Position numbers and translations under genes: made by a program. The notes under the pieces were generated by a model that had not been told where the DNA came from, did no database searches, and saw nothing but the letters and a program-made list of their open reading frames with translations. Positions 1 to 64,000 of a stretch of DNA of 64,000 nucleotides are shown here, piece by piece; the stretch's first letter is position 1, and every line of letters starts with the position of its first letter. Where the stretch lies: positions 62,001-126,000 of the forward strand of contig NZ_CAKMRU010000003.1 in NCBI RefSeq assembly GCF_928368155.1, in the 5' to 3' direction. Source of the stretch: Anaerococcus ihuae. GTDB taxonomy: Bacteria; Bacillota; Clostridia; Tissierellales; Peptoniphilaceae.

Positions 1-674
1 AACCCCTCTGGAATATTTTCTCCAAAAACTTGGCAAATTCCCCCAAGAGAATCTCCTTCACCTTCTGCTTCATCCAATAGCTTTCTTATTTCTTCTTCAA
101 TTTTTTCATCCAAAACAGGAATTTCTTTTCGAGAAATTTTTTCTAAATCAACCATGGGAGGATTTGCCAAATCAATTTTTATATCTTCTATCCCACCAAT
201 ATTTTTAATTCTTGATGAAATTTTTATATTTTTTTCTTCTAGAATTTGTTTTGCAATGCCTCCAGCAAGGCAAAACGGTGCGGTTAATCTTCCAGAAAAT
301 GGTCCTCCCCCATTCATATCGATTTCGCTACCGTATTTTATAAAACTAGTGTAGTCTGCATGAGATGGCCTTGGAATATCATTTAAATTTTTGTAATCTT
401 TGGATTTGAAATCTTCATTTTTTATTAGGGCACATATTGTTTTTGAAATTATTTTATTTTCCTTTACTCCAGAAATAAAAATTACCTTGTCGGCTTCTTT
501 TCTTTTTGTTGTAAATTTTGACTTACCTGGAGCCCTTCTTTGCATAAAGCTATCAAGTTTTTGCCTATCAATTTCAAAACCAATTTTTACATTATCCATC
601 ACCACCCCCATATATTCTTGGTGGCTTGATCCAAATATAGTAACTTTTAAATTTTTTCCAAAGCTTTGGCTCAT
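1..674 (-). CDS. aroC: Chorismate synthase, C-terminally truncated by window edge
   Basis: Makes chorismate from EPSP, the last step of the shikimate pathway, using reduced FMN. The 3' end lies outside the window; about 224 residues are visible. Recognisable family blocks are RRAPG (residues 46-50), PRPSHADY (101-108) and GGGPFSGR (122-129). The first active-site block reads GSSHQ (15-19) where most family members have GESHG, so the His is kept but its neighbours differ. The ATG at 674 starts one base after the aroF stop, with AAGGAAA inside the aroF end as ribosome site, so it is co-transcribed with aroF and shares its leader attenuator. Family assignment is secure; the variant motif is a direct observation. 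Confidence 0.93.
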   Translation of the reverse strand, partial: MSQSFGKNLKVTIFGSSHQEYMGVVMDNVKIGFEIDRQKLDSFMQRRAPGKSKFTTKRKEADKVIFISGVKENKIISKTICALIKNEDFKSKDYKNLNDIPRPSHADYTSFIKYGSEIDMNGGGPFSGRLTAPFCLAGGIAKQILEEKNIKISSRIKNIGGIEDIKIDLANPPMVDLEKISRKEIPVLDEKIEEEIRKLLDEAEGEGDSLGGICQVFGENIPEG

Positions 675-675
675 T

Positions 676-1686
676 TTAGATTTCCTTTCTTAAATCGTGG
701 ATTTTTTTGCTTGCCTTTAAAATTTTATCAAAATCATCTGGGACTACACATTGGGCACCGTCTGAAAAAGCCTTGGCAGGATTTTCGTGAACCTCAATCA
801 TTAGTCCATCAGCCCCAACAGCTGCCGCAGAAAGAGACAAATCTTTTACATATCTTGAAATTCCAGCTGCATGAGATGGGTCAATTATTACAGGAAGGTG
901 AGTTTTTTCATGCAAAAATGGAATAGCAGTGACATCCAAAGTATTTCTTGTTGCAGTTTCAAAAGTCCTAATTCCCCTTTCACAAAGAATTACCCTTGTA
1001 TTTCCCCTGCTCATTATATATTCAGCTGCCATCAATAATTCTTCATAAGTTGCAGCCAAGCCTCTTTTTAATAAAATAGGCTTATCAGTTTCACCAAGAG
1101 CCTTCAACAAATCAAAATTTTGCATATTTCTTGCCCCAACTTGTAAAATATCTACATTATCAAAATATTTTAATTGGTTTATTTCCATAATTTCTGAAAC
1201 AAGGGCAAGACCAGTTTCCTCTTTTGCTTTTACAAGATAATCAATGGCTTTTTTTCCATAACCTTGGAAAGAATATGGGCTAGTTCTTGGTTTAAAAGCT
1301 CCTCCCCTTAAAATTGTTGCTCCAGATTTTTTTATTTTTTGAGCTATTGATACAATTTGCTCTTCACTTTCAACTGAGCATGGTCCTGCCATAAAAACAA
1401 AAGACCCACCTCCGATTTTTGTTCCATTTTCAAGAGTAATTATTGTATCTTCTGGGTGAAATTTTCTGTTTGCCTTTTTGTATGGTTCTTGGATTCTTAT
1501 TACATCATCAACAATTTTTTTTGATTTCATATCATCTTTTGAAACCTTGGATGTATCTCCCAAAAGTCCCAAAATCGTAGTGTTTGTACCAACTGCCTTA
1601 CTAACTTTAAGACCCATATCTTCAATTTCTTTTATCAAAGCACTTAACTCAGCTTCATTAATATTATTTTTTAATTTAATAATCAT
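676..1686 (-). CDS. aroF: 3-deoxy-7-phosphoheptulonate (DAHP) synthase
   Basis: Condenses PEP and erythrose-4-phosphate to DAHP, the committing step of aromatic amino acid synthesis. At 336 aa it is the type I-beta form with an N-terminal ferredoxin-like regulatory domain (about 1-75), as in Thermotoga, followed by a TIM barrel. Visible barrel motifs are GPCSVES (101-107, metal Cys103), RGGAFKPRTSPYSFQG (127-142) and IIDPSHAAG (267-275, metal His272). The N-terminal domain in this type usually binds Phe or Tyr as feedback inhibitor. Start ATG at 1686 has ATCGGAGG upstream. First gene of the aroF-aroC operon, behind the Phe/Tyr leader peptide and attenuator described separately. Confidence 0.96.
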   Translation of the reverse strand: MIIKLKNNINEAELSALIKEIEDMGLKVSKAVGTNTTILGLLGDTSKVSKDDMKSKKIVDDVIRIQEPYKKANRKFHPEDTIITLENGTKIGGGSFVFMAGPCSVESEEQIVSIAQKIKKSGATILRGGAFKPRTSPYSFQGYGKKAIDYLVKAKEETGLALVSEIMEINQLKYFDNVDILQVGARNMQNFDLLKALGETDKPILLKRGLAATYEELLMAAEYIMSRGNTRVILCERGIRTFETATRNTLDVTAIPFLHEKTHLPVIIDPSHAAGISRYVKDLSLSAAAVGADGLMIEVHENPAKAFSDGAQCVVPDDFDKILKASKKIHDLRKEI

Positions 1687-1717
1687 ATTTCCTCCGATAA
1701 GTTTTCATCTTCTAAAT

Positions 1718-1749
1718 TAAAAAAGCTTCCTGGCTATTACCAAGAAGCT
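1718..1749 (-). terminator. Attenuator terminator of the aroF leader
   Basis: On the minus strand a 10-bp stem (arms 1740-1749 and 1724-1733, one G-U pair) with loop TAATAG is followed by a T run and lies 38 bases before the aroF start. Being between promoter and gene it must be regulatory. Its loop and 3' arm (AATAGCC at 1732-1738) can instead pair with GGCTATT at 1794-1800 in the leader, which would prevent the stem from forming. Confidence 0.88.
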
Positions 1750-1772
1750 AAAATTCAAAAAACTTAAATCTT

Positions 1773-1865
1773 TTAAAAATTTTGCACATGATAAATAGCC
1801 TTACTTTTGTCAAAAGTAAAGTTAAAAAAGTAAAAGCTATTTTGTGTAAAATTTAAGTTTTTCAT
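1773..1865 (-). CDS. Phe/Tyr-rich leader peptide of the aro operon
   Basis: A 30-codon reading frame with ATG at 1865 and an AGGAG ribosome site 7 bases upstream. It contains seven Phe and two Tyr, with Phe11-Tyr12-Phe13-Phe14 and Phe16, Phe18 clustered. It lies between a good promoter and a terminator hairpin and just upstream of the DAHP synthase gene. By analogy with pheA and trp leaders, ribosome stalling at the Phe/Tyr run would occupy RNA segment 1826-1842, freeing 1793-1808 to form the antiterminator. The peptide itself probably has no other function. Sequence features are seen directly; the regulatory role is inferred. Confidence 0.85.
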   Translation of the reverse strand: MKNLNFTQNSFYFFNFTFDKSKAIYHVQNF

Positions 1866-1893
1866 TATTTTCTCCTGTTTTAAATTTTTTTAT

Positions 1894-1922
1894 ATTATAG
1901 CACAGATAAATTTTTCAGTAAA
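1894..1922 (-). promoter_or_regulatory. Promoter of the aro leader and operon
   Basis: Minus-strand TTTACT (1917-1922) and TATAAT (1894-1899) are separated by exactly 17 bases. It lies just after the stop of the upstream pyrophosphatase gene, so the aro operon starts here and transcription should begin near 1887, giving a leader of about 200 bases. Confidence 0.8.
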
Positions 1923-1923
1923 G

Positions 1924-3579
1924 TTAATTATTGTGTGAATTCATAATAGCTTCAGTTAGTTTTGGTATAACTTGTTTTTTTCTTGATAAAACTCCTGGAG
2001 CTGAAATTGTTCCATTTTTTACCTTATTTCCAAAAACATTTTCTATATCACTTAGATAATTTCCTACAACCAAAAGCTCAGATTTTTTGTTAAAAATATC
2101 TGTAAGAACAAGGACAAAGGTATTTTCTCCCTTGGCATGAATTCTTTCTTCCATTAAATTTGTTAGCTTATCTTTTATTGGATCAAGCTCTTCTGGATTC
2201 ATTGTCATAACTTGTCCAACCCTAATTTTATCATCGCCAATTGTAAAGGCCTTTACATCTCCATCAATCAAATCCTCTGGTGATTTGTTTTTCAAACTTG
2301 TTCCTGCCTTAAACATCTTCATGGCAAATTCCTCTGGATTTATATCTGCAATTTTTGTAAGTCTATTTAAAACTCTCTTGTCAGTTTCTGTTGTTGTTGG
2401 AGACCTAAATAAAAGTGTATCAGAAATTATAGCTGCTGAAAGGATTCCTGCTATTTCTTTTGTTGGTCTAATTCCAGATTCAAAAAACATTTTCGCTACA
2501 ATTGTTGCAGTTGATCCTACAGGCTCTGCCCTAAAAAATAGGGGTTGGTTTGTAACAACATTTGCAACTCTGTGGTGGTCAATTATTTCAATAATTTCTG
2601 CATAGTCAATATCATCAACTGATTGGTTTCTTTCATTATGGTCAACTAAAATCAATTTTTTCTTTTCATCAGAAATTAAATGGTATCTTGAAATTGCCCC
2701 AAGAACCCTTCCTCTTGCATCAACAATTGGATAAGATCTAAATCTAGTTTTTCCCATTACTTCACGAACTGTATCAACCGTATCTTCTGGTGAAAAATAA
2801 ACCAAATTTTCAGTGCTCATTACATTTGCAATCGGAACTGCCATTGGCAAAAGTCTTGCCGTCATAAAGGTATCATATTCTGTCGAAATAATTGTAATAT
2901 TATTTTTTTCGGCTTCTTCTATCAAATCTTTTTTCATTTCTGACCCATTGGTCAAAATTATTAGGGAAATATTTTTATTTATAAGATATTCTTGAGCTTC
3001 AAGCCTATTTCCAGTTATAACCAAATCTCCATCCCCAACCAAGGAATTTTGAGGTGAATCTTTTTCATTCATGGCATAAACCATCATTTTCCCTGTAAAA
3101 GCTCTAGGATTTTTTGGATTTACAACGATTTTGGCTGATAGAATATCTGCAATATTTTCAAGTGGAGTATGAGTTCTTCCAATAATCCTATCATCCCAAA
3201 CCTCCATATAAGAATGGGTCAAATTTGAAAGAGAGGCTACTCCTATTAATTTTTCATTTTCATCAACTACAAAAAGAGAATTCAATTTATTTTCTTGAAT
3301 TATTGACCAGGCATTTCTAATTGGAAGAGATTCATCGACATTATAAGAATTGTCATAGTCAATATCTTTTATTTGAAGTTTCATTGAGTCCTTGTGAAGG
3401 GGAGCCTTTACTCCAAAATAATCAAGGACAAATTGGGTTTCTTGGCTAACATGACCAAGCCTTATTGGAATAGCCTCTGTATCGCCGAGCCTATTTTTTA
3501 AATTTGCATAGGCAAGGGCTGAGCAAATAGAATCAGTATCTGGATTTTTGTGACCTGTAATATAAACTGTTTGTTTCAT
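1924..3579 (-). CDS. ppaC: Manganese-dependent inorganic pyrophosphatase with CBS and DRTGG domains
   Basis: Hydrolyses pyrophosphate to phosphate in the cytoplasm. This is the family II (DHH) enzyme with an inserted regulatory unit: DHH core with DTDS at residues 14-17, CBS domain (about 70-125), DRTGG domain (about 130-240), second CBS (about 245-300), then the core resumes with a DHN and an IIDHH motif and GSTAT, and a DHHA2 domain ending in the signature SRKKQ (532-536). In this family the CBS pair binds AMP/ADP as inhibitors and ATP or diadenosine polyphosphates as activators. An upstream in-frame ATG at 3603 exists, but AGAGGT just before 3579 and family alignment favour 3579 (551 aa). 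It starts 7 bases after the CorC-like gene. Confidence 0.93.
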   Translation of the reverse strand: MKQTVYITGHKNPDTDSICSALAYANLKNRLGDTEAIPIRLGHVSQETQFVLDYFGVKAPLHKDSMKLQIKDIDYDNSYNVDESLPIRNAWSIIQENKLNSLFVVDENEKLIGVASLSNLTHSYMEVWDDRIIGRTHTPLENIADILSAKIVVNPKNPRAFTGKMMVYAMNEKDSPQNSLVGDGDLVITGNRLEAQEYLINKNISLIILTNGSEMKKDLIEEAEKNNITIISTEYDTFMTARLLPMAVPIANVMSTENLVYFSPEDTVDTVREVMGKTRFRSYPIVDARGRVLGAISRYHLISDEKKKLILVDHNERNQSVDDIDYAEIIEIIDHHRVANVVTNQPLFFRAEPVGSTATIVAKMFFESGIRPTKEIAGILSAAIISDTLLFRSPTTTETDKRVLNRLTKIADINPEEFAMKMFKAGTSLKNKSPEDLIDGDVKAFTIGDDKIRVGQVMTMNPEELDPIKDKLTNLMEERIHAKGENTFVLVLTDIFNKKSELLVVGNYLSDIENVFGNKVKNGTISAPGVLSRKKQVIPKLTEAIMNSHNN

Positions 3580-3586
3580 AATACCT

Positions 3587-4840
3587 CTAACTTTCGCTAT
3601 CAAATTTAACTCTAAGTAAATTTATTTTGTAACGTTCAACCTTCTCACAAATTAAAGTAACATCATCAATCTTTACAACATCTCCAGTTATTGGCAGACG
3701 GTTAAGATAATCTATAACCAAACCTCCAACCGAATCATTTTTAACTTCTTTTAAATTTCTATCAAAATAATCATTAAAATCATTTATATGCATACTTGCA
3801 TCAACTATAAATTCATTTTCACAAACTTTGTAGACTTTCTCATCATCAGGATCATATTCATCATATATATCTCCAACAAGCTCCTCAATTATATCTTCAA
3901 TTGAAACAAGTCCTTCCGTTCCTCCGTACTCGTCAACAACAATGGCGAGTGAAACGTTCATTTTTTTCATTGATTTAAAAAGATCAATTATATTCATATT
4001 TTCGTAGGCATAATAAGTTTGCCTAAGCATATCTTTTAAGATTGGATCACGTCCTTCAGCAACAAAAGTTACTATATCTTTCATGTGCAAAACTCCAACA
4101 ATATTGTCTATGCTCTCCCCATAAACTGGAATTCTTGAATGTTTGCACTCAATTAAAAATTTATCCAATTCTTCTTTTGTAGAATCTATTGATATTGCTT
4201 CCATATTTGTTCTTGGAGTCATAATATCAGATGCAAAAGATCCACCAAAATCAAAAACATTATTTATGATTTCACTTTCTTCATTATTTATTACACCTTG
4301 CTCTTCACCAACATCAACTATAGTTTTTAAATCTTCTTCAGTTACCTTATCAGAATTTTCCACTCCATCAGACATTTTTTTAGTAAGATATTTAGTAAAA
4401 ATTCCAAGTAAGATTACAGTAGGCTTTAAAATTATAGAAATAATAAAAATAGCCTTTGAAAATTTAAGGCCCATTTTTTCGCTGTTAATTTGAGCTGCAA
4501 GTTTTGGAGTTATCTCACCAAAAATTAATACAGTAATCGTTACAACAATTGTAGAAATCGCCGCTCCTGCTCCTCCAAAAATATCAGTAAAAAAAAGTGT
4601 TGCTATAGTTGTTGTAAGGATATTTACTATATTATTTCCAACAAGAATTGTTGTAATTGTATTTTGGCTATCATCAACGAGTTTTCTAAGTAATGTTGCA
4701 TTTTTTACTCCCTTTTCTTCAAGTTGCCTTAATTTAAATTTATTTATAGAAGTAATGGCTGTTTCAGAAGATGAAAAAAATGCTGAAAATAAAATTCCAA
4801 AAATCATTACAATTAACTCAATAATATTTTTAGTCGTCAA
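3587..4840 (-). CDS. CNNM/CorC-type membrane protein with CBS domains (hemolysin C family)
   Basis: A 417-residue protein with an N-terminal DUF21/CNNM membrane domain (about 1-185, including the FSSSETA start motif near 23-29 and GEITPK near 107), a CBS pair (about 200-330) and a C-terminal CorC_HlyC domain (about 340-415) with a typical DEYGGTEGLVS block. Family members are implicated in Mg2+ or Co2+ efflux and resistance; the hemolysin name is historical. Placed directly before the pyrophosphatase (7-base gap), whose cofactor is a divalent metal; the coupling is only suggestive. Faces pbuG across a 100-bp divergent promoter region. Confidence 0.9.
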   Translation of the reverse strand: MTTKNIIELIVMIFGILFSAFFSSSETAITSINKFKLRQLEEKGVKNATLLRKLVDDSQNTITTILVGNNIVNILTTTIATLFFTDIFGGAGAAISTIVVTITVLIFGEITPKLAAQINSEKMGLKFSKAIFIISIILKPTVILLGIFTKYLTKKMSDGVENSDKVTEEDLKTIVDVGEEQGVINNEESEIINNVFDFGGSFASDIMTPRTNMEAISIDSTKEELDKFLIECKHSRIPVYGESIDNIVGVLHMKDIVTFVAEGRDPILKDMLRQTYYAYENMNIIDLFKSMKKMNVSLAIVVDEYGGTEGLVSIEDIIEELVGDIYDEYDPDDEKVYKVCENEFIVDASMHINDFNDYFDRNLKEVKNDSVGGLVIDYLNRLPITGDVVKIDDVTLICEKVERYKINLLRVKFDSES

Positions 4841-4910
4841 AGCTTCCTCCTTGCATATATTATATGAGAAATTTATAAAAAAATAAAGTGATTAAGTAAA
4901 GTAAATATGG

Positions 4911-4916
4911 TATAAT
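4911..4916 (+). promoter_or_regulatory. -10 element of the purine permease gene
   Basis: TATAAT sits 25 bases before the chosen start at 4941. No good -35 is seen at the expected spacing, so the promoter is partial evidence only. There is no room for a purine riboswitch aptamer between this element and the gene. Confidence 0.55.
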
Positions 4917-4940
4917 ATGCACGGAAAAAAAGGAGGAATT

Positions 4941-6266
4941 ATGGAAAAAAATTCGAACGAATCACTTGCCGAAAAAATTTTCAGATTAAAAGAGAAAAAA
5001 ACAAATGTTAAAACTGAAATTATGGCAGGAATAACAACATTTATGACCATGTCTTATATTTTGGCAGTAAATCCACAAATTTTGGGAGATGCTGGAATGG
5101 ACAAGGGAGCAGTTTTTACTGCAACAATAATTTCATCAATTATTGCAATTTTAATTATGGCTTTTTATGCAAATCTTCCATTTGCACTTGCTCCAGGAAT
5201 GGGACTAAACGCATTTTTCACCTACACAGTTGTAATGACTATGGGAAAAAGTTGGGAATTTGCACTAGCAGCTGTTTTTATTGAAGGAATTATTTTTATT
5301 TTATTAACATTTTTCAATGTTCGTGAAGCAATTTTTAATGCTATTCCAAGAAGTTTAAAAACTGCAGTTTCTGTAGGAATTGGATTATTTATTGCTCTAA
5401 TAGGTTTACTAAATTCCACAGTAATTGTAAAAAATGATATAGGTCTTGGCCTTGGAAATTTAGTTAGCAAAGAAAGTTTTATATTTTTTATTGGACTTTT
5501 AATTATGGCAGTTTTAACTGCAAGAAAAACAAAGGGAGCTTTGTTAATAGGAATTGTAATTTCTACAATTATTGCTCTTTTTACTGGAGTAAGCAAGATT
5601 CCAGAAGGAGGACTTATACAACTTCCTCCATCACTTAGCCCAATATTTTTTAAATTGGATTTATCATCAGCATTTTCATTTGAAATGTTTTCTGTTGTTT
5701 TTGCATTTTTATTTGTAGACTTATTTGATACAGTAGGAACTTTGACAGGAGTTGCAACAAAGGCAAAAATGTTAGATGAAAATGGAGAATTACCAAATGC
5801 AAGTCGTGCACTTTTGGCTGATAGTATAGGAACTACTATAGGATCAATTTTAGGAACATCAACTGTAACAACTTTTGTAGAAAGTGCAACAGGAGTTGCA
5901 GAAGGTGGAAGAACAGGACTTACAGCTCTTTCAACAGGATTTTGTTTCTTCCTATCAATATTTTTCTATCCATTAATAACAATAATTCCAGCCCAAGCAA
6001 CAGCAGCTGCTCTTGTAATGGTAGGATTATTTATGATAGATTCAATAGTTGAAATAAATTTTGGAGACTTCACAGAATCATTCCCAGCCTTTATGACAAT
6101 AATTATGATGCCATTTGCCTATTCAATAGCAGAAGGAATCGCCTTTGGAATGATTTCATATGCAATCGTAAAATTATTAACAGGAAAAGGAAAAGAAGTT
6201 TCCCCACTTGTTTATGTACTTGCCCTAGTATTTTTACTAAGATATATGCTTCCATTATTTTCATAA
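4941..6266 (+). CDS. pbuG: NCS2-family purine (guanine/hypoxanthine or adenine) permease
   Basis: Imports nucleobases across the cytoplasmic membrane. The 441-residue protein is hydrophobic throughout with the AzgA/PbuG-type hallmark GITTFMTMSYILAVNP near residue 33 and LPFALAPGMGLNAFF near 85, followed by a DLFDTVGTLTGVA block in the middle. Length matches the family. The ATG at 4917 opens the frame, but GGAGG lies just before 4941, so I choose the latter. Monocistronic, ending in a hairpin at 6280-6302. With xpt nearby it fits purine salvage. Exact substrate cannot be read from sequence. Confidence 0.9.
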   Translation: MEKNSNESLAEKIFRLKEKKTNVKTEIMAGITTFMTMSYILAVNPQILGDAGMDKGAVFTATIISSIIAILIMAFYANLPFALAPGMGLNAFFTYTVVMTMGKSWEFALAAVFIEGIIFILLTFFNVREAIFNAIPRSLKTAVSVGIGLFIALIGLLNSTVIVKNDIGLGLGNLVSKESFIFFIGLLIMAVLTARKTKGALLIGIVISTIIALFTGVSKIPEGGLIQLPPSLSPIFFKLDLSSAFSFEMFSVVFAFLFVDLFDTVGTLTGVATKAKMLDENGELPNASRALLADSIGTTIGSILGTSTVTTFVESATGVAEGGRTGLTALSTGFCFFLSIFFYPLITIIPAQATAAALVMVGLFMIDSIVEINFGDFTESFPAFMTIIMMPFAYSIAEGIAFGMISYAIVKLLTGKGKEVSPLVYVLALVFLLRYMLPLFS

Positions 6267-6279
6267 ATAAGCAAACAAA

Positions 6280-6302
6280 AATTCCCCATTATTTGGGGAA
6301 TT
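6280..6302. repeat. Left copy of duplicated terminator hairpin flanking the IS110 region
   Basis: AATTCCCC-ATTATTT-GGGGAATT, a perfect 8-bp stem. The identical 23 bases recur at 8065-8087. This left copy has lost its plus-strand T tail (CAGTCTG follows), while the right copy keeps one, so it looks like one ancestral bidirectional terminator of pbuG split and duplicated by an insertion. Confidence 0.9.
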
Positions 6303-6386
6303 CAGTCTGTTGACAAACTAAAAATTTTTCCATTTCGAGCGAACGCAGTGAGTCGAGAAATCTCGTGAGATCTCTTGTATCATATA

Positions 6387-6512
6387 GTTGTAGTCATTCT
6401 ATGGAAATTTACAATAGAATATTATACACTAAACATAGTGTTGTGGAATGTTTGATATCTCTATAGCTTTGACTATTTCATGGAGACTACAACCACATAG
6501 CTATGTTTTTTT
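6387..6512 (+). ncRNA. Candidate IS110 bridge RNA region
   Basis: Upstream non-coding region of the IS110 transposase with nested structure: an outer perfect 9-bp stem (6387-6395 with 6485-6493) enclosing two hairpins (ATTCTAT/ATAGAAT at 6396-6420 and ACACTA/TAGTGT at 6426-6441) and an unpaired tract. It is followed by the palindrome ACATAGCTATGT and a T run (about 6494-6512). IS110-group elements encode a bridge RNA in the left-end non-coding region with a similar multi-stem layout. Which loops bind target and donor DNA I cannot tell. Confidence 0.6.
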
Positions 6513-6604
6513 GTTTATTAGTTAGATAGCGCTTGACGCTTTATTGTACAAGGTTACATGACATTTCTTATGTGGATGCACAACTATTTTTTTCGGAGGT
6601 TTTT

Positions 6605-7774
6605 ATGATTTTTTTGGGAATTGATGTTTCTAAGTTTAAACATAACTGTTTTCTTTCTGATGGGGATAATTTTGATATGGGGGAACATTTTGAAATTAAG
6701 AATTCTAGAGAGGGTTTTGATTTTTTAATTGATAAACTTTCTTCTTATGATAGGGATAATATTAGAATAGGATTAGAATATACTGGTAATTATCATCTCA
6801 ACTTATCTAGATTTCTTCTTGATTTGAATTTTAATATTCACTTTTTTAACCCTTTTCAAACTTGTCTTTTTAGAAGAGCTGATAGTTTTAGAAATACTAA
6901 AACTGATAAGGTTGATGCTTTCTTCATTGCTAAGCTTTTAAAAACTACCTGTGATTCTAATCCTACTCTTTTTGAATTTTATCATAATTATGATCTTAAG
7001 TCACTATGTAGGTATAAGTCTATTTTGAAAAGGGATAGGTCTAGATTAAAAAACTCTATTGTTTCTTTTTTGGATATTGTTTTTCCTGAACTTTGTAATG
7101 TTTGTAATGATGTTTTTTCTAAGTATGTTCTTGCTATCCTTTATGAGTTTTCTTCTGCTTATGAAATTTCTAAGGCTAATATTACTAGGCTTTCTAATTT
7201 AATTAAGAATGCATCTAGAGGTGCTTATTCTAAGGATAAGGCTTTGATTATTAGGGATGCTGCTAGAAATTCTATTGGGTATTTTTCTTATTCTGTTTCT
7301 TTTCAATTGAAACAGTCTATTGATTATTTGTATTTTTTGGATAGGAAAATTGATGAGATTAATGTAATGATTAAGCCTTTACTTGATGATATTAATAGTC
7401 CTATTATGAGTATTCCTGGTATTGGTATTGAACTTGGTCCTACTATTATTTCTGAAATTGGGGATATTAACAGATTTGATTCTTCTTCTAAGTTGTTGGC
7501 TTATGTTGGTTTGGATCCTTCTATAAGTCAATCTGGGACTTTTCATTCTTCTTTTAGTACTATGAGTAAAAGAGGTAGTTCTTATTTGCGTGATAGTTTG
7601 TTTAAGGCTGCTTTTATTATTAGTCAAATTGAACCTGTTTTTAAAGAATATTATTTAAAAAAGAAGGCTGAGGGAAAACATCATTATGTGGCTCTTACTC
7701 ATGTAGCAAGAAAATTGGTTAGGGTAATATTCTATTTATTGAAAGAAAATGAAGTATATGTGAGTAAAGTTTAA
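6605..7774 (+). CDS. IS110-family transposase (DEDD recombinase)
   Basis: A 389-residue recombinase that cuts and joins DNA under guidance of a bridge RNA. N-terminal RuvC-like DEDD domain: Asp7 (GIDVSK), Glu58 (GLEYTGNY), Asp101 and Asp104 (TDKVDA). C-terminal Transposase_20 domain has IPGIGIELGPTIISEIG, then GLDPSISQSG with the likely catalytic Ser. The frame opens at 6533 but CGGAGG lies just before the ATG at 6605 and the protein start MIFLGIDVSK fits the family. The coding strand is strikingly T-rich, unlike the A-rich coding strands of neighbours, consistent with acquisition. Appears intact. Confidence 0.95.
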   Translation: MIFLGIDVSKFKHNCFLSDGDNFDMGEHFEIKNSREGFDFLIDKLSSYDRDNIRIGLEYTGNYHLNLSRFLLDLNFNIHFFNPFQTCLFRRADSFRNTKTDKVDAFFIAKLLKTTCDSNPTLFEFYHNYDLKSLCRYKSILKRDRSRLKNSIVSFLDIVFPELCNVCNDVFSKYVLAILYEFSSAYEISKANITRLSNLIKNASRGAYSKDKALIIRDAARNSIGYFSYSVSFQLKQSIDYLYFLDRKIDEINVMIKPLLDDINSPIMSIPGIGIELGPTIISEIGDINRFDSSSKLLAYVGLDPSISQSGTFHSSFSTMSKRGSSYLRDSLFKAAFIISQIEPVFKEYYLKKKAEGKHHYVALTHVARKLVRVIFYLLKENEVYVSKV

Positions 7775-7794
7775 AAATAATATTAGAATATTTT

Positions 7795-7919
7795 AAACCA
7801 TCAAGCTTGATGGTTTGTTTACTATGCTCATTTTTATGTTATTTTATATTTAAATCTCATATTTAATAGAAAAATAGGTTCATATTTAATGAATATTCAT
7901 AAAATATAAACCTATTTTT
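7795..7919. terminator. Hairpins downstream of the IS110 transposase
   Basis: The 22-base palindrome at 7795-7816 (ACCATCAAG and its complement) ends in TTTGTTT and could stop transposase transcription. A second stem pairs AAAAATAGGTT (7870-7880) with AACCTATTTTT (7909-7919) and has T tails in both directions. The rest of 7775-8064 holds only AT-rich repeat DNA; I see no gene. Confidence 0.6.
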
Positions 7920-8064
7920 ATTAGTTTGATTTTTTTATTTTTTTCTTGACATCCGATAGTTAGTCTCCATGCGTTCGTTTCACTCACTTAGTCGAGATGG
8001 GTTAGTATTAATTTAATTCTAAATTACTAATAATTCTTAATAATTAGACTTTGTCTACGCTCTG

Positions 8065-8090
8065 AATTCCCCATTATTTGGGGAATTTTT
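8065..8090. terminator. Right copy of the duplicated terminator hairpin
   Basis: Same 23 bases as 6280-6302, here followed by TTTTT on the plus strand. On the minus strand it could end transcription of the MTH1187-type gene but lacks a T tail there. See the left copy for interpretation. Confidence 0.85.
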
Positions 8091-8115
8091 AAATTATCAT
8101 AAAATTATTTTTATT

Positions 8116-8415
8116 TTACATCTTATCTTCTACTGATTTTATTTTTTGATCAAGGCTTGCTGATTTATCTCTTCTATCATCAATTTTTATTACTGAATAA
8201 ACTCTATCAGCTCCGTTTTTAAAAACTGATTCTTGGCAGGCTCTGATTGCTTCAAAAGCCCTATCAATATCTCCATGGATAACTGTTCCCATTGGATTTA
8301 ATCTTACTTCCAAATCTTCGTATTTTTTCAAAACTTTTTCGCAACCTGCTACATATTTTGAAACAGAAGTTTCTTTTGTTCCTATTGGTACTACTGTTAA
8401 TTCTAAAACTGCCAT
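8116..8415 (-). CDS. MTH1187-family (DUF77) thiamine-binding protein
   Basis: A 99-residue cytoplasmic protein of the MTH1187/YkoF-like family with the typical start MAVLELTVVPIG and the block NPMGTVIHGDIDRAFEAI (residues 41-58). Family members bind thiamine or related molecules and often sit with thiamine genes; a role in thiamine homeostasis is inferred. Strong ribosome site AGGAGG before 8415. It starts 9 bases after the aminopeptidase gene and is probably co-transcribed with it. Whether it senses, stores or delivers thiamine is unknown. Confidence 0.85.
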   Translation of the reverse strand: MAVLELTVVPIGTKETSVSKYVAGCEKVLKKYEDLEVRLNPMGTVIHGDIDRAFEAIRACQESVFKNGADRVYSVIKIDDRRDKSASLDQKIKSVEDKM

Positions 8416-8424
8416 AATATCCTC

Positions 8425-9711
8425 CTAATATTTTTTATTGTAAAAATCTTCAAATATTTTTATAGCTTCTATGTGATCATCTACTCCGCCAAGCTCTCTT
8501 ATTGAGTGCATGGCAAGAATTGGTGTGCCGACATCAATTGATTTTATTCCAGATTTGGAAGAAACTATCGGTCCAATTGTTGATCCACCGACCTTATCAG
8601 ATCTGTTATGAAAAGTTTGAACTTTTGCTCCAACATTTTTTGCATGTTTTAAAAATCTCGCCCTAGTTTCTACATTTGTTGTATAGACACCATTAGAAGC
8701 TACCTTTATTCCTATACCCATATTTATTCTTGTATTATTAGTAGAATCAAATAAATTACTATAATTTGGATGAATTGAATGAGAAAGGTCTGCTGAAATT
8801 AAATATGAATTTGAAAGAGCAATAAAATAATCTTCCCTGTCATAGCCTAAATTCATCACAATTCTTTCCATAATTTGGTCCAAAAATGGTGAGCTTGCTC
8901 CAGTTCTTGTGCCTGATCCAATTTCTTCATTGTCATTTAATACACACATATTAAATTTTTCATTTTTACTATTTATTAAAGCTGTAAGTGATTGGTGGAC
9001 ACTTGCAAGATTATCAAGTCTTCCAATATGGATAAATTCGTCATCACTTCCCATAATAGATCCTTTTTGCCTATCAAAAAGTGCCAAATCAAAATCTATT
9101 ATTTTCTTTTCATAAACTCCAATTTCTTTTGCCAATAATTTTTGCAAAAATCCTTCTTTTTTAAAATCATCTTCGATTGTTTTTATAATCGGAGAAAGTT
9201 CATCTTGCATATTATATTTATATCCAGAATTTAAATCCCTATTAATATGAATTGCACAATTTGCAATTGTCAAAAGGTCTTTATCAATTTTTACAAGTTT
9301 TGATTTAATTTCTCCATTTTCTTCATAAACAACTTTTCCCGCAAGGGACAAGTCCCTGTCAAACCAAGAAGATACAATCATTCCCCCATAGCCTTCAACA
9401 TTAAATTTCAAAAACCCATTTGAATTCATTTCTGGATTTGATTTTATTTTAAAAGTTGGAGAATCTGTATGAGATCCAATTATATCAAACCCCTTTCTTG
9501 GATCATCCCCAACACTAAAGGCAATAAGGGCCGTATCATCACGGCTTACAAAATATTTTCCGCCTTTTTCAAGTTTCCACTTTTCATTTTCTTCTAATTT
9601 TTTAAAATTATTTTTTTCTAAAAGTTCAATAGAATTTTTAACTGCAAAATAGTTTACAGGACTTTTGTCAATAAATTCTATTAAATCATTGATTATTTGT
9701 TTCCTATTCAT
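8425..9711 (-). CDS. apeB: M18-family aspartyl aminopeptidase
   Basis: Zinc aminopeptidase of 428 aa that removes acidic N-terminal residues from peptides in the cytoplasm. Motifs for the co-catalytic zinc site are visible: GSHTDSP (His), DNEEIGSGTRTGA (Glu) and a C-terminal AMHSIRE. The reading frame is open to 9864 but the extension crosses the xpt promoter, and family alignment starts at MNRKQI, so I choose 9711. The ribosome site there is weak (AAGGG 13 bases away). Divergent from xpt; followed by the MTH1187 gene. Confidence 0.92.
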   Translation of the reverse strand: MNRKQIINDLIEFIDKSPVNYFAVKNSIELLEKNNFKKLEENEKWKLEKGGKYFVSRDDTALIAFSVGDDPRKGFDIIGSHTDSPTFKIKSNPEMNSNGFLKFNVEGYGGMIVSSWFDRDLSLAGKVVYEENGEIKSKLVKIDKDLLTIANCAIHINRDLNSGYKYNMQDELSPIIKTIEDDFKKEGFLQKLLAKEIGVYEKKIIDFDLALFDRQKGSIMGSDDEFIHIGRLDNLASVHQSLTALINSKNEKFNMCVLNDNEEIGSGTRTGASSPFLDQIMERIVMNLGYDREDYFIALSNSYLISADLSHSIHPNYSNLFDSTNNTRINMGIGIKVASNGVYTTNVETRARFLKHAKNVGAKVQTFHNRSDKVGGSTIGPIVSSKSGIKSIDVGTPILAMHSIRELGGVDDHIEAIKIFEDFYNKKY

Positions 9712-9753
9712 ATAATATATAGTACCCTTAAGAGTCTTTATTAAAAGTGAATT

Positions 9754-9783
9754 TTGACTTTTGATTAAACTTTGCATTATAAT
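9754..9783 (+). promoter_or_regulatory. xpt promoter
   Basis: TTGACT (9754-9759) and TATAAT (9778-9783) with an 18-base spacer. The leader to the ATG at 9815 is only about 25 bases, so there is no xpt purine riboswitch here, unlike Bacillus. Confidence 0.8.
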
Positions 9784-9814
9784 AGTAAAAAGGGTACGGA
9801 GGTAAGTATTTATA

Positions 9815-10387
9815 ATGAAGAAATTAGAGGAAGTAATATTAAGCCATGGAACAGTTCTTGGCAAAGATATTTTAAAGGTTGATTCATTTCTAAACCATCA
9901 AATAAAACCAAAATTGATAAAGGAAATGGGTGAAGAATTTGCCGAACATTTTAAAGATAAAAATGTTAATAAAATTTTGACAGTAGAATCATCAGGAATT
10001 GCCCCAGCAGTTATAACAGGTCTAGTCCTTGATTGTGATGTTGTTTTTGCAAGAAAACAAAAATCTCTTACAACTGATGACAATACATATTCATCAACTT
10101 GCTATTCTTACACAAAAGAAGAGATGAAAAGACTAATCGTTAGCAAGGATTTCTTGCACGAAGATGATAATGTTTTGTTAATAGATGACTTTTTGGCAAA
10201 CGGTCAAGCTGCAAAAGCTATGGTTGCAATTTGTAAGCAAGCAGGAGCAAATGTAGCTGGTGTTGGAATAGTTATAGAAAAATCCTACCAAGACGGAAGA
10301 AAACTTCTAGATGATATGGGACTTGATGTTTATTCTCTAGCAAGAATTTCCCACATGGACGGAAAAGAAATAGAATTTATAGATTAA
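9815..10387 (+). CDS. xpt: Xanthine phosphoribosyltransferase
   Basis: Converts xanthine and PRPP to XMP in purine salvage. The 190 residues match Bacillus Xpt in length and sequence style, with the PRPP-binding loop LLIDDFLANGQ at 121-131 and an ESSGIAPA block near 58-65. ACGGAGG ribosome site before the ATG. Monocistronic, with its own promoter and a strong terminator. Together with the NCS2 permease it forms a purine uptake and salvage pair, though the two genes are separated by the IS110 region and the aminopeptidase. Confidence 0.95.
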   Translation: MKKLEEVILSHGTVLGKDILKVDSFLNHQIKPKLIKEMGEEFAEHFKDKNVNKILTVESSGIAPAVITGLVLDCDVVFARKQKSLTTDDNTYSSTCYSYTKEEMKRLIVSKDFLHEDDNVLLIDDFLANGQAAKAMVAICKQAGANVAGVGIVIEKSYQDGRKLLDDMGLDVYSLARISHMDGKEIEFID

Positions 10388-10390
10388 TCT

Positions 10391-10414
10391 AAGATGGCTT
10401 TTGCCATCTTTTTT
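10391..10414 (+). terminator. xpt terminator
   Basis: Perfect 8-bp stem AAGATGGC/GCCATCTT with TTTT loop and T tail. Confidence 0.9.
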
Positions 10415-10433
10415 CTTTTAAATTTTTTAAAAT

Positions 10434-10457
10434 AAAAAATCCCACTTGCGTGAGATT
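10434..10457 (-). terminator. engB terminator
   Basis: On the minus strand AATCTCAC-GCAA-GTGGGATT (one U-G pair) is followed by TTTT just past the engB stop. Confidence 0.8.
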
Positions 10458-10471
10458 TTCAAATTTTAAAT

Positions 10472-11059
10472 TTATGAATTTATTATTACTTCTACTTGTT
10501 CAAGCAAAACATTTTTATTGTGAGAAGTTATTGATGAATAAGCAAATATCAAACCATCATCATCAATATTTAAAGTTTTCATTATTTCTTTTATGTGTTT
10601 TTTTAGATGTGTTTTAGGTATTTTGTCGTATTTTGTTGCTATAACAAATCCTGTAAATCCAGAATCTATTATCCAATCATACATTTCTTTATCTTGTTTG
10701 GTTGGTGCATGTCTTATATCTACCAAAAGAAAAACTTCTTTTAAATTTTCTCTTTCATAAAGATATTTATGGATTAAATTATTCCATTTTTCTTTTTCTT
10801 TTTTTGAAACTTTTGCATAGCCATAGCCTGGAAGGTCGACTAGTCTAAATTTATCATTTATTTTATAAAAATTTATGGTCTTAGTTTTACCTGGCTTTGA
10901 TGATGTTTTGGCAAGATTTTTTTTATCCAAAAATGAATTTATAAAAGAAGATTTTCCTACATTACTTCTTCCTGCAAAGGCAATTTCTTCAAAATTATCA
11001 TTTGGAAATTGGGAGGCAAATCCTGCAACTTGGTCCAAATTTACTGATTTTATTTTCAT
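10472..11059 (-). CDS. engB: Ribosome biogenesis GTPase EngB/YsxC
   Basis: Circularly normal TRAFAC GTPase of 195 aa needed for late 50S subunit assembly. G1 GRSNVGKSS near residue 30, G3 DLPGYGYAKV near 76, G4 TKYDK near 142. The ATG overlaps the lon stop (ATGA), so it is translationally coupled to lon; the lon-engB pairing is common in Firmicutes. Terminated by the hairpin just downstream. Confidence 0.95.
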   Translation of the reverse strand: MKIKSVNLDQVAGFASQFPNDNFEEIAFAGRSNVGKSSFINSFLDKKNLAKTSSKPGKTKTINFYKINDKFRLVDLPGYGYAKVSKKEKEKWNNLIHKYLYERENLKEVFLLVDIRHAPTKQDKEMYDWIIDSGFTGFVIATKYDKIPKTHLKKHIKEIMKTLNIDDDGLIFAYSSITSHNKNVLLEQVEVIINS

Positions 11060-13386
11060 ATTAAAGCTTCCTTTAAAACTTCTCCAACTTGAGATACTTT
11101 TATAAAGTTTATTTTTTCCCTAACTTCCTTATCAATATCTTCAATATCTTTTTCATTTTCTTTTGGAATAATTACATTTTTTATGTCGTAAGCATAAGCT
11201 GCAAGAGCTTTTTCTTTTAATCCTCCAATTGGCAAAACTTCTCCAGTTATTGTAACTTCACCGGTCATTGCAAGATCACTCCTTACTTTTTTTCCTGTAA
11301 GAGCTGAGGCGATTGCAGTTGTCATTGTAATTCCTGCTGATGGGCCGTCTTTTGGAGTTGCTCCTTCTGGAACGTGGACGTGGATATCTTTATTTTTATA
11401 GAAATCTTTATCTATTCCCAAATCTTTTGAATTTTTTCTCAAATAAGAAATTGCAGCTTGGGCTGATTCTTTCATAACATCTCCCAGACTTCCTGTAAAT
11501 AAATTTACACCTTTGCCGTCCATGGCATTTACTTCAATTGTTAAAATTGTTCCACCAACTTGGGTCCAAGCAAGTCCATTTGCAATTCCAACCTTATCTT
11601 CTTTAAGTCTTTGGTCTTCAAAAAATCTTTCTTTACCAAGATATTTCTCATAATTTCTCATAGAAACATTAACTTTTTCTTTTCCTTCAAGAATTTCTTT
11701 TACAGAGCGTCTACAAATTTTGGCAATATTTCTCTCAAGAGACCTTACTCCTGCTTCTCTTGTGTAGGATTTTATGATTTTTTCTATAACCTTATCGGAA
11801 ATATTCAAGTCATCTTTACAAAGTCCATTGTTTTCCATTTCTTTTTTTATCAAATATCTTTTGGCTATTTCTTCCTTTTCTCTTTGGGTGTAGCCAGAAA
11901 TTTCTATAATTTCAAGCCTATCGAAAAGAGCTGGAGGAATATTTGAAATGTCGTTTGCTGTTGTTATAAAAAATACTTCTGATAAATCAAAGCCAATATC
12001 AAGATAACGGTCAATAAATTTATCGTTTTGTTCAGGATCTAAAACCTCAAGTAAAGCTGATGATGGATCTCCCCTAAAATCTGAACCCAATTTATCAATT
12101 TCATCTAGCAAAAATACTGGATTTTTTACTTTTATTCTTGATATATTTGATAAAACTCTTCCAGCCATAGCCCCAACATAGGTTCTTCTGTGACCTCTTA
12201 TTTCTGATTCATCAGTTACCCCACCAAGTCTCATTGAAATAAATTTACGATTTAAGGCACGAGCAATTGATTTTGCAATAGATGTTTTTCCAACTCCAGG
12301 AGGGCCAGCAAGACAAATTACAGCGGCTTGGTTGTCTCCTTTTTTCTTTCTTACAGCAATTGATTCAAGAATTCTTTCTTTAACTTCCATAAGTCCATAA
12401 TGGTCTTCGTCCAAAACTTTTTTGGCATGAATTATATCCAAATTATCCTTTGATTTTTTGGACCAAGGAAGGGATAAAACAAAATCAAGATAGGAAGTTA
12501 TAACCCCATAATCAGGGCTCATTTCAGGAATCATTTCAAGCCTATCGACACTTTTAAGTAGAGTTTCCTTATCTTCCTTATTGATTTTTAATTTTTTGAT
12601 TTTTTTCCTAAAGGCATCCGCCTCATTTAAATCCTTTCCTGTAAGATCATTTAATTCATTTTTTACAGCGTCAAGTTTTTCCCTAAGATAATATTCTTTT
12701 TGTCCCTTGTTAATATTTTCTTGAACCTTGGCATCAATTTTTTTGGATAAATCTTTTAACTCAATTTCTTTTTGGATAAGCTTGTGAAGATTTATTAATT
12801 TTTCTTCAATATCTAGCTCTTTTAATATAGAATAATTTTCCTTTGGACTTAAAGGAAGATAATAAGTTATAAGATTTGCAAGTTTATCAATATTTTCAAT
12901 TTCTACCAAAGAAAAGGCAATTTCTGGTGGTATAGAATTATCAATTGAAACATAAGATCTAAAATCTTCAACCAACATTTTTTTCAAGGCTTCTATATTT
13001 TCATTACTTTCAAAATTTTCTTCATCAAAAATATATTCTTTAATATTCGCCTTAAAAAATCCATCTTCAATTTTTACATCCAAAACTTCACCGACTGATT
13101 TTGCTTCAATCAAAACCCTAAGCTCGCCGTTTTGCAAATTAAAAGTTTGTTTTATACTTGCAACCGTTCCAAAATCATAAATATCTTCTTTTTTTGGATT
13201 ATCTTCAAGTATATCTTTTTGATTTACCAAAAAAATTTCAGATTCATTTAATAAAGCATCTTCTACAGCTTTTTTTGAAACTGCTCTTTGGCAATCAAAA
13301 TGGACAACTGTATCAGGAAAAGCCCACAAGCCCCTTACTGGGACCATTGGATATTCTTTTGTATCTATTTTATAGATAAAGCTCAT
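11056..13386 (-). CDS. lon: ATP-dependent protease Lon
   Basis: Degrades misfolded and regulatory proteins in the cytoplasm. The 776 residues comprise an N-terminal substrate-binding domain (about 1-200), a coiled-coil region (about 200-310), an AAA+ module with GPPGVGKTS near 355 and the C-terminal Ser-Lys protease domain with Ser683 (DGPSAG) and Lys724 (GGLKEK). Ribosome site AAGGAGAT before 13386. Separated from clpX by a hairpin, so expression may be set independently of clpPX. Coupled to engB. Confidence 0.97.
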   Translation of the reverse strand: MSFIYKIDTKEYPMVPVRGLWAFPDTVVHFDCQRAVSKKAVEDALLNESEIFLVNQKDILEDNPKKEDIYDFGTVASIKQTFNLQNGELRVLIEAKSVGEVLDVKIEDGFFKANIKEYIFDEENFESNENIEALKKMLVEDFRSYVSIDNSIPPEIAFSLVEIENIDKLANLITYYLPLSPKENYSILKELDIEEKLINLHKLIQKEIELKDLSKKIDAKVQENINKGQKEYYLREKLDAVKNELNDLTGKDLNEADAFRKKIKKLKINKEDKETLLKSVDRLEMIPEMSPDYGVITSYLDFVLSLPWSKKSKDNLDIIHAKKVLDEDHYGLMEVKERILESIAVRKKKGDNQAAVICLAGPPGVGKTSIAKSIARALNRKFISMRLGGVTDESEIRGHRRTYVGAMAGRVLSNISRIKVKNPVFLLDEIDKLGSDFRGDPSSALLEVLDPEQNDKFIDRYLDIGFDLSEVFFITTANDISNIPPALFDRLEIIEISGYTQREKEEIAKRYLIKKEMENNGLCKDDLNISDKVIEKIIKSYTREAGVRSLERNIAKICRRSVKEILEGKEKVNVSMRNYEKYLGKERFFEDQRLKEDKVGIANGLAWTQVGGTILTIEVNAMDGKGVNLFTGSLGDVMKESAQAAISYLRKNSKDLGIDKDFYKNKDIHVHVPEGATPKDGPSAGITMTTAIASALTGKKVRSDLAMTGEVTITGEVLPIGGLKEKALAAYAYDIKNVIIPKENEKDIEDIDKEVREKINFIKVSQVGEVLKEALI

Positions 13387-13404
13387 TTTATCTCCTTGTG
13401 TTAT

Positions 13405-13432
13405 AAAAAGGGAGCACTAAGTCTCCCCTTTT
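13405..13432 (-). terminator. Terminator between clpX and lon
   Basis: Minus-strand stem of AAAAGGGGAG with CTCCCTTTTT, ending in a T run 20 bases before the lon start; the 5' arm overlaps the clpX stop codon. It would stop or reduce read-through from clpX into lon. Confidence 0.75.
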
Positions 13433-14639
13433 ATTTGTATATTAATTTTTTCTTATCTTTTATAGCACCTTTTGATACAATAACTTCTTTTATATGATCT
13501 TTTGAAGGAATGTCAAACATTACGTCCAATAACAAATCTTCCAAAATTGTCCTAAGCCCTCTAGCACCTGTTTCTTGCTTGTAGGCTTTTTCGGCAATTT
13601 CTTTAACTGCTTCATCTTCAAAAGTTAATTTTACTCCATCAAGTTCGAATAATTTTTGATATTGCTTTAATAGAGAATTTTTTGGCTCTTGTAAAATTCT
13701 TACAAGACTTTCTACATTCAAATCTTCAAGCGAAACAACTATTGGAACTCTTCCAATGAATTCTGGAATTAATCCATATTTCAAAAGATCTTCTGTAGTA
13801 ACATCTGCCAAAGAAACTTCTTTATTTTCACTATCTTCTGAACCAAAACCAATTGATTTTTTGTTGGTTCTTTGTTTTATTATATCTTTAATTCCATCAA
13901 AGGCTCCACCAACAATAAATAATATATTTGTTGTATCAACTTGGATATATTCTTGGCTTGGATGTTTTCTTCCGCCTTGAGGAGGAACATTTGCAACAGT
14001 TCCTTCAATTAATTTTAAAAGCGCTTGTTGAACTCCTTCTCCACTAACATCACGAGTTATTGAAGGATTTTCACTTTTTCTAGTAATTTTATCTATTTCA
14101 TCTATATAGATTATTCCTGTTTGGGCAAGTTCAATATCATAATCAGCAGCTTGAACTAATTTTAAAATAATATTTTCAACATCTTCTCCAACATAACCTG
14201 CCTCGGTCAAACTTGTAGCATCTGCAATTGCAAATGGAACATTTAATTTTTTGGCAAGGGTTTGAGCAAGAAGAGTTTTTCCAGAACCTGTTGGTCCTAG
14301 CATCAAAATATTAGATTTTTGTAGCTCAACTTCGCTATCATTATCATAATTTGAATTTATTCTTTTGTAGTGGTTATAAACTGAAACCGATAGGGTTTTT
14401 TTCGCCATATCTTGTTGGATAACATATTGGTCCAAATATTCTTTAATCTCACTTGGTGTGGCAAGATCAATATCCATATGACTGTGCTCAACCAATTCTT
14501 CTCTTTCGATAATTGAAGCACAAAGCTCAATGCATTCATTACAAATGAAAGCATCTGGCCCTGCAATTAACCTATCAACTTCGTCAGCACTTTTCCCACA
14601 AAAGGAACATCTATTTTCTTCAAATTCCATTTTACCCAT
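13431..14639 (-). CDS. clpX: ClpX unfoldase, ATPase subunit of ClpXP
   Basis: AAA+ unfoldase feeding substrates into ClpP. Zinc-binding N-domain with Cys11, Cys14, Cys33, Cys36; Walker A GPTGSGKT (115-122); DEIDK Walker B; and an IGF-type loop (IGFGS) that docks on ClpP. At 402 aa it has normal length. Start is either 14639 (2 bases after clpP stop) or 14630; neither has a strong ribosome site, suggesting coupling to clpP translation. Part of tig-clpP-clpX. Confidence 0.96.
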
Positions 14640-14641
14640 AC

Positions 14642-15229
14642 TTATTCTATTACCTTGTCTATTAAGCCATATTCTTTTGCTTCATAAGCGTCCATGGCAA
14701 AATCTCTATCCGTATCTTTTTGAATTTTTTCAATACTTTGACCAGTGTTATTTGACAAAATTTTATTTAATCTTTTTTTGATTTTTAAAATTTGTTCAGC
14801 TTGGATTTGAATATCGCTTGCTTGACCTTGGGCACCACCGGATGGTTGGTGGATTAGAATATTTGAATTTGGAAGAGAAAATCTCTTTCCCTTTGCTCCA
14901 GATGAAAGTAAAACTGCTCCCATAGATGCAGCTTGTCCTATACAAATTGTAGATACATCTGGTTTTATATAATTCATTGTGTCATAGATTGCAAGACCTG
15001 CTGTAACTACTCCACCCGGTGAATTTATATAAAATTGAATATCCTTGTTTGGATCTTGGCTTTCCAAAAATAAGAGTTGAGCAATAATTATATCACTTAC
15101 CCCATCTTCAACAGGACCTGTTAGAAAAATAATCCTGTCTTTTAATAATCTTGAGTAAATGTCATAAGCACGCTCGCCCCTATTTGTTTGCTCTATTACT
15201 GTAGGAACTAAAAAGTTTTTTGCGTTCAT
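14642..15229 (-). CDS. clpP: ClpP protease subunit
   Basis: Serine peptidase forming the tetradecameric ClpP chamber. Catalytic triad Ser102 (GQAASMGA), His127 (HQPSGGAQG) and Asp176 (DRDF). The 195 residues are the usual length and include the short N-terminal propeptide region before [10 protein letters not shown]. Ribosome site AAGGAG before 15229; 32 bases after tig. Partner is ClpX, encoded immediately downstream. Confidence 0.97.
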
Positions 15230-15261
15230 AAAATCTCCTTATCTTTTGGAGCTTATGATTA

Positions 15262-16590
15262 CTAATCTTCTTTTTCGTCTTCTTTGTCTTCTTCCTTAGC
15301 AGGAACTAATTTTACATTTTTTTCTAGAATTTCTACAGCTTTTCTTCTCTTGATATTTTCTATAACTGTATCTCTAGAAACATTCTTTTCGAAGATTTCT
15401 TTGAATTTTTCGTAATCATCTACTCCATATTGCTTAGCAGCATCTTTTATTTCATTTTCTATTTCTTCATCACTTACTTCAATATTTTCTTTTAAAGCAA
15501 CTTCATCCATTACAAGATTTGCTTTTACTTTGTCTTCAGCAACAGCTCTATATTGATCTCTAATGGCAGCCATATCCATTTTTGTCATTTCAATATATTG
15601 TTGTAAAGAAATTCCCATTTGACGTAATCTTTGGTCAAGATTTTGCATTTCAAGATCAATTTCTTGGTTTACTAGTGGATCTGGAGCATTTACTTCAGAT
15701 TTTTCTACTAGGGCTTTGATTGCTTCGTTTTGAATTTGATTTTTTACAAATTTTTCTTTATCTTCTTTAAGATTTTTCTTCGTATCTTCTTTTAATTCTT
15801 CTAAGGTTTCAAATTCAGAAATATCTTTTGCAAATTCATCGTCAATTTCTGGAAGTTCTTTTCTTGAAATTGAATTGATTTCTACTTCAAATCTCGCATC
15901 TTTTCCTTGGAATTCTTTTGCTTGATAATCTTCAGGGAAAGTTACATTTACATCAAATTTATCTCCAACTTTGTGTCCTTCAACTTGTTTTTCAAAATCG
16001 CCTACAAATGATTTTGATCCAAGAACTAAATCGTGATTTTCAGCTTTTCCGCCTTCAAATCTTTCTCCATCAAGAAAACCATCAAAATCGATATTTACTG
16101 TATCTCCATCTTGAGCTTCTCCGTCTTCTATTGGAATAATTCTTGCATTTTCTTCTTGTTGATGTTTAAGTTCGTGTTCTACATCTTCATCTGTAACTTC
16201 TGTTGGAATTTCTGTAACTTCAAGTTCAGAATAATCTCCAAGAGTTGGATGTGGTTTTGTTTCAACTTCTACCTTAAATACAACGTCTTTTCCTTTTTCT
16301 ATATCGTCAAAATCAACTGATGGTTGATCAATTACTTCAAGATTTAATTCATCAATAGCCTTGTTATAAGGTTCTGGGAAAACTTCTTGGATTGCTTCGT
16401 CATAAAATACTTCAGCTCCATACATTTTTTCAATTATTCTTTTTGGAACTTTTCCTTTTCTAAATCCGTCTACCCTATATCTAGACTTGTTTTTTTTGTA
16501 AACATTATCTACTGCTTTTTGAAACTCTTCAGCAGCTACTGTTATGTCAAATTTTGCTATATTATTTTCATGTGATTTTAATTCTGTCAT
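15262..16590 (-). CDS. tig: Trigger factor, ribosome-associated chaperone
   Basis: Peptidyl-prolyl isomerase and chaperone that meets nascent chains at the ribosome exit. 442 aa: ribosome-binding domain (about 1-112, with GFRKGKVPK near 43-51 as the L23-contact loop), FKBP-type PPIase (about 155-245, GDTVNIDFDG), then the long helical C-domain and an acidic/lysine tail. AGGAGG before 16590. First gene of tig-clpP-clpX, with its own promoter inside the end of cca. Confidence 0.97.
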   Translation of the reverse strand: MTELKSHENNIAKFDITVAAEEFQKAVDNVYKKNKSRYRVDGFRKGKVPKRIIEKMYGAEVFYDEAIQEVFPEPYNKAIDELNLEVIDQPSVDFDDIEKGKDVVFKVEVETKPHPTLGDYSELEVTEIPTEVTDEDVEHELKHQQEENARIIPIEDGEAQDGDTVNIDFDGFLDGERFEGGKAENHDLVLGSKSFVGDFEKQVEGHKVGDKFDVNVTFPEDYQAKEFQGKDARFEVEINSISRKELPEIDDEFAKDISEFETLEELKEDTKKNLKEDKEKFVKNQIQNEAIKALVEKSEVNAPDPLVNQEIDLEMQNLDQRLRQMGISLQQYIEMTKMDMAAIRDQYRAVAEDKVKANLVMDEVALKENIEVSDEEIENEIKDAAKQYGVDDYEKFKEIFEKNVSRDTVIENIKRRKAVEILEKNVKLVPAKEEDKEDEKED

Positions 16591-16627
16591 CGTTTTGCCT
16601 CCTAAAACACTATATACTCATTAGTTT

Positions 16628-16656
16628 AATATACTACTTCTAATAATTTCTATCAA
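16628..16656 (-). promoter_or_regulatory. tig promoter
   Basis: Minus-strand TTGATA (16651-16656) and TATATT (16628-16633) at 17-base spacing, overlapping the last codons of cca. It gives the chaperone-protease operon an independent start. Confidence 0.65.
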
Positions 16657-17968
16657 GATTATTGTATTTATTTTTAATATATTTGCTAATTTCATTCTTT
16701 TTATTTGCTAATTTTTCATCCATAACCAAATTATAGACTTCATTTAAGATTATTCCTAGCTCTTTGCCCTCTTTAAATCCCAAATTTATCAAATCATGTC
16801 CAGAAAAATCTATCTGATCTTTTTTTCTTGGCGTATCTGAATTTAAAATTTCTTCTAAAATTATTTTTGCATTTGAAATATTTTCTGTATTATCGTGAAC
16901 TGTTGATAAAACATCTGCCCTTTGAAGATCAAATAAATCATAGATATTTTCATCTCCAACTTTTCTTAAAAGCTTTCTTACAGATTTTTTTGTGTAGGTG
17001 TTGGTATTATCCATGTGCCTTTGGACTAAAATCGAGGTATTTTCTATAAATTTTTTTGGATATTTTAATTCTTTTAATCTTTTTTCAATAATTTCTTTAG
17101 AAATATCTTGGTGACCAAAAAATCTTCCCTCCCCCTTTTCATCAAGAAAAAAACTTTGAACTTTTCCTGTATCGTGAAACAGAGCTGCCATTCTAGTTTT
17201 TAAATTTTTTGGGCTTAAATCCAAAACCTTCATGCTATGGTCAAATAAATCTAAATTGTGGTGGGATGAATGTTGGTTAAATCCTTTCATTTTCTTTACT
17301 TCTGGAAAAATATATGCCAAAAGATTTAATTCATCCAAAAGCCTGATCCCTCTTGAAGGCTTATCTGAAAGTAAAATCTTATCAATTTCATCTCTAATTC
17401 TTTCTTTTGAAATTTCTTCAATATGACTTGCCTTATTTTTTATGGCATTTTTCAAGTTTTTTTCTATAGAAAAATCAAGAACAGTGGCAAACCTTACTGC
17501 CCTTAGGGCCCTTAGATAGTCTTCTTCTATTCTTTCGTAAGGATTGCCAACTGCTCTTATTATTTTTTGAGACAAATCATTTTTTCCAGAAAACAAGTCT
17601 ATAATTTGACCCTTTCTTTCTGCCATAGCATTTATGGTGAAATCTCTTCTTTTTAAATCTTCTTCAATTGTATTTGAAAATGAAATTTCTCCCGGATGTC
17701 TTTTATCTTTATAAGATGATTCTGCCCTAAAAGTTGTGATTTCATATTCTTTGGACTTATAAATTACCTTAATAGTTCCAAATTTTTTTCCAATATCAAT
17801 TAGTTTTAAATCAGAAAAAATCCTCATAATATCACTAGGTCTTGCCCTTGTCGCTAGGTCAATATCATGGATTTTTCTTTCTAAAAGTTTATCTCTTACA
17901 GCCCCTCCAACAAGGTAGGTTTCAAATCCCTCATCTTCTAGCCTTTTTACTAAATCTTCGTAGGACAT
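16640..17968 (-). CDS. cca: CCA-adding tRNA nucleotidyltransferase with HD domain
   Basis: Adds or repairs the 3' CCA of tRNAs. Class II nucleotidyltransferase head: GGAVRD (21-26), DID metal carboxylates Asp35 and Asp37, RRDFTINAMA (108-116), RNA-binding middle (ALRAVRFA), and an HD domain with HDTGK in the second half. 442 aa, the normal length for the long bacterial form. Its ATG overlaps the cdaR stop (TAATG). The tRNA-Pro gene in this window already encodes CCA, so repair may dominate. Confidence 0.93.
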   Translation of the reverse strand: MSYEDLVKRLEDEGFETYLVGGAVRDKLLERKIHDIDLATRARPSDIMRIFSDLKLIDIGKKFGTIKVIYKSKEYEITTFRAESSYKDKRHPGEISFSNTIEEDLKRRDFTINAMAERKGQIIDLFSGKNDLSQKIIRAVGNPYERIEEDYLRALRAVRFATVLDFSIEKNLKNAIKNKASHIEEISKERIRDEIDKILLSDKPSRGIRLLDELNLLAYIFPEVKKMKGFNQHSSHHNLDLFDHSMKVLDLSPKNLKTRMAALFHDTGKVQSFFLDEKGEGRFFGHQDISKEIIEKRLKELKYPKKFIENTSILVQRHMDNTNTYTKKSVRKLLRKVGDENIYDLFDLQRADVLSTVHDNTENISNAKIILEEILNSDTPRKKDQIDFSGHDLINLGFKEGKELGIILNEVYNLVMDEKLANKKNEISKYIKNKYNNLDRNY

Positions 17969-18900
17969 TAACTTTTCTTCCCTAATTTTATATAAATATC
18001 TACAAAAGAATCAGCATCATTTAGCTCTACAGCTTCAGGGATATCTAGTTCTACGCTTTGCTCAAACTCATCGTTTTTTAAGCTGGATAAGTCAATTTTT
18101 TTGGTTTTTATAGTATCAATTTTATCTAAAATATTTTTCTCACCCTTAATAATTAACTTATCTGGTGAAATTTTACTTTCTTCTACTTGCATGTTTTTTG
18201 GAAGATTTCCATAGTCAATTTCTAATTTTACTTCCTTACTTTGCAAAACATCAAAGGCAATTGACACATCATTTTTGGAAAGATCTACATTTTCTACAGT
18301 TTTTCCATTTTTATCAACTGGTCGTACCCCAATATCATGAATTTTTCCATCAAGGTATTCCTCATTATTAATATTTATAAGAAGTTTATCAACCTTATCA
18401 ATATTGTTTCTAAGACCTGAAACTGTTATTTTTCTTGGATCTTGTTCACTTACATTTATTATCTTTGATTCTTTTAATCTATCAGAAATCTTTATTTCTA
18501 TTGGCAAGTCTTTTTTTACAATTTTTTCTACTTTAAAATTAAGGTTTGAAGGAGTAGTTTTTTCAATTTTTATTCCAGCAGGTCCATCAACTTTTACATT
18601 TAAAGTTTTTATTCCCTCAGTTGGAACTCCCAAATCAACACTTGCTATTAAATCATCAGCAGTTAAAGATGCAAGATCCGATCTTGATCCTTCAACTCTT
18701 ACATTTACGCTTGAAACTTGATCTCTTCCAACCAAGGCATACCCATCTTTTTGCAAATCCTCTTGATTTTTTATGGTCAATGGAACATTTCTAATAGTTT
18801 TTGAAAGGGAAGGATTTGTTGAAGTCATTACAAAAGCCCACATGATAACTGCAACAAGAATTGATAAAGCAACTAATTTTCTATCATTTTTATTGTTCAT
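17968..18900 (-). CDS. cdaR: CdaR, YbbR-domain regulator of diadenylate cyclase
   Basis: Membrane-anchored extracytoplasmic protein that modulates CdaA. One N-terminal transmembrane helix (about 9-28), then three or four YbbR repeats over about 40-305. The frame can start at a GTG at 18906, but AGGAGG stands 7 bases before the ATG at 18900, giving 310 aa; it overlaps the end of cdaA by 11 bases, so translation is coupled. The cdaA-cdaR pair is usually followed by glmM; here cca follows instead. Confidence 0.92.
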   Translation of the reverse strand: MNNKNDRKLVALSILVAVIMWAFVMTSTNPSLSKTIRNVPLTIKNQEDLQKDGYALVGRDQVSSVNVRVEGSRSDLASLTADDLIASVDLGVPTEGIKTLNVKVDGPAGIKIEKTTPSNLNFKVEKIVKKDLPIEIKISDRLKESKIINVSEQDPRKITVSGLRNNIDKVDKLLININNEEYLDGKIHDIGVRPVDKNGKTVENVDLSKNDVSIAFDVLQSKEVKLEIDYGNLPKNMQVEESKISPDKLIIKGEKNILDKIDTIKTKKIDLSSLKNDEFEQSVELDIPEAVELNDADSFVDIYIKLGKKS

Positions 18901-19708
18901 CTTCACCCCTCCTTTTAAGATTCAATTTATTTTCATTTTCTTTAAGTTCTTTTATAAGCCTATCCTTTAAAGATTCTTCATCAAAATACCTGTTAATGGT
19001 TCCATTACTTACAATTGAAATTGTTCCAGTTTCTTCACTTACAACAACCACAAGACAATCACTTTTTTCACTAATTCCAATAGCAGCCCTGTGACGAGTT
19101 CCAAGCTCTTTTGAAATAGTATTATTTGTAGTCAATGGCAAATAACAAGCCGCTGCCTCAATCAAATCATCACGAATTATTACCGCTCCATCATGAAGAG
19201 GCGTATTTGGAATAAAGATATTTATCAAAAGCTCACTGGAAATTTCAGATCTTAAAAGAGTTCCGCTTTCAATAATATCATTAAGACCAACTTCTCTTTC
19301 AATAACGACCAAGGCACCGATTTTTTGCCTTGACAAAGAACTCATAGCTGAAACAATTTCATCAATTGACCTATCATTTTTATTGTAAGAATCATTTACA
19401 AAAAAGCTTCTACCCCTACCAATTCTCTCCAAGGCAGACCTTAATTCTGGTTGAAAAACTACAATTATAAATACCAAAGATACAGTAAAAAATTGATTCA
19501 TAAGCCATGAAACAGTATTTAATTTAAAAATATCTGCAATGGATGCAAAAAATAAAACAAAAATAAATCCTTTCATAACCTGTTCAGCCCTAGTATTTTT
19601 TAATAGCTTTAACAATTTATAAGCAATAAAAGAAATTAGTGCTATATCAATTATATCTGTAATCCTAATTAAAGATAAATAGGCAATAAAATTATCTAAA
19701 TATGACAT
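18890..19708 (-). CDS. cdaA: Diadenylate cyclase CdaA
   Basis: Makes the second messenger c-di-AMP from two ATP, controlling K+ and osmolyte balance and wall homeostasis. 272 aa: three N-terminal membrane helices (within about 10-90), then the DAC domain with DGA (173-175) and RHR (205-207), both catalytic motifs intact. AGGAGG before 19708. First gene of cdaA-cdaR-cca. Confidence 0.96.
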   Translation of the reverse strand: MSYLDNFIAYLSLIRITDIIDIALISFIAYKLLKLLKNTRAEQVMKGFIFVLFFASIADIFKLNTVSWLMNQFFTVSLVFIIVVFQPELRSALERIGRGRSFFVNDSYNKNDRSIDEIVSAMSSLSRQKIGALVVIEREVGLNDIIESGTLLRSEISSELLINIFIPNTPLHDGAVIIRDDLIEAAACYLPLTTNNTISKELGTRHRAAIGISEKSDCLVVVVSEETGTISIVSNGTINRYFDEESLKDRLIKELKENENKLNLKRRGEDEQ

Positions 19709-19842
19709 GTCTACCTCCTAAGTCTATTTATATTATATACTTTATTGTGAAAATTTGTAGAAAGAAAGGCTTAAATGAAATAAAATTTAATTTTTTTGAA
19801 ATTTTATATTTAAAATTTGGTGGAAATATTCGCAAAAAAAAT

Positions 19843-20209
19843 ACCAAGTTTTTGGCTTGGTAACAGACTGTTGACAAAGTATACAAATCCTCATGCTAAG
19901 AATATCATACGGAAAAAATTGATTTGATTTCAAATTTTAAAATTCGTCAAAAAACGCACTCTAAAATTTAAAGCAATGATATTTTATTAAATAAATTAAC
20001 TTCAATTAAATTTTATTTCTTCGTTTTATTCCGAGGGATAAATATTAAAATCGTGCCACAGGCACAATTTTAAACTATTTATCTGTCATCGCGTTAGCGA
20101 GTTTGCGTTTTTAGAATTTTGAAATTTAGAAATCAACAATTTTTGAAGTCAGATATTCGTGCTTGAGGGTTTGTCTACGCTCTGACCAAGCTTTTAGCTT
20201 GGTGTTTTT
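19843..20209. repeat. Foldback repeat element between duplicated terminator hairpins
   Basis: Left hairpin ACCAAG...CTTGGT at 19843-19861 and right hairpin at 20185-20203 are near-copies (two differences). Between them, 323 bp begins with CTGTTGACAAA (19868-19878) and ends with TTTGTCTACGCTCTGA (20170-20185), the same ends as the region around the IS110 element. The first and last roughly 90 bases align as an imperfect inverted repeat, so the whole element can fold into one long hairpin whose tip is GTGCCACAGGCAC (20053-20065). No coding capacity. It fills most of the 735-bp gap between cdaA and the ZIP gene. Confidence 0.75.
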
Positions 20210-20261
20210 GTTAGTTTTAATTTTTGTTTTCAACTATTATTTATTTTTGTAATTTAAATTT

Positions 20262-20460
20262 TATTCTTCGTTTTTTCTCCGCGGCATGCTTGTAAAAAAT
20301 GTGCCACAGGCACTATTTCTAAGCCAAGCACGCTATTTGACCGCGTTTGACTTAATTTGGTTTTTTATTATTTTAAAACTAATTTTTAATTCTTCGTACT
20401 TACTCCGCGGCATGCTTGTAAAAAATGTGCCACTGGCACATTTTTTAGCCAAGCATGACA
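20262..20460. repeat. Tandem copies of a GTGCCACxGGCAC hairpin repeat
   Basis: Two copies share an exact 29-base block (20279-20307 and 20405-20433) spanning CCGCGGCATGCTTG through the first arm of the hairpin, then CAAGC-type complements. Hairpin cores at 20301-20313 and 20427-20439; a third related core is at 20053-20065 in the foldback element. The copy nearest the ZIP gene includes its stop and last codons and has T tails, so it serves as the ZIP terminator on the minus strand. Confidence 0.8.
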
Positions 20461-21239
20461 TCTAGGATCATCATTACTGAAAAGCCTACTGAAAACCAAA
20501 TTACTCCTAGGTTTGAGTGGTCTTCTCCTTCTCCTGTTGCTTCTGGTATTAATTCTTCTACTACTACGTAAAACATTGCTCCGGCTGCAAAGCTTAATAA
20601 ATATGGTAAAATTGGAATCATTATTTGGGATAAGATTATTGTCAAAACTGCTGCCACTGGTTCTACTGCTCCTGATAAAACTCCCATAACAAATGATTTA
20701 TTTTTTCCAATTCCTTGCTCTTTTAAGGGCATGGAAATTATTGCTCCTTCTGGGAAATTTTGAATTGCAATTCCTAAAGAAAGTGCCATAGCTCCTGCCA
20801 TTGTTAAATCTGTATTTCCTGATAAAACTCCTGCAAAGGTAACTCCCACTGCCATTCCTTCTGGTATATTGTGAATTACAACGGCAAGAACCATCATGGT
20901 TGTTTTTCTTAATGAATCATTTTTTGGTCCTTCTGCAACATCACTGTCAACGTGTTGATGGGGAACTACATTATCTAAAAATAATAAAAATATTATTCCT
21001 ACTGCAAATCCAACCACAGCTGGGATCCAAGAAACTTTCCCCATTTTTTCTTCTACCATTTCCATGGCAGGAATTAAAAGTGACCAAATACTTGCTGCAA
21101 CCATTACTCCTGCAGCAAATCCTGATAGGGATTTTTGTAATTTTTTTGATAATTCATTTTTCATTAAATACACCATAGCCGCTCCTAGGCTTGTACCTAC
21201 AAAGGGTATGAGTATTCCTATTATTATATCTTTGTTCAT
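20445..21239 (-). CDS. ZIP-family divalent metal transporter
   Basis: Imports Zn2+ or related metals (Fe, Mn) through the cytoplasmic membrane. 264 aa with eight predicted helices; binding-site motifs HNIPEG (123-128) in TM4, NFPEG (about 161-165) in TM5 and EELIPEA near 232-238. A short His/Asp loop (HQHVDSD, 94-100) lies before TM4. The GufA/ZupT-like branch is the best fit. Weak ribosome site. 25 bases after glgP, so possibly co-transcribed. Its last codons lie inside the repeated hairpin unit described here. Confidence 0.92.
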   Translation of the reverse strand: MNKDIIIGILIPFVGTSLGAAMVYLMKNELSKKLQKSLSGFAAGVMVAASIWSLLIPAMEMVEEKMGKVSWIPAVVGFAVGIIFLLFLDNVVPHQHVDSDVAEGPKNDSLRKTTMMVLAVVIHNIPEGMAVGVTFAGVLSGNTDLTMAGAMALSLGIAIQNFPEGAIISMPLKEQGIGKNKSFVMGVLSGAVEPVAAVLTIILSQIMIPILPYLLSFAAGAMFYVVVEELIPEATGEGEDHSNLGVIWFSVGFSVMMILDVMLG

Positions 21240-21264
21240 TATTATTATTTCTTTCTATTTTAAA

Positions 21265-23628
21265 TTATAATTTCCAAATATCTTTTGCATATTCAAGAAT
21301 TGTTCTGTCTGATGAGAAAAATCCTGCGTTTGCTATATTTTTAAGACTCTTTCTTGCCCATGTAAGTCTATCGGAATATTCTTTATTTATTTTTTCATGG
21401 GTATTTTTGTAATCTTCAAAATCTTTTAAAAGAAAATATGTGTCGGCTCTTTCTCCACCTTGTGGATTTATAAGAGAGTTGTAAATATCTAAAAACATAT
21501 AGGAATCATTGTCTTTTAATTCTCCTGAAACCAGGGTATCTACTGCATCTTTTATATCCTCATTTGTGTGGTAGAATTCTTTTGGATTGTAAGAATCATA
21601 AATTTCATTTAATTCTTCAACCTTTGCTCCGAATAAATAATTATTTTCTACTCCTGCATTTTCAAAAATTTCTATGTTTGCCCCATCATATGTTCCAAGT
21701 GTCAAGGCTCCGTTTAGCATAAATTTCATATTTCCTGTTCCTGAGGCTTCTTTTCCTGCTGTTGAAATTTGCTCTGAAATATCCGCTGCTGGGAAGATTT
21801 TTTCTCCATAGCTTACCCTGTAATTATTTACAAATACTACTTTAATTTTGTCATTTACTTCTTCATCATTGTTTATTACTCTTGCAATTTCGTTTGCAAG
21901 TTTTATCATAGCTTTTGCCCTAAAATATCCTGGTGCAGCTTTTCCTCCAAGTATAAATGTTGTTGGATAAAAGTCCATGTCAGGATTGTTTTTTAATTTA
22001 TGGTAAAGGCTAATTATGTGAAGAAGATTTAAATGTTGTCTTTTGTATTCGTGAATTCTTTTTACTTGAATATCAAAAATTGAATTTGGATCTATATTTA
22101 TTCCTTCGTTTTCTAAAATATATTTTGCCAAATCTTTTTTATTTTCAAATTTTATTTGATTTAATTCTTCTAGAGTTTTTTCATCATCAAGGTATTTTTC
22201 TAGTCCCTTTAATTTTGTAAGATCATATTTCCAATCATCATTTCCAAGTTTTTCTGTGATGAAATTTGAAAGTCTGATGTTTGAGTAAACCAACCATCTT
22301 CTTGGTGTGATTCCATTTGTTTTATTGTTGAATTTTTCTGGCATTATCTTATACCATTCTTTAAAGGTATCATCTTTTAGTATTTGTGAATGTAGTTTTG
22401 CAACTCCATTTACTGACTTACTCATAAGAATTGCAAGGTTTGCCATTCTTATTTGGTCAAATCTTATAATTCTGTATGGGTCGATTGCCTCTTCTGAAAG
22501 ACCTTCTTCTTTAAATTCTTTTACCAAATTTTCATTTAATTTTTTTATTATTTCAAAACATCTTGGACAAACTTCAAGCATTATATCTTTTGGCCAAGTT
22601 TCTAATGCTTCTTGCAAAACTGTGTGATTAGTAAAGGCGAATGTTTTTTTGGTTATTTCTACAGCCCTTTCAAATTCAATGGAATTTTCATCCACTAAAA
22701 CTCTTATTAGCTCTGGAATTGCAATTATTGGATGGGTATCGTTTAATTGAATCACATGATATTTTGGGAAATCTTCAAATTGAAGGTCGTGTTCAAAATA
22801 TAGCTTATATTTTGAAACCATATCTTGAATTGAAGCTGAACAGAAGAAATATTGTTGTTTTAATCTTAAAACTCTTCCTTCTCTTTGCATATCATTTGGA
22901 TATAAAACTCTGGTTATATCTTCCGCCCTATTTTTTTCTTCGACAGCCTTATCATATTGAAAATTATTAAAATATGAAAAATCAAATTCTTCAAATGGCT
23001 CTGCTTGCCAAAGTCTTAGGGTATTTACTTGCTCATTTTCAAAACCAAGCATTGGCATATCGTAAGGAACTGCCTTTACTGTTTGATCCCTAAATTTTAC
23101 AATTTTTGAATCAGATTCAACTCTTATTGACCAACCATCGCCATCTTTTATCCAGTGATCACCCTCTTCTACTTGAAAGCCATTTTCTATTTTTTGTTTG
23201 AAAAGTCCTTCTCTGTATCTTACTCCATAACCATACATATCAAGCTTTTGGGTTGCTGCTGAATCCATAAAACAAGCAGCAAGTCTACCAAGACCACCAT
23301 TTCCAAGAGCAGCATCATCTTCAAAATTTTCTATTGATTCAAAATCAATATCTATTTCACTTAAAATTTCCTTAACCTCATCATAAATTCCAAGATTTAT
23401 TAGGTTATTTCCTAATGATCTTCCCACCAAAAATTCTGCAGATAAATAATAAGCCTTTCTAGATCTTCTTGTCCTATTTTTACAATTTCTCCATTCTTGA
23501 TTTATAAGCTCCATTATTGTATCGCAAAGAGCAAAATACCTGTCCTTATCAGAAGTTTCATTGAAACTTTTAAGGGTTATTCTTTGCAGGTTTTCAATGT
23601 AGTTTTCCATAAATTTGTTTTTATTCAT
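21265..23628 (-). CDS. glgP: Glycogen/starch (maltodextrin) phosphorylase
   Basis: Releases glucose-1-phosphate from alpha-1,4-glucans using PLP. 787 aa, typical GT35 length. N-terminal block YYLSAEFLVGRSLGNNL (57-73), ALGNGGLGRLAACFMDS (108-124), and PLP lysine Lys635 in EASGTGNMKF. AAGGAG before the ATG. No glgABCD genes are visible in the window, so it may work on imported maltodextrins or on glycogen made from a locus elsewhere. Confidence 0.96.
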   Translation of the reverse strand: MNKNKFMENYIENLQRITLKSFNETSDKDRYFALCDTIMELINQEWRNCKNRTRRSRKAYYLSAEFLVGRSLGNNLINLGIYDEVKEILSEIDIDFESIENFEDDAALGNGGLGRLAACFMDSAATQKLDMYGYGVRYREGLFKQKIENGFQVEEGDHWIKDGDGWSIRVESDSKIVKFRDQTVKAVPYDMPMLGFENEQVNTLRLWQAEPFEEFDFSYFNNFQYDKAVEEKNRAEDITRVLYPNDMQREGRVLRLKQQYFFCSASIQDMVSKYKLYFEHDLQFEDFPKYHVIQLNDTHPIIAIPELIRVLVDENSIEFERAVEITKKTFAFTNHTVLQEALETWPKDIMLEVCPRCFEIIKKLNENLVKEFKEEGLSEEAIDPYRIIRFDQIRMANLAILMSKSVNGVAKLHSQILKDDTFKEWYKIMPEKFNNKTNGITPRRWLVYSNIRLSNFITEKLGNDDWKYDLTKLKGLEKYLDDEKTLEELNQIKFENKKDLAKYILENEGINIDPNSIFDIQVKRIHEYKRQHLNLLHIISLYHKLKNNPDMDFYPTTFILGGKAAPGYFRAKAMIKLANEIARVINNDEEVNDKIKVVFVNNYRVSYGEKIFPAADISEQISTAGKEASGTGNMKFMLNGALTLGTYDGANIEIFENAGVENNYLFGAKVEELNEIYDSYNPKEFYHTNEDIKDAVDTLVSGELKDNDSYMFLDIYNSLINPQGGERADTYFLLKDFEDYKNTHEKINKEYSDRLTWARKSLKNIANAGFFSSDRTILEYAKDIWKL

Positions 23629-23713
23629 AATTTTTCTCCTTTTTTACTAAAAATCTTTTTCTTTTCTAATTTTATTTCAATATCTTATTTATTGTCTTTT
23701 AATAATTAAATTA

Positions 23714-24328
23714 TTATATATCATCTTTTTCAAAATAAATCAAGCCTGTGTAAGTTCTTTTCTGCCTCAAAAATTTTTTTAATGAAATTTTATATAATTT
23801 CCCCCAAGATGAAATTGTAAGTTTATAATCCTCATTATATTTTTCGATTTCTGTAATTGTCACTCCATGATGTTTCATAAGATCAACTGAGTTACTCATC
23901 CAATTAAAAAATATTACAGGCAAATCTTGCCTTATTGCACCTAAAATAAATTCAGCAACTTCATCCATGGATTTTCTTCTTAGGGGAAAATCTTCCAAAA
24001 TATGAGATTTTAATTTCAAATGATAGTTAGATCTAATTTTATTTAATTTAAAATCTAAAACTCTTGCTGTTGGAACACCATATATTTTTGGCCTTAAAAT
24101 TTTAAAAAACCAATATTGGTAATCATTAAATTGATCTAGGCTAAATTCTTCAAACGATCTAAAAAGATATAAATAAGTGTTGGTGAAGGCTGTAACTACA
24201 CAGGACCTATCCCTATAAAACTTACTGACTCCAACTTCTTTTAAATCATTTTGATATCCCCCATAATAAGTTTTTTTGTTTTTTATTACAGGAACAAATT
24301 CGCCCATTCTAGATCTTTTTAATTTCAT
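23714..24328 (-). CDS. Unknown protein with papain/C39-like features
   Basis: A 204-residue soluble protein with no signal peptide; I do not recognise its family. A Cys in RSCVVTAFTNTYLYLF (Cys43) resembles the active-site helix start of papain/C39-fold peptidases, HHGVTI (153-158) could give the His, and SSWG (173-176) resembles the papain NSWG turn with Asn replaced by Ser. The ATG follows the TAG of the AI-2E-family gene directly, so the two are coupled. A cysteine peptidase or inactive relative is an inference only. Could act on a substrate delivered by the membrane partner. Confidence 0.55.
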   Translation of the reverse strand: MKLKRSRMGEFVPVIKNKKTYYGGYQNDLKEVGVSKFYRDRSCVVTAFTNTYLYLFRSFEEFSLDQFNDYQYWFFKILRPKIYGVPTARVLDFKLNKIRSNYHLKLKSHILEDFPLRRKSMDEVAEFILGAIRQDLPVIFFNWMSNSVDLMKHHGVTITEIEKYNEDYKLTISSWGKLYKISLKKFLRQKRTYTGLIYFEKDDI

Positions 24329-25525
24329 CTATTTTTCACCCTTCTTATAGTGAATTTTTTCTGCTAATTCTTTTATTTCTTCATCAGAAATTTCTTTTTT
24401 TGCCAAGGTCTTATCCATTTTTTCATTCATTAATGTATATAAGATTGAAGCTATTGGGATTGAAACAAGCATTCCTGCAATTCCAAACAAACTTCCTCCA
24501 ATGGCAATTGATACAATCACCCAAATTGATGGAAGTCCGATTGTTTTTCCTGCAAGAGCAGGATAGATAATTGAGCCTTGAACTTGTTGGGCAATCAATA
24601 AAAATATCAAAAACACCAAAGATTGGAAAGGTGATTCTATAAAAATTAAAATCATCATAATAATCGTTGCAATCAATGGTCCAACGTATGGAATAAAGTC
24701 TGCTATTGCAACTAAAATTGCTGCCATAGCCGCAAATGGAATTTTTAAAATTAACATTCCAATAAAAACCAAAAGTCCAAGAATCAAACTTGATAGGGCC
24801 TTTGAATTAATATATGAAGCAAATGTTGAATAAGAAAGGCTTGCAACCTTATTTATTTCATCAGCATTTTCCTTTCTAAACAAGGAATAAATAATTCTAT
24901 TTGAAAGAATCTTTAAGTCCTTTTTATTTATCAAAACAAATACAGAAAATATAGTAGCTGCAACAATTGTAACAAGGGTTGATGATACTGAATTTATAAT
25001 TGAAGTAGTTTTATTAAAAATATTTCCAGCCTCACCAAGGAAATAATCTTTAATCTGCTCCAAACTTTTGTTCCAATTAACAGAATATATATAATCTTGA
25101 ACGTCATCTGCAAATCTTTTTGTTATTTTATTTTTATTTAAAAGTCTTACCAAATCATTTAAAAATTCCGGAAACCTATCAACAAGAGTTGTAACAGCAT
25201 TTGATATTCTTGGAATTAAAACATTTAAAAATATGCTTATAGCAAGGATAAATAAAATCCAAGAAGATATAAGCGAAAATACTGGAACTAACTTTTTTGT
25301 CTTTTCTGTTTTAAAAATCTTAGAATACACTTTTCTTTCAAAGAAATTCATGGGCAAATTTATAATAAATGCCAACATAAACCCAATCAAAAAAGGTTGA
25401 ATTACAGCTATAAATACGGTCAAGCCATCTTTTACACTTTCAATATACCAAAAGGCAAAAAATACTAAAATAGATATAAGAATAACCTTTAATAATTGTG
25501 AATTCTTTTCATCTAATTTTTTCAT
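24329..25525 (-). CDS. AI-2E family (YtvI/PerM-like) membrane transporter
   Basis: 398-residue PF01594 protein with about eight helices: two at the N-terminus (about 12-60), one near 68-95, a soluble segment (about 100-160), then a helical C-terminal half containing IADFIPYVGPLIATI and SIAIGGSLFGIAGMLVSIP, the family signatures. Members export varied substrates, such as AI-2 or Na+(Li+)/H+ exchange; the name does not prove AI-2 transport. AAGGAG before ATG at 25525. Coupled to the unknown 204-residue gene downstream. Confidence 0.85.
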   Translation of the reverse strand: MKKLDEKNSQLLKVILISILVFFAFWYIESVKDGLTVFIAVIQPFLIGFMLAFIINLPMNFFERKVYSKIFKTEKTKKLVPVFSLISSWILFILAISIFLNVLIPRISNAVTTLVDRFPEFLNDLVRLLNKNKITKRFADDVQDYIYSVNWNKSLEQIKDYFLGEAGNIFNKTTSIINSVSSTLVTIVAATIFSVFVLINKKDLKILSNRIIYSLFRKENADEINKVASLSYSTFASYINSKALSSLILGLLVFIGMLILKIPFAAMAAILVAIADFIPYVGPLIATIIMMILIFIESPFQSLVFLIFLLIAQQVQGSIIYPALAGKTIGLPSIWVIVSIAIGGSLFGIAGMLVSIPIASILYTLMNEKMDKTLAKKEISDEEIKELAEKIHYKKGEK

Positions 25526-25602
25526 TAAATTTTAATACTCCTTATTTTTCATTTACCTATATTCTACCATAGAAATTTTTCATCTTCCATTTATATAAAT
25601 GA

Positions 25603-25608
25603 TATAAT
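25603..25608 (+). promoter_or_regulatory. -10 element of thiN
   Basis: TATAAT 16 bases before the ATG at 25625, implying a very short leader with no TPP riboswitch. The -35 is weak. Confidence 0.5.
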
Positions 25609-25624
25609 AAGCATGAGGTGGATT

Positions 25625-26248
25625 ATGAAAACATGCTATATATTTGCTGGCGGAGAATTTGATGGATTTTTTGACCAAATAAAAAAAGAAGATTATATAA
25701 TTGGAGCTGACAAGGGCTATACATACATAAAAAAAATCGGATTAAAGGCAGATGAAATAATCGGAGATTTTGACTCATCAAAAGAGCCAGATTTTTTAAA
25801 TAAAACTAAGCTAAAACCAGAAAAAGACGAAACAGACCTTTATGCTGCAATAAATATTGCCATGAAAAAAGGATACAAAAAAATTATAATCTATGGTGGA
25901 CTTGGCGGAAGAATCTCCCACACAATTGCAAACATAAAAATAATGGAAGAATTCAAAAAAAAGGGAATCGATATAGAATTAAAAAACAAAAATCAAAGAT
26001 TATTTGTAATAGATAAAAATTTTGTAGAAAAAAAACAAATAAAAAATACCTATATTTCTATTTTTGCCCTATCGGAAAAAATAGAAAATTTAAATTTAAT
26101 AAATTTGAAATACGAATTAAAAAATTTTACCTTAAAAAATCATATGCACCTTGGCGTTTCAAACGAACCTATTGGAAAAGAATTTAAAATTGAATTTGAT
26201 AAAGGTATAGTTCTTGTAATTTATGAAAACAAAAACACATATAAATAA
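25625..26248 (+). CDS. thiN: Thiamine pyrophosphokinase
   Basis: Transfers pyrophosphate from ATP to thiamine, giving TPP directly. 207 aa from the ATG at 25625 (GAGGTG ribosome site; an upstream in-frame ATG at 25613 overlaps the promoter). Motifs GDFDS (47-51), KDETDLYAA (67-75) and GGRISHT (94-100) form the ATP and thiamine sites. Monocistronic with bidirectional terminator. The cell probably scavenges thiamine; compare the thiamine-binding MTH1187 protein at 8116-8415. Confidence 0.94.
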   Translation: MKTCYIFAGGEFDGFFDQIKKEDYIIGADKGYTYIKKIGLKADEIIGDFDSSKEPDFLNKTKLKPEKDETDLYAAINIAMKKGYKKIIIYGGLGGRISHTIANIKIMEEFKKKGIDIELKNKNQRLFVIDKNFVEKKQIKNTYISIFALSEKIENLNLINLKYELKNFTLKNHMHLGVSNEPIGKEFKIEFDKGIVLVIYENKNTYK

Positions 26249-26272
26249 GGCAGGATTTCCCGCCTTATTTTT
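26244..26272. terminator. Bidirectional terminator between thiN and the ArsC-like gene
   Basis: Eleven-bp stem AATAAGGCAGG/CCCGCCTTATT with one mismatch, T tail on the plus strand; serves both convergent genes. Confidence 0.8.
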
Positions 26273-26618
26273 CAAAATATTTTTCTATATTTAACCTACC
26301 AACTACAACATCATCACCATAAACTAGTATTGGCCTTTTTAATAGCATGCCATCTGATGCTAGTAAGTCTAATTTTTCATCTTCACTCATATCTTTTAAC
26401 TTGTCTTTTAAATTCAATTTTCTATAAATTTGTCCAGATGTATTAAAAAATTTTTTTATCTCCAAACCACTTTTTTCATACAAGTCTTTTATTTTGTCTT
26501 TTTCTGGTTTTTCTTCTTTTACATCTTGAAATTTATAATCAACTTTCTTCTCTTCTAAAAATTTTTCAGTTTTTTTGCAAGTTGAGCATGATTTATATCC
26601 AATTAATAAAGCTTCCAT
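26265..26618 (-). CDS. ArsC/Spx-family reductase
   Basis: 117-residue thioredoxin-fold protein with Cys11-x-x-Cys14 (CSTC) and the family block KRPILVYGDDVVVGR near 93-107. The group includes arsenate reductase-like proteins, YffB, MgsR and Spx. The CxxC and short length fit the Spx/MgsR or uncharacterised reductase branch; no RNA-polymerase-binding evidence can be read here. AGGAG before ATG. Monocistronic or first after the asp23 operon (56-base gap). Confidence 0.85.
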   Translation of the reverse strand: MEALLIGYKSCSTCKKTEKFLEEKKVDYKFQDVKEEKPEKDKIKDLYEKSGLEIKKFFNTSGQIYRKLNLKDKLKDMSEDEKLDLLASDGMLLKRPILVYGDDVVVGRLNIEKYFEK

Positions 26619-26677
26619 AATTTCTCCTAAATTTTTCTAAAAAAAGAGATTGGCAAAGCCAACCCCTTTAGTTTTTC

Positions 26678-27121
26678 TTATTTTCTATCGTCATTGTCAG
26701 ATTTTTTTGCTTTGTATTCGTCTCTTGTCATAACATCAACTACATCAACATTTACTGTTACAACATCAAGACCTGTCATTTGTTTTACATTTTCTTTTAC
26801 AACTTTTTTAATATTTTCAAAAATTTGTGGAGCAGATTTTCCATATTCTAAAATAATTTGCATATTAACTTTTGCTTCTTTTTGTCCAACTTCAACATCT
26901 ACTCCAGATGTATCTTGTTCATTTGATGATTGGAAAACTGATGAAACTGAATCAAAAAAACTTGCTTTCATATCCAAAATTCCATCAACTCTGTTTACTG
27001 CAATTCTTGAAATTTTTGCTACAACCTTATCAGCAATTGTTAGCTTTGAAACTTCTTGTTCAATTTCTTGGTCTTGTTCGATTCCTTTTTCGTAATCTTT
27101 GTCAAATGTTTTTTCTGTCAT
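26678..27121 (-). CDS. Asp23/Gls24-family envelope stress protein
   Basis: 147 aa with the Asp23 domain (about 25-125) starting ISRIAVNRVDGI and ending in a conserved VNVDVVDV strand. In staphylococci Asp23 is anchored at the membrane by AmaP and protects during alkaline or wall stress. Charged termini without membrane segments. Third gene of amaP-DUF2273-asp23, 18 bases after the DUF2273 gene. A short hairpin-like AT-rich region with terminator character follows (26640-26670). Confidence 0.92.
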   Translation of the reverse strand: MTEKTFDKDYEKGIEQDQEIEQEVSKLTIADKVVAKISRIAVNRVDGILDMKASFFDSVSSVFQSSNEQDTSGVDVEVGQKEAKVNMQIILEYGKSAPQIFENIKKVVKENVKQMTGLDVVTVNVDVVDVMTRDEYKAKKSDNDDRK

Positions 27122-27139
27122 AATTTTCCCCTATCTTTT

Positions 27140-27460
27140 TTATTGAAATTTTTTTAATAAGTTAATTACAAATCCCATTACTTTAGGATCTCTGTCAAAC
27201 CATCCACCTAAACAATAGCAAAAACCTAAAACTATCCAAATTCCTAAAGTTCTAAAGAATCCATAATCAAATAAAGATCCAATAGTCACAATTCCCAAAA
27301 TTAGGGCAATTATTTTGTGCTTATTTTTTTCTTTAAATTTTTTACACTCTATTTCCTTTTTTTCCCTTATGTCTAGTTTTCTCATTTCTACGTCATAGGC
27401 GGATACTTGTTTTTCTTGAGTTTTATTTTCAAGATCTAAATTTTCTTTATTTTTTTCCAT
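27140..27460 (-). CDS. DUF2273 small membrane protein
   Basis: 106 aa: charged, likely coiled N-terminal half (1-46) and two membrane helices (about 48-66 and 70-88) of the DUF2273 type, then a short tail. It sits between amaP and asp23, its usual place, and may help tether Asp23-like proteins to the membrane. Function is not known beyond that association. Confidence 0.82.
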   Translation of the reverse strand: MEKNKENLDLENKTQEKQVSAYDVEMRKLDIREKKEIECKKFKEKNKHKIIALILGIVTIGSLFDYGFFRTLGIWIVLGFCYCLGGWFDRDPKVMGFVINLLKKFQ

Positions 27461-27468
27461 AATTGTAC

Positions 27469-28008
27469 CTACCTAATGTCTCTTTCTTGAGATTTTTCTG
27501 CCTTGTTTAGCTGAACATGAGCATTTGCATTTTCAATGCCTGTAAGCATCCTTAATCCCATTTCAACTTCCGCTTGGATTTTTCTTCCCAAGTCTTCAAA
27601 GTCTCTTTCTCCAAAAATATCGCATTTTATATTTGCTTCAACGGTTTCGCCTTTAATAATTTTAACTTTTGAATCTGTAAGTTCAGCTCCAGCAAATTTT
27701 TTTACTGCAGAATTTACAGCTGCATCCAAAGAATTTCTAGTAATAAAAATATCTCCATTATTATCTTCTACTAGATACTCACGCTTATCATTTTGATTTG
27801 CGATAATATCTATTAAAAGAATAATTGCAAAAATTAAAATAGCTATGGCAACGCCTAGAAGCACGTATCTATAGTTTTGAATTTCTAAATATGATAATAA
27901 ATCATGCCTAATTCCATCGTCAACAAGAGCGACAGTTCCTAAAATCGCGGCAATTATTATTAAAACTATGGTCATAAGTGACCACAAAAATTTTTTAAAT
28001 CCTCCCAT
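27469..28008 (-). CDS. amaP: Alkaline shock membrane anchor AmaP
   Basis: 179 aa with two N-terminal helices (about 8-30 and 46-68) and a cytoplasmic Asp23-like domain (about 75-165) containing SLDAAVNSAVKKFAG and AEVEMGLRMLTGI. Recruits Asp23 to the membrane. GAGGAGG before ATG. First gene of the three-gene envelope-stress operon; promoter not clearly recognised in the 50-base gap after the ABC-F gene. Confidence 0.9.
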   Translation of the reverse strand: MGGFKKFLWSLMTIVLIIIAAILGTVALVDDGIRHDLLSYLEIQNYRYVLLGVAIAILIFAIILLIDIIANQNDKREYLVEDNNGDIFITRNSLDAAVNSAVKKFAGAELTDSKVKIIKGETVEANIKCDIFGERDFEDLGRKIQAEVEMGLRMLTGIENANAHVQLNKAEKSQERDIR

Positions 28009-28060
28009 ATTGCCTCCTCACTATTTCTTTACCCTTGCTTTATTATTTGAAACAATTTTT

Positions 28061-29983
28061 TTAATTTTCTTCCAATTCCAAAGATAATTCTAACCACTTA
28101 TCCTGATATCTTTGTTTTTTATCTTCAAGATTTTTTATGTTAGCAAAAGTTTCAATAACTTTTTCTTGGTCATCATAAAAACCTTCTTTGAGGCTTTCTT
28201 CTGTGAGTTGGTGAATTTTTACATCTATAGAATTTGCTTCTTTTTCCAATTTTTCTAATTTTTCTTTTATTTTTTTTATTTCAAGCCTTTTTAATTTTTT
28301 CTTTTTTTCTTCTTTTTTAATTTGGGTTTGAGTCATTTCTGGTTTTTTTTCATCTTCCATCAACTCTTCTTTTAATTTTTCTACATAGTAATCGTAATTA
28401 CCCAAATATTCTTTCATATACTCCTTGTGCATATCAAGAATTTTTACTGCTATTTTATTTAGAAAATACCTATCGTGGCTTATTACAAGAACTGTTCCTT
28501 CATAAGCAATAAGAGCATCTTCCAAGGCTTCTTTTGAATCTATATCAAGATGGTTTGTAGGCTCATCCATCAAAATAAAATTGCAATCTGAAAGCATAAG
28601 TTTCAGTAAAGAAATTCTTGCTCTTTGACCTCCAGACAATTCATTTATAGGCTTATCAACCTCATCTTGATAAAACATAATTTTTGCAAGATATGACCTA
28701 ATCTCATAATTTGTAAGGTCAGGATAAGCTTCTCTTATTTCTTCAAACAAGGTGTTTTCTGTATTAAGAGATTTTTGTTCTTGGTCAAAATACCCAACTT
28801 TTACGCTAGAGCCTAATTTTATTTCTCCATCATCTTTTCTTTCTTGGTTTAAAATAATTTTAAATAAAGTAGTTTTTCCTACTCCATTTTCTCCAATTAT
28901 CGCAACCCTATCATTTCTATAAATATTAAAAGAAATATCTTCAAAAATTTCCTTATCATAGGATTTTTTTAGTTTATCTACACTTAATACATCAACTCCC
29001 GAAACAATTCTTGGAGTAAATCTTATATTTATTGATTCATTAAGACTTTCAGGTTTTTCAACCCTTTCCATCTTATCCAAAAGTTTTTGTCTTGATCTTG
29101 ATTGAGAAATTCCTCTTTTCCTTTTTGAACCACCAAGATTTTTCAGCCTATCAATGATTTCTTCTTGCCTTTTAATTTCCTTTTGTTGGGTCTTGTAAAG
29201 GTGGTTTTGGACTTTTAAATCTTTTTTCCTTTGTTTCATAAAAGATGTATAATCGCCATCATAAATTTTTAATCCACCATTTTCTAAAAGAAATATTTTT
29301 GAAACCGTGGCATCCAAAAAATACCTATCGTGGCTTATAACTATAACCGATCCATTAAAATTTTTTACAAAATTTTCCAAAAAATTAATGGCCTTTATAT
29401 CCAAGTGGTTAGTAGGCTCATCTAACAAAATAAGGTCAGGTTTTTCCAATAAAAGACAGGCAAGTTCAACCCTTGCCTTTTGTCCTCCTGATAAAAGCGA
29501 AATTTCTTTTGAAAAATCTTCTTCCCTAAAGCCCATTCCAATCAAAACCCCTCTAATTTCTGATTTATAGGAATAGCCGTTTTGTTTTTCAAATTCTTCG
29601 CTTTTTTTCGCATATTCTGTCATTATTTCTTCAAGCTTATCTGGATTTTTTTCCTCACTCATTTTCATTTCAAGATCTCTTAAATCTTTTTCAAGACTTA
29701 TTAGGTCTTTAAAAACTTCCAAACAATAATCATATATACTTTTGTCTGACATAAGTCCTAATTGTTGTTTCAAATATCCAAGACTTACGTCGTTTGGTAT
29801 ATGTATATTTCCAAAATCTTTTGAGATTTCTCCTGTTAATATATTAAATAGTGTAGACTTTCCAGAACCATTATTTCCTATTAGACCAATCTTATCTCCC
29901 TTGTTTATAGTAAAGGATAAATTTGAAAATACGTCTTGGGTCGGATAGGATTTTGTTAAATTTGATACTGAAGCTACAATCAT
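28061..29983 (-). CDS. ABC-F family ATPase (ribosome-associated translation factor)
   Basis: 640 aa with two ABC domains and no membrane segment: first Walker A GNNGSGKST (36-44), LSGGQKARVELA and linker with a charged coiled-coil, second GENGVGKTT (about 365) and LSGGQRARISLL, then a lysine/glutamate-rich C-terminal coiled coil (about 545-640). The long C-terminal coil resembles the YdiF/Uup type. Such proteins act in translation at the E-site; whether it protects against antibiotics cannot be inferred. No clear ribosome site; follows rex by 6 bases. Confidence 0.92.
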   Translation of the reverse strand: MIVASVSNLTKSYPTQDVFSNLSFTINKGDKIGLIGNNGSGKSTLFNILTGEISKDFGNIHIPNDVSLGYLKQQLGLMSDKSIYDYCLEVFKDLISLEKDLRDLEMKMSEEKNPDKLEEIMTEYAKKSEEFEKQNGYSYKSEIRGVLIGMGFREEDFSKEISLLSGGQKARVELACLLLEKPDLILLDEPTNHLDIKAINFLENFVKNFNGSVIVISHDRYFLDATVSKIFLLENGGLKIYDGDYTSFMKQRKKDLKVQNHLYKTQQKEIKRQEEIIDRLKNLGGSKRKRGISQSRSRQKLLDKMERVEKPESLNESINIRFTPRIVSGVDVLSVDKLKKSYDKEIFEDISFNIYRNDRVAIIGENGVGKTTLFKIILNQERKDDGEIKLGSSVKVGYFDQEQKSLNTENTLFEEIREAYPDLTNYEIRSYLAKIMFYQDEVDKPINELSGGQRARISLLKLMLSDCNFILMDEPTNHLDIDSKEALEDALIAYEGTVLVISHDRYFLNKIAVKILDMHKEYMKEYLGNYDYYVEKLKEELMEDEKKPEMTQTQIKKEEKKKKLKRLEIKKIKEKLEKLEKEANSIDVKIHQLTEESLKEGFYDDQEKVIETFANIKNLEDKKQRYQDKWLELSLELEEN

Positions 29984-29989
29984 AATTTT

Positions 29990-30628
29990 TTAGAACATGA
30001 AATCTTCTGGTGAGTTGATAAAATATGTTAAGGTAAATAATGATTCATCTAGGTGAACATTTTCTATTACCACATTATTTTTTGTTTTTAAATCAACTGG
30101 TGCAAAATTCCAAATTCCTTTTATTCCTCCTTCACAAAGAATATCACAAACTTCTTGGGCACCTTCTTTTGGTGTTGTAATAATTCCTATATCTATTTTG
30201 TTTTTTTCCAAATATTCTTTTAATTCATCTATTGACAAAACTTCTAATTCATCTGTTGAAACTTCTTCATTTTTTTTGTCAAATACTGCTTTTACATTAT
30301 AATCTAAGATTTTAAATCCTCTATATTGGAAAAGAGCGTGACCAATATTTCCATATCCGATTATTACCATAGAATATTCTTTGTTCACTCCAATAATTTT
30401 TGCAAGCTCTTGCATCAATTCTTTTACATTATATCCATAGCCTTGTTGACCAAAACAACCATAGTGATTTAAATCTTGTCTAATTTGGCTTGCAGTTAGA
30501 CCTGTAATTTGTGAAAGTTCTTTAGATGAAACTCTTACAATACCTTTTTCATTAATAGCTTCTAGGTACCTATAATATTTTGGTAACCTTTTTATAACTG
30601 ATAAAGAAACATTTGATCCTTTTTTCAT
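29990..30628 (-). CDS. rex: Redox-sensing repressor Rex
   Basis: NADH/NAD+-sensing repressor of fermentative genes. From the ATG at 30628 (GGAGG 5 bases before) it has 212 aa; the frame opens 12 bases earlier. Winged helix at 1-80 with TASQIRQDL recognition helix, Rossmann fold with GYGNIG (91-96), and the C-terminal domain-swapped helix. Overlaps the stop of the upstream membrane protein gene region and lies 6 bases before the ABC-F gene. I did not find a clear palindromic Rex operator in the window. Confidence 0.95.
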   Translation of the reverse strand: MKKGSNVSLSVIKRLPKYYRYLEAINEKGIVRVSSKELSQITGLTASQIRQDLNHYGCFGQQGYGYNVKELMQELAKIIGVNKEYSMVIIGYGNIGHALFQYRGFKILDYNVKAVFDKKNEEVSTDELEVLSIDELKEYLEKNKIDIGIITTPKEGAQEVCDILCEGGIKGIWNFAPVDLKTKNNVVIENVHLDESLFTLTYFINSPEDFMF

Positions 30629-30639
30629 AACAACCTCCA

Positions 30640-31077
30640 TTAGTCATTTTTCATTTCTTTAGACTTTAATCTATTTAAAAGTATTACATTTAATAAATGA
30701 GCTATATAAACGATTATTAGTCCACTATAAAATATTTCTTGCCAATAACTTGATATTCTTTCATCTACTGCTATAAATTTTGGAATTAGTGGTGTATAAG
30801 TGCTTGCCACAAGTAGGGCATGGTAACTTAATACAGCAAATCCAATTATGCTAAGTATTGCTACAAAAATTGAATATCCTCTTGTTTGTTTTTCCATTAA
30901 TATATAAAGAGGATATATCAACATAATAACCCACGAAATGATAAAGGAAATATTCCAAATATCATTTACTATTTGTGGGTTAATTTTTGTAAGGATTAGC
31001 ATTAAATTAGTTATAAAAACCACTAATATTGATAAAAGCAGAGAGGTTGAAAGAAATCTTTCAAATCTCTTTTTCAT
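30640..31077 (-). CDS. Unknown four-helix membrane protein
   Basis: 145 aa, not recognised. Four hydrophobic segments at about 10-30, 42-62, 69-92 and 112-133, with short basic termini and a KQTRG loop; topology N-in/C-in. Ribosome site AAGGTGG. Lies between typA (9-base gap) and rex (coupled), so it may belong to the same transcript; nothing in the sequence suggests an enzyme. Confidence 0.75.
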   Translation of the reverse strand: MKKRFERFLSTSLLLSILVVFITNLMLILTKINPQIVNDIWNISFIISWVIMLIYPLYILMEKQTRGYSIFVAILSIIGFAVLSYHALLVASTYTPLIPKFIAVDERISSYWQEIFYSGLIIVYIAHLLNVILLNRLKSKEMKND

Positions 31078-31086
31078 TTTTCCACC

Positions 31087-32913
31087 TTATTTGTTGTTTT
31101 TTTTAGATTTATATCTTAAATTATTATCTAAGATTCTTTTTCTAATTCTTAAATTATGTGGAGTGATTTCTATTAACTCATCTTCTTCCACAAATTCCAT
31201 CATTTCTTCTACGCTCATAATTTTTGCAGGAGAAAGTACAAGAGCTTCGTCAGCTGCTGATGCCCTGACGTTGGTTTGTTTTTTCTTTTTACAAACATTT
31301 ACGTCAATATCTATTCCCTTGGCATTTGATCCTATAACTTCACCTTCATAAACTTCATCTTGAGGTTTTACAAAAAGTTGTCCTCTTGATTGGGCTGCGT
31401 GAAGTCCATAAGTTGTGGCAACTCCTGTTTCAAAAGAAATAAGTGAACCTGCTTGTCTTTTTGCTATATCTCCCTTATATCTCTCGTATGAATCAAATTC
31501 TGTATTTAAAACTCCTGTTCCTTTTGTATCTGTCAAAAATTCTTGCCTGTAACCTATAAGTCCTCTTGCAGGAATTTTAAATACCATTCTTGTATAACCT
31601 GATGAATTTGGAGCCATATCTATTAATTCTCCCTTACGAAGACCCAATTTTTCAATTATTGCTCCTGTATATTCTTGATCAACATCAATTGTTGCAAGTT
31701 CAATTGGTTCTAATTTTTTACCATTTTCATCTTTTTTGAACATAACTTCAGGTTTTGAAACTTGGAATTCGTAGCCTTCTCTTCTTAAATTTTCTATCAA
31801 AACTGAAAGATGAAGCTCTCCTCTTCCTGAAACCTTGAAAGATTCTGTTGAGTCAGTTGGTTCAACCCTTAATGAAACATCTGTTTCTTTTTCTTTAAAT
31901 AACCTATCTCTAATATGTCTACTTGTTACATAATCTCCATCACGTCCTGCAAAGGGTGAATTATTTACTGAAAAGGTCATTGAAAGTGTTGGCTCAGAAA
32001 TTTTTGTAAATTCTATTGGCTCCATATCATTTTCAGTACAAATTGTATCTCCAATATTTATATCTTCCATTCCTGATAGGGCTACAATTGAACCAAAATC
32101 CGCTTTTTCTACTTCACTTCTTTGAAGACCTTCAAATTCATAAATTGTAACAATTTTTGATTTTACTTTTCTATCCTTGTCATTATAATTTACAATTATG
32201 CAAGAATCATTTTTATTTATTTGTCCACTTTCAACTTTTCCAATTGCTATTCTTCCAAGATAATTGTCATAATCTGTTGTTGAAACCAAAACTTTAAATG
32301 GAGCATTTTCTTTAGCTTCAAAGGCTGGAGTGTAATCAATTATTGTATCCAAAAGATCTGTCATATCTTTTTTTTCTTCACCAAATTCTAGACTTGCCCA
32401 GCCTTCTTTTGCTGATGCAAAAACAAATGGTGAATCAAGATATGATTCGTCAGCTTCAAGAGAAATAAATAAATCTAAAACTTCATCCATTACTTCTTCA
32501 ACTCTTTGGTCAGGTCTGTCTACTTTATTTATACAAATAATTGCAGGTAAATTTAAATCAATTGCCTTTCTCAAAACAAATTTTGTTTGAGGCATTGGAC
32601 CTTCACGACTATCTACAACCAAAACTACAGCTTCAGCCATATTTAAAACTCTCTCAACCTCTCCACCAAAATCGGCGTGGCCTGGAGTGTCAATTATATT
32701 TATTTTTGTTCCTTTGTAATTAATTGCGGTATTTTTTGAAAGAATTGTAATTCCTCTTTCCTTTTCAATAGAATTTGAATCCATAACTCTTTCGTCAACT
32801 TGTTGGTTTTCTCTAAAAATTCCGCTAGTTTTTAAAAGTCCATCAACCAAGGTTGTTTTACCATGGTCAACATGGGCAATTATAGCTACATTTCTTATAT
32901 CTTCACGTTTCAT
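31087..32913 (-). CDS. typA: Translational GTPase TypA/BipA
   Basis: Ribosome-binding GTPase active under cold or stress and in 50S assembly. 608 aa from the ATG at 32913 (a TTG codon just upstream extends the frame by one). G1 AHVDHGKT (13-20), G3 [13 protein letters not shown]4 NKVDRPD, then domains II, III, V and the BipA-specific C-terminal domain containing [15 protein letters not shown]. Begins a run typA-membrane protein-rex-ABC-F. Confidence 0.96.
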
Positions 32914-33002
32914 CAAATCACTTCTTTCTTAACTAAATTAAACTATTTATTCATCAATTTATTATATCATATGTGATAAGATTATCAATAAATAACAAAA
33001 AA

Positions 33003-33033
33003 AATACTTGATAAAACAAACTTACCAAGTATT
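33003..33033 (-). terminator. Terminator of the anti-sigma-type kinase gene
   Basis: Minus-strand stem AATACTTGG/CAAGTATT with a following T run, overlapping the stop codon region. Confidence 0.75.
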
Positions 33034-33430
33034 ATATATATAATTTTCTCTTGGAATCTCTTTTTAAAAAAGCGATTATGATATTATCTTTAATAATTAG
33101 CTCATCTGCTAAACTATAAACAAGTTTAATTCCCCTACCATGATCATGAAGTCCGTCATTTTCAAAAAGATAATCAATGCCATCTCCCTCATCTTTTACT
33201 TTTATAAGGCAAAATTCATCATCCATCATAAAAGTTGTGTCAATAATTTTATCATAATCACACCTATTTCCATGTTCGTAGGAATTTATTATAAGTTCAT
33301 CCAAAATTAATCTTATTTTAAAAATTAAATTTTCGTCTATATTTTTATTTTTTAAATTTAAAACAAGCCCGTCCCTAAATTTTTTTATCATTTTTAGGTC
33401 AGTCGGCATTGTGTTTCTAATAAGCTCCAT
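33032..33430 (-). CDS. RsbW/SpoIIAB-like ATP-binding anti-sigma regulatory protein
   Basis: 132-residue GHKL ATPase: N-box LDELIINSYEHGN (43-55), G1 KDEGDGID (79-86) and G2 HDHGRGI (95-101). Such proteins bind and phosphorylate an anti-anti-sigma partner or sequester a sigma factor. No sigma factor or STAS-domain partner is adjacent here, so the target is unknown. GAAGAGGG ribosome site. Stands alone between typA and rubredoxin. Confidence 0.85.
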   Translation of the reverse strand: MELIRNTMPTDLKMIKKFRDGLVLNLKNKNIDENLIFKIRLILDELIINSYEHGNRCDYDKIIDTTFMMDDEFCLIKVKDEGDGIDYLFENDGLHDHGRGIKLVYSLADELIIKDNIIIAFLKRDSKRKLYI

Positions 33431-33551
33431 CTTATCCCTCTTCTCTTGATACTAAATATATACCCAAATAAGAATTAAGTATCTAGCAATTTTAAAAAAT
33501 TTGTCAAATTTTGTACAATTTCTTAAATTATTGATTTTTTTTATTTTGTAG

Positions 33552-33557
33552 TATAAT
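33552..33557 (+). promoter_or_regulatory. -10 element of rubredoxin gene
   Basis: TATAAT 30 bases before the rubredoxin ATG; the only -35 candidate (TTGATT at 33531) has a short 15-base spacer. Confidence 0.5.
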
Positions 33558-33586
33558 GTAAATATAACAAATGAAAGGAGAATATT

Positions 33587-33745
33587 ATGAAATACGTATG
33601 TACAGCTTGTGGATATATCTATGATCCTGCAAAAGGAGATCCAGATAACGGAATCGACGCAGGAACAGAATTCAACGATCTTCCAGAAGATTGGGTTTGC
33701 CCAGTTTGTGGAGTAGGTAAAGATATGTTCGAAGAACAAGAATAA
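33587..33745 (+). CDS. Rubredoxin
   Basis: 52-residue one-iron electron carrier. Two CxxCG knuckles: Cys5-x-x-Cys8-Gly and Cys38-x-x-Cys41-Gly, with the aromatic core Tyr10, Tyr12 and Trp36. AAAGGAG before ATG. Rubredoxin passes electrons from NADH:rubredoxin reductase to flavodiiron protein and rubrerythrin, so it likely serves the flavodiiron protein at 44865-46076. Short enough to be missed by length-limited ORF calling; a longer frame on the opposite strand is spurious. Has its own terminator. Confidence 0.97.
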
Positions 33746-33757
33746 GATTTTTTAAAA

Positions 33758-33782
33758 GGGAGGCCTTGGCCTCTCTTTTTTC
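33758..33782 (+). terminator. Rubredoxin terminator
   Basis: GGGAGGCC-TT-GGCCTCTC stem followed by TTTTTT. Confidence 0.9.
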
Positions 33783-33805
33783 TAAGTCCGTATTAAAAAC
33801 TAATT

Positions 33806-34402
33806 ATGAAATATTTTTTAAGAAAATATAGTAAAGAAATTAAAATATTAATAAGCCTTGGACTTTCGATTTTATTTTTAAGTTTTCTTTATAAATTGTA
33901 TAAACTTGGAATTCTAACAGATTCCGACAAATTATATGATTATATCGGAGCTTTTACATACCTTGCTCCTTTAATTTTTATAATTTTGAAGGTAATGATC
34001 GGATTTGTTCCATTTATTCCAACAACTATTTTTATAATAATTGGTTTTGCCTTATTTGGACAAAAGTTCGGTTTGTTTTTAAATTATATTACTGGCCTTA
34101 TGACAGCGGTAATAAATTATACTTTAACAAGAATTTATGGAAAAAGATTTTTAAATATTTTTATTCCAAAAAAGAATCTCAAAAAATTTGAAAGTGCAAA
34201 AAGACAAAGTAGTAAAAAATTTAAAAAAATTTTATTTATAACAAGTGCAACTCCATTTGCTCCTGATAATGCCTTATCTATGGTTGCAGGTTTTAGAAAA
34301 ATCAAATTTAAAGAATACATAAAAATAATGGTAGTTGCAAAATTTATAGAAATATTAATAATAGCCTACTTGATGTACCATTTAAAATTATTTTTAACTT
34401 AA
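33806..34402 (+). CDS. TVP38/TMEM64 (DedA-like) membrane protein
   Basis: 198 aa with about five hydrophobic segments and the SNARE-associated/VTT core: VPFIPTTIFIIIGFALFG (67-84), GLMTAVINYTLTRIYG (97-112) and the downstream ATPFAPDNALSMVAGFRKI (147-165). The family is linked to lipid scrambling or membrane homeostasis. Begins 60 bases after rubredoxin beyond its terminator with no clear ribosome site, so translation may be low. Ends at a large hairpin repeat. Confidence 0.82.
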   Translation: MKYFLRKYSKEIKILISLGLSILFLSFLYKLYKLGILTDSDKLYDYIGAFTYLAPLIFIILKVMIGFVPFIPTTIFIIIGFALFGQKFGLFLNYITGLMTAVINYTLTRIYGKRFLNIFIPKKNLKKFESAKRQSSKKFKKILFITSATPFAPDNALSMVAGFRKIKFKEYIKIMVVAKFIEILIIAYLMYHLKLFLT

Positions 34403-34407
34403 AAAAG

Positions 34408-34457
34408 GACTGTTGCATAATGAATAAATCATTCATAGTTTTGCAACAGCCCCTTTT
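34408..34457. terminator. Large conserved hairpin, copy A
   Basis: CTGTTGCA (34410-34417) pairs with TGCAACAG (34442-34449), then after an asymmetric internal loop (TA against AGTTT) ATGAATA pairs with ATTCAT. T tails on both strands, so it terminates both convergent genes. Nearly the same structure and bases occur at 50797-50846, internal loop included, which suggests a dispersed repeat rather than two ordinary terminators. Confidence 0.85.
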
Positions 34458-35288
34458 TTATATATTCATTGCTTTTTCCCAAAAATATAGATAAAGCGAT
34501 GTGAACACACCGAGATTATTTTCATCTAACCAAGGTTTTCTTTTTCCACAAAAATGCAAAAAGCAAGTGTTGGAAATTATATAGGATAAATTATACTTTT
34601 TATCTTTTAATTTATAAGCCAAATATCTTCTTGCATCATAATTATATTTTATCTCGTCAATTTTTATTATTTTATTTCTAAAAACAACATTCAAAAGGTC
34701 TTGATCTGGCATTACTAGCCCCAAAGATTTGGTGTTTTTTACATAATTTAAAACTTCTTTTTCATAAATTTTACTATTTCTTGCTAGCTTTAAGTTTATC
34801 ATCAAAATTCCAGAATTAAAATAATTGTCTATATCTTTTAATCCACTTGAAATAGATAATCTGGCTACATTTGCAGATTGAACCGTTGGAATAGTATGGG
34901 TTGCTGCTGCAAAATAATTCTCTTTTAAATCCATATTATAAAGCTTTTCGCAAGAATTCAAAACTAAGATATCAGGATCTAAATATAAAATTTTATCTAA
35001 ATTTTCTGGCAAATATTTATATGCAAGAAGCCTATAATACATCTCTTCTGTATAATAGAAAGTTGTTTTTGCATTTGAAAAAAGATTTTTAACTTTTATC
35101 GGATTTAATTTTGCCTTATCCAAGCTTGCTTTTTTTACAAATTTTTCAAGTTCTTTTATTTTTTCATCTCTTATATCCTTATAAATCAAATAAACTTCAA
35201 AATTTGTATCATTACTTTTGAATAATGAATATAGCATAGTTTTTAAAGGATTTATATAATTTTCATCACAAGAAACTAATATATTCAT
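34458..35288 (-). CDS. Family 8 glycosyltransferase
   Basis: 276 aa, GT-A fold retaining glycosyltransferase (UDP-glucose or UDP-galactose type). Start MNILVSCDENYINPL, metal-binding DPD (104-106) in LYLDPDILVL, and a C-terminal CFLHFCGKRKPW block with the donor-site HxxGxxKPW. Cytoplasmic. GAAAGGG before ATG, 12 bases after the YitT gene. Acceptor unknown, such as a glycolipid, wall polymer or protein. Confidence 0.9.
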   Translation of the reverse strand: MNILVSCDENYINPLKTMLYSLFKSNDTNFEVYLIYKDIRDEKIKELEKFVKKASLDKAKLNPIKVKNLFSNAKTTFYYTEEMYYRLLAYKYLPENLDKILYLDPDILVLNSCEKLYNMDLKENYFAAATHTIPTVQSANVARLSISSGLKDIDNYFNSGILMINLKLARNSKIYEKEVLNYVKNTKSLGLVMPDQDLLNVVFRNKIIKIDEIKYNYDARRYLAYKLKDKKYNLSYIISNTCFLHFCGKRKPWLDENNLGVFTSLYLYFWEKAMNI

Positions 35289-35300
35289 AGTTTTCCCTTT

Positions 35301-36275
35301 CTATTGAAGATCTGTAGTATAAAATCCCTTGCCTATTATTGATGAAGTGTCTAGAACTGTTATAAAGCAACGGGGATCTATTTCTTTTATATATTTTCTA
35401 AATAAAACCGCCTCGTAATCATTTGTTACACATAAAAATACTGATTGGTCTTTTTTGTAATATAGGCCTGTTCCTTCTAATACAGTTGCCGACCTATTTA
35501 ATTTGTCCCTAATAAATACACTTATTTCTTCTTGCTTTGATGTTATTATTAAAAATAGTTTGGCAGTATTGAATGATTTTATAAATTCATTTACTACAAG
35601 TCCTTTCATCAAAAGTCCAAGACATGATAGGAGTCCTATTTCTACTCCAAAAATTTTTATTGATAATAGGGTCAAAATGGAATCTCCTATCAAAAGTGAT
35701 TTACCTATATTTAAATTTGTGTATTTATTTATAATCATGGCAATTATATCTGTGCCCCCGCTTGAGGCTGCTAAATTAAATAAAATTGATGAGCCTAGGG
35801 CTGGTATTAAAACTGCACAAAATAATTCCAACAGTTTATTATCTGTAAAGGGAGTTGTATGGGGAATTATTTTACTAAGAAAAAGAGCTGTCAAGGAATT
35901 TAGTATGGATACATAGCCTGTTTTCATTACAAATTTTTTTCCTAAAATAAAATATGCCACAACCAACAAAGTCACGTTTAAAATTAAAGTTATAAGAGCA
36001 GGGGAAAGAGGAAGGCTATTTGAAAGCAGTATGGATGCCCCCTCTACTCCACCTATTACAAAATGGTTGGGATATTTAAAAAAATGTGTGCCGTTTGCCA
36101 TAAGTATTGCAGCAAAACTCATTAGGAAAAATTTTTTTCTATTACTTAAGGGCTCGTGGGCAAATTTATCTTTTTGCTTATCTTTTCTTAAAATTTTTAT
36201 TGCAGCATTTCTTTCAAGTATATGTCTAATTTTTTCTTTTTCCGAAAGCTCATTAGGATCTATTTTTTCTTTCAT
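35301..36275 (-). CDS. YitT family membrane protein (DUF161-DUF2179)
   Basis: 324 aa: a charged 50-residue N-terminus, five or six membrane helices (about 50-230) of the YitT type with GGVEGASILL and AASSGGTDIIA, then the soluble DUF2179 domain (about 240-320). The extended N-terminus is unusual for the family. GGAGG is 21 bases upstream, a loose fit. Function unknown; some relatives take part in cysteine or other small-molecule traffic. Same strand as the GT8 gene. Confidence 0.85.
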   Translation of the reverse strand: MKEKIDPNELSEKEKIRHILERNAAIKILRKDKQKDKFAHEPLSNRKKFFLMSFAAILMANGTHFFKYPNHFVIGGVEGASILLSNSLPLSPALITLILNVTLLVVAYFILGKKFVMKTGYVSILNSLTALFLSKIIPHTTPFTDNKLLELFCAVLIPALGSSILFNLAASSGGTDIIAMIINKYTNLNIGKSLLIGDSILTLLSIKIFGVEIGLLSCLGLLMKGLVVNEFIKSFNTAKLFLIITSKQEEISVFIRDKLNRSATVLEGTGLYYKKDQSVFLCVTNDYEAVLFRKYIKEIDPRCFITVLDTSSIIGKGFYTTDLQ

Positions 36276-36303
36276 TTTAAATTTTTTTAATCCTCCAAGT
36301 TTA

Positions 36304-36331
36304 TAAAAAAAAAGCCTAGCGGCTTTTTTTT
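36304..36331. terminator. Terminator after the CofE-like gene
   Basis: AAAAGCC-TAGC-GGCTTTT with T runs on both sides; on the minus strand it ends the CofE-like transcript. Confidence 0.85.
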
Positions 36332-37511
36332 AATCATTTGAATAATTATCAAAATACCCTTGAATAAGAACAACAGGAGTTCCCTTATCTCCAGAACCTG
36401 ATGTTAAATCGCAAAGTGATCCTAAAAGATCTGTGATTTGTCTAGGTGTTGTTCCTAGTGTTTCATCACTTCCTTTTAAGTCTTCTGCTTTTTGAGAAAT
36501 TCTTTCTCTCATTTTTGCGGTTCTTTCATCAATTGATAAATCTTTTAATTCATTATCAGCTATATATTTTATTTTGATTTCGTTTGGTGTTCCAGAAAGT
36601 CCTTTTGTAAAGGCTGGGGAAACAACTGGATCTGCAAGTTCCCAAATTTTTCCTACTGGATCTTTGAAGGCACCGTCACCGTAGATCATAACTTCAACTT
36701 CTTTATTATATTTTTCAATAAGTTTTTTTTGAAGTTCATCTACAAATTTTTGTCCATCTCTTGGGAATAATTTTACTACATCGTCTGTAGAAAGATTTGA
36801 TCCAAGTAAACCGTAATCTTCGTTATAGCCTGATCCATCAACTGATTGTGTCATTATTTCATCAAGTCCATAAACTTCTTTTGCTCCAGATTTTTCTAGA
36901 AGTTTTTTTGTTAAATCTCTAGTATGAATTTGGCAAACTAAAACACTTTTTGTAAATTTTAGTACATCTTTTGGATTATTAAAGAAATGAACCTCACTGT
37001 TTTTTGCCATTTCTTTGTAAAGTGAAATATAGTCAACTCCAGTAAATTGATGTTTGTAATCTCCTGCAAGTTTTCTAAATTCTTCTTCTGATAAAATATC
37101 TGAATAAGGATTTACATCACTTTCAAATAAATCCATTCTGTCCATAATGTAGTTTCCTACTTCATCTTGTGGATAAGATAAGCAAATGTGAAGTTTTTTT
37201 CCACTCAAAGCAAAAGCTTTTAGCATTATTGAAAATCTATTTCTACTTAAAATTGGAAATAGTATTGCTATTTCATCTTCTTTAAATTTGTTGTTGATGT
37301 CTTTAGCAATTTGTTCACAACTTGCATAATTTCCTTGAGCTCTTGCTACAAGGGATTCTGTAATGCAAACTACATCCTTATCGTTTATTTCGATATTTTT
37401 TGATTCGACAGCCTTATTTACGCTATCAAATACAATATCTACTAAGTTATCTCCTGTCTCAATAATAGGTGTCCTAACACCCATTGATACTGTTCCTATT
37501 AATCTATCCAT
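36330..37511 (-). CDS. CofE-like protein (F420-0:gamma-glutamyl ligase family)
   Basis: 393 aa resembling the PF01996 family: start RLIGTVSMGVRTPIIETGDNLVDI, KDVVCITESLVARAQGN near 45-60, and acidic metal-binding segments such as VYGDGAFKDPVG. CofE adds glutamate to coenzyme F420 in archaea and actinobacteria. No F420 genes are seen here and anaerobic Firmicutes of this kind are not known to make F420, so the true substrate is probably different. AAGGAGC before ATG. Monocistronic. Confidence 0.75.
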   Translation of the reverse strand: MDRLIGTVSMGVRTPIIETGDNLVDIVFDSVNKAVESKNIEINDKDVVCITESLVARAQGNYASCEQIAKDINNKFKEDEIAILFPILSRNRFSIMLKAFALSGKKLHICLSYPQDEVGNYIMDRMDLFESDVNPYSDILSEEEFRKLAGDYKHQFTGVDYISLYKEMAKNSEVHFFNNPKDVLKFTKSVLVCQIHTRDLTKKLLEKSGAKEVYGLDEIMTQSVDGSGYNEDYGLLGSNLSTDDVVKLFPRDGQKFVDELQKKLIEKYNKEVEVMIYGDGAFKDPVGKIWELADPVVSPAFTKGLSGTPNEIKIKYIADNELKDLSIDERTAKMRERISQKAEDLKGSDETLGTTPRQITDLLGSLCDLTSGSGDKGTPVVLIQGYFDNYSND

Positions 37512-37577
37512 ACATGCTCCTTCCTCACGTATTATACATTAATTTTTTTAAAAAATAAAGTTAAAATTTTATTTTTT

Positions 37578-37952
37578 TTACGATTTTATTTTTTGTTTTT
37601 TCTTGCATTTTGGGCATTTGACAATTATTTTTCCTTTGCCTTTAGGAATACGTAATTCTTGTCCACATGATTTACATTTAATATACTTATATTTTTTATC
37701 TCCAAATATTTTCCTTTTAATTTTTCCATATTCTTTTTGAATTGGATTTAAAAATTTTAATTTAAAAATATAATTTTCACTATTTCTTTTTATTTCGTTT
37801 GTTGATATAGTCCTAAAAATCGCATAAAAAACTATAGCTAAGGGAAGAGCTTGCAAAAATTCAATTTTTGCAAAATAATTTATTAGCATAAGTCCTATTG
37901 CGAACCAAACTAGGCCTATAGAAAACTCATCAATTCCATGTCGTTTTTTCAA
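37578..37952 (-). CDS. Membrane protein with C-terminal zinc ribbon
   Basis: 124 aa: two hydrophobic segments (about 11-27 and 33-48), a basic linker, and a zinc ribbon with Cys93-x-x-Cys96 and Cys113-x-x-Cys116. The start codon appears to be TTG at 37952, preceded by GAAGGTG, two bases after the sirtuin stop, indicating coupling. Function unknown; similar small zinc-ribbon membrane proteins are common in Firmicutes without assigned role. Confidence 0.75.
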   Translation of the reverse strand: MKKRHGIDEFSIGLVWFAIGLMLINYFAKIEFLQALPLAIVFYAIFRTISTNEIKRNSENYIFKLKFLNPIQKEYGKIKRKIFGDKKYKYIKCKSCGQELRIPKGKGKIIVKCPKCKKKQKIKS

Positions 37953-37954
37953 AA

Positions 37955-38692
37955 TTAAACACCTTCTACTAATTCTTTCATTATTTTTGATATATCTCCT
38001 TTTAAAAGATAATCTGCTTTATTATCTTTTGGGGTAGGATCTCTATTTATAACTACAAGTTTATTTCCCCTATAAAAATCTATTAATCCTGCTGCAGGAT
38101 AAACAACCAAACTTGTTCCTCCAACTATTAAAACATCTGCCTCGCTGATTAATTTTACCGCATAGCTTATGTTGTCATTATTTAAACTTTCTCCATACAA
38201 AACAATATCTGGTCTAACAACTGATCCACACTCATCGCATTTTACTAAATCTTTAAATTTTTTTACATAAGATAAATCGAAATTTTTCCCACAAGATGTG
38301 CAATAATAATCTCTTAAATTTCCGTGAAGCTCAATTACATTTTTACTTCCTGCTTCTTGGTGAAGGGAATCTATATTTTGAGTAATAATTCCCTTTAGCT
38401 TTCCTTCTTTTTCAAGTTTTGTTAAAGCAAGGTGGCAGTCATTTGGTTTTATTCCTTCAATCATCAAATTTTCTTTTGCGTATTCCATAAATTCGTCTGG
38501 ATGATTTACGAAAAATTCATGGCTTAGCATATATTCTGGTGAGTATGATGAATTATTTTCTCTATTATAAAGTCCTGTCGCAGACCTAAAATCTGGAACT
38601 CCGGATGCGGTTGATACTCCTGCTCCTCCAAAAAATACAATATTATTTGACTCTTTTATTATTTTTTTGACTTCATTAATTTTATCATCCAT
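37955..38692 (-). CDS. cobB: NAD-dependent protein deacylase (sirtuin)
   Basis: 245 aa cytoplasmic class U/M sirtuin. NAD motifs GAGVSTASGVPDFRS (23-37) and TQNIDSLHQ (104-112), catalytic His123 (ELHG), and a structural zinc site Cys131, Cys134, Cys152, Cys155. Removes acetyl or other acyl groups from lysines, for example reactivating acetyl-CoA synthetase. AAGGAG before ATG. Followed directly by the zinc-ribbon membrane protein. Confidence 0.96.
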   Translation of the reverse strand: MDDKINEVKKIIKESNNIVFFGGAGVSTASGVPDFRSATGLYNRENNSSYSPEYMLSHEFFVNHPDEFMEYAKENLMIEGIKPNDCHLALTKLEKEGKLKGIITQNIDSLHQEAGSKNVIELHGNLRDYYCTSCGKNFDLSYVKKFKDLVKCDECGSVVRPDIVLYGESLNNDNISYAVKLISEADVLIVGGTSLVVYPAAGLIDFYRGNKLVVINRDPTPKDNKADYLLKGDISKIMKELVEGV

Positions 38693-38717
38693 AATATCTC
38701 CTTACTATGACTATACC

Positions 38718-38882
38718 CTACTTCTGCTTTTTAAATTTATTATCAATGCTTGCCCCAAAAAATGCTCCGATTACAGCACAAGCAACCGATACCATTTCTT
38801 TATTTGGAAAATTGTAGGCATTGTTTAAAATTATTGATATAATTACTCCTCCAATTATCCCTAAATACATATTTTTGTTCAT
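38718..38882 (-). CDS. 54-residue membrane peptide
   Basis: Short frame with ATG at 38882 and GAGGAAG ribosome site overlapping the end of the ABC permease gene. One or two hydrophobic stretches (YLGIIGGVIISIILNN, 6-21; VACAVIGAFFGASI, 33-46) and a basic tail. The overlap with the upstream gene and good ribosome site argue that it is real and part of the GntR/ABC operon. No function can be assigned; it might be a small transporter-associated protein. Confidence 0.65.
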   Translation of the reverse strand: MNKNMYLGIIGGVIISIILNNAYNFPNKEMVSVACAVIGAFFGASIDNKFKKQK

Positions 38883-38889
38883 AACTTCC

Positions 38890-39624
38890 TCACGATAAGT
38901 CTAAATCTTTTTTTAGTATTTTTGCATTTATCCAAAATAATCCTAGAAATATCAAAATATAATAAATAAATCCTGTAAGATTTATATAGGCTTCTCCCTG
39001 ATATTTTACATATGAATAAACAAAAGCCATATAATTATAATTTTTTAAAACAATTTTATTACTTAAAAGCAAAAAATTTTTATTTATAAAAAAGCCTATA
39101 GCAAAAATCAATCCTGTAATTATAAAAATCACGAAGGCTGATGTTTTTCTTCTAAATATAAACCTATCCAATTGCATATAAAAAAATATTAGCATAGAAA
39201 AAATATTTACTAAGTTCGTTGTAAAAACTAATGACAAAAGAGTCTTTGTATTTAGGTATTTTCCTACTATATAAAATAAAAAAACTGACAAAAACACCAA
39301 AAGCCAATAGAAAATATTTATCACTACAAGCTTTGCCCCTATAAATTCTTTTGCACTTATGGGAAGTGAGAATGTAAGTATTGACCTATTTGTATAAAGG
39401 TCCTTGTAAAATGTATTTATAATAAAATAGGAGATGGTTAGGATAAATACTACAAGTACAATAATTTCAATTGAATTTAAAGCTGAATTTATTTCAAGAG
39501 ATCTTGAAAATGCTCCTATAGTTTTTATTGATAAAAGTGATATTAGAAGAATTACAAAACTTGCAATTGTTGAGATAAAAAATTTCATATTTGATTTTAC
39601 ATCATATTTTAAATATTTTCTCAT
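38890..39624 (-). CDS. ABC-2 type membrane protein (second permease)
   Basis: 244 aa with six hydrophobic segments: two N-terminal (about 14-32, 46-68), middle pair (about 98-120, 130-150) and C-terminal pair (about 160-180, 215-240). Looks like a permease subunit of the YtrB-type ABC-2 system with the gene at 39634-40422. Charged start MRKYLKYDVKSNMKFF is typical of the group. AGGAGAAGG ribosome site, 9 bases after the first permease gene. Substrate unknown; relatives handle antimicrobial peptides or wall precursors. Confidence 0.75.
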   Translation of the reverse strand: MRKYLKYDVKSNMKFFISTIASFVILLISLLSIKTIGAFSRSLEINSALNSIEIIVLVVFILTISYFIINTFYKDLYTNRSILTFSLPISAKEFIGAKLVVINIFYWLLVFLSVFLFYIVGKYLNTKTLLSLVFTTNLVNIFSMLIFFYMQLDRFIFRRKTSAFVIFIITGLIFAIGFFINKNFLLLSNKIVLKNYNYMAFVYSYVKYQGEAYINLTGFIYYILIFLGLFWINAKILKKDLDLS

Positions 39625-39633
39625 ATCCTTCTC

Positions 39634-40422
39634 CTAAAAATCTATCTTTTCTTCTATCAAAAATACATTGTAGAAAAATGTAACTGCTATTATTAAAACA
39701 GAAAAAACCAACATCCAAATATTAATCCCCAAAATTTTTCCATCGACTCCATTATAAAGCATGGATATATCAAGGCCGTTTATGTTGATTATTCTTTGTA
39801 TTGAAAAATCTTTAAATTTTAAAATAATGGGACTTATTGTATAAATATTTCTTAAAAGCCAAACAATTATTGTAAATAAAACAATGGATAAAACCACCGA
39901 AACAAAGGAATAATACCTTCTAAAAATTTGTACTTTTGAAAGTGTAATTCCAAAAACCAAAAGTAGGTAGGCTATGGAATAATAAATTTCACAAACAAAA
40001 ACATAAAGCATTAGAACTTTTAAGGAAATATTATTTAAGCTTTCATTAATTCCCAAAAATTTTGTAGTCAAAATTAGAGAGCCAACAAAAATTACTAGGC
40101 TTAAAAATCCAAAAATCAAACTTGCCAAAAATTTTGCAAAAATTATCTTACTTGCCGAAATATTTATGGTAAAGGTAATGTAGGATGACTTATCAAAAAT
40201 ATCTCTTTTATATCTTACGGTAAAAAATATCAAAGATATTGATAAAATTATTATGGCAAGGGCTACTAGTAGAATAAAAAATGAAGTAGTCTTATTTTCC
40301 ATATCAAAGCTATTAAATTTGTAAAATATGCCAAGTAAGGCTTGAGAAATTATGGCGAAAATTGCCATAATTAAGAAAAATCCTCTTGATCTTTTTAATT
40401 CATATTTCAAAAACTTAATCAT
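39634..40422 (-). CDS. ABC-2 type membrane protein (first permease)
   Basis: 262 aa with about six helices (about 14-32, 48-68, 100-122, 135-158, 172-192, 232-252) and a start MIKFLKYELKRSRG similar to its neighbour, implying a duplicated permease pair. Its ATG overlaps the stop of the ATP-binding gene by 4 bases. Together with 38890-39624 it should form a heterodimeric channel powered by the ATPase at 40419-41117. Confidence 0.78.
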   Translation of the reverse strand: MIKFLKYELKRSRGFFLIMAIFAIISQALLGIFYKFNSFDMENKTTSFFILLVALAIIILSISLIFFTVRYKRDIFDKSSYITFTINISASKIIFAKFLASLIFGFLSLVIFVGSLILTTKFLGINESLNNISLKVLMLYVFVCEIYYSIAYLLLVFGITLSKVQIFRRYYSFVSVVLSIVLFTIIVWLLRNIYTISPIILKFKDFSIQRIININGLDISMLYNGVDGKILGINIWMLVFSVLIIAVTFFYNVFLIEEKIDF

Positions 40423-41117
40423 ATTACAAAAATTTCCTTATACAAATCTACCATTTGCTTTTTATATTTATCCCTTAAATCTTCAGCATCTTCTTCCAAA
40501 AGAATTTGTCCTCTTTGGATAAAGGCAGCTCTGTCAAAAAGATTTTCCAAATCTCCAATTTGATGGGTTGTGATAATAATTGTCCTACCTATATCTACAG
40601 TTTTTATTATTGCAGATAAAATCATATCCTTGGCAATTGGATCAACTCCCTCAATAGGTTCATCCAAAATATATAATTTTGTATCACGAGAAAGAGTCAA
40701 AGCCAAAAGAAGTCTTTCCTTCATTCCCTTTGACAATTTATCAGAATAGCCCTCTTTTGGAATTTTCATAAATTCAAAAAGTTCCTTGCAAACTCTCATA
40801 TTAAAATCATCATAAAAATCCCTATAAAGATTTACCGTATCTTCAATCGTCAAATTATCATAAAGATGGTAGGCATCAGGAAGGTAGGAAATAATTTTTT
40901 TAGTTTCAACGCCAACTTCTTTCCCATCTATTAAAATTTCCCCATCATTTGGCTTAATAAGACCCATAATACATTTTAAAAGAGTAGTTTTTCCCGAGCC
41001 ATTTGGGCCCATAAGTCCCAAAATTTTTCCTCTTTCAAGTTTTAAATTTATACCATCAAGCACGTTTTTTTTGCCGTAAGTTTTTTTCAAATTTTTAATT
41101 TCTAATATATTATCCAT
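40419..41117 (-). CDS. ABC transporter ATP-binding protein (YtrB-like)
   Basis: 232-residue ATPase: Walker A GPNGSGKTT near 36-44, signature LSKGMKERLLLAL near 132 and Walker B LYILDEPIEGVDPIA. The LSKGM form of the signature is characteristic of the YtrB/BcrA exporter group. A GTG at 41123 extends the frame by two codons; ATG at 41117 with GAGGA upstream is preferred. It overlaps the GntR gene stop, so regulator, ATPase and permeases are coupled. Confidence 0.9.
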   Translation of the reverse strand: MDNILEIKNLKKTYGKKNVLDGINLKLERGKILGLMGPNGSGKTTLLKCIMGLIKPNDGEILIDGKEVGVETKKIISYLPDAYHLYDNLTIEDTVNLYRDFYDDFNMRVCKELFEFMKIPKEGYSDKLSKGMKERLLLALTLSRDTKLYILDEPIEGVDPIAKDMILSAIIKTVDIGRTIIITTHQIGDLENLFDRAAFIQRGQILLEEDAEDLRDKYKKQMVDLYKEIFVI

Positions 41118-41460
41118 TTGCACTCATCCTCAAAGCCACAAAATCATAAACCCCCTCGTTGGAAATTCCAATTGAATTCATATTTTTCAAAAATTCATTC
41201 AAATATCCATTTGCAAATTCAACAATTAGGGCATTTTTCTTATTTTCATCAATTTTCATATAATAATAATCACTTTTTGCCTCAATCAAATCCTCATCCA
41301 AAAGTCTTTGGTAGGTTTTATCGACATAAGAAGGATTTACCCTAAATTTATTAATAAGAAATTCCTTCTCATAAAATTTATCCCCATTTTTTAGAAAATT
41401 ATTAATAATATTTTTGGCAACAAAGTTTCTAATTTCATTATTTACTGACCTATCTTCCAT
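41110..41460 (-). CDS. YtrA-like GntR-family regulator
   Basis: 116 aa: winged helix at about 5-70 (NEIRNFVAKNIINNFLKNGDKF ... VNPSYVDKTYQRLLDEDLI) and a short C-terminal helical region (about 80-112) typical of the YtrA subfamily rather than the large ligand-binding domain. Normally represses its own ABC operon until wall-acting compounds appear. AAAGGAG before ATG. First gene of the operon. The recognition segment departs from the usual GxxLPSxR motif. Confidence 0.8.
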   Translation of the reverse strand: MEDRSVNNEIRNFVAKNIINNFLKNGDKFYEKEFLINKFRVNPSYVDKTYQRLLDEDLIEAKSDYYYMKIDENKKNALIVEFANGYLNEFLKNMNSIGISNEGVYDFVALRMSANG

Positions 41461-41470
41461 ATTTGCTCCT

Positions 41471-41743
41471 TTAATCTACTATATTAAGCTTAGATAAAAA
41501 ATCAATTTCCAAAAGAAAATCAAGACTTACCTTCATAAAACATGACAAAAATTTCTCCCCATATTGACCCAAATTATTGTAAATTTCTTGGTAATTTTCA
41601 ATAATTATTTTCTCATCAACCATAGAAAGAGCATCAAAAAGACCGTCAAGATTATTAACCTCATACTCAAAATCAATTTTTTCATTCAAATAAGAAAAGG
41701 CCTCATCCCTTGACTTAAATTTATTTCCATCCAAAAAAATCAT
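41471..41743 (-). CDS. Barstar-family ribonuclease inhibitor
   Basis: 90 aa. The block VNNLDGLFDAL (29-39) matches the barnase-binding helix of barstar, with Asp33 and Asp37 corresponding to barstar Asp35 and Asp39. Should bind and block the adjacent RNase in the cytoplasm. Starts directly after the RNase stop (TAG-ATG), with GAGGAG inside the RNase end, so nuclease and inhibitor are made together. Ends 10 bases before the GntR gene. Confidence 0.88.
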   Translation of the reverse strand: MIFLDGNKFKSRDEAFSYLNEKIDFEYEVNNLDGLFDALSMVDEKIIIENYQEIYNNLGQYGEKFLSCFMKVSLDFLLEIDFLSKLNIVD

Positions 41744-42193
41744 CTATTTCTCCTCAGTAAAACTTTCGTAGTGGTCAGATGTATAAAAAATATTAAAATC
41801 TTCATCATAAATTAATCTTTCACTACCACGTCTTCCGCCAAAATAATTTACATCACACTCCTTGTAATTAGCCTTTGGAAGTTTATTTTCAAAATTTCCA
41901 AAATAATCACCACCAATTACTCCCTTGTCGGTAACTTCCCACAAATTTCCCTTTTTAGGAATCCATCCAAGTTTTCTCGCCTCTTTTTTCGTCAAAAAAT
42001 TTGGAGGAAGTTTTTTATATGCCTTAATATAATCAACTACATCATCTTTTTTATAATAAGCCTTGTCTTCAAGAAGACTTGTGCATTCAACTGCTTCATT
42101 AGAATTAATATTTTCATGCCTTACACATCCGCTAAAAGCAAAAATAAGAAAAAAGCTTAAAATAAATTTATAAAAAATCTTTTTAATTTTCAT
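41744..42193 (-). CDS. Barnase-family guanyl-preferring ribonuclease, lipoprotein
   Basis: 149 aa. Signal peptide with lipobox FSGC (Cys23), so the enzyme is exported and lipid-anchored; a short linker is followed by the barnase domain (about 45-147). Catalytic residues by alignment: Glu112 (YKECDVNY; barnase Glu73), Arg126 (GSERLIY; Arg87) and His141 (SDHYESF; His102), plus GGRRG. All intact. Encoded with barstar immunity. Usual barnase is freely secreted, so a lipid anchor is notable. Role may be RNA scavenging or interbacterial competition. Confidence 0.9.
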   Translation of the reverse strand: MKIKKIFYKFILSFFLIFAFSGCVRHENINSNEAVECTSLLEDKAYYKKDDVVDYIKAYKKLPPNFLTKKEARKLGWIPKKGNLWEVTDKGVIGGDYFGNFENKLPKANYKECDVNYFGGRRGSERLIYDEDFNIFYTSDHYESFTEEK

Positions 42194-42236
42194 TTAATTT
42201 CTCCTTTGCTATAATTATATCAGAAAGGATAAAAAT

Positions 42237-42704
42237 ATGAATGTATTAATATCAAGATGTCTTTTGGGAATAAATTGTCGCTACGACGGAAAAAATAACG
42301 AAATTAAAAATTTAAAAGAAAAATTTCCCCAAGTAAATTTCATAGATGTCTGCCCAGAAGTAGATTCTGGAATGAAAACACCAAGAAAACCATGTGAGAT
42401 AAAAAATTCTAGAGTAATAAATGTTGATGGGAAAGATTTTACAAAAAATTTCAAAAAAGGCGGACAAATCGCCCTAGAAATTTGTAAGAAAAATAATATA
42501 AAAATCGCCCTCTTAAAAGCAAAATCCCCATCTTGTGGAAAAGATTTGATTTATGATGGAAATTTTAATAAAAATTTAATAAAAGGCGACGGAATAACTT
42601 GCCAAATCTTAAAGAAAAATGGTATAATTATTTTCAGTGAGAAAGAAATCGAAGATTTTTATGCTTACTTATCAGCTAAATTAAGCGAATCTTACAAAAA
42701 TTAA
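42237..42704 (+). CDS. DUF523 family protein
   Basis: 155 aa cytoplasmic protein with family motifs at the start (SRCLLGINCRYDG, 6-18), VCPEVDSGM (38-46), RKPCEI and KSPSCG (95-100). Conserved Cys residues suggest metal or Fe-S binding, but function is unknown. Promoter-like TATAAT at about 42211 and AGAAAGG ribosome site. Divergent from the barnase gene. Monocistronic, ending 20 bases before the tRNA promoter. Confidence 0.88.
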   Translation: MNVLISRCLLGINCRYDGKNNEIKNLKEKFPQVNFIDVCPEVDSGMKTPRKPCEIKNSRVINVDGKDFTKNFKKGGQIALEICKKNNIKIALLKAKSPSCGKDLIYDGNFNKNLIKGDGITCQILKKNGIIIFSEKEIEDFYAYLSAKLSESYKN

Positions 42705-42722
42705 AAAACTTTTAAAAAAGAT

Positions 42723-42751
42723 TTGACAAATAATTTTAAAGCTGGTATATT
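42723..42751 (+). promoter_or_regulatory. tRNA-Pro promoter
   Basis: Consensus TTGACA (42723-42728), 17-base spacer, TATATT (42746-42751), 20 bases before the mature tRNA. Confidence 0.88.
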
Positions 42752-42771
42752 ATATATTGTCGTTAGGACAT

Positions 42772-42848
42772 CGGGGTGTGGCGCAGCTTGGTAGCGCGCG
42801 TGGTTTGGGACCATGAGGCCGAAGGTTCGAATCCTTTCACCCCGACCA
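42772..42848 (+). tRNA. tRNA-Pro (anticodon UGG)
   Basis: 77-base cloverleaf: acceptor CGGGGTG pairs with CACCCCG, D arm GCGC...GCGC, anticodon stem CGTGG/CCATG with loop TTTGGGA (anticodon TGG), T arm with GGTTCGAATCC, discriminator A and encoded CCA. Strong promoter upstream and terminator downstream, so it is an independent single-gene unit. Confidence 0.97.
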
Positions 42849-42855
42849 TTTTTTT

Positions 42856-42931
42856 GCAAGCTAAAGCTTGCTTTTTTAGTTGTAATACGTAAATTTTCCC
42901 TTTTAAAAACGCACCGAGCGGTGCTTTTTTT
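42856..42931 (+). terminator. Two terminators after tRNA-Pro
   Basis: GCAAGC-TAAA-GCTTGC with T6 (42856-42877) ends the tRNA transcript. A second, GCACC-GAGC-GGTGC with T7 (42911-42931), has no visible gene before it. Confidence 0.88.
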
Positions 42932-43402
42932 ATGCCTATTTTTAAAAATAAATTCTTTAGTAATAAAAAAAGAAAAACAACTCATAGCAAATTTTATAAA
43001 TAGATCTCTACACTCCCTCATACTAAAACATGTTTGTTTCATAAACTCTCCAGTGCTACAACACGTTGAGACTGTAGTATTGATATCAAGAAAATAGGAT
43101 AATAGCATATAAAAGCATTAAAATGAATAGCTTTTAGGATTTAAAAAAATCTTAAAAGCTATTTTTTATTAGAAAAAAACTTGTGGGAAAATCAAATCAT
43201 GAAAGTCATAGTTTTTGTATCTTTTGTTAAAGTATTTTAATATTTGGGTAGAACTATAAAAATAAGGAAATAGTCATTATGATTATTATAAATTTTTTTA
43301 TTATTAATTAGAAAATAGTAAATTGCTAGTAAATATAGGTAAATAGAATTTTAGACACAACAAAAAAATTTGCTATATAAAAAATTAAATTAGGAGAAAC
43401 TA
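42932..43402. other. Non-coding gap with one hairpin
   Basis: I see no convincing gene. A 16-bp imperfect inverted repeat around AATAGCTTTTA (43126-43142 with 43148-43163) ends in a T run and looks like a terminator, though nothing recognisable precedes it. The rest is AT-rich and may hold the promoter of the FNR-type gene and degraded sequence. Confidence 0.5.
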
Positions 43403-44089
43403 ATGCAAACTTGTAATTATTGTAAGGAAACAGGGAAGTGTCTATCTAAAATCAAACTTTTTAATAAGCTTGGTGTAGATGAATCAAAAAATATTTATTT
43501 ATCAGCGGTTCATAAGGATTTAAAAAGAGGTCAAAGTTTATTTTTTTATGGAGATCTAGTAGATAAAATTATTGTAATTAGGTATGGGGAAATTAAATCC
43601 TCAACCTATGATGATAAGGGGAGGGAAAGTATCAGTAAAATTTATGTGGAAGGTGACATTATAGGTGAGAATTCAATTTTCTTAGATAATTTCTATACAT
43701 CTAATGGAGTTGCAATAGAAAATACAGGGATTTGTCAAATTGATAAGACGATTCTTAGGAAAATTTTAATCAAAGACCATGATTTTTCTTTAAACTTGAT
43801 AAAATCACTAAGCAAAAAACTGCATGAAACCGAAAAACTTTTAGAAATTTTATCTATAAAAGATTCATATACTAGACTAGGTGCATTTTTGCTGTATAGA
43901 GCGAGGATGACAAATGATAGCTATATAAGTCTAAATCAAGAGAATATTGCTTCGTCAATAAATATGACTAGGGAAACCGTTTCTAGGAAATTATCTCAAA
44001 TGGAAAAAGAGGGATATATCGAAAACATTGCTTATAAAAAGATAAGAATTAAAAATCTAGATGCCTTAATTAAATTAACAAATATGTAA
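43403..44089 (+). CDS. FNR-type Crp family regulator with Fe-S cysteines
   Basis: 228 aa: N-terminal Cys4-x2-Cys7-x5-Cys13, the same spacing as E. coli FNR, plus Cys111 in the position of FNR Cys122; a cyclic nucleotide-binding-type barrel (about 30-130), dimer helix, and a Crp-type helix-turn-helix (about 178-200) with TRETVSR. This implies an oxygen- or NO-labile [4Fe-4S] cluster. The DNA-binding motif ETVSR suggests TGTGA-like sites; such a palindrome precedes the next gene. Good AGGAG. Likely activates RIC and flavodiiron protein. Confidence 0.88.
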   Translation: MQTCNYCKETGKCLSKIKLFNKLGVDESKNIYLSAVHKDLKRGQSLFFYGDLVDKIIVIRYGEIKSSTYDDKGRESISKIYVEGDIIGENSIFLDNFYTSNGVAIENTGICQIDKTILRKILIKDHDFSLNLIKSLSKKLHETEKLLEILSIKDSYTRLGAFLLYRARMTNDSYISLNQENIASSINMTRETVSRKLSQMEKEGYIENIAYKKIRIKNLDALIKLTNM

Positions 44090-44092
44090 AAG

Positions 44093-44140
44093 TGTGATAT
44101 ATAACACAGAAAATTATTAAATCTTCCTTTACAATATAAT
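44093..44140 (+). promoter_or_regulatory. Crp/FNR-type operator and promoter of the ric-fprA operon
   Basis: Near-palindrome TGTGATATATAACACA (44093-44108) is followed 26 bases later by TATAAT (44135-44140) without a good -35. Operator centre about 46 bases before the expected transcription start fits class II activation by a Crp/FNR protein. Confidence 0.65.
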
Positions 44141-44163
44141 TAGCTTGAAAAAAGGAGGGTAAA

Positions 44164-44865
44164 ATGATAGGTATTCATACGAAGATAGAAGACCTGGTTA
44201 AGGCGGATACCAATATGATTGTTTTTTTTAATAAGGAGAAGACTGACTTTTGTTGCAATGGCCATATGACTGTTGAAGAAGTTGCAAAAGAAAAAAATAT
44301 AGATCCTATTATCCTTGTTAGAAAAATTCAAGATAGAATAGATACTGGTAATTCTAAAGCAAAAGAAATTATAGACTTATATGATTTTAAAGAACTTAGA
44401 ATAGGAGAGATGATAGATTCTATATTAATTGATCACCATAAAAAAGAAAGGGATTTATTATTTGAAATAGATCCTTTATTAAATAAAATCCTATCTGTTC
44501 ATTTCGCACGTCATGGCGAGGAATTGATGAAGCTACATTCTCTTTTTGCAGATCTTAAGAAGGAATTAGAAGAACACTTTGTTAAAGAAGAAGAAATAAC
44601 TTTTCCACTAATGTTAGAAAATGAATCACTTAGCCGAGAAGTAATCAAAAAAGTTGAAGAATTAGAAACTGACCATGAAGAGGCGGAAGATATTATCAAG
44701 GAAATAATAGAACTAACCGATTGGTTTAAAGTACCAAAAGATGCCTGTAGATCATATATCCATACTTTTGATTTGCTAGAAGAATTAGTAAAAGACGTTT
44801 TTGTGCATATATTTAAAGAAAACTCTATAATGTTTGAAAAATTTAGAAATAAGGAGAGAAAGTAA
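44164..44865 (+). CDS. scdA: Iron-sulfur cluster repair protein RIC/ScdA
   Basis: 233 aa: N-terminal DUF542 domain with Cys30-Cys31 in DFCCNG, then a hemerythrin-like four-helix di-iron domain (about 80-230) rich in His/Glu pairs (IDHHKKERD, HFARHGEEL, EEHFVKEEE, TDHEEAE). Repairs Fe-S clusters damaged by NO or peroxide. AAGGAGGG ribosome site. Overlaps the fprA start (TAATG), so the two are translated together. Preceded by the Crp/FNR-type operator. Confidence 0.93.
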   Translation: MIGIHTKIEDLVKADTNMIVFFNKEKTDFCCNGHMTVEEVAKEKNIDPIILVRKIQDRIDTGNSKAKEIIDLYDFKELRIGEMIDSILIDHHKKERDLLFEIDPLLNKILSVHFARHGEELMKLHSLFADLKKELEEHFVKEEEITFPLMLENESLSREVIKKVEELETDHEEAEDIIKEIIELTDWFKVPKDACRSYIHTFDLLEELVKDVFVHIFKENSIMFEKFRNKERK

Positions 44866-46076
44866 TGAAAAAACAAATAAAAAACAACGTATATTGGGTC
44901 GGCAAAATCGATTGGGAGCTACAGGAATTCCATGGGAGTGAATTTTCTGTTCATCATGGCTCTAGCCAAAATGCATACCTAATACAAGAAGAAAAAACTG
45001 TATTGATTGATACAGTATGGACACCTCATAAAGAAGAATTTGTTAAAAATCTTAAAACAGAAATTGACCTAAAGGAAATTGATTACATTGTAATTAATCA
45101 CGGAGAACCAGACCATTCTGGATCACTTGTAGAAATCATGGAAGAAATTCCAAACACACCGGTTTATTGTACAGCCAATGGAAAGAAATCTCTAATTGGC
45201 CAGTATCACCATCCAGAATGGGATTATAGGGTAGTTAAGACTGGTGATTCTGTGGATATAGGCAATGGCAAGCAACTAGTTTTTGTAGAAATGACCATGC
45301 TTCATTGGCCTGACTCAATGGCAACATATATGACGAGCGATAATATCTTGTTTTCAAACGATGCCTTTGGCCAACACTATGCCCTAAGTGAACTTTTCAA
45401 TGACAAGGCAGATCCAACCATCCTTTGGAATGAAGCTATGAAATACTATGCGAATATATTGACACCTTTCTCAAGTTTTGCAAAAAAGAAAATAGAGGAA
45501 ATTGTTGCAATGAACCTTCCTATAGATATTATAGCAACAAGCCATGGAAGCATCTGGAGAGAAAATGCCCTAGAGATAGTACAGAAATATGCTGAGTGGG
45601 CTGATAACTATAAGGAAGATCAAGTAACAGTTATCTATGATTCAATGTGGGGAGCAACTAAAAAAATAGCCCACAAAATTGCAGATGATATTAGAGAAAT
45701 TTCACCTACTACGAGAACCAAAGTATTATCGGTAGCTGAAATGGATAGAAATGATATTATGACAGAAGTATTTAAGTCAAGAGCAATAGCTGTTGGTTCG
45801 CCAACAGTTGGTAGATCTGCGATTACTACTATATCTGGGTGGATACATTTTCTTCAAGAACTTAAATTCAAAGATAAGGTGGCCGGTGTCTTTGGATCAT
45901 ACGGCTGGTCTGGTGAAGGAAATAAAGTATTGAGAGAAGAGCTTGAAAAAGCAGGATTCCAAATTATTGATGAGGAAATAAAGGCTTCATGGATGCCAGA
46001 TGATGAATTTTTGAAGGAAACTGAAAAATTCTCTAAATCTTTACTTGAAGCATCGGTTATTGAAAAAAAAGAATAA
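44865..46076 (+). CDS. fprA: Flavodiiron protein (A-type flavoprotein, O2/NO reductase)
   Basis: 403 aa: beta-lactamase-like di-iron domain (about 1-250) with His79-x-Glu81-x-Asp83-His84 (HGEPDH), then His near 149 and 228 and a bridging Asp near 168, and a flavodoxin domain (about 255-400) with IYDSMWGATKK. Reduces O2 to water or NO to N2O with electrons from rubredoxin. All iron ligands look intact. Partner rubredoxin is at 33587-33745. Coupled to scdA. Confidence 0.95.
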   Translation: MKKQIKNNVYWVGKIDWELQEFHGSEFSVHHGSSQNAYLIQEEKTVLIDTVWTPHKEEFVKNLKTEIDLKEIDYIVINHGEPDHSGSLVEIMEEIPNTPVYCTANGKKSLIGQYHHPEWDYRVVKTGDSVDIGNGKQLVFVEMTMLHWPDSMATYMTSDNILFSNDAFGQHYALSELFNDKADPTILWNEAMKYYANILTPFSSFAKKKIEEIVAMNLPIDIIATSHGSIWRENALEIVQKYAEWADNYKEDQVTVIYDSMWGATKKIAHKIADDIREISPTTRTKVLSVAEMDRNDIMTEVFKSRAIAVGSPTVGRSAITTISGWIHFLQELKFKDKVAGVFGSYGWSGEGNKVLREELEKAGFQIIDEEIKASWMPDDEFLKETEKFSKSLLEASVIEKKE

Positions 46077-46385
46077 CAAAACAAGTAATATTTTAAGATT
46101 TAGTTAAGACTTTATTAATTTTTATTAGTATGTTTTTAGCTTATCTTATTGAAGATGATGTATTTTAGCTAGGCCGTTATTTATTTGCAGTAGTGACTTA
46201 CAAATTCTAATATTATTTACTTTTTATAAAAATGGGAACAAAAGAAGCTGTTGGGGGTATCAATAAACATACCAACCTCAACAGTTTTTTTAAATAGACA
46301 GTTCATCATAATAAATGCAACATAAAATAAACTCATAGCTAATCAGCTGTGTTAATATGTAAGTGACCAAACAAAGCACATTAAA
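46077..46385. other. Gap after fprA with a terminator
   Basis: Hairpin CTGTTG...CAACAG with a GGGGTAT/ATACC inner part (about 46247-46290) ends in T7 and may end the fprA transcript, though 170 bases away. Otherwise I see nothing but AT-rich DNA leading into the IS30 remnant. Confidence 0.5.
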
Positions 46386-46741
46386 ACGAGCGATAACCAC
46401 CTTACCATAGAAGAGAGAGCTTGTATCTATCAATTTTTAAATTTAGGAATGAGTATAAGGAAAATTGCACAAGCAATTAAAAGGTCATCTCGTACAATAT
46501 CTCGAGAAATTAAAAGAAATTCATCTAAAATAAAAAATAGTAGTGGAGATTATACTAAGTATTTCCCAATAAAGGAAAACGACAAATATATTGATAGTCT
46601 AAAGATGTTATTGATTATTTAACTATAAAGATTAACGAACATTGGTCCCCTGAACAAATATCAAATAGAAGTACGAAAGTTATTCATCAAATACCATCTA
46701 CATCAACTATATTAGGAATGTTTGTAGATCATATAGTATAA
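46386..46741 (+). pseudogene. IS30-family transposase remnant
   Basis: Reading frame 46386-46622 gives the IS30 N-terminal helix-turn-helix (HLTIEERACIYQFLNLG, then RSSRTISREIKRN). A frame change near 46602 lets translation continue as INEHWSPEQISNR, matching the IS30 middle region, to a stop at 46741. No start codon, catalytic DDE domain or C-terminus remains. A hairpin with T tail (46776-46800) follows. Decayed insertion at the edge of the O2/NO module. Confidence 0.85.
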
Positions 46742-47191
46742 GTAATGCGACTAAAACAAGAAAATAATAATATAAACAGCTCTTTTGGGGCTGTTTTTTC
46801 TTTGCTCCAGAATGATATAATGTATTATAAGATGCTTATTTATTAACCTATTCCCACATACGAGGCTTTTTAAAAAAATTAAATTTTATCCATACTGACC
46901 ATTTAGGGGTAAATATACCAAATCAAGGCACATTTACCCGGTCGAGATGGGTTACAGTTCCTTTTATTTTATTGCTAAAGTTTATATAGGGAATCTTTTC
47001 TGGTTATACAATTTTTTTAAATTAAATTTAAAAATCATTCTACTCTTTCATTAGTAATTAACGGAAAAGAAAAATAACCCATCTCGACCTTGTGGAGAGA
47101 TCTCATTTATTGACTCTATCTTAATTTTCATCTATGAGTTCTCTTTTAATTTATGCGATCGATATGGGTTTTAATTTTTTATTTTTTCTTC
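46742..47191. repeat. Repeat DNA including a 150-bp foldback unit
   Basis: GGTCGAGATGGGTTA (46940-46954) and its exact complement TAACCCATCTCGACC (47075-47089) form 15-bp perfect terminal inverted repeats around an AT-rich 120-bp centre, as in a miniature inverted-repeat element. Another inverted pair, GGGGTAAAT/ATTTACCC, lies at its left. Fourteen of the 15 bases recur at 7991-8004. No target duplication is evident and there is no coding sequence. Confidence 0.7.
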
Positions 47192-48127
47192 TTATATATC
47201 TTCTGTCAAATATGGCTTTCCACTAGCCTTTGGTGCTCTTGATTTTTTGTTAAATAAAATCAAGAAAATTAAAATTGAAATGTATGGAATCATTGAAATA
47301 AATTCCATTGGAAGGCTTATGGTTGTTCCTGTAAGATAGGTTGCTATAGCTTGGGTTAGTCCAAAAAATAAAGATCCTATCAAAACTCCTTGTGGTCTCC
47401 AATTTCCAAATATTACACAAACAAGGGCAATGTATCCTTGTCCTGCAATTAAAGTTGGAGAAAATACACTTACTACTGCAAGTGACATGCTTGCTCCTCC
47501 AAGTCCTCCCATAAATCCTGAAAACATAACTGCAAGATATCTAATTTTTTTCACAGAAATATCCAATGTTTCAGCTGCTTTTGGGTGTTCACCAACTGCA
47601 ATAAGCCTTAGGCCCCATTTTGTTTTATATAAAAATATATAAATCAAAATTACAGAAATTAAAGCTATATAAACTGTTGCATATTGGGAGAAAATATTTT
47701 TTAATCCCTGATTTTTAATTAAGCCGTCAAATAATCTTGGGATTTTATTTTCCAAAGGAATTGATGGGGTTTGAGTTGCACCATCAAAAAATAATCTTGC
47801 CAAAAAAAGTGCCAAACCTGGTGCTAATGTATTTATTGCAATACCAGAAATAGTTTGATCTCCTGCAAAAGTTACTGAAACCAAAGCGTGAATCAAGCCA
47901 AAAAACATTCCTGCAAGGCCTCCTGCAAAAAATCCTAGCCAAGGATTTCCAAAATAATATCCCACAGTCGCAGCAACCAAGGCACCAATTGTCATCATTC
48001 CTTCAAGTCCAATGTTTACAACTCCAGATTTTTCACTCATCATTCCACCTAGGCCTGTCAATAATACCGGTGTAGCATTTGAAAGTGTATTTCCAATTAT
48101 TAATCCTAAAACTGTCAAATTAAGCAT
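47192..48127 (-). CDS. nupQ: Nucleoside ABC transporter permease (BmpD/NupQ type)
   Basis: 311 aa with eight or more helices. BPD_transp_2 family, near the start TPVLLTGLGGMMSEKSGVVNIGLEGMM, the hallmark of the second permease of purine nucleoside transporters such as Bacillus YufQ/NupQ. Imports nucleosides with NupP, NupO and lipoprotein NupN. Overlaps the nupP stop by 8 bases. Last gene of the operon; no clear terminator before the repeat region. Confidence 0.88.
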   Translation of the reverse strand: MLNLTVLGLIIGNTLSNATPVLLTGLGGMMSEKSGVVNIGLEGMMTIGALVAATVGYYFGNPWLGFFAGGLAGMFFGLIHALVSVTFAGDQTISGIAINTLAPGLALFLARLFFDGATQTPSIPLENKIPRLFDGLIKNQGLKNIFSQYATVYIALISVILIYIFLYKTKWGLRLIAVGEHPKAAETLDISVKKIRYLAVMFSGFMGGLGGASMSLAVVSVFSPTLIAGQGYIALVCVIFGNWRPQGVLIGSLFFGLTQAIATYLTGTTISLPMEFISMIPYISILIFLILFNKKSRAPKASGKPYLTEDI

Positions 48128-49232
48128 TATTTCCCGCCTTTCTATTTTTCCTTTTGTTTGCTTTCGCTTTTATAATTCTAAATATCAAAGGAATAGCTGT
48201 AAATAAAATTATTGTACCAATTATTATAGAAATTAATTCGCTTGGAACTCCCATAGTTCTTTGTAAATTACTTCCTGCATATTTCAAAGATCCTAAGAAT
48301 AAACCTGAGAAAATACAACCGATTGGATTATTTGATGCCAAAAGTGATACGGCAAGTCCGTCAAATCCAAAATTTTCCATAGCTGATAAAAGTGGAAGTG
48401 AATAAGTATATCCCATAACTTGTGTTACTCCTGCAAGGGCACACAAGGATCCAGATATTGCCATAGACTGGATTATTTTTTTGTTTGCATCGATTCCACC
48501 GTACTCACTTGCTTCTCTATTTAATCCTACGGCTTTTAATTTGTAGCCAAGAGTGGTTTTTTCAAGAATAAACCAAATGATAATTACGCTTAAAATAGCA
48601 AAAATTATTCCCAAATGAATTGGAGCCCTAAAAAATTTCCCAAAAAATCCATCAAATTTTTGGCTCGCATTTGTAACAAGGGTTACTTTTGCTGAATCAT
48701 TTATGTCAAATGTTCCCATTGAATTTGGTTTTTGATAGCGATAAACTATAAAATTTTGAAAATAAAAGGCAACCCAGTTTAGCATTATGGTTGAAATTAC
48801 TTCGTGAATGCCAAATTTTGCTTTTATAAATCCTGCAAGTCCTCCATACAAAAATCCTGCCAAAAGTGCAACGATTATTGTAACAATAACATGGATTATT
48901 GGAGGAAGTTTTAGCAAGTATCCTAACAAAAATCCTACAGTTGAACCTATTATAAATTGTCCCTCAGCTCCCATATTAAATAGACCTGTTTGAAAGGCAA
49001 AACAAACTCCAAGACCTGTAAGAATAATTGGAGTTGAATTTACAAGAGCCCAACCTATATTTCTTGGGGACTTAAAAATTCCTTCAATCAATTTTCCATA
49101 AGCTTCAATTGGGTTGTAACCTGTAAGGGATAAGACTAAAGCTCCAACCAAAAGACCCAAGATTATTGATACAAGAGTAAATAATAATTTTGAATTTGAA
49201 AAAGATTTTTTTGATTTTGTTTTATTATTCAT
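48120..49232 (-). CDS. nupP: Nucleoside ABC transporter permease (NupP type)
   Basis: 370 aa membrane permease, first of the pair. Signature TPIILTGLGVCFAFQTGLFNMGAEGQF at about 65-92, about ten hydrophobic helices and a basic C-terminus. GGAGGAG ribosome site inside the end of nupO, whose stop it overlaps by 8 bases. Forms a heterodimeric channel with NupQ. Confidence 0.88.
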   Translation of the reverse strand: MNNKTKSKKSFSNSKLLFTLVSIILGLLVGALVLSLTGYNPIEAYGKLIEGIFKSPRNIGWALVNSTPIILTGLGVCFAFQTGLFNMGAEGQFIIGSTVGFLLGYLLKLPPIIHVIVTIIVALLAGFLYGGLAGFIKAKFGIHEVISTIMLNWVAFYFQNFIVYRYQKPNSMGTFDINDSAKVTLVTNASQKFDGFFGKFFRAPIHLGIIFAILSVIIIWFILEKTTLGYKLKAVGLNREASEYGGIDANKKIIQSMAISGSLCALAGVTQVMGYTYSLPLLSAMENFGFDGLAVSLLASNNPIGCIFSGLFLGSLKYAGSNLQRTMGVPSELISIIIGTIILFTAIPLIFRIIKAKANKRKNRKAGNNA

Positions 49233-50748
49233 GATCTCCTCCTGCCATTAATCTTCCTACTTCGTATTCATCAGTTTCTTTTGGATCAAGCTCTCCTACA
49301 ATTTGTCCATCATATATTACGCAAATTCTATCAGATAAGTCCATGACTTCATCTAATTGGAAACTTATTAATAAAACTGCCTTACCTTGATTTCTAAGTT
49401 CAACCAAATATTGGTGGATAAATTCAATCGCCCCAACATCAAGTCCTCTTGTTGGTTGGGCAGCAATCAAAAGATCAGGATCGTTTGTAATCTCCCTTGC
49501 AATAATTACTTTTTGTTGGTTTCCACCTGAAAGGCTTCCAGCTTTTTCATTTATATCATTTGGTCTAATATCAAATTTTTCAATCAAATTATTGGCATTT
49601 TCTTCTATTTTATTGAAATCTAAAATTCCATTTTTTGAAAAATCCTTGTCCAAATTTTCTAAAATCAAATTATCCTTGATTGAATATTCCAAAACAAGGC
49701 CTCTTTTTTGCCTATCTTCTGGAATTTGGTTCATACCAAGATCAATCATATTTCTAGGATTTTTATTTGTTATATCTTCGCCCTTTAAACTGACTTTTCC
49801 TTTTTCGGCTTTTCTCATTCCAGAAATTGCATCAATTAGTTCAGTTTGACCGTTTCCATCAACTCCTGCAATTCCTAAAATTTCGCCTTTTCTAATAGAA
49901 AGGTTTAGCCCTTTTACCTTATCAACTTTTCTATTATCCTTAACCCAAAGATTTTCGATTTTAAAAATTTCATCTCCAAGATCAATTTTTTCTTTTTTAA
50001 CATTAAAGCTTACATCACGACCGACCATTTTTTCTGCAAGATCGGCTTCGCTTACATCTTTAACCTTAACCTTGTCTATATATTCACCCCTTCTTATTAT
50101 GGTGCAAGTATCTGCCATAGCCTTAATTTCTTTTAATTTGTGGGTGATAATTATAATTGATTTCCCAAGCTCAGTTAATTTTTCAACTATTTCAATAAAT
50201 TCATTAATTTCTTGGGGTGTCAAAACCGCTGTTGGCTCATCGAAAATTAAAATATCTGCTCCATGATATAAGGCCTTTAAAATTTCTACTCTTTGTTGTT
50301 GACCAACTGAAATGTCTGAAACTTTACTATCAGGATCTATCAAAAGTCCATATTCTTGGCTTAATTTAAGAACTTCTTTTTTTGCCTTATCTCTATCAAT
50401 GAAAGAATTTTTTCCTTCATAGCCTAAAATTATATTTTCTGTTACTGTAAAAGGTTCTATCAACATAAAATGTTGGTGAACCATTCCTATGCCCATTTTT
50501 ATTGCTTTTTTTGGTGAATTATTAATAATTTCTTCACCTTTAATGTAAATATCTCCCTCATTTTGTGGAAACATCCCATACAAAATATTCATAAGGGTAG
50601 TTTTTCCTGCTCCATTTTCTCCGAGCAAGGCATGAACCTCACATTTGTGAAGATCAAAATCTACTCCCTTTAGAACTTTTTTATCTCCAAAACTTTTATG
50701 AATATTTTTTAATGAAACAATAGGGCTTTCATTTAAATACTTATCCAT
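49225..50748 (-). CDS. nupO: Nucleoside ABC transporter ATPase (two-domain, NupO type)
   Basis: 507 aa with two fused ABC domains: Walker A GENGAGKTT (about 39-47) and ISVGQQQRVEILKAL, then GVDGNGQTE (about 297) in place of the canonical second P-loop and LSGGNQQKVIIAREI. This degenerate second P-loop is usual for sugar/nucleoside ATPases of the RbsA/NupO group. GAGGT before ATG. Separated from the lipoprotein gene by the hairpin at 50797-50846. Confidence 0.92.
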   Translation of the reverse strand: MDKYLNESPIVSLKNIHKSFGDKKVLKGVDFDLHKCEVHALLGENGAGKTTLMNILYGMFPQNEGDIYIKGEEIINNSPKKAIKMGIGMVHQHFMLIEPFTVTENIILGYEGKNSFIDRDKAKKEVLKLSQEYGLLIDPDSKVSDISVGQQQRVEILKALYHGADILIFDEPTAVLTPQEINEFIEIVEKLTELGKSIIIITHKLKEIKAMADTCTIIRRGEYIDKVKVKDVSEADLAEKMVGRDVSFNVKKEKIDLGDEIFKIENLWVKDNRKVDKVKGLNLSIRKGEILGIAGVDGNGQTELIDAISGMRKAEKGKVSLKGEDITNKNPRNMIDLGMNQIPEDRQKRGLVLEYSIKDNLILENLDKDFSKNGILDFNKIEENANNLIEKFDIRPNDINEKAGSLSGGNQQKVIIAREITNDPDLLIAAQPTRGLDVGAIEFIHQYLVELRNQGKAVLLISFQLDEVMDLSDRICVIYDGQIVGELDPKETDEYEVGRLMAGGDHE

Positions 50749-50796
50749 ATTACCTCACTACTAATTTAGATTTACCTAAACATTTATTTGTAAAAA

Positions 50797-50846
50797 AGAG
50801 CTGTTGCAGAATGAATATCCTATTCATAGTTTTGCAACAGCTCCTT
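50797..50846 (-). terminator. Large conserved hairpin, copy B
   Basis: GAGCTGTTGCA/TGCAACAGCTC (ctgttgca at 50801-50808, tgcaacag at 50833-50840) with inner ATGAATA/TATTCAT and the same asymmetric internal loop (GA against AGTTT) as copy A at 34408-34457. T6 on the minus strand just after the binding-protein gene. Likely lets the abundant lipoprotein mRNA end here, with partial read-through to nupOPQ. Confidence 0.85.
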
Positions 50847-50871
50847 TTACAAAATCCTAATACATTTTCAC

Positions 50872-51936
50872 TTATTTATCATAACCCATTGATTTGAATT
50901 CTTTTTCGTTTTGTGGAACTTTGATTTTTCCATCAACTATTTGATTTCTTAAATCTTCTACTTTATCTTTTACTTTTTGGTCAACTAAGTCGTTATCGCC
51001 GTAAGCTATATCCAAAGCATCTCCATCTTTAAGTGAAAAGGCTCTTGTTTCTCCACCTTTGAATTTTCCGTCACTGTAATCATCAATTGTTAATTGAACA
51101 GCTTTTCCAACTCCTTTAACTGTTGAAACTAAAATATTATCTGGAGCTTCATCTTTTTGGTCACGGTCAACGCCGATTACATATTTATCATTTTCTTTTG
51201 CTGCTTCAAATACACCAATTCCTGTACCACCAGCTGCGTGGAAGATTACATCTGCACCCTTTTGATACATTTGGTTTGCTATATTTTTTCCTTTTGCTTG
51301 GTCTGCATAGGAGTTTGCATATTGAACTTGAACTTCTATGTCTTCGCCTTTTTCTTTTGCTGCTTCTTTAACTCCTGCTCTGTAACCATATTCAAATCTA
51401 TCGATTACTGCTGATTCCATTCCACCAACAAATCCTACATTGTTTGATTTTGTTGTCATACCAGCAATATATCCAACTAAAAATGAATTTTCGTGGTCTG
51501 CGAATGTAATTCCTAGAAGATTTTTGATTTTATCAGGATTTGCATTATCAATTATTGCATAATTTTGATCAGGATTATCTTTTGCAGCCTTGCTTGTTGC
51601 ATCGTAAAGTGCATATCCTACTGTAAAAATAATATCTGATTCACTATCAAGAGCTGATTCAAGGTTTGGTTGGTAATCAGAATCTTTGTGTGATTCGATA
51701 TAATCAAATTTAACTTTTCCATCTTTTTCGTATTCTTTTAAGCCTTCATAAGATGATTGGTTAAAAGATTTATCATTTATTCCACCTTGGTCAGTTACCA
51801 TGGTTGCTGAGACTTTTGCTTCTTTTCCGTTTGAAGCTGTTGAAGCGTTATCAGAATCTTTTTTTGATCCACAAGCTGTAATGCTTAGTGAAAGTGCTAG
51901 AGTTAAGGCTCCAGCCATAATTTTTTTAATTTTCAT
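50872..51936 (-). CDS. nupN: BMP-family nucleoside-binding lipoprotein
   Basis: 354 aa surface lipoprotein with signal peptide and lipobox ITAC (Cys22), low-complexity Ser/Asn linker, then the BMP/PnrA fold starting VSATMVTDQGGINDKSFNQSSYEGL. Aromatic/acidic nucleoside-binding positions are not checkable without structure but the family is clear. GGGGGAG before ATG. First gene of nupN-O-P-Q. Confidence 0.93.
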   Translation of the reverse strand: MKIKKIMAGALTLALSLSITACGSKKDSDNASTASNGKEAKVSATMVTDQGGINDKSFNQSSYEGLKEYEKDGKVKFDYIESHKDSDYQPNLESALDSESDIIFTVGYALYDATSKAAKDNPDQNYAIIDNANPDKIKNLLGITFADHENSFLVGYIAGMTTKSNNVGFVGGMESAVIDRFEYGYRAGVKEAAKEKGEDIEVQVQYANSYADQAKGKNIANQMYQKGADVIFHAAGGTGIGVFEAAKENDKYVIGVDRDQKDEAPDNILVSTVKGVGKAVQLTIDDYSDGKFKGGETRAFSLKDGDALDIAYGDNDLVDQKVKDKVEDLRNQIVDGKIKVPQNEKEFKSMGYDK

Positions 51937-52035
51937 TTCTCCCCCTTAAAATTAAAAAATAGTTTTTCTTTACAAATCTATTTTATATGAATTTTATAAT
52001 AATGTCTAGCTATTTGGATTTTTCAAAGCTTATTT

Positions 52036-53067
52036 TTAAAGTGAAATATAAGTTTTTAATAAAAGGAAAAGTTCCATCAAAGCATTTTCATGACATCTTT
52101 CGTAACCATGAGATGCAGAAATTCCACACCCAACCAAAGCATGCCTATAATCATAAGCTGAACTCATGGCAGCTGATGCATCAGATCCATAAAATGGATA
52201 AATATCAATAGCAAAATCTATGCCAATTTTTTTGGCTGTATTTATCAAATCATTTGTCAAATCAAAATTGTAAGGACCTGATGAATCCTTGGCACAAATT
52301 GAAACCTTCCTATCATTTGTTTTTAAATCATCGTAAACTACACCCATATCAACTGCAATCATATCTTTTATTCCAGATGGATGGCCCGAACTTGCCCCGT
52401 GTCCAACTTCTTCGTATGTTGTAAACATCATGTAGATATTTCTATCAAATTTCAAATTTTCTTCTTTAATTTCTTTGGCAAGGGCAAGCAAAACTCCGCT
52501 TGAGGCCTTATCATCAAGATGGCGTGATTTTATAAAACCATTTGAATACCTAAATCTTGGATCAAGAGCAATAAAATCTCCAGGATTTATCCCGAGTTTT
52601 TCAACATCTTCATCACTTTCTACAATTTCATCAAGGACAACTTCCATATCATCAAAATTTCTTTTTGAAATTTTTGGCTCTTCCGATCCATGAACTGAAG
52701 GTTCATTTAGTCTAAAAACTCCTTCAAATTCCTTTCCATCTCTTGTAAAAATTTTTACATTTTCAAATTCTGCATAATTTAGTGGAAATCCACCAAGACT
52801 TGTAACTTGTAGTCCACCTTCTTCTTTTATGCTTCTTACCATTAAACCCAAGGTATCTATATGAGCTGATAGCAAAATTCCATCGTCTTTATTTTTTTCA
52901 TCAAAAAAAATCGGAACGATTACATTTCCCTTGTTATTTTGGTAAGGTTCATATCCCAAATTTTTAAATTCATCCATCAAATATTTTTCACATTTTTTTG
53001 TAAATCCTGTTGGTGATGGCCTTGTGCATAAATTTTCTATATAAGAAATAATTGTTTTCTTGTCCAT
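52036..53067 (-). CDS. M42-family metalloaminopeptidase
   Basis: 343 aa self-compartmentalising aminopeptidase (TET type). Metal and catalytic residues: His69 and Asp71 (SAHIDTLG), Asp185 (SRHLDDKA), Glu219/Glu220 (TTYEEVGHG), a later Asp in IAVDMGVV, and His near 328 (SHGYERCHENAL). Trims peptides imported by Opp. AAAGGAG before ATG. Monocistronic. Confidence 0.92.
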   Translation of the reverse strand: MDKKTIISYIENLCTRPSPTGFTKKCEKYLMDEFKNLGYEPYQNNKGNVIVPIFFDEKNKDDGILLSAHIDTLGLMVRSIKEEGGLQVTSLGGFPLNYAEFENVKIFTRDGKEFEGVFRLNEPSVHGSEEPKISKRNFDDMEVVLDEIVESDEDVEKLGINPGDFIALDPRFRYSNGFIKSRHLDDKASSGVLLALAKEIKEENLKFDRNIYMMFTTYEEVGHGASSGHPSGIKDMIAVDMGVVYDDLKTNDRKVSICAKDSSGPYNFDLTNDLINTAKKIGIDFAIDIYPFYGSDASAAMSSAYDYRHALVGCGISASHGYERCHENALMELFLLLKTYISL

Positions 53068-53147
53068 TTTTTCTCCTTTAATTTTTATATTTTTATTATA
53101 GGTTAAAATTTTTTCTTTGTAAATTTTAAAAAATTTAAAATATTTAT

Positions 53148-53195
53148 TTGTAATCTAAAAATTATTATGCTATAATATGAGTGTAAACATTTTCA
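53148..53195 (+). promoter_or_regulatory. glpF promoter with overlapping cre-like site
   Basis: TTGTAA (53148-53153), 17-base spacer, TATAAT (53171-53176). Just downstream, TGTAAACATTTTCA (53182-53195) matches the CcpA consensus TGWAANCGNTNWCA except G to A in the centre. A site at the transcription start would block initiation or elongation in the presence of preferred sugars. Confidence 0.7.
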
Positions 53196-53197
53196 CA

Positions 53198-53267
53198 ACT
53201 AAATATAAAAGAGACCTTGCAGCAAAATTTTTTCCTAATATTTTTTGTTGCTTTTTTTATATTTAGT
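53198..53267 (+). promoter_or_regulatory. Structured leader with terminator before glpF
   Basis: GCAGCAAAA (53219-53227) pairs with TTTTGTTGC (53243-53251), followed by T7: an intrinsic terminator between promoter and gene. Outer arms ACTAAATATAAAA (53198-53210) and TTTTATATTTAGT (53255-53267) also pair over 13 bp and include the T tract. The leader therefore looks like a conditional terminator; in Bacillus, glp genes use GlpP antitermination at leader hairpins. No protein partner is visible in the window. Confidence 0.65.
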
Positions 53268-53286
53268 AATAAAATAGGAGGTTATT

Positions 53287-54003
53287 ATGAGAGACATAAT
53301 ACTAGGTGAATTTTTTGGAACAATGTTACTTATTTTATTAGGAGATGGAGTTGTTGCAAACGTTCTTTTGAATAAGAGTGGACAAAAAGGTGCAGGTCCT
53401 GTTCAAATTACTTTTGCTTGGGGTCTTGCAGTTATGGTACCAGCTTGTATCTTTGGCGCTTTGACAGGTGCTCATTTTAATCCAGCCCTATCAATTGCCC
53501 TTGCATTTAATGGTGGAATCGAATGGAATACAGTTCCTTCATACATAATTGGACAAATGCTTGGAGCTTTCTGCGGAGCTATTTTAGTTTATATTTTATT
53601 CAAAGATCATTATGATGCTACAAGCGATGATCCATTAACAGTTAGAGCAACTTTCTGTACAGCTCCAACAATCCCAAATACTTTTAGAAATCTTTTATCA
53701 GAAATAATCGGAACTTTCGTTTTAGTATTTGCTATTTTAGGATTCGGTAATGTTGAAGGTGCAGGATTAGGTGGAGTTGACAAACTATATGTATTTGGTC
53801 TTATCGTATCAATTGGTATGAGTTTAGGTGGACTAACAGGTTATGCAATTAACCCTGCAAGAGATTTGGGACCAAGAATTGCTTATGCAGTATTACCTTT
53901 CAAAAACAAAGCTGATCCTAACTGGGGATATGGATGGATTCCTGTTGTTGGACCAATAATTGGTGGTATCTTAGCAGTTCCAGTATTTAATTTTATATTT
54001 TAA
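53287..54003 (+). CDS. glpF: Glycerol uptake facilitator (aquaglyceroporin)
   Basis: 238 aa, six helices and two half helices. NPA motifs at 65-67 (HFNPALS) and 189-191 (INPARDLGPR); Asp193 after the second NPA-R is the glycerol-facilitator hallmark separating it from water-only aquaporins. AGGAGG before ATG. First gene of glpF-glpO with a regulated leader. No glycerol kinase gene is in the window. Confidence 0.95.
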   Translation: MRDIILGEFFGTMLLILLGDGVVANVLLNKSGQKGAGPVQITFAWGLAVMVPACIFGALTGAHFNPALSIALAFNGGIEWNTVPSYIIGQMLGAFCGAILVYILFKDHYDATSDDPLTVRATFCTAPTIPNTFRNLLSEIIGTFVLVFAILGFGNVEGAGLGGVDKLYVFGLIVSIGMSLGGLTGYAINPARDLGPRIAYAVLPFKNKADPNWGYGWIPVVGPIIGGILAVPVFNFIF

Positions 54004-54038
54004 TTATTTATAAAAATTTAAGAAAAGAGAAGAATAAT

Positions 54039-55514
54039 ATGTATGACATTATAGTAATCGGCGCTGGTGTAACCGGAGCATCAATTGCAAGAAGACTTTC
54101 TAGGTATAAATTAAATATTTTGATTTTAGAAAAAGAAATTGATGTTTCTATGGGAGCAAGCAAGGCCAATTCCGCTATAGTTCACGGTGGATATGCTGAA
54201 AGCCACGAAGAGCTAAGGGGAAGAATTTGCTACAAGGGAAGAGTGGAATTTAATAAGTTAAACCAAGAGCTGAACTTTGGATTTTTGGAAAATGGATCTT
54301 TGGTTTTGGCTTTTGATGAAGATGATAAAAAAGAACTTGAAAAACTCTACAAAATGGGTCTTGAAAATGATCTTGACGATATAAAAATAATTGATCAAGA
54401 AGAATTGAGAAAAATCGAACCAAATGTATCCGATGATGCAATCGCAGCCCTTTATTGTAAAGGGGCTGGTGTTTGCTCACCATACGAATACGTTATTGCC
54501 CTTGTAGAAAATGCCATAGAAAATGGCGCCGAATTAAAACTTCAAAGTGAAGTTGTTGATATTAAAAAAGAAGGAGAAACTTTTAAAGTAAAAACTTCTG
54601 ATGACAATATTTATGAAGGAAAATTTGTAATAAATGCTTCTGGACTAAATGGAGCAAAAATTTCAAGTATGATCACAGAAACTGATTTTACAATCCATCC
54701 AAGAAGTGGTGAATATCTACTTATGCAAAAAGGAACTGGTGAGAAAATAAAACAAGTTTTATTCCAAACACCTTCTCCAAAATCAAAAGGAATTCTTGTA
54801 ACAAGAACCTACCACAACAACCTTCTTCTAGGCCCTGATGCCATTGATGAAGAAGAAATTGATCTTGGAACTCACATTGAAAGGCTTGCAGAAATTTACA
54901 AGCTTGGATTAAAATCTGTAAAAGATAATGTAATAGATTTGAAAAAATTTATCCGCTCTTTCGCAGGACTTAGACCTGCTTCATCAACGGGAGATTTTAT
55001 AATAGAAAATACCAAAACTTCTGGTTTTATAAACGTTGTAGGAATCCAATCACCTGGAATAACTTCATCACCAGAGGTTGCAAAAATTGTTGAAGGAATT
55101 TTGAAAGATTTGAATTTGAAATTAGAAGAAGATCCTTCCTACAATCCTAATAGAAAACCTATTATTAAATACAAGGAACTCAAAGATTTTAACAAGGTTA
55201 AAGATAAAATTGACCTTCCACTTGGAAATCCAGAAAGACTTGTTTGTAGGTGCGAACAAGTAAGCGAAAAAACAATAAGAGATGCAATGAACAGAGGCAT
55301 CCCTTGTTTGACATTCGACTCAATAAAAAGACGTACAAGATGTGGAATGGGCTTTTGCCAAGGAAATTTCTGTAGAGATAGGGTTATAGAAGTAATGGAA
55401 GATGAATCAGGAGAAAAAATAAAATCAAACAAATTCGACTCAGAACATTCTGGAATTTCTAGAATAAATAAAAAAGATATCAACGAATTTATTAAAGAAT
55501 TAGAAGAAAAATAA
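54039..55514 (+). CDS. glpO: FAD-dependent glycerol-3-phosphate dehydrogenase/oxidase-type protein with BFD Fe-S domain
   Basis: 491 aa: FAD-binding GAGVTG (8-13), DAO domain (about 1-370) with SMGASKANSAIVHGGY (37-52) and FAGLRPASS, and a C-terminal Fer2_BFD domain with Cys403-x-Cys405 and Cys435-x4-Cys440 for a [2Fe-2S] cluster. This architecture is that of anaerobic GlpA-like proteins; partner genes (glpB/glpC-like, DUF1667) are absent here. Co-transcribed with glpF (35-base gap). Substrate is inferred from context. Confidence 0.85.
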   Translation: MYDIIVIGAGVTGASIARRLSRYKLNILILEKEIDVSMGASKANSAIVHGGYAESHEELRGRICYKGRVEFNKLNQELNFGFLENGSLVLAFDEDDKKELEKLYKMGLENDLDDIKIIDQEELRKIEPNVSDDAIAALYCKGAGVCSPYEYVIALVENAIENGAELKLQSEVVDIKKEGETFKVKTSDDNIYEGKFVINASGLNGAKISSMITETDFTIHPRSGEYLLMQKGTGEKIKQVLFQTPSPKSKGILVTRTYHNNLLLGPDAIDEEEIDLGTHIERLAEIYKLGLKSVKDNVIDLKKFIRSFAGLRPASSTGDFIIENTKTSGFINVVGIQSPGITSSPEVAKIVEGILKDLNLKLEEDPSYNPNRKPIIKYKELKDFNKVKDKIDLPLGNPERLVCRCEQVSEKTIRDAMNRGIPCLTFDSIKRRTRCGMGFCQGNFCRDRVIEVMEDESGEKIKSNKFDSEHSGISRINKKDINEFIKELEEK

Positions 55515-55555
55515 GAATATGCTAGGATTAATTTCCTAGCATATTCTTATTTTTA
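55513..55555. terminator. Bidirectional terminator glpO / lipoprotein gene
   Basis: Fifteen-bp perfect stem AAGAATATGCTAGGA with its complement (55513-55527 and 55534-55548), T-rich tails on both strands. Confidence 0.88.
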
Positions 55556-55562
55556 CGATTTT

Positions 55563-56960
55563 CTAATCCAACTTTTCAAATTGTCTTGTTTCTTTATTGT
55601 ACTTATAATGGTCTTTTCCACCTTTTCTTACACTTCCTTTTGGATTTTCGCCAAGTTTATTAGTTTCATCTACAAACATATCCTCATCACTTTGATAAAA
55701 TTCCATAACTTCTCCAGAAATATCAGGTTCATATACCTTATTATTTTTTACAGAAAATATAAAGCTATCAGTTTTTGGACCTCCATTATTTGTTATAATG
55801 GATAAATATTGGTCATCTCCTGCTTTTATCAATTTATTATTTTTGACACTTATATTAAAATAATTGAGGTCACAAACCTTGGTAATTTGCATATTTTCAT
55901 CAATAAAAAATAAATTTCGTTCATCTTCATTTTCACCATTTCCAACTACAAAAGCTGCAAGTTTTCCATTATTATCATAATCACCTATATAGACAAACTC
56001 TACCCCGTTATCATTTGTATATAAATTTATATTTTCTCTTATAAAAGAATCTAGTTTTTTATATTCATCAGTATCTTCTATATTCTCATAATCAACTTGA
56101 TCTTTCTTGTCGCTATCTTTTACTTCATTATTATCTTTATAACCAAATTCTTTAGCTTTTTTGTAGAATTCTTCTTCACTTAATCCAAGCATATCAATAG
56201 GCTTTAATTCATTTTTCAATTTGTCAAATTCTTCATAAGTAAATTTCTCTTCTTTTTGAGGATCAATCATCATAGCACCTAATGAATCAACACCATTCGG
56301 AAAGTTTTTACTTATTTCAGAAGTTCTCTCACCAGTTTTTGTATCAAAATTTTCAACCATCAAAGATCCATATCCCTTTGAACCTGGTTTATAAATATAA
56401 TTTGCCAACAACTTATCATCAACCTTATTTATACCTATAATTTGTTTCATGACATCATCAAAAATATAGAGATTTCCATCATTATCCTTGTATAAATAGT
56501 CTGAAACTACTGAAGTTTGTCCCATTTGAAGTTCATTAAAGGTCCTATAATTTCCACTTCCAACATATTGAACAATAGAATAAATTCCAACACCATCCAT
56601 CTTCTTTGATAAAACTAATAAAGGATAATCAAAATCTTTATGATCAATAATATTAAAATATAAAGCTCCATTAGAGTCTACTTCATTTAAATACGATTCA
56701 CGATTTTCACCACCAAAACTGTCAATCCTGTAAGGGATTTTAGAATCAATTATATCTTTATAACAATCTATAAATGAAAGGTCGTCATATTTTTGATTTT
56801 TTATATCTTTACTATCCTTAACATTTGAAGAAGAATTTTTGTCTTCATTGCTAATAACACTTTTGATATTTGAATTATTAGAATAATTTTTAACATCTTT
56901 CATTTTCCCACAAGATGTTAAGGACAAGGCGAGAAAGATTACTGGTACAATTTTTTTCAT
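55563..56960 (-). CDS. Unknown lipoprotein
   Basis: 465 aa. Lipobox LTSC (Cys17), a Ser/Asn/Lys-rich linker (about 20-55), then a mostly beta-type extracellular region with two acidic repeats of the type GDYDNNGKLAAFVVG (about 335-350) that could bind Ca2+ as in FG-GAP-like proteins, and a central Asp/Lys linker (about 285-305). I do not recognise the family. AAGGGG before ATG. Monocistronic between glpO and the opp operon. Confidence 0.7.
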   Translation of the reverse strand: MKKIVPVIFLALSLTSCGKMKDVKNYSNNSNIKSVISNEDKNSSSNVKDSKDIKNQKYDDLSFIDCYKDIIDSKIPYRIDSFGGENRESYLNEVDSNGALYFNIIDHKDFDYPLLVLSKKMDGVGIYSIVQYVGSGNYRTFNELQMGQTSVVSDYLYKDNDGNLYIFDDVMKQIIGINKVDDKLLANYIYKPGSKGYGSLMVENFDTKTGERTSEISKNFPNGVDSLGAMMIDPQKEEKFTYEEFDKLKNELKPIDMLGLSEEEFYKKAKEFGYKDNNEVKDSDKKDQVDYENIEDTDEYKKLDSFIRENINLYTNDNGVEFVYIGDYDNNGKLAAFVVGNGENEDERNLFFIDENMQITKVCDLNYFNISVKNNKLIKAGDDQYLSIITNNGGPKTDSFIFSVKNNKVYEPDISGEVMEFYQSDEDMFVDETNKLGENPKGSVRKGGKDHYKYNKETRQFEKLD

Positions 56961-57047
56961 ATTTTTTTACCCCTTTATATAAAAATGTTTTCTTATTATT
57001 TATTATATCATTTAAATTTGATTTATAATACTAAATAAATAATTTCA

Positions 57048-57088
57048 ACCAAGAAAAAAGTGCCATAATTTGGCACTTTTTTCTTGGT
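57048..57088. terminator. opp operon terminator
   Basis: Nineteen-bp perfect stem: AGTGCCA/TGGCACT core extended by AACCAAGAAAAA and its complement, works on both strands; ends oppA on the minus strand. Confidence 0.9.
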
Positions 57089-57111
57089 TTCCCTACTTAC
57101 TAAAACTTATT

Positions 57112-58770
57112 CTAGAATCCTGTTGCTGATTTGAAGAAGAAATATCCTAGTGGTGTGTAGTACATTCCTTTGATATTTGGTTTCATCATGTATGGATTTA
57201 CGTAGAAATAAATTGGAGCAACTACTGAATCATCTTTTATTAGAATGTCTTCAGCCTTGTGCATATTTTCCATTCTTTCGTTTTGATCTGATGTAGCTTT
57301 GGCTGCTTTTACATACTTATCGTATTCTTCGTTTTTGTATTGAGCGTCATTATTTCCGCCGCCTGTTAACCACATATCAATAAAGCTCATTGGATCGTTG
57401 TAGTCAGCAATCCATCCGTGTCTTGCTATGTTGTAGTTTCCTTCTTTTCTTTCTTTTAAGAATACATTCCAGTCTTGGTTTTGAAGATTAACTTTAACAC
57501 CAAGATTTTCTTGCCACATATTTTGTAAAGCTTCTGCTATAGCCTTGTGGTTGTCGTCTGTGTTGTATAGGTAATCAATTTGTGGGAAGCCTTCGCCGTC
57601 TTTAAATCCAGCTTCTTCCATAAGTTTTTTGGCTTCTTTTATATTTTTTTCATATTCATCAGATTTTACTGAATAATAATCTCCACCAACTGTTCTAAAG
57701 TCGTCTCCTTCAGCACCTTTTGCATCATAAACTCCTGCTGGTACAAAACCGCTAGCAACTTTTTCTCCTCTTCCTGTAACTTGATCAACTATAAAGTTTC
57801 TATCAATTGCAAGTGAGAATGCTTTTCTAACTTTAGGATCATTAAATGGTTTCTTTTCTGTATTGAAACATACAAAATATGTTCCTACGTATGGTAGAGT
57901 TTTCAATTCTTTTGTATCTAGAAGTTTTTTAATTTCTTCTTGTGGTGCTGAGTTTACAAAATCCAAATCTCCTGATCTATAAGCTGCATAGATTGCGTTT
58001 TGGTCATCTTGTAGGTGGAAGGCTAATTTTTCTGCCTTAACTGAGTCAGCATCATAATATTCTGGGTTTTTAACCATTGTTAATGTTTGGTTGTGTTCCC
58101 ATTTTTCAAGTTTGTAAGGTCCTGATGATACTAGAGTATCTGGAGAATTTGTCCAAGTTTTATTTTTTTCAACTATGTCTTTTCTTACTGGCATTACTGC
58201 TGGAAAAGCACAAATCTCTTCAAAATATGGACATTTTACACTTAAGTTTACTACAAATGTTTTTTCATCTGGCGCTTCTATGTCAAGTTTTTTCTCGTCA
58301 TATCCTTTTACCATATCAAGCATGTATTCATAATCTGCTCCGGTTTTTGGATCAACTAGTCTGTTCCAAGCATAGACAAAATCATCTGCTGTAATTGGTT
58401 TTCCATCTGACCATTTTGCATCTCTTAATTTGAATGTCCATTTTAATCCATCTTCAGAAACATCCCATTTTTCTGCAAGACCTGGTTTTAAAACTGCATT
58501 TCCTTTTCCATCATCATCCCATCTGATTAATGATTCAAACAAGTGAGAAATCATCAATCCACCGTCAGCTGATGTGTTCATTTGTGGATCTATTGTTTCT
58601 GGTTCTGAAGCAATATTTATATCCAAAACTCCATCTTTCTTTCCTTCTTCTTGGTTTGTAGCAGCATTTGAATTGCTACTGTCGTTATTTTTGGCATTAT
58701 TTCCTCCACATCCTGTAAATAACATAGACAAACTCAACAAGCCAACTAACAATTTAGCCTTCATTTTCAT
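57112..58770 (-). CDS. oppA: Oligopeptide-binding lipoprotein
   Basis: 552 aa SBP_bac_5 lipoprotein: lipobox FTGC (Cys21), Ser/Asn/Gln linker, then the peptide-binding fold starting near 48 ([16 protein letters not shown]) with [25 protein letters not shown] near 115-140. Captures peptides outside the cell and delivers them to OppBC. AGGAGG 8 bases before ATG. Start overlaps the end of oppF. Last gene of oppBCDFA. Confidence 0.94.
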
Positions 58771-59755
58771 TTTTTATACCTCCTAAATTATGACAACTTA
58801 CATAGTGTCCTTCTTCTACTTCTCTAAACTCTGGCTCTTCCTTCTTACAAATTTCTGTCGCATATGGACATCTTTCATGAAACCTACAACCTTTTGGCGG
58901 ATTAATCGCCGATGGAACTTCTCCTTCTAACTTTATTCTTTTTAAAGATCTAGTAAGTTTGGGATCTGGAACTGGTATGGCTGTTAGTAGGGACTTGGTG
59001 TAAGGATGAAGGGGATTTTCATATAATCTTTCGGCATCAACAAGTTCTACCATTTTCCCCAAATACATTACCCCAATCCTATCTGAAATATGTTTTACAA
59101 CTGATAGGTCGTGAGCTATAAATAAATATGTAAGACCCATTTCATTTTGCATATCTTCTAGCATATTTACAATTTGAGCTTGAATTGAAACATCCAAGGC
59201 TGAAATTGGCTCATCACAAACTATAAATTCTGGCTCAACTGCAAGAGCTCTTGCAATTCCTATCCTTTGTTGTTGTCCTCCTGAAAATTCGTGAGGATAT
59301 CTATTTGAGTGTTCTTCATTTAATCCTACTGTTCTTAAAAGTTCATTTATTCTTTCCTGCCTATTTTTTTTGTATAGACCGTGAATATCCAAAGCCTCTC
59401 CAACAATTTCTTGAACTGTCATTCTCGGATCAAGGGATGCTGATGGATCTTGGAAAATTATTTGCATTTTTCGTCTTAGTTTATACATTTCTGGGCGAAT
59501 ATTTTTCTCGCTATCAAAAATAGTTTCTCCATCATAAATTATTTTTCCACTTGTTGGCTCGTGTAATCTTAAAATTGTTCTTCCAAGTGTAGTTTTTCCA
59601 CAACCGGATTCTCCTACAATTCCAAGAGTTTCTCCTTTTCTTATAAAAAAGGATACATCGTCAACTGCATGAACTTCGCTTACTTTGTTAAAGGAAGATT
59701 GAACTGTAAAATGCTTTACTAAATTTTCACATATTAATAATTTATTATCTTCCAT
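58754..59755 (-). CDS. oppF: Oligopeptide ABC transporter ATPase
   Basis: 333 aa. Walker [10 protein letters not shown] (about 47-55), signature [15 protein letters not shown], Walker [13 protein letters not shown], and the C-terminal Opp/Dpp domain with [14 protein letters not shown], whose Cys residues may hold an Fe-S cluster. Overlaps oppD by 11 bases. Pairs with OppD to power OppBC. Confidence 0.94.
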
Positions 59756-60752
59756 TTACTAGCTCCTTTATGTGTAGGAAACATTTTGACCTGTGTCCTT
59801 CGCCCATTTCAACCATTGGTGGTTCTTTTTTAAGACATATGTTCATACAAGATTCACACCTAGTTGAAAATCCACATCCTTCTGGTGGATTTAGCATATC
59901 CACTGGAGTACCTTTTATACTTTCAAGTCTTACTTGCTCTTTGGAATCAATCCTTGGCATAGATTTTAAAAGTCCCTTTGTATAAGGATGTTGTGGGTTA
60001 TAGAAAATATCTTCTACACTTCCCTGTTCTACTATTCTTCCTGCATACATTACACTAACTGTATCGCAAATTTGTGCAACTACTGCAAGGTTGTGAGTGA
60101 TAAAAATTACACTCATTTTTGATTTTTTTTGAAATTCTTTTATTAATTCAAGAATTTGAGCTTGAATTGTTACATCAAGGGCTGTTGTCGGCTCATCTGC
60201 TATCAAAATATCCGGCTCGCAAATAAGACCCATTCCAATCATGACCCTTTGTCTCATTCCTCCGGATAATTCGTGAGGATATTGTTTCATACGTCTTTTT
60301 GGATTTGAAATTCCAACTTTATCTAGCATATCAACTGCTCTTTCGTAGGCTTCATCTTTTGAACATTTTTTATGAACCAATAAGGCTTCCATAAGCTGAT
60401 TTCCTACTGTATAAACTGGATTTAGGCAAGTCATGGGATTTTGAAAAATCATAGAACATTTTGCCCCTCTAAAATCACTCATTTTATTTTTATCATAATC
60501 AAGAACATTGTCTCCCTTATAGAGAATTTTTCCTGATTTTACCTTGCCTGGATCTTGTAAAAGTCCCATTATTCCATAACTTTCTACCGATTTTCCAGAG
60601 CCTGATTCTCCAACTATTCCCATAATTTCATTTTCATGTAGGGTATAATTTATTGAATCAACTGCCTTCACTTCTCCAACAGGTGTGTAAAATGATATGC
60701 TTAAATCTTCAATTTTTAAAACTTCTTTTTTATTTTCATTTATATTTTCCAT
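59745..60752 (-). CDS. oppD: Oligopeptide ABC transporter ATPase
   Basis: 335 aa. Walker [10 protein letters not shown] (about 48-56), signature [15 protein letters not shown], Walker [14 protein letters not shown]-terminal [15 protein letters not shown] Cys cluster. AGGTGG before ATG; 8 bases after oppC. Confidence 0.94.
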
Positions 60753-60759
60753 AAGCCAC

Positions 60760-61785
60760 CTATTTTTTTAACCTTGGATCTAAGGCATCTCTTAGTCCAT
60801 CTGCAAATAAATTCAAAGATAAAATCATCAAACTTAATAATAAGGAAGGAATAATTAACCTATAAGCGTAAGAATAAATTCCTCCAAGAGCATCTGCCGC
60901 CAAGGCTCCAAGTGAAGTCATTGGTGCCGAAACTCCAATTCCCAAAAATGATAAGAATGATTCTAGAAATATTGCTGATGGAATTTGCATGGCAGTCATA
61001 ACTATTACTTGTCCAATACAATTTGGAAACAAGTGCCTTCTAATTATTCTTTTTTTAGAACCACCCAAAGCTTCAACCGCTGTAACAAATTCTTGTTTTT
61101 TTAGCATTAAAACTTGCCCTCTTATAATCCTTGCCATTCCTACCCAATAAAGTAGTCCAAAGGCTATAAATATTGAAATAAGAGCAGGGCCCAAAACCGA
61201 TATTTTTTTTGCAAATTCTGATGTTGATGAGTTTACAAATGATTTTAATGGTTGAGATATACCAATTGATAATAAAATTACAACAAGCACATCTGGAATT
61301 GAATAAATCAAATCCAAAATCCTCATCATTATAGCATCAACTCTTCCCCCAAAATAACCTGAAACTGCTCCATAAATTGTACCAATTACAAGAACAATTA
61401 ATGATGCAAAAATTCCAACTATTAAAGAAACCCTAGTTCCATACATTGTACGAACCATCAAATCTCTTCCTAATTTATCAGTTCCAAAAGGATACCTAAG
61501 ACAAGGAAATAAATTCTCATCTCCCCTGTATTGGGTTGTGTAATCTCCCTTAACCAAAAGTGGTCCGATAAAGGCAAATATACAAACAATTATCAAAAAT
61601 CCAATAGAAACCATAGCAACCTTATTTTCTTTAAGCCTTCTTAAAGCATCTTGAAAATAGGAAGTTGGAGGAGTTTTGGTCATGAAATTTTCTTTTGAAC
61701 TTTCTGATGCAAGTTTAAAATCGTCAGACGAAAATTCATAATCTTCTAATTTTAATTTTGAATTTAAACTAAATAAATTTTCCAT
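60760..61785 (-). CDS. oppC: Oligopeptide ABC transporter permease
   Basis: 341 aa with a 50-residue cytoplasmic N-terminus, six helices and the EAA loop near EALGGSKKRIIRRHLFPN (about 232-249) that contacts OppD/F. PFGTDKLGRDL, typical of OppC/DppC, lies near 98-108. Starts 1-2 bases after oppB. Confidence 0.94.
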   Translation of the reverse strand: MENLFSLNSKLKLEDYEFSSDDFKLASESSKENFMTKTPPTSYFQDALRRLKENKVAMVSIGFLIIVCIFAFIGPLLVKGDYTTQYRGDENLFPCLRYPFGTDKLGRDLMVRTMYGTRVSLIVGIFASLIVLVIGTIYGAVSGYFGGRVDAIMMRILDLIYSIPDVLVVILLSIGISQPLKSFVNSSTSEFAKKISVLGPALISIFIAFGLLYWVGMARIIRGQVLMLKKQEFVTAVEALGGSKKRIIRRHLFPNCIGQVIVMTAMQIPSAIFLESFLSFLGIGVSAPMTSLGALAADALGGIYSYAYRLIIPSLLLSLMILSLNLFADGLRDALDPRLKK

Positions 61786-61786
61786 A

Positions 61787-62716
61787 CTAATCTCCCTTTG
61801 TCAAATCGATTCTTGGATCTATAAATCTGTATAAAATATCAACAACCAAATTCATAACAATTACCATAAAGGCAAAGAAAAGTGTTGTTGCCATTATTAT
61901 TGGATAATCCCTATTTAAAACTGAGTTAATAAAATATCTTCCAAGACCTTGAACAGAAAAAACTGATTCAACAACCATAGATCCTGTAATAATTCCTGCA
62001 GTAAGTGGTCCAAGATAAGTCAAAACTGGGATAAAGGCATTTTTCAAAGCGTGTTTAAATAAAATTTTACTTTCAGGAACACCTTTAGCTCTTGCAGTTC
62101 TAATATAATCTTGACCAATAGCATCAAGCATTGACGATCTTGACAACCTTGCTATGTAGCACATTGGATAAAATCCCAAAGAAAAACATGGCATAAAATA
62201 TGAACCAACAGTGTTAAGTCCCATTGTTGGGAAAATTTTTAATTTTACACCAAAAAATAAAAGTAAGAGAGTCGCTACTACAAAGCCAGGAGCCGAAATT
62301 CCTATAGTTGTCAAAACCCTCAAAAATGAATCCACCTTCTTGCCCCTGTTATAAGCTGCAAGAGCCCCCAAGGGAACTCCCACTAAAGTCGCCCACAACA
62401 AAGCAATCAGTCCAAGTTTTACACTTGTTGGAAGCATTTCCTTAATAATATCCATAACTGGTCTATCTTTTTGCATTTTCAAAGAAACTCCAAATTCTCC
62501 TTGAACAGCATTAACAATAAATCTTTTTAGTTGAACAGAATAAGGTTGGTCCAAACCATATTTTTTATTTAAAGCCTCTAGCACCTCAGGCGATTGAGTT
62601 TTTTCGCTGGCAAAAGGTGAACCAGGCACGAGTTTCATGAGAAAAAAAGTTATACAAGTAACCAAAAGCAAAACTGCTATCGCTTGTAAAATTCTCTTAA
62701 TTATGTACTTAATCAT
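61787..62716 (-). CDS. oppB: Oligopeptide ABC transporter permease
   Basis: 309 aa, six helices, family start RILQAIAVLLLVTCITFFLMKLVPGSPF and EAA loop TARAKGVPESKILFKHALKNA (split here around 200-220). First gene of oppBCDFA, AAGGAGG before ATG, with a consensus promoter just upstream. Confidence 0.94.
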   Translation of the reverse strand: MIKYIIKRILQAIAVLLLVTCITFFLMKLVPGSPFASEKTQSPEVLEALNKKYGLDQPYSVQLKRFIVNAVQGEFGVSLKMQKDRPVMDIIKEMLPTSVKLGLIALLWATLVGVPLGALAAYNRGKKVDSFLRVLTTIGISAPGFVVATLLLLFFGVKLKIFPTMGLNTVGSYFMPCFSLGFYPMCYIARLSRSSMLDAIGQDYIRTARAKGVPESKILFKHALKNAFIPVLTYLGPLTAGIITGSMVVESVFSVQGLGRYFINSVLNRDYPIIMATTLFFAFMVIVMNLVVDILYRFIDPRIDLTKGD

Positions 62717-62737
62717 ATTTCCTCCTTGTTGTATCTA

Positions 62738-62766
62738 ATTATATACTTTATCAAATTAAAATGCAA
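62738..62766 (-). promoter_or_regulatory. opp operon promoter
   Basis: Minus-strand TTGCAT (62761-62766), 17-base spacer, TATAAT (62738-62743), 22 bases before the oppB ATG. Confidence 0.85.
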
Positions 62767-62960
62767 GCACAATAAAGCTTTAGTGTGATATCGTTTTAAG
62801 TGTTTATTTATCAACTTTAAATCAGTTTATCTTGAAAATAAAACAAAATATTTTTTCAAAAAAATCTATTTATTTTAAAATTATTCTTGTTAAAATCAAA
62901 TATTAAAATAAAAATTTAATAAATATTTGTTTCGAATACAATTTCTACAAAATTTTAAAT
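62767..62960. other. AT-rich divergent intergenic region
   Basis: Between the opp promoter and the LytTR operator I see no gene or strong hairpin; it is A/T tracts that may act as curved upstream promoter DNA. Confidence 0.4.
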
Positions 62961-62961
62961 G

Positions 62962-63030
62962 ACCGCTTAGGAGATTTAATCTACCACTTGTCCAAATTTT
63001 GTAGTTAAGGCAAAAATTTTCATGTATTAT
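62962..63030 (+). promoter_or_regulatory. LytTR-type direct repeats and promoter of the LytTR gene
   Basis: ACCGCTTAG (62962-62970) and ACCACTTGT (62983-62991) are direct repeats 21 bases apart, two helical turns, as in LytTR-family sites. A TATTAT -10 (63025-63030) follows; the repeats centre about 50 and 70 bases before the likely start, an activator position. Suggests autoregulation. Confidence 0.65.
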
Positions 63031-63050
63031 ATAAACATAAGGAGGGTCTA

Positions 63051-63491
63051 ATGAAAGTCGAGTTAATAATTGATGAGAATTTGGATGAAAATATTATAAA
63101 AATTTACGCCAATTCATACAACAAAGATATTGAAAATATAAAAAGAAGCCTTGAGACTACAAATATCAATAAGCTTGTTGTTTTTAAAGATGATGAAATT
63201 TATCTTTTGGAATATGAAGAAATAATAAAGTGTATAAGTAAAAACAAGGGCGTATTTATTGAAAGTAAAAACGGTGAGTATAAGTCAAGAATGAGATTAT
63301 ATGAGCTTTATGAAAGATTTGATAAAAATAAATTTATAAAAATTTCAAGATATGAGATTATAAATCTTGATTATGTAAAAAAATTAGATCTTTCTTTTAA
63401 AGGAACTATAGCAGTAGAATTTAAAAACGGAAGCATTTCCTATGTTTCCAGAAGATATTTAAAAGAATTTAAAAAAGCCTTAGGCTTTTAG
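63051..63491 (+). CDS. LytTR-domain transcription regulator
   Basis: 146 aa without receiver domain: an N-terminal part (1-45), then the LytTR DNA-binding domain (about 45-146) with YLLEYEEIIKC, FIKISRYEIINLDYVKKL and the ending SYVSRRYLKEFKKAL. This is the stand-alone type paired with a DUF3021 membrane protein that typically restrains it. GGAGGG before ATG. 9 bases before the partner gene. Confidence 0.9.
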   Translation: MKVELIIDENLDENIIKIYANSYNKDIENIKRSLETTNINKLVVFKDDEIYLLEYEEIIKCISKNKGVFIESKNGEYKSRMRLYELYERFDKNKFIKISRYEIINLDYVKKLDLSFKGTIAVEFKNGSISYVSRRYLKEFKKALGF

Positions 63492-63500
63492 GAGGAAATT

Positions 63501-63926
63501 ATGAAAGATTTAAAAAATTTATCAAAATCATTTTTAATTGGTATTGGAATTGGAAATATTATAGAAATTGCAATCTCCCTTCTACTGGGAAAATTAACCA
63601 TTGGTGTCCCTGAATTTTTAAATGGACAAGACTCTCTTTTAAAAGCAAGAATAATCGAGCTTATCTTATACGGTAGTTTTGGAATAATGTCTTTTATTGG
63701 AAATAAAATAATAAAAGAAGATAATTTATTAAAGGGAAGTCTTTTACATTTTTTGCTTGTAGCCATATATTTTGTAATAATAGGATTTTACCTAAAATGG
63801 TTACCTGACATAAAAACAGCCCTTCTATCTTTAGTATTTTTTATTCTAATATATTTGATAATTTGGTCAATAATATATTTTTCAACAAAATCTGAGATTG
63901 AAAAATTAAATAAAAATTTTAAATAA
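63501..63926 (+). CDS. DUF3021 membrane protein, partner of LytTR regulator
   Basis: 141 aa with four helices (about 10-30, 48-68, 83-102, 108-130) in the DUF3021 arrangement; the long basic C-terminus is cytoplasmic. In streptococcal HdrRM/BrsRM-type systems the membrane partner inhibits the LytTR activator. AGGAGG before ATG. Ends at a hairpin terminator. Confidence 0.88.
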   Translation: MKDLKNLSKSFLIGIGIGNIIEIAISLLLGKLTIGVPEFLNGQDSLLKARIIELILYGSFGIMSFIGNKIIKEDNLLKGSLLHFLLVAIYFVIIGFYLKWLPDIKTALLSLVFFILIYLIIWSIIYFSTKSEIEKLNKNFK

Positions 63927-63933
63927 AATAAAA

Positions 63934-63966
63934 GTGATGAGCTAAAAATTATTTTATGCTCATCAC
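63934..63966 (+). terminator. Terminator of the LytTR-DUF3021 operon
   Basis: GTGATGAGC (63934-63942) pairs with GCTCATCAC (63958-63966); the T tail is short (TATTGTT). Confidence 0.65.
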
Positions 63967-64000
63967 TATTGTTAGTTAATGCTATTTAATTTACTTTCTA

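Follow-up and report, generated by a model that had tools for sequence, protein, structure and literature searches.

The aroF-aroC-pheA operon of Anaerococcus ihuae is very probably controlled by ribosome-mediated transcription attenuation, as judged from a leader of the trp/phe type that lies directly upstream of aroF, the DAHP synthase gene. The parts of this attenuator are present and conserved, its two mutually exclusive RNA pairings coevolve, and the choice of aromatic codons in the leader peptide follows the branch gene of the operon. The operon is probably switched on when phenylalanine is short. On a broader scale, it seems rather likely that aromatic leader-peptide attenuators of one old and widespread family govern the first shikimate enzyme in one DAHP synthase clade across Bacillota, with members in Peptoniphilaceae and other families of their order, in Acetobacterium, in Ruminococcus- and Acutalibacter-type Clostridia and in Veillonella. 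On this view, each evolutionary switch of the branch gene between pheA and tyrA would go along with a re-coding of the attenuator's amino-acid specificity, Phe and Tyr codons being exchanged while the kind of leader stays the same. All coordinates refer to the analysed window, a stretch of 64,000 nucleotides (contig NZ_CAKMRU010000003.1, positions 62,001 to 126,000).

The leader and its operon

On the minus strand of the window, the region 5' of aroF holds a candidate promoter, an AGGAG site, a 30-codon frame rich in Phe and Tyr codons (translation MKNLNFTQNSFYFFNFTFDKSKAIYHVQNF) and a terminator with a T-run (Table 1). A previous sequence-only reading of this DNA had described these elements, and a check of the sequence recovered the AGGAG, the frame with its seven Phe and two Tyr codons, and the terminator. 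The latter comprises 11 base pairs (5 of them G-C) and a 4-nt loop followed by the T-run, and terminators are expected by chance at a mean of 0.0 in shuffles of the leader region. The proposed promoter stood in part: the motif is present, but promoter-type matches are no rarer in shuffles of this AT-rich region (2 found versus 3.0 expected). A TATAAT -10 element lies at the equivalent place in ten copies of the leader in the genus, as compared by eye. The window also contains a frame on the plus strand (6533-7774), which we take to resemble an IS110-type transposase.

The genes are ordered aroF-aroC-pheA, the start of pheA overlapping the end of aroC. Since pheA follows aroC, the operon includes a phenylalanine-branch enzyme; the operon proposed earlier was aroF-aroC, and pheA belongs to it as well. 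The pheA protein scores above the Pfam cut-off for PDT and below the NCBIfam cut-offs for prephenate dehydratase models. A profile search of the source genome (94% complete) gave no match to PF02153 (tyrA); of the 31 Anaerococcus genomes, 8 have one, and in 7 it lies above the cut-off. The nearest named genomes are those of Anaerococcus senegalensis, A. obesiensis, A. vaginalis, A. hydrogenalis and A. jeddahensis, whose AroF proteins are 93-94% identical. In a further Anaerococcus genome, a DAHP synthase-like stretch (G029:C2:64075-64809) carries two in-frame TAA codons and is perhaps a decaying gene.

Table 1. Features of the aroF leader and its operon (window coordinates unless stated otherwise)
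Feature	Position	Strand	Basis
Candidate sigma-70 promoter TTTACT-17-TATAAT, TG before -10	1894..1922	-	motif match
Shine-Dalgarno sequence AGGAG of the leader frame	1872..1876	-	read from sequence
Leader ORF, 30 codons, 7 Phe and 2 Tyr, stop TAA 1775-1773	1773..1865	-	related leaders in relatives
Control codons Phe11-Tyr12-Phe13-Phe14, Phe16, Phe18	1812..1835	-	aromatic run kept in relatives
Outer 5' strand of the 1:2 hairpin, AATTTTACACA	1843..1853	-	own-versus-swapped test
Segment 1, AAATAGCTTTTACTTTT, with control codons 11-13 and part of 14	1826..1842	-	predicted fold
Segment 2 (pairing with segment 1), AAAAGTAAGGCTATTT	1793..1808	-	predicted fold; own-versus-swapped test
Segment 2 (pairing with segment 3), antiterminator strand GGCTATTTATCA	1789..1800	-	own-versus-swapped duplexes
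Outer 3' strand of the 1:2 hairpin, TGTGCAAAATT	1778..1788	-	own-versus-swapped test
Segment 3, TGGTAATAGCC: apical 5' strand of the terminator, loop, first two 3' bases	1732..1742	-	
Intrinsic terminator: stem-loop 1749-1724, T-run 1724-1719	1719..1749	-	-15.9 kcal/mol alone
aroF, DAHP synthase with N-terminal ferredoxin-like domain	676..1686	-	PF18152 and PF00793
aroC, chorismate synthase (start only in window)	1..674	-	directly after aroF
pheA, prephenate dehydratase	G000:C3:60604-61605, outside window		PF00800
Upstream gene, putative Mn-dependent inorganic diphosphatase			

Mutually exclusive pairings in the leader RNA

In the predicted fold of the leader transcript, segment 1 pairs with segment 2, as had been proposed from the sequence (1842-1826 with 1808-1793); the fold has a z-score of -4.7, equalled by 0 of 200 shuffles. 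The leader frame extends through segment 2. The best antiterminator pairs GGCUA(u)UUAUCA with UGGUAAUAGCC and occupies the apical 5' strand of the terminator, its loop and the first two bases of its 3' strand. The complementarity GGCTATT/AATAGCC noted earlier is present, but the best antiterminator is longer than this 7-mer.

Folding of a transcript that ended at 1734, just past the terminator loop, yielded the antiterminator when a ribosome was placed at codon 13, 14, 16 or 18. With the ribosome at codons 11-12, the antiterminator core CUAUU/AAUAG formed beside a local hairpin, which also takes part of segment 2. A ribosome at the stop codon left the terminator as the fold, and without a ribosome the full 1:2 structure and the terminator were obtained. 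Once complete, the terminator has the lowest energy of all forms in each of the six stalled states that were folded (codons 11, 12, 13, 14, 16 and 18); the switch must therefore decide kinetically, like other attenuators. In the fold obtained with no ribosome, the first leader codons at 1851-1862 (AAAAACTTAAAT, minus strand) are complementary to the pre-terminator spacer at 1758-1769 (ATTTAAGTTTTT), and this pairing closes the whole leader into one long helix. By eye, several copies of the pheA clade keep the helix; in L009 and L010 it cannot readily be recognised.

A test of the attenuator had been set beforehand, namely that relatives should conserve both the peptide and the mutually exclusive stems, and the result was positive across Peptoniphilaceae: leader, 1:2 hairpin, antiterminator and terminator are all kept with compensatory change. 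Terminator and segment 2 vary between the genera of the family yet still fit each other. The antiterminator strands pair as GGCUA(u)UUAUCA/UGGUAAUAGCC in Anaerococcus, as UUUUGGG/CCCAAAA in L013, L014, L031 and L032, as GAGGUUAGCUGC/GCAGAUUAACUU in L015 and L035, and as GUUGUUUUGCUGC/GCAGGAAACAAC in L040. In 18 leaders of 8 groups, the antiterminator duplex averages -13.8 kcal/mol with its own strands versus -9.0 kcal/mol with swapped ones, and the true pairing is the best of 40320 permutations, the strand limits having been set by eye before the permutations; for this test L005 was omitted as a near copy of L003, and for L032, where the caller took the second hairpin as terminator, the first was used, set by hand. 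The 1:2 hairpin of the same set yields -19.8 kcal/mol (own) versus -14.5 kcal/mol (swapped), and 3 of 40320 permutations are as good. Since the MAFFT alignment misplaced the outer 3' strand of this hairpin, only the inner helix was counted on the alignment, and assessment of the outer strands relied on the own-versus-swapped test. In this inner helix, which was itself derived from the same sequences, 126 of 126 cells are paired, 3 of 7 pairs show changes on both sides, and 0 of 500 shuffles score as high.

In an extended comparison of 119 leaders, each of the two pairings was more stable in own duplexes than in shuffles (median z -1.68 and -1.82, with p-values that ignore relatedness). Individual z-scores are modest, about half of them lying below -1.64. 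In 92 of the 119 leaders, the antiterminator strand ends at the stop codon or before it, and in 10 it starts at the stop codon or later; in 16 of the 19 Peptoniphilaceae leaders, the stop codon follows 7-35 nt after the strand.

Distribution of the leader

Leader DNA was found at E < 1e-13 in 10 of 31 Anaerococcus genomes, which are the ten with this aroF, and it adjoins aroF there. A second copy of the leader in the genus was sought as well; the best extra match among those listed (G013:C10, E 3.5e-6) shows no leader by eye and was rejected as an AT-rich chance match.

For a wider survey, a caller with fixed settings was used: a Shine-Dalgarno sequence, a frame of 12-65 codons, at least 5 Phe, Tyr or Trp within 10 codons, and a terminator before the gene. 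It found an aromatic leader with terminator before 127 of 224 DAHP synthase genes, or 119 of 216 when repeated genus loci are left out. Genes with less than 200 nt of upstream sequence (L024, L025, L026 and L178 among them) were not counted, L041 was left out of the run, and for L151-L230 gene positions were taken from known match coordinates. Two doubtful calls, L089 and L183, were kept in all counts. By group, leaders were called at all 10 Anaerococcus loci with this aroF, at 9 of 20 genes of other genera of the family (none being called at the other 11), in 18 of 28 from other families of the order, in 28 of 88 from a sample of the phylum, and at 62 of 78 named loci, 8 of which repeat genus loci. 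The phylum sample and the named loci contain some leaders that are identical or nearly so (L124 and L067, for example).

The same caller found 2 leaders on the 224 antisense strands and about 0.3 per 224 in shuffles. Before other genes of the same loci it made 3 calls in 644, in a control that covered the loci up to L150 without L042-L049 and in which the stretch before a gene need not be intergenic. One of the three begins 165 nt (55 codons) upstream of aroF and probably represents aroF itself with an earlier start codon; the second, at L103, lies 1102 bases before aroF on the same strand and ahead of another gene, so that leader and terminator may control a longer operon there; the third is unrelated.

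The phylum sample (398 genomes, 337 with a match) is not random with respect to aroF: the 29 best new loci were taken together with roughly every second of the rows listed next, 60 in all. Leaders precede 21 of the 29 nearest DAHP synthases and 7 of 59 further out (one row was too short). Being frequent near this AroF and rare further out, the leader accompanies DAHP synthases similar to this one and is no general trait of Bacillota. Named bearers include Veillonella (7/7), Acetobacterium (6/6), Ruminococcus (4/5) and Acutalibacter (2/3).

Aromatic codons and the branch gene

Within the 10-codon windows of the leaders, 66% of codons are aromatic in frame versus 15% and 22% in the other two frames, a bias that is partly built in because the windows were chosen for aromatic content. 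TTY codons outnumber TTR codons by 394 to 6 in these windows, and Phe and Tyr both occur in the window in 102 of 119 leaders.

The share of Phe among the Phe and Tyr codons, F/(F+Y), has a mean of 0.79 (range 0.60-1.00) in 20 leaders with pheA downstream, many of which are near copies (eight represent one Anaerococcus clade, and the doubtful L183 is among them), and a mean of 0.51 (range 0.00-1.00) in 74 leaders with tyrA downstream. Of the remaining leaders, 16 have only aroB or aroC in the available sequence and 9 lack a match or downstream sequence; for many loci, the branch-gene calls cover about 1.7 kb downstream, and branch genes further on are missed. A tree of 77 AroF proteins requires at least 6 changes of the pheA/tyrA label. 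A comparison of five independent pairs was possible with a threshold of 0.65 chosen by the analyst: on average 4.1 pairs differ in the expected direction, 0.9 show no difference and none is opposite; the median p of the sign test is 0.125, five pairs being too few to reach 0.05. A tree-corrected regression on the 77 leaders, at the best-fitting of three lambda values, gave an effect of +0.264 +- 0.085 (p = 0.0028).

The exchange can be seen within genera. The Anaerococcus clade with aroC-pheA has leaders such as that with 7 Phe and 2 Tyr (6/4 in L008), and two Anaerococcus genomes with the order aroF-tyrA-aroB have the runs AYYYY and AYFYYYF (Phe/Tyr 3/4 and 5/4). In another genus of the order, the pheA-linked L161 holds 13 Phe and 4 Tyr codons and the tyrA-linked L022 holds 7 and 10. 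Before the separate tyrA of G030, no leader was called.

Proposed mechanism and alternative explanations

The region before aroF combines a frame with an aromatic run that is predicted to be translated, control codons within segment 1, which pairs with segment 2, a segment 2:3 alternative that excludes the terminator in folds of partial transcripts (the full transcript favours the terminator), and an intrinsic terminator before the first structural gene. These elements could act in the following manner: When charged tRNA-Phe (and tRNA-Tyr) is plentiful, the leading ribosome would pass the aromatic codons and reach the stop codon at 1775-1773. There it would cover distal segment 2, the core 1:2 hairpin would presumably re-form behind it, and the terminator at 1749-1724 would end transcription. 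Under shortage of Phe (or Tyr), the ribosome would stall at codons 11-18 on segment 1 and leave segment 2 free; this segment may then pair with the emerging UGGUAAUAGCC, blocking the terminator and allowing RNA polymerase to reach aroF. If the leader is not translated, the 1:2 hairpin and the terminator would form and transcription would stop. That the leader is translated, that the ribosome stalls, that transcription terminates and that the switch responds to starvation are deductions in this scheme.

Several other explanations of the same sequence have to be weighed. The leader could be a constitutive terminator of the upstream diphosphatase gene next to a chance frame; AT-rich DNA readily yields Phe and Tyr codons, and no terminator was reported between the upstream gene and the leader. 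The low yield of the caller on antisense strands, in shuffles and before other genes and the coevolution of the two exclusive pairings speak against this possibility, which we regard as most improbable. An untranslated RNA switch, be it a riboswitch or a protein-bound RNA with an incidental frame, would account for the strong structure of the leader. It would leave the in-frame aromatic bias, the excess of TTY over TTR, the AGGAG before the frame and the dependence of codon content on pheA or tyrA without a reason, and neither the leader nor 20 related loci matched an Rfam family at gathering score; such a switch is very unlikely. TnaC-type arrest turns expression on in excess of the amino acid. 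Sensing of free Phe or Tyr by the nascent peptide itself in a TnaC-like manner, rather than of tRNA charging at the codons, is suggested by the conserved short peptide with its partly fixed residues such as A-Q and G/S-K-A. These residues, however, coincide by eye with the base-pairing strands, Phe and Tyr interchange along the run with a content that tracks the branch gene, and the sign of the response would be wrong for a biosynthetic operon, which makes this reading highly improbable, too.

Control of aroF by a T-box or in the TRAP manner has a negligible probability. A T-box does stand before one leaderless aroF (L227, 1 of 20 leaderless genes scanned), and the search thus detects a T-box where one exists; in the window and in 20 related loci, both leader-bearing and leaderless, none was found at gathering score, and the anatomy differs. 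The sole Rfam match of the window is a distant tRNA, and a T-box or other known Rfam leader over this region was rejected. The Rfam amino-acid leader families (Phe, Trp, His and others) gave no gathering-score match over the leader or in the 20 related loci. A permissive scan of 1690-1950 returned 11 matches (tsr26, PyrR, U7, the trpB motif and others), each below its gathering score and taken as chance; the only amino-acid leader among them is the trpB motif (17.5 versus 59 bits). Attenuation according to the trp/phe logic, which the sequence-only reading had put forward, hence stands as the best explanation, supported by the comparative data.

Relation to known attenuators

Ribosome-mediated attenuation is a textbook mechanism. 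The anatomy of trpL and pheL consists of a leader peptide with control codons, mutually exclusive 1:2, 2:3 and 3:4 pairings and an intrinsic terminator; in trpL, the stop codon lies before segment 2. The Anaerococcus leader resembles these proteobacterial leaders in its control-codon peptide, its 1:2, 2:3 and 3:4 pairings, its terminator and its position before a biosynthetic operon of the presumably sensed amino acid. It differs from them in that it has no Rfam leader match at gathering score and in that its frame crosses segment 2.

Attenuators of the trpL/pheL type are mentioned in the accessible part of a paper that also describes Corynebacterium glutamicum aroR-aroF, according to which a Phe-Tyr-Phe leader responds to limitation of Phe and not of Tyr (PMC11802643). 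By this description, the two systems share a Phe-Tyr-Phe leader before a DAHP synthase operon, the C. glutamicum one being actinobacterial. In Acholeplasma, aroF is preceded by the motif uORFC-13-1, in which a terminator adjoins a uORF that contains one or more Phe codons; its 24 representatives are, in the part of the source available, from Acholeplasma and environmental sequences only (PMC8632094). The likeness, by description only, lies in the Phe-codon uORF and terminator before aroF; the same part of the source mentions neither a mixed Phe/Tyr/Trp run nor matching of codons to the branch gene (PMC8632094). The earlier statement that no example is described in this lineage is thus not contradicted by the open-licence literature searched, but, going by the available parts of these two papers, a Phe uORF or leader before aroF is known in Acholeplasma (PMC8632094) and Corynebacterium (PMC11802643). 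In Firmicutes, leader peptides of histidine genes (PMC2965389, PMC9413887) and a leucine-rich attenuator peptide of Staphylococcus aureus ilv (PMC5794164) have been described, as far as the accessible parts of these sources go. As portrayed there, these are likewise cases of leader-peptide attenuation where a T-box might be expected, and they concern other amino acids and operons.

Searches of the open-licence literature yielded no report of the leader family in Peptoniphilaceae, Veillonella, Acetobacterium or Ruminococcus-like Clostridia, and none of a leader codon content that follows pheA or tyrA. The mechanism as such is already known; the breadth of the family in Bacillota and the matching of codons to the branch gene lend it more than local interest. 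T-box or TRAP control is the usual assumption for aromatic genes of Firmicutes, a picture that a broad leader-peptide family before DAHP synthase would change. Such a family would also supply naturally varied switches for a direct comparison of control-codon content, sensed amino acid and branch gene, and it offers a testable case of how the specificity of an attenuator can evolve without rebuilding of its RNA.

Some genomes carry two neighbouring aroF genes, namely those of L015 (G048) and L035 (G134) as well as G576:C3 and G581:C39 (L156/L160 and L159/L163, respectively). At L035 and in G576 and G581, a leader stands before one gene of the pair and none before the other. Finally, a leader of this kind (L065) lies on a MAG contig labelled Coriobacteriaceae (Actinomycetota).
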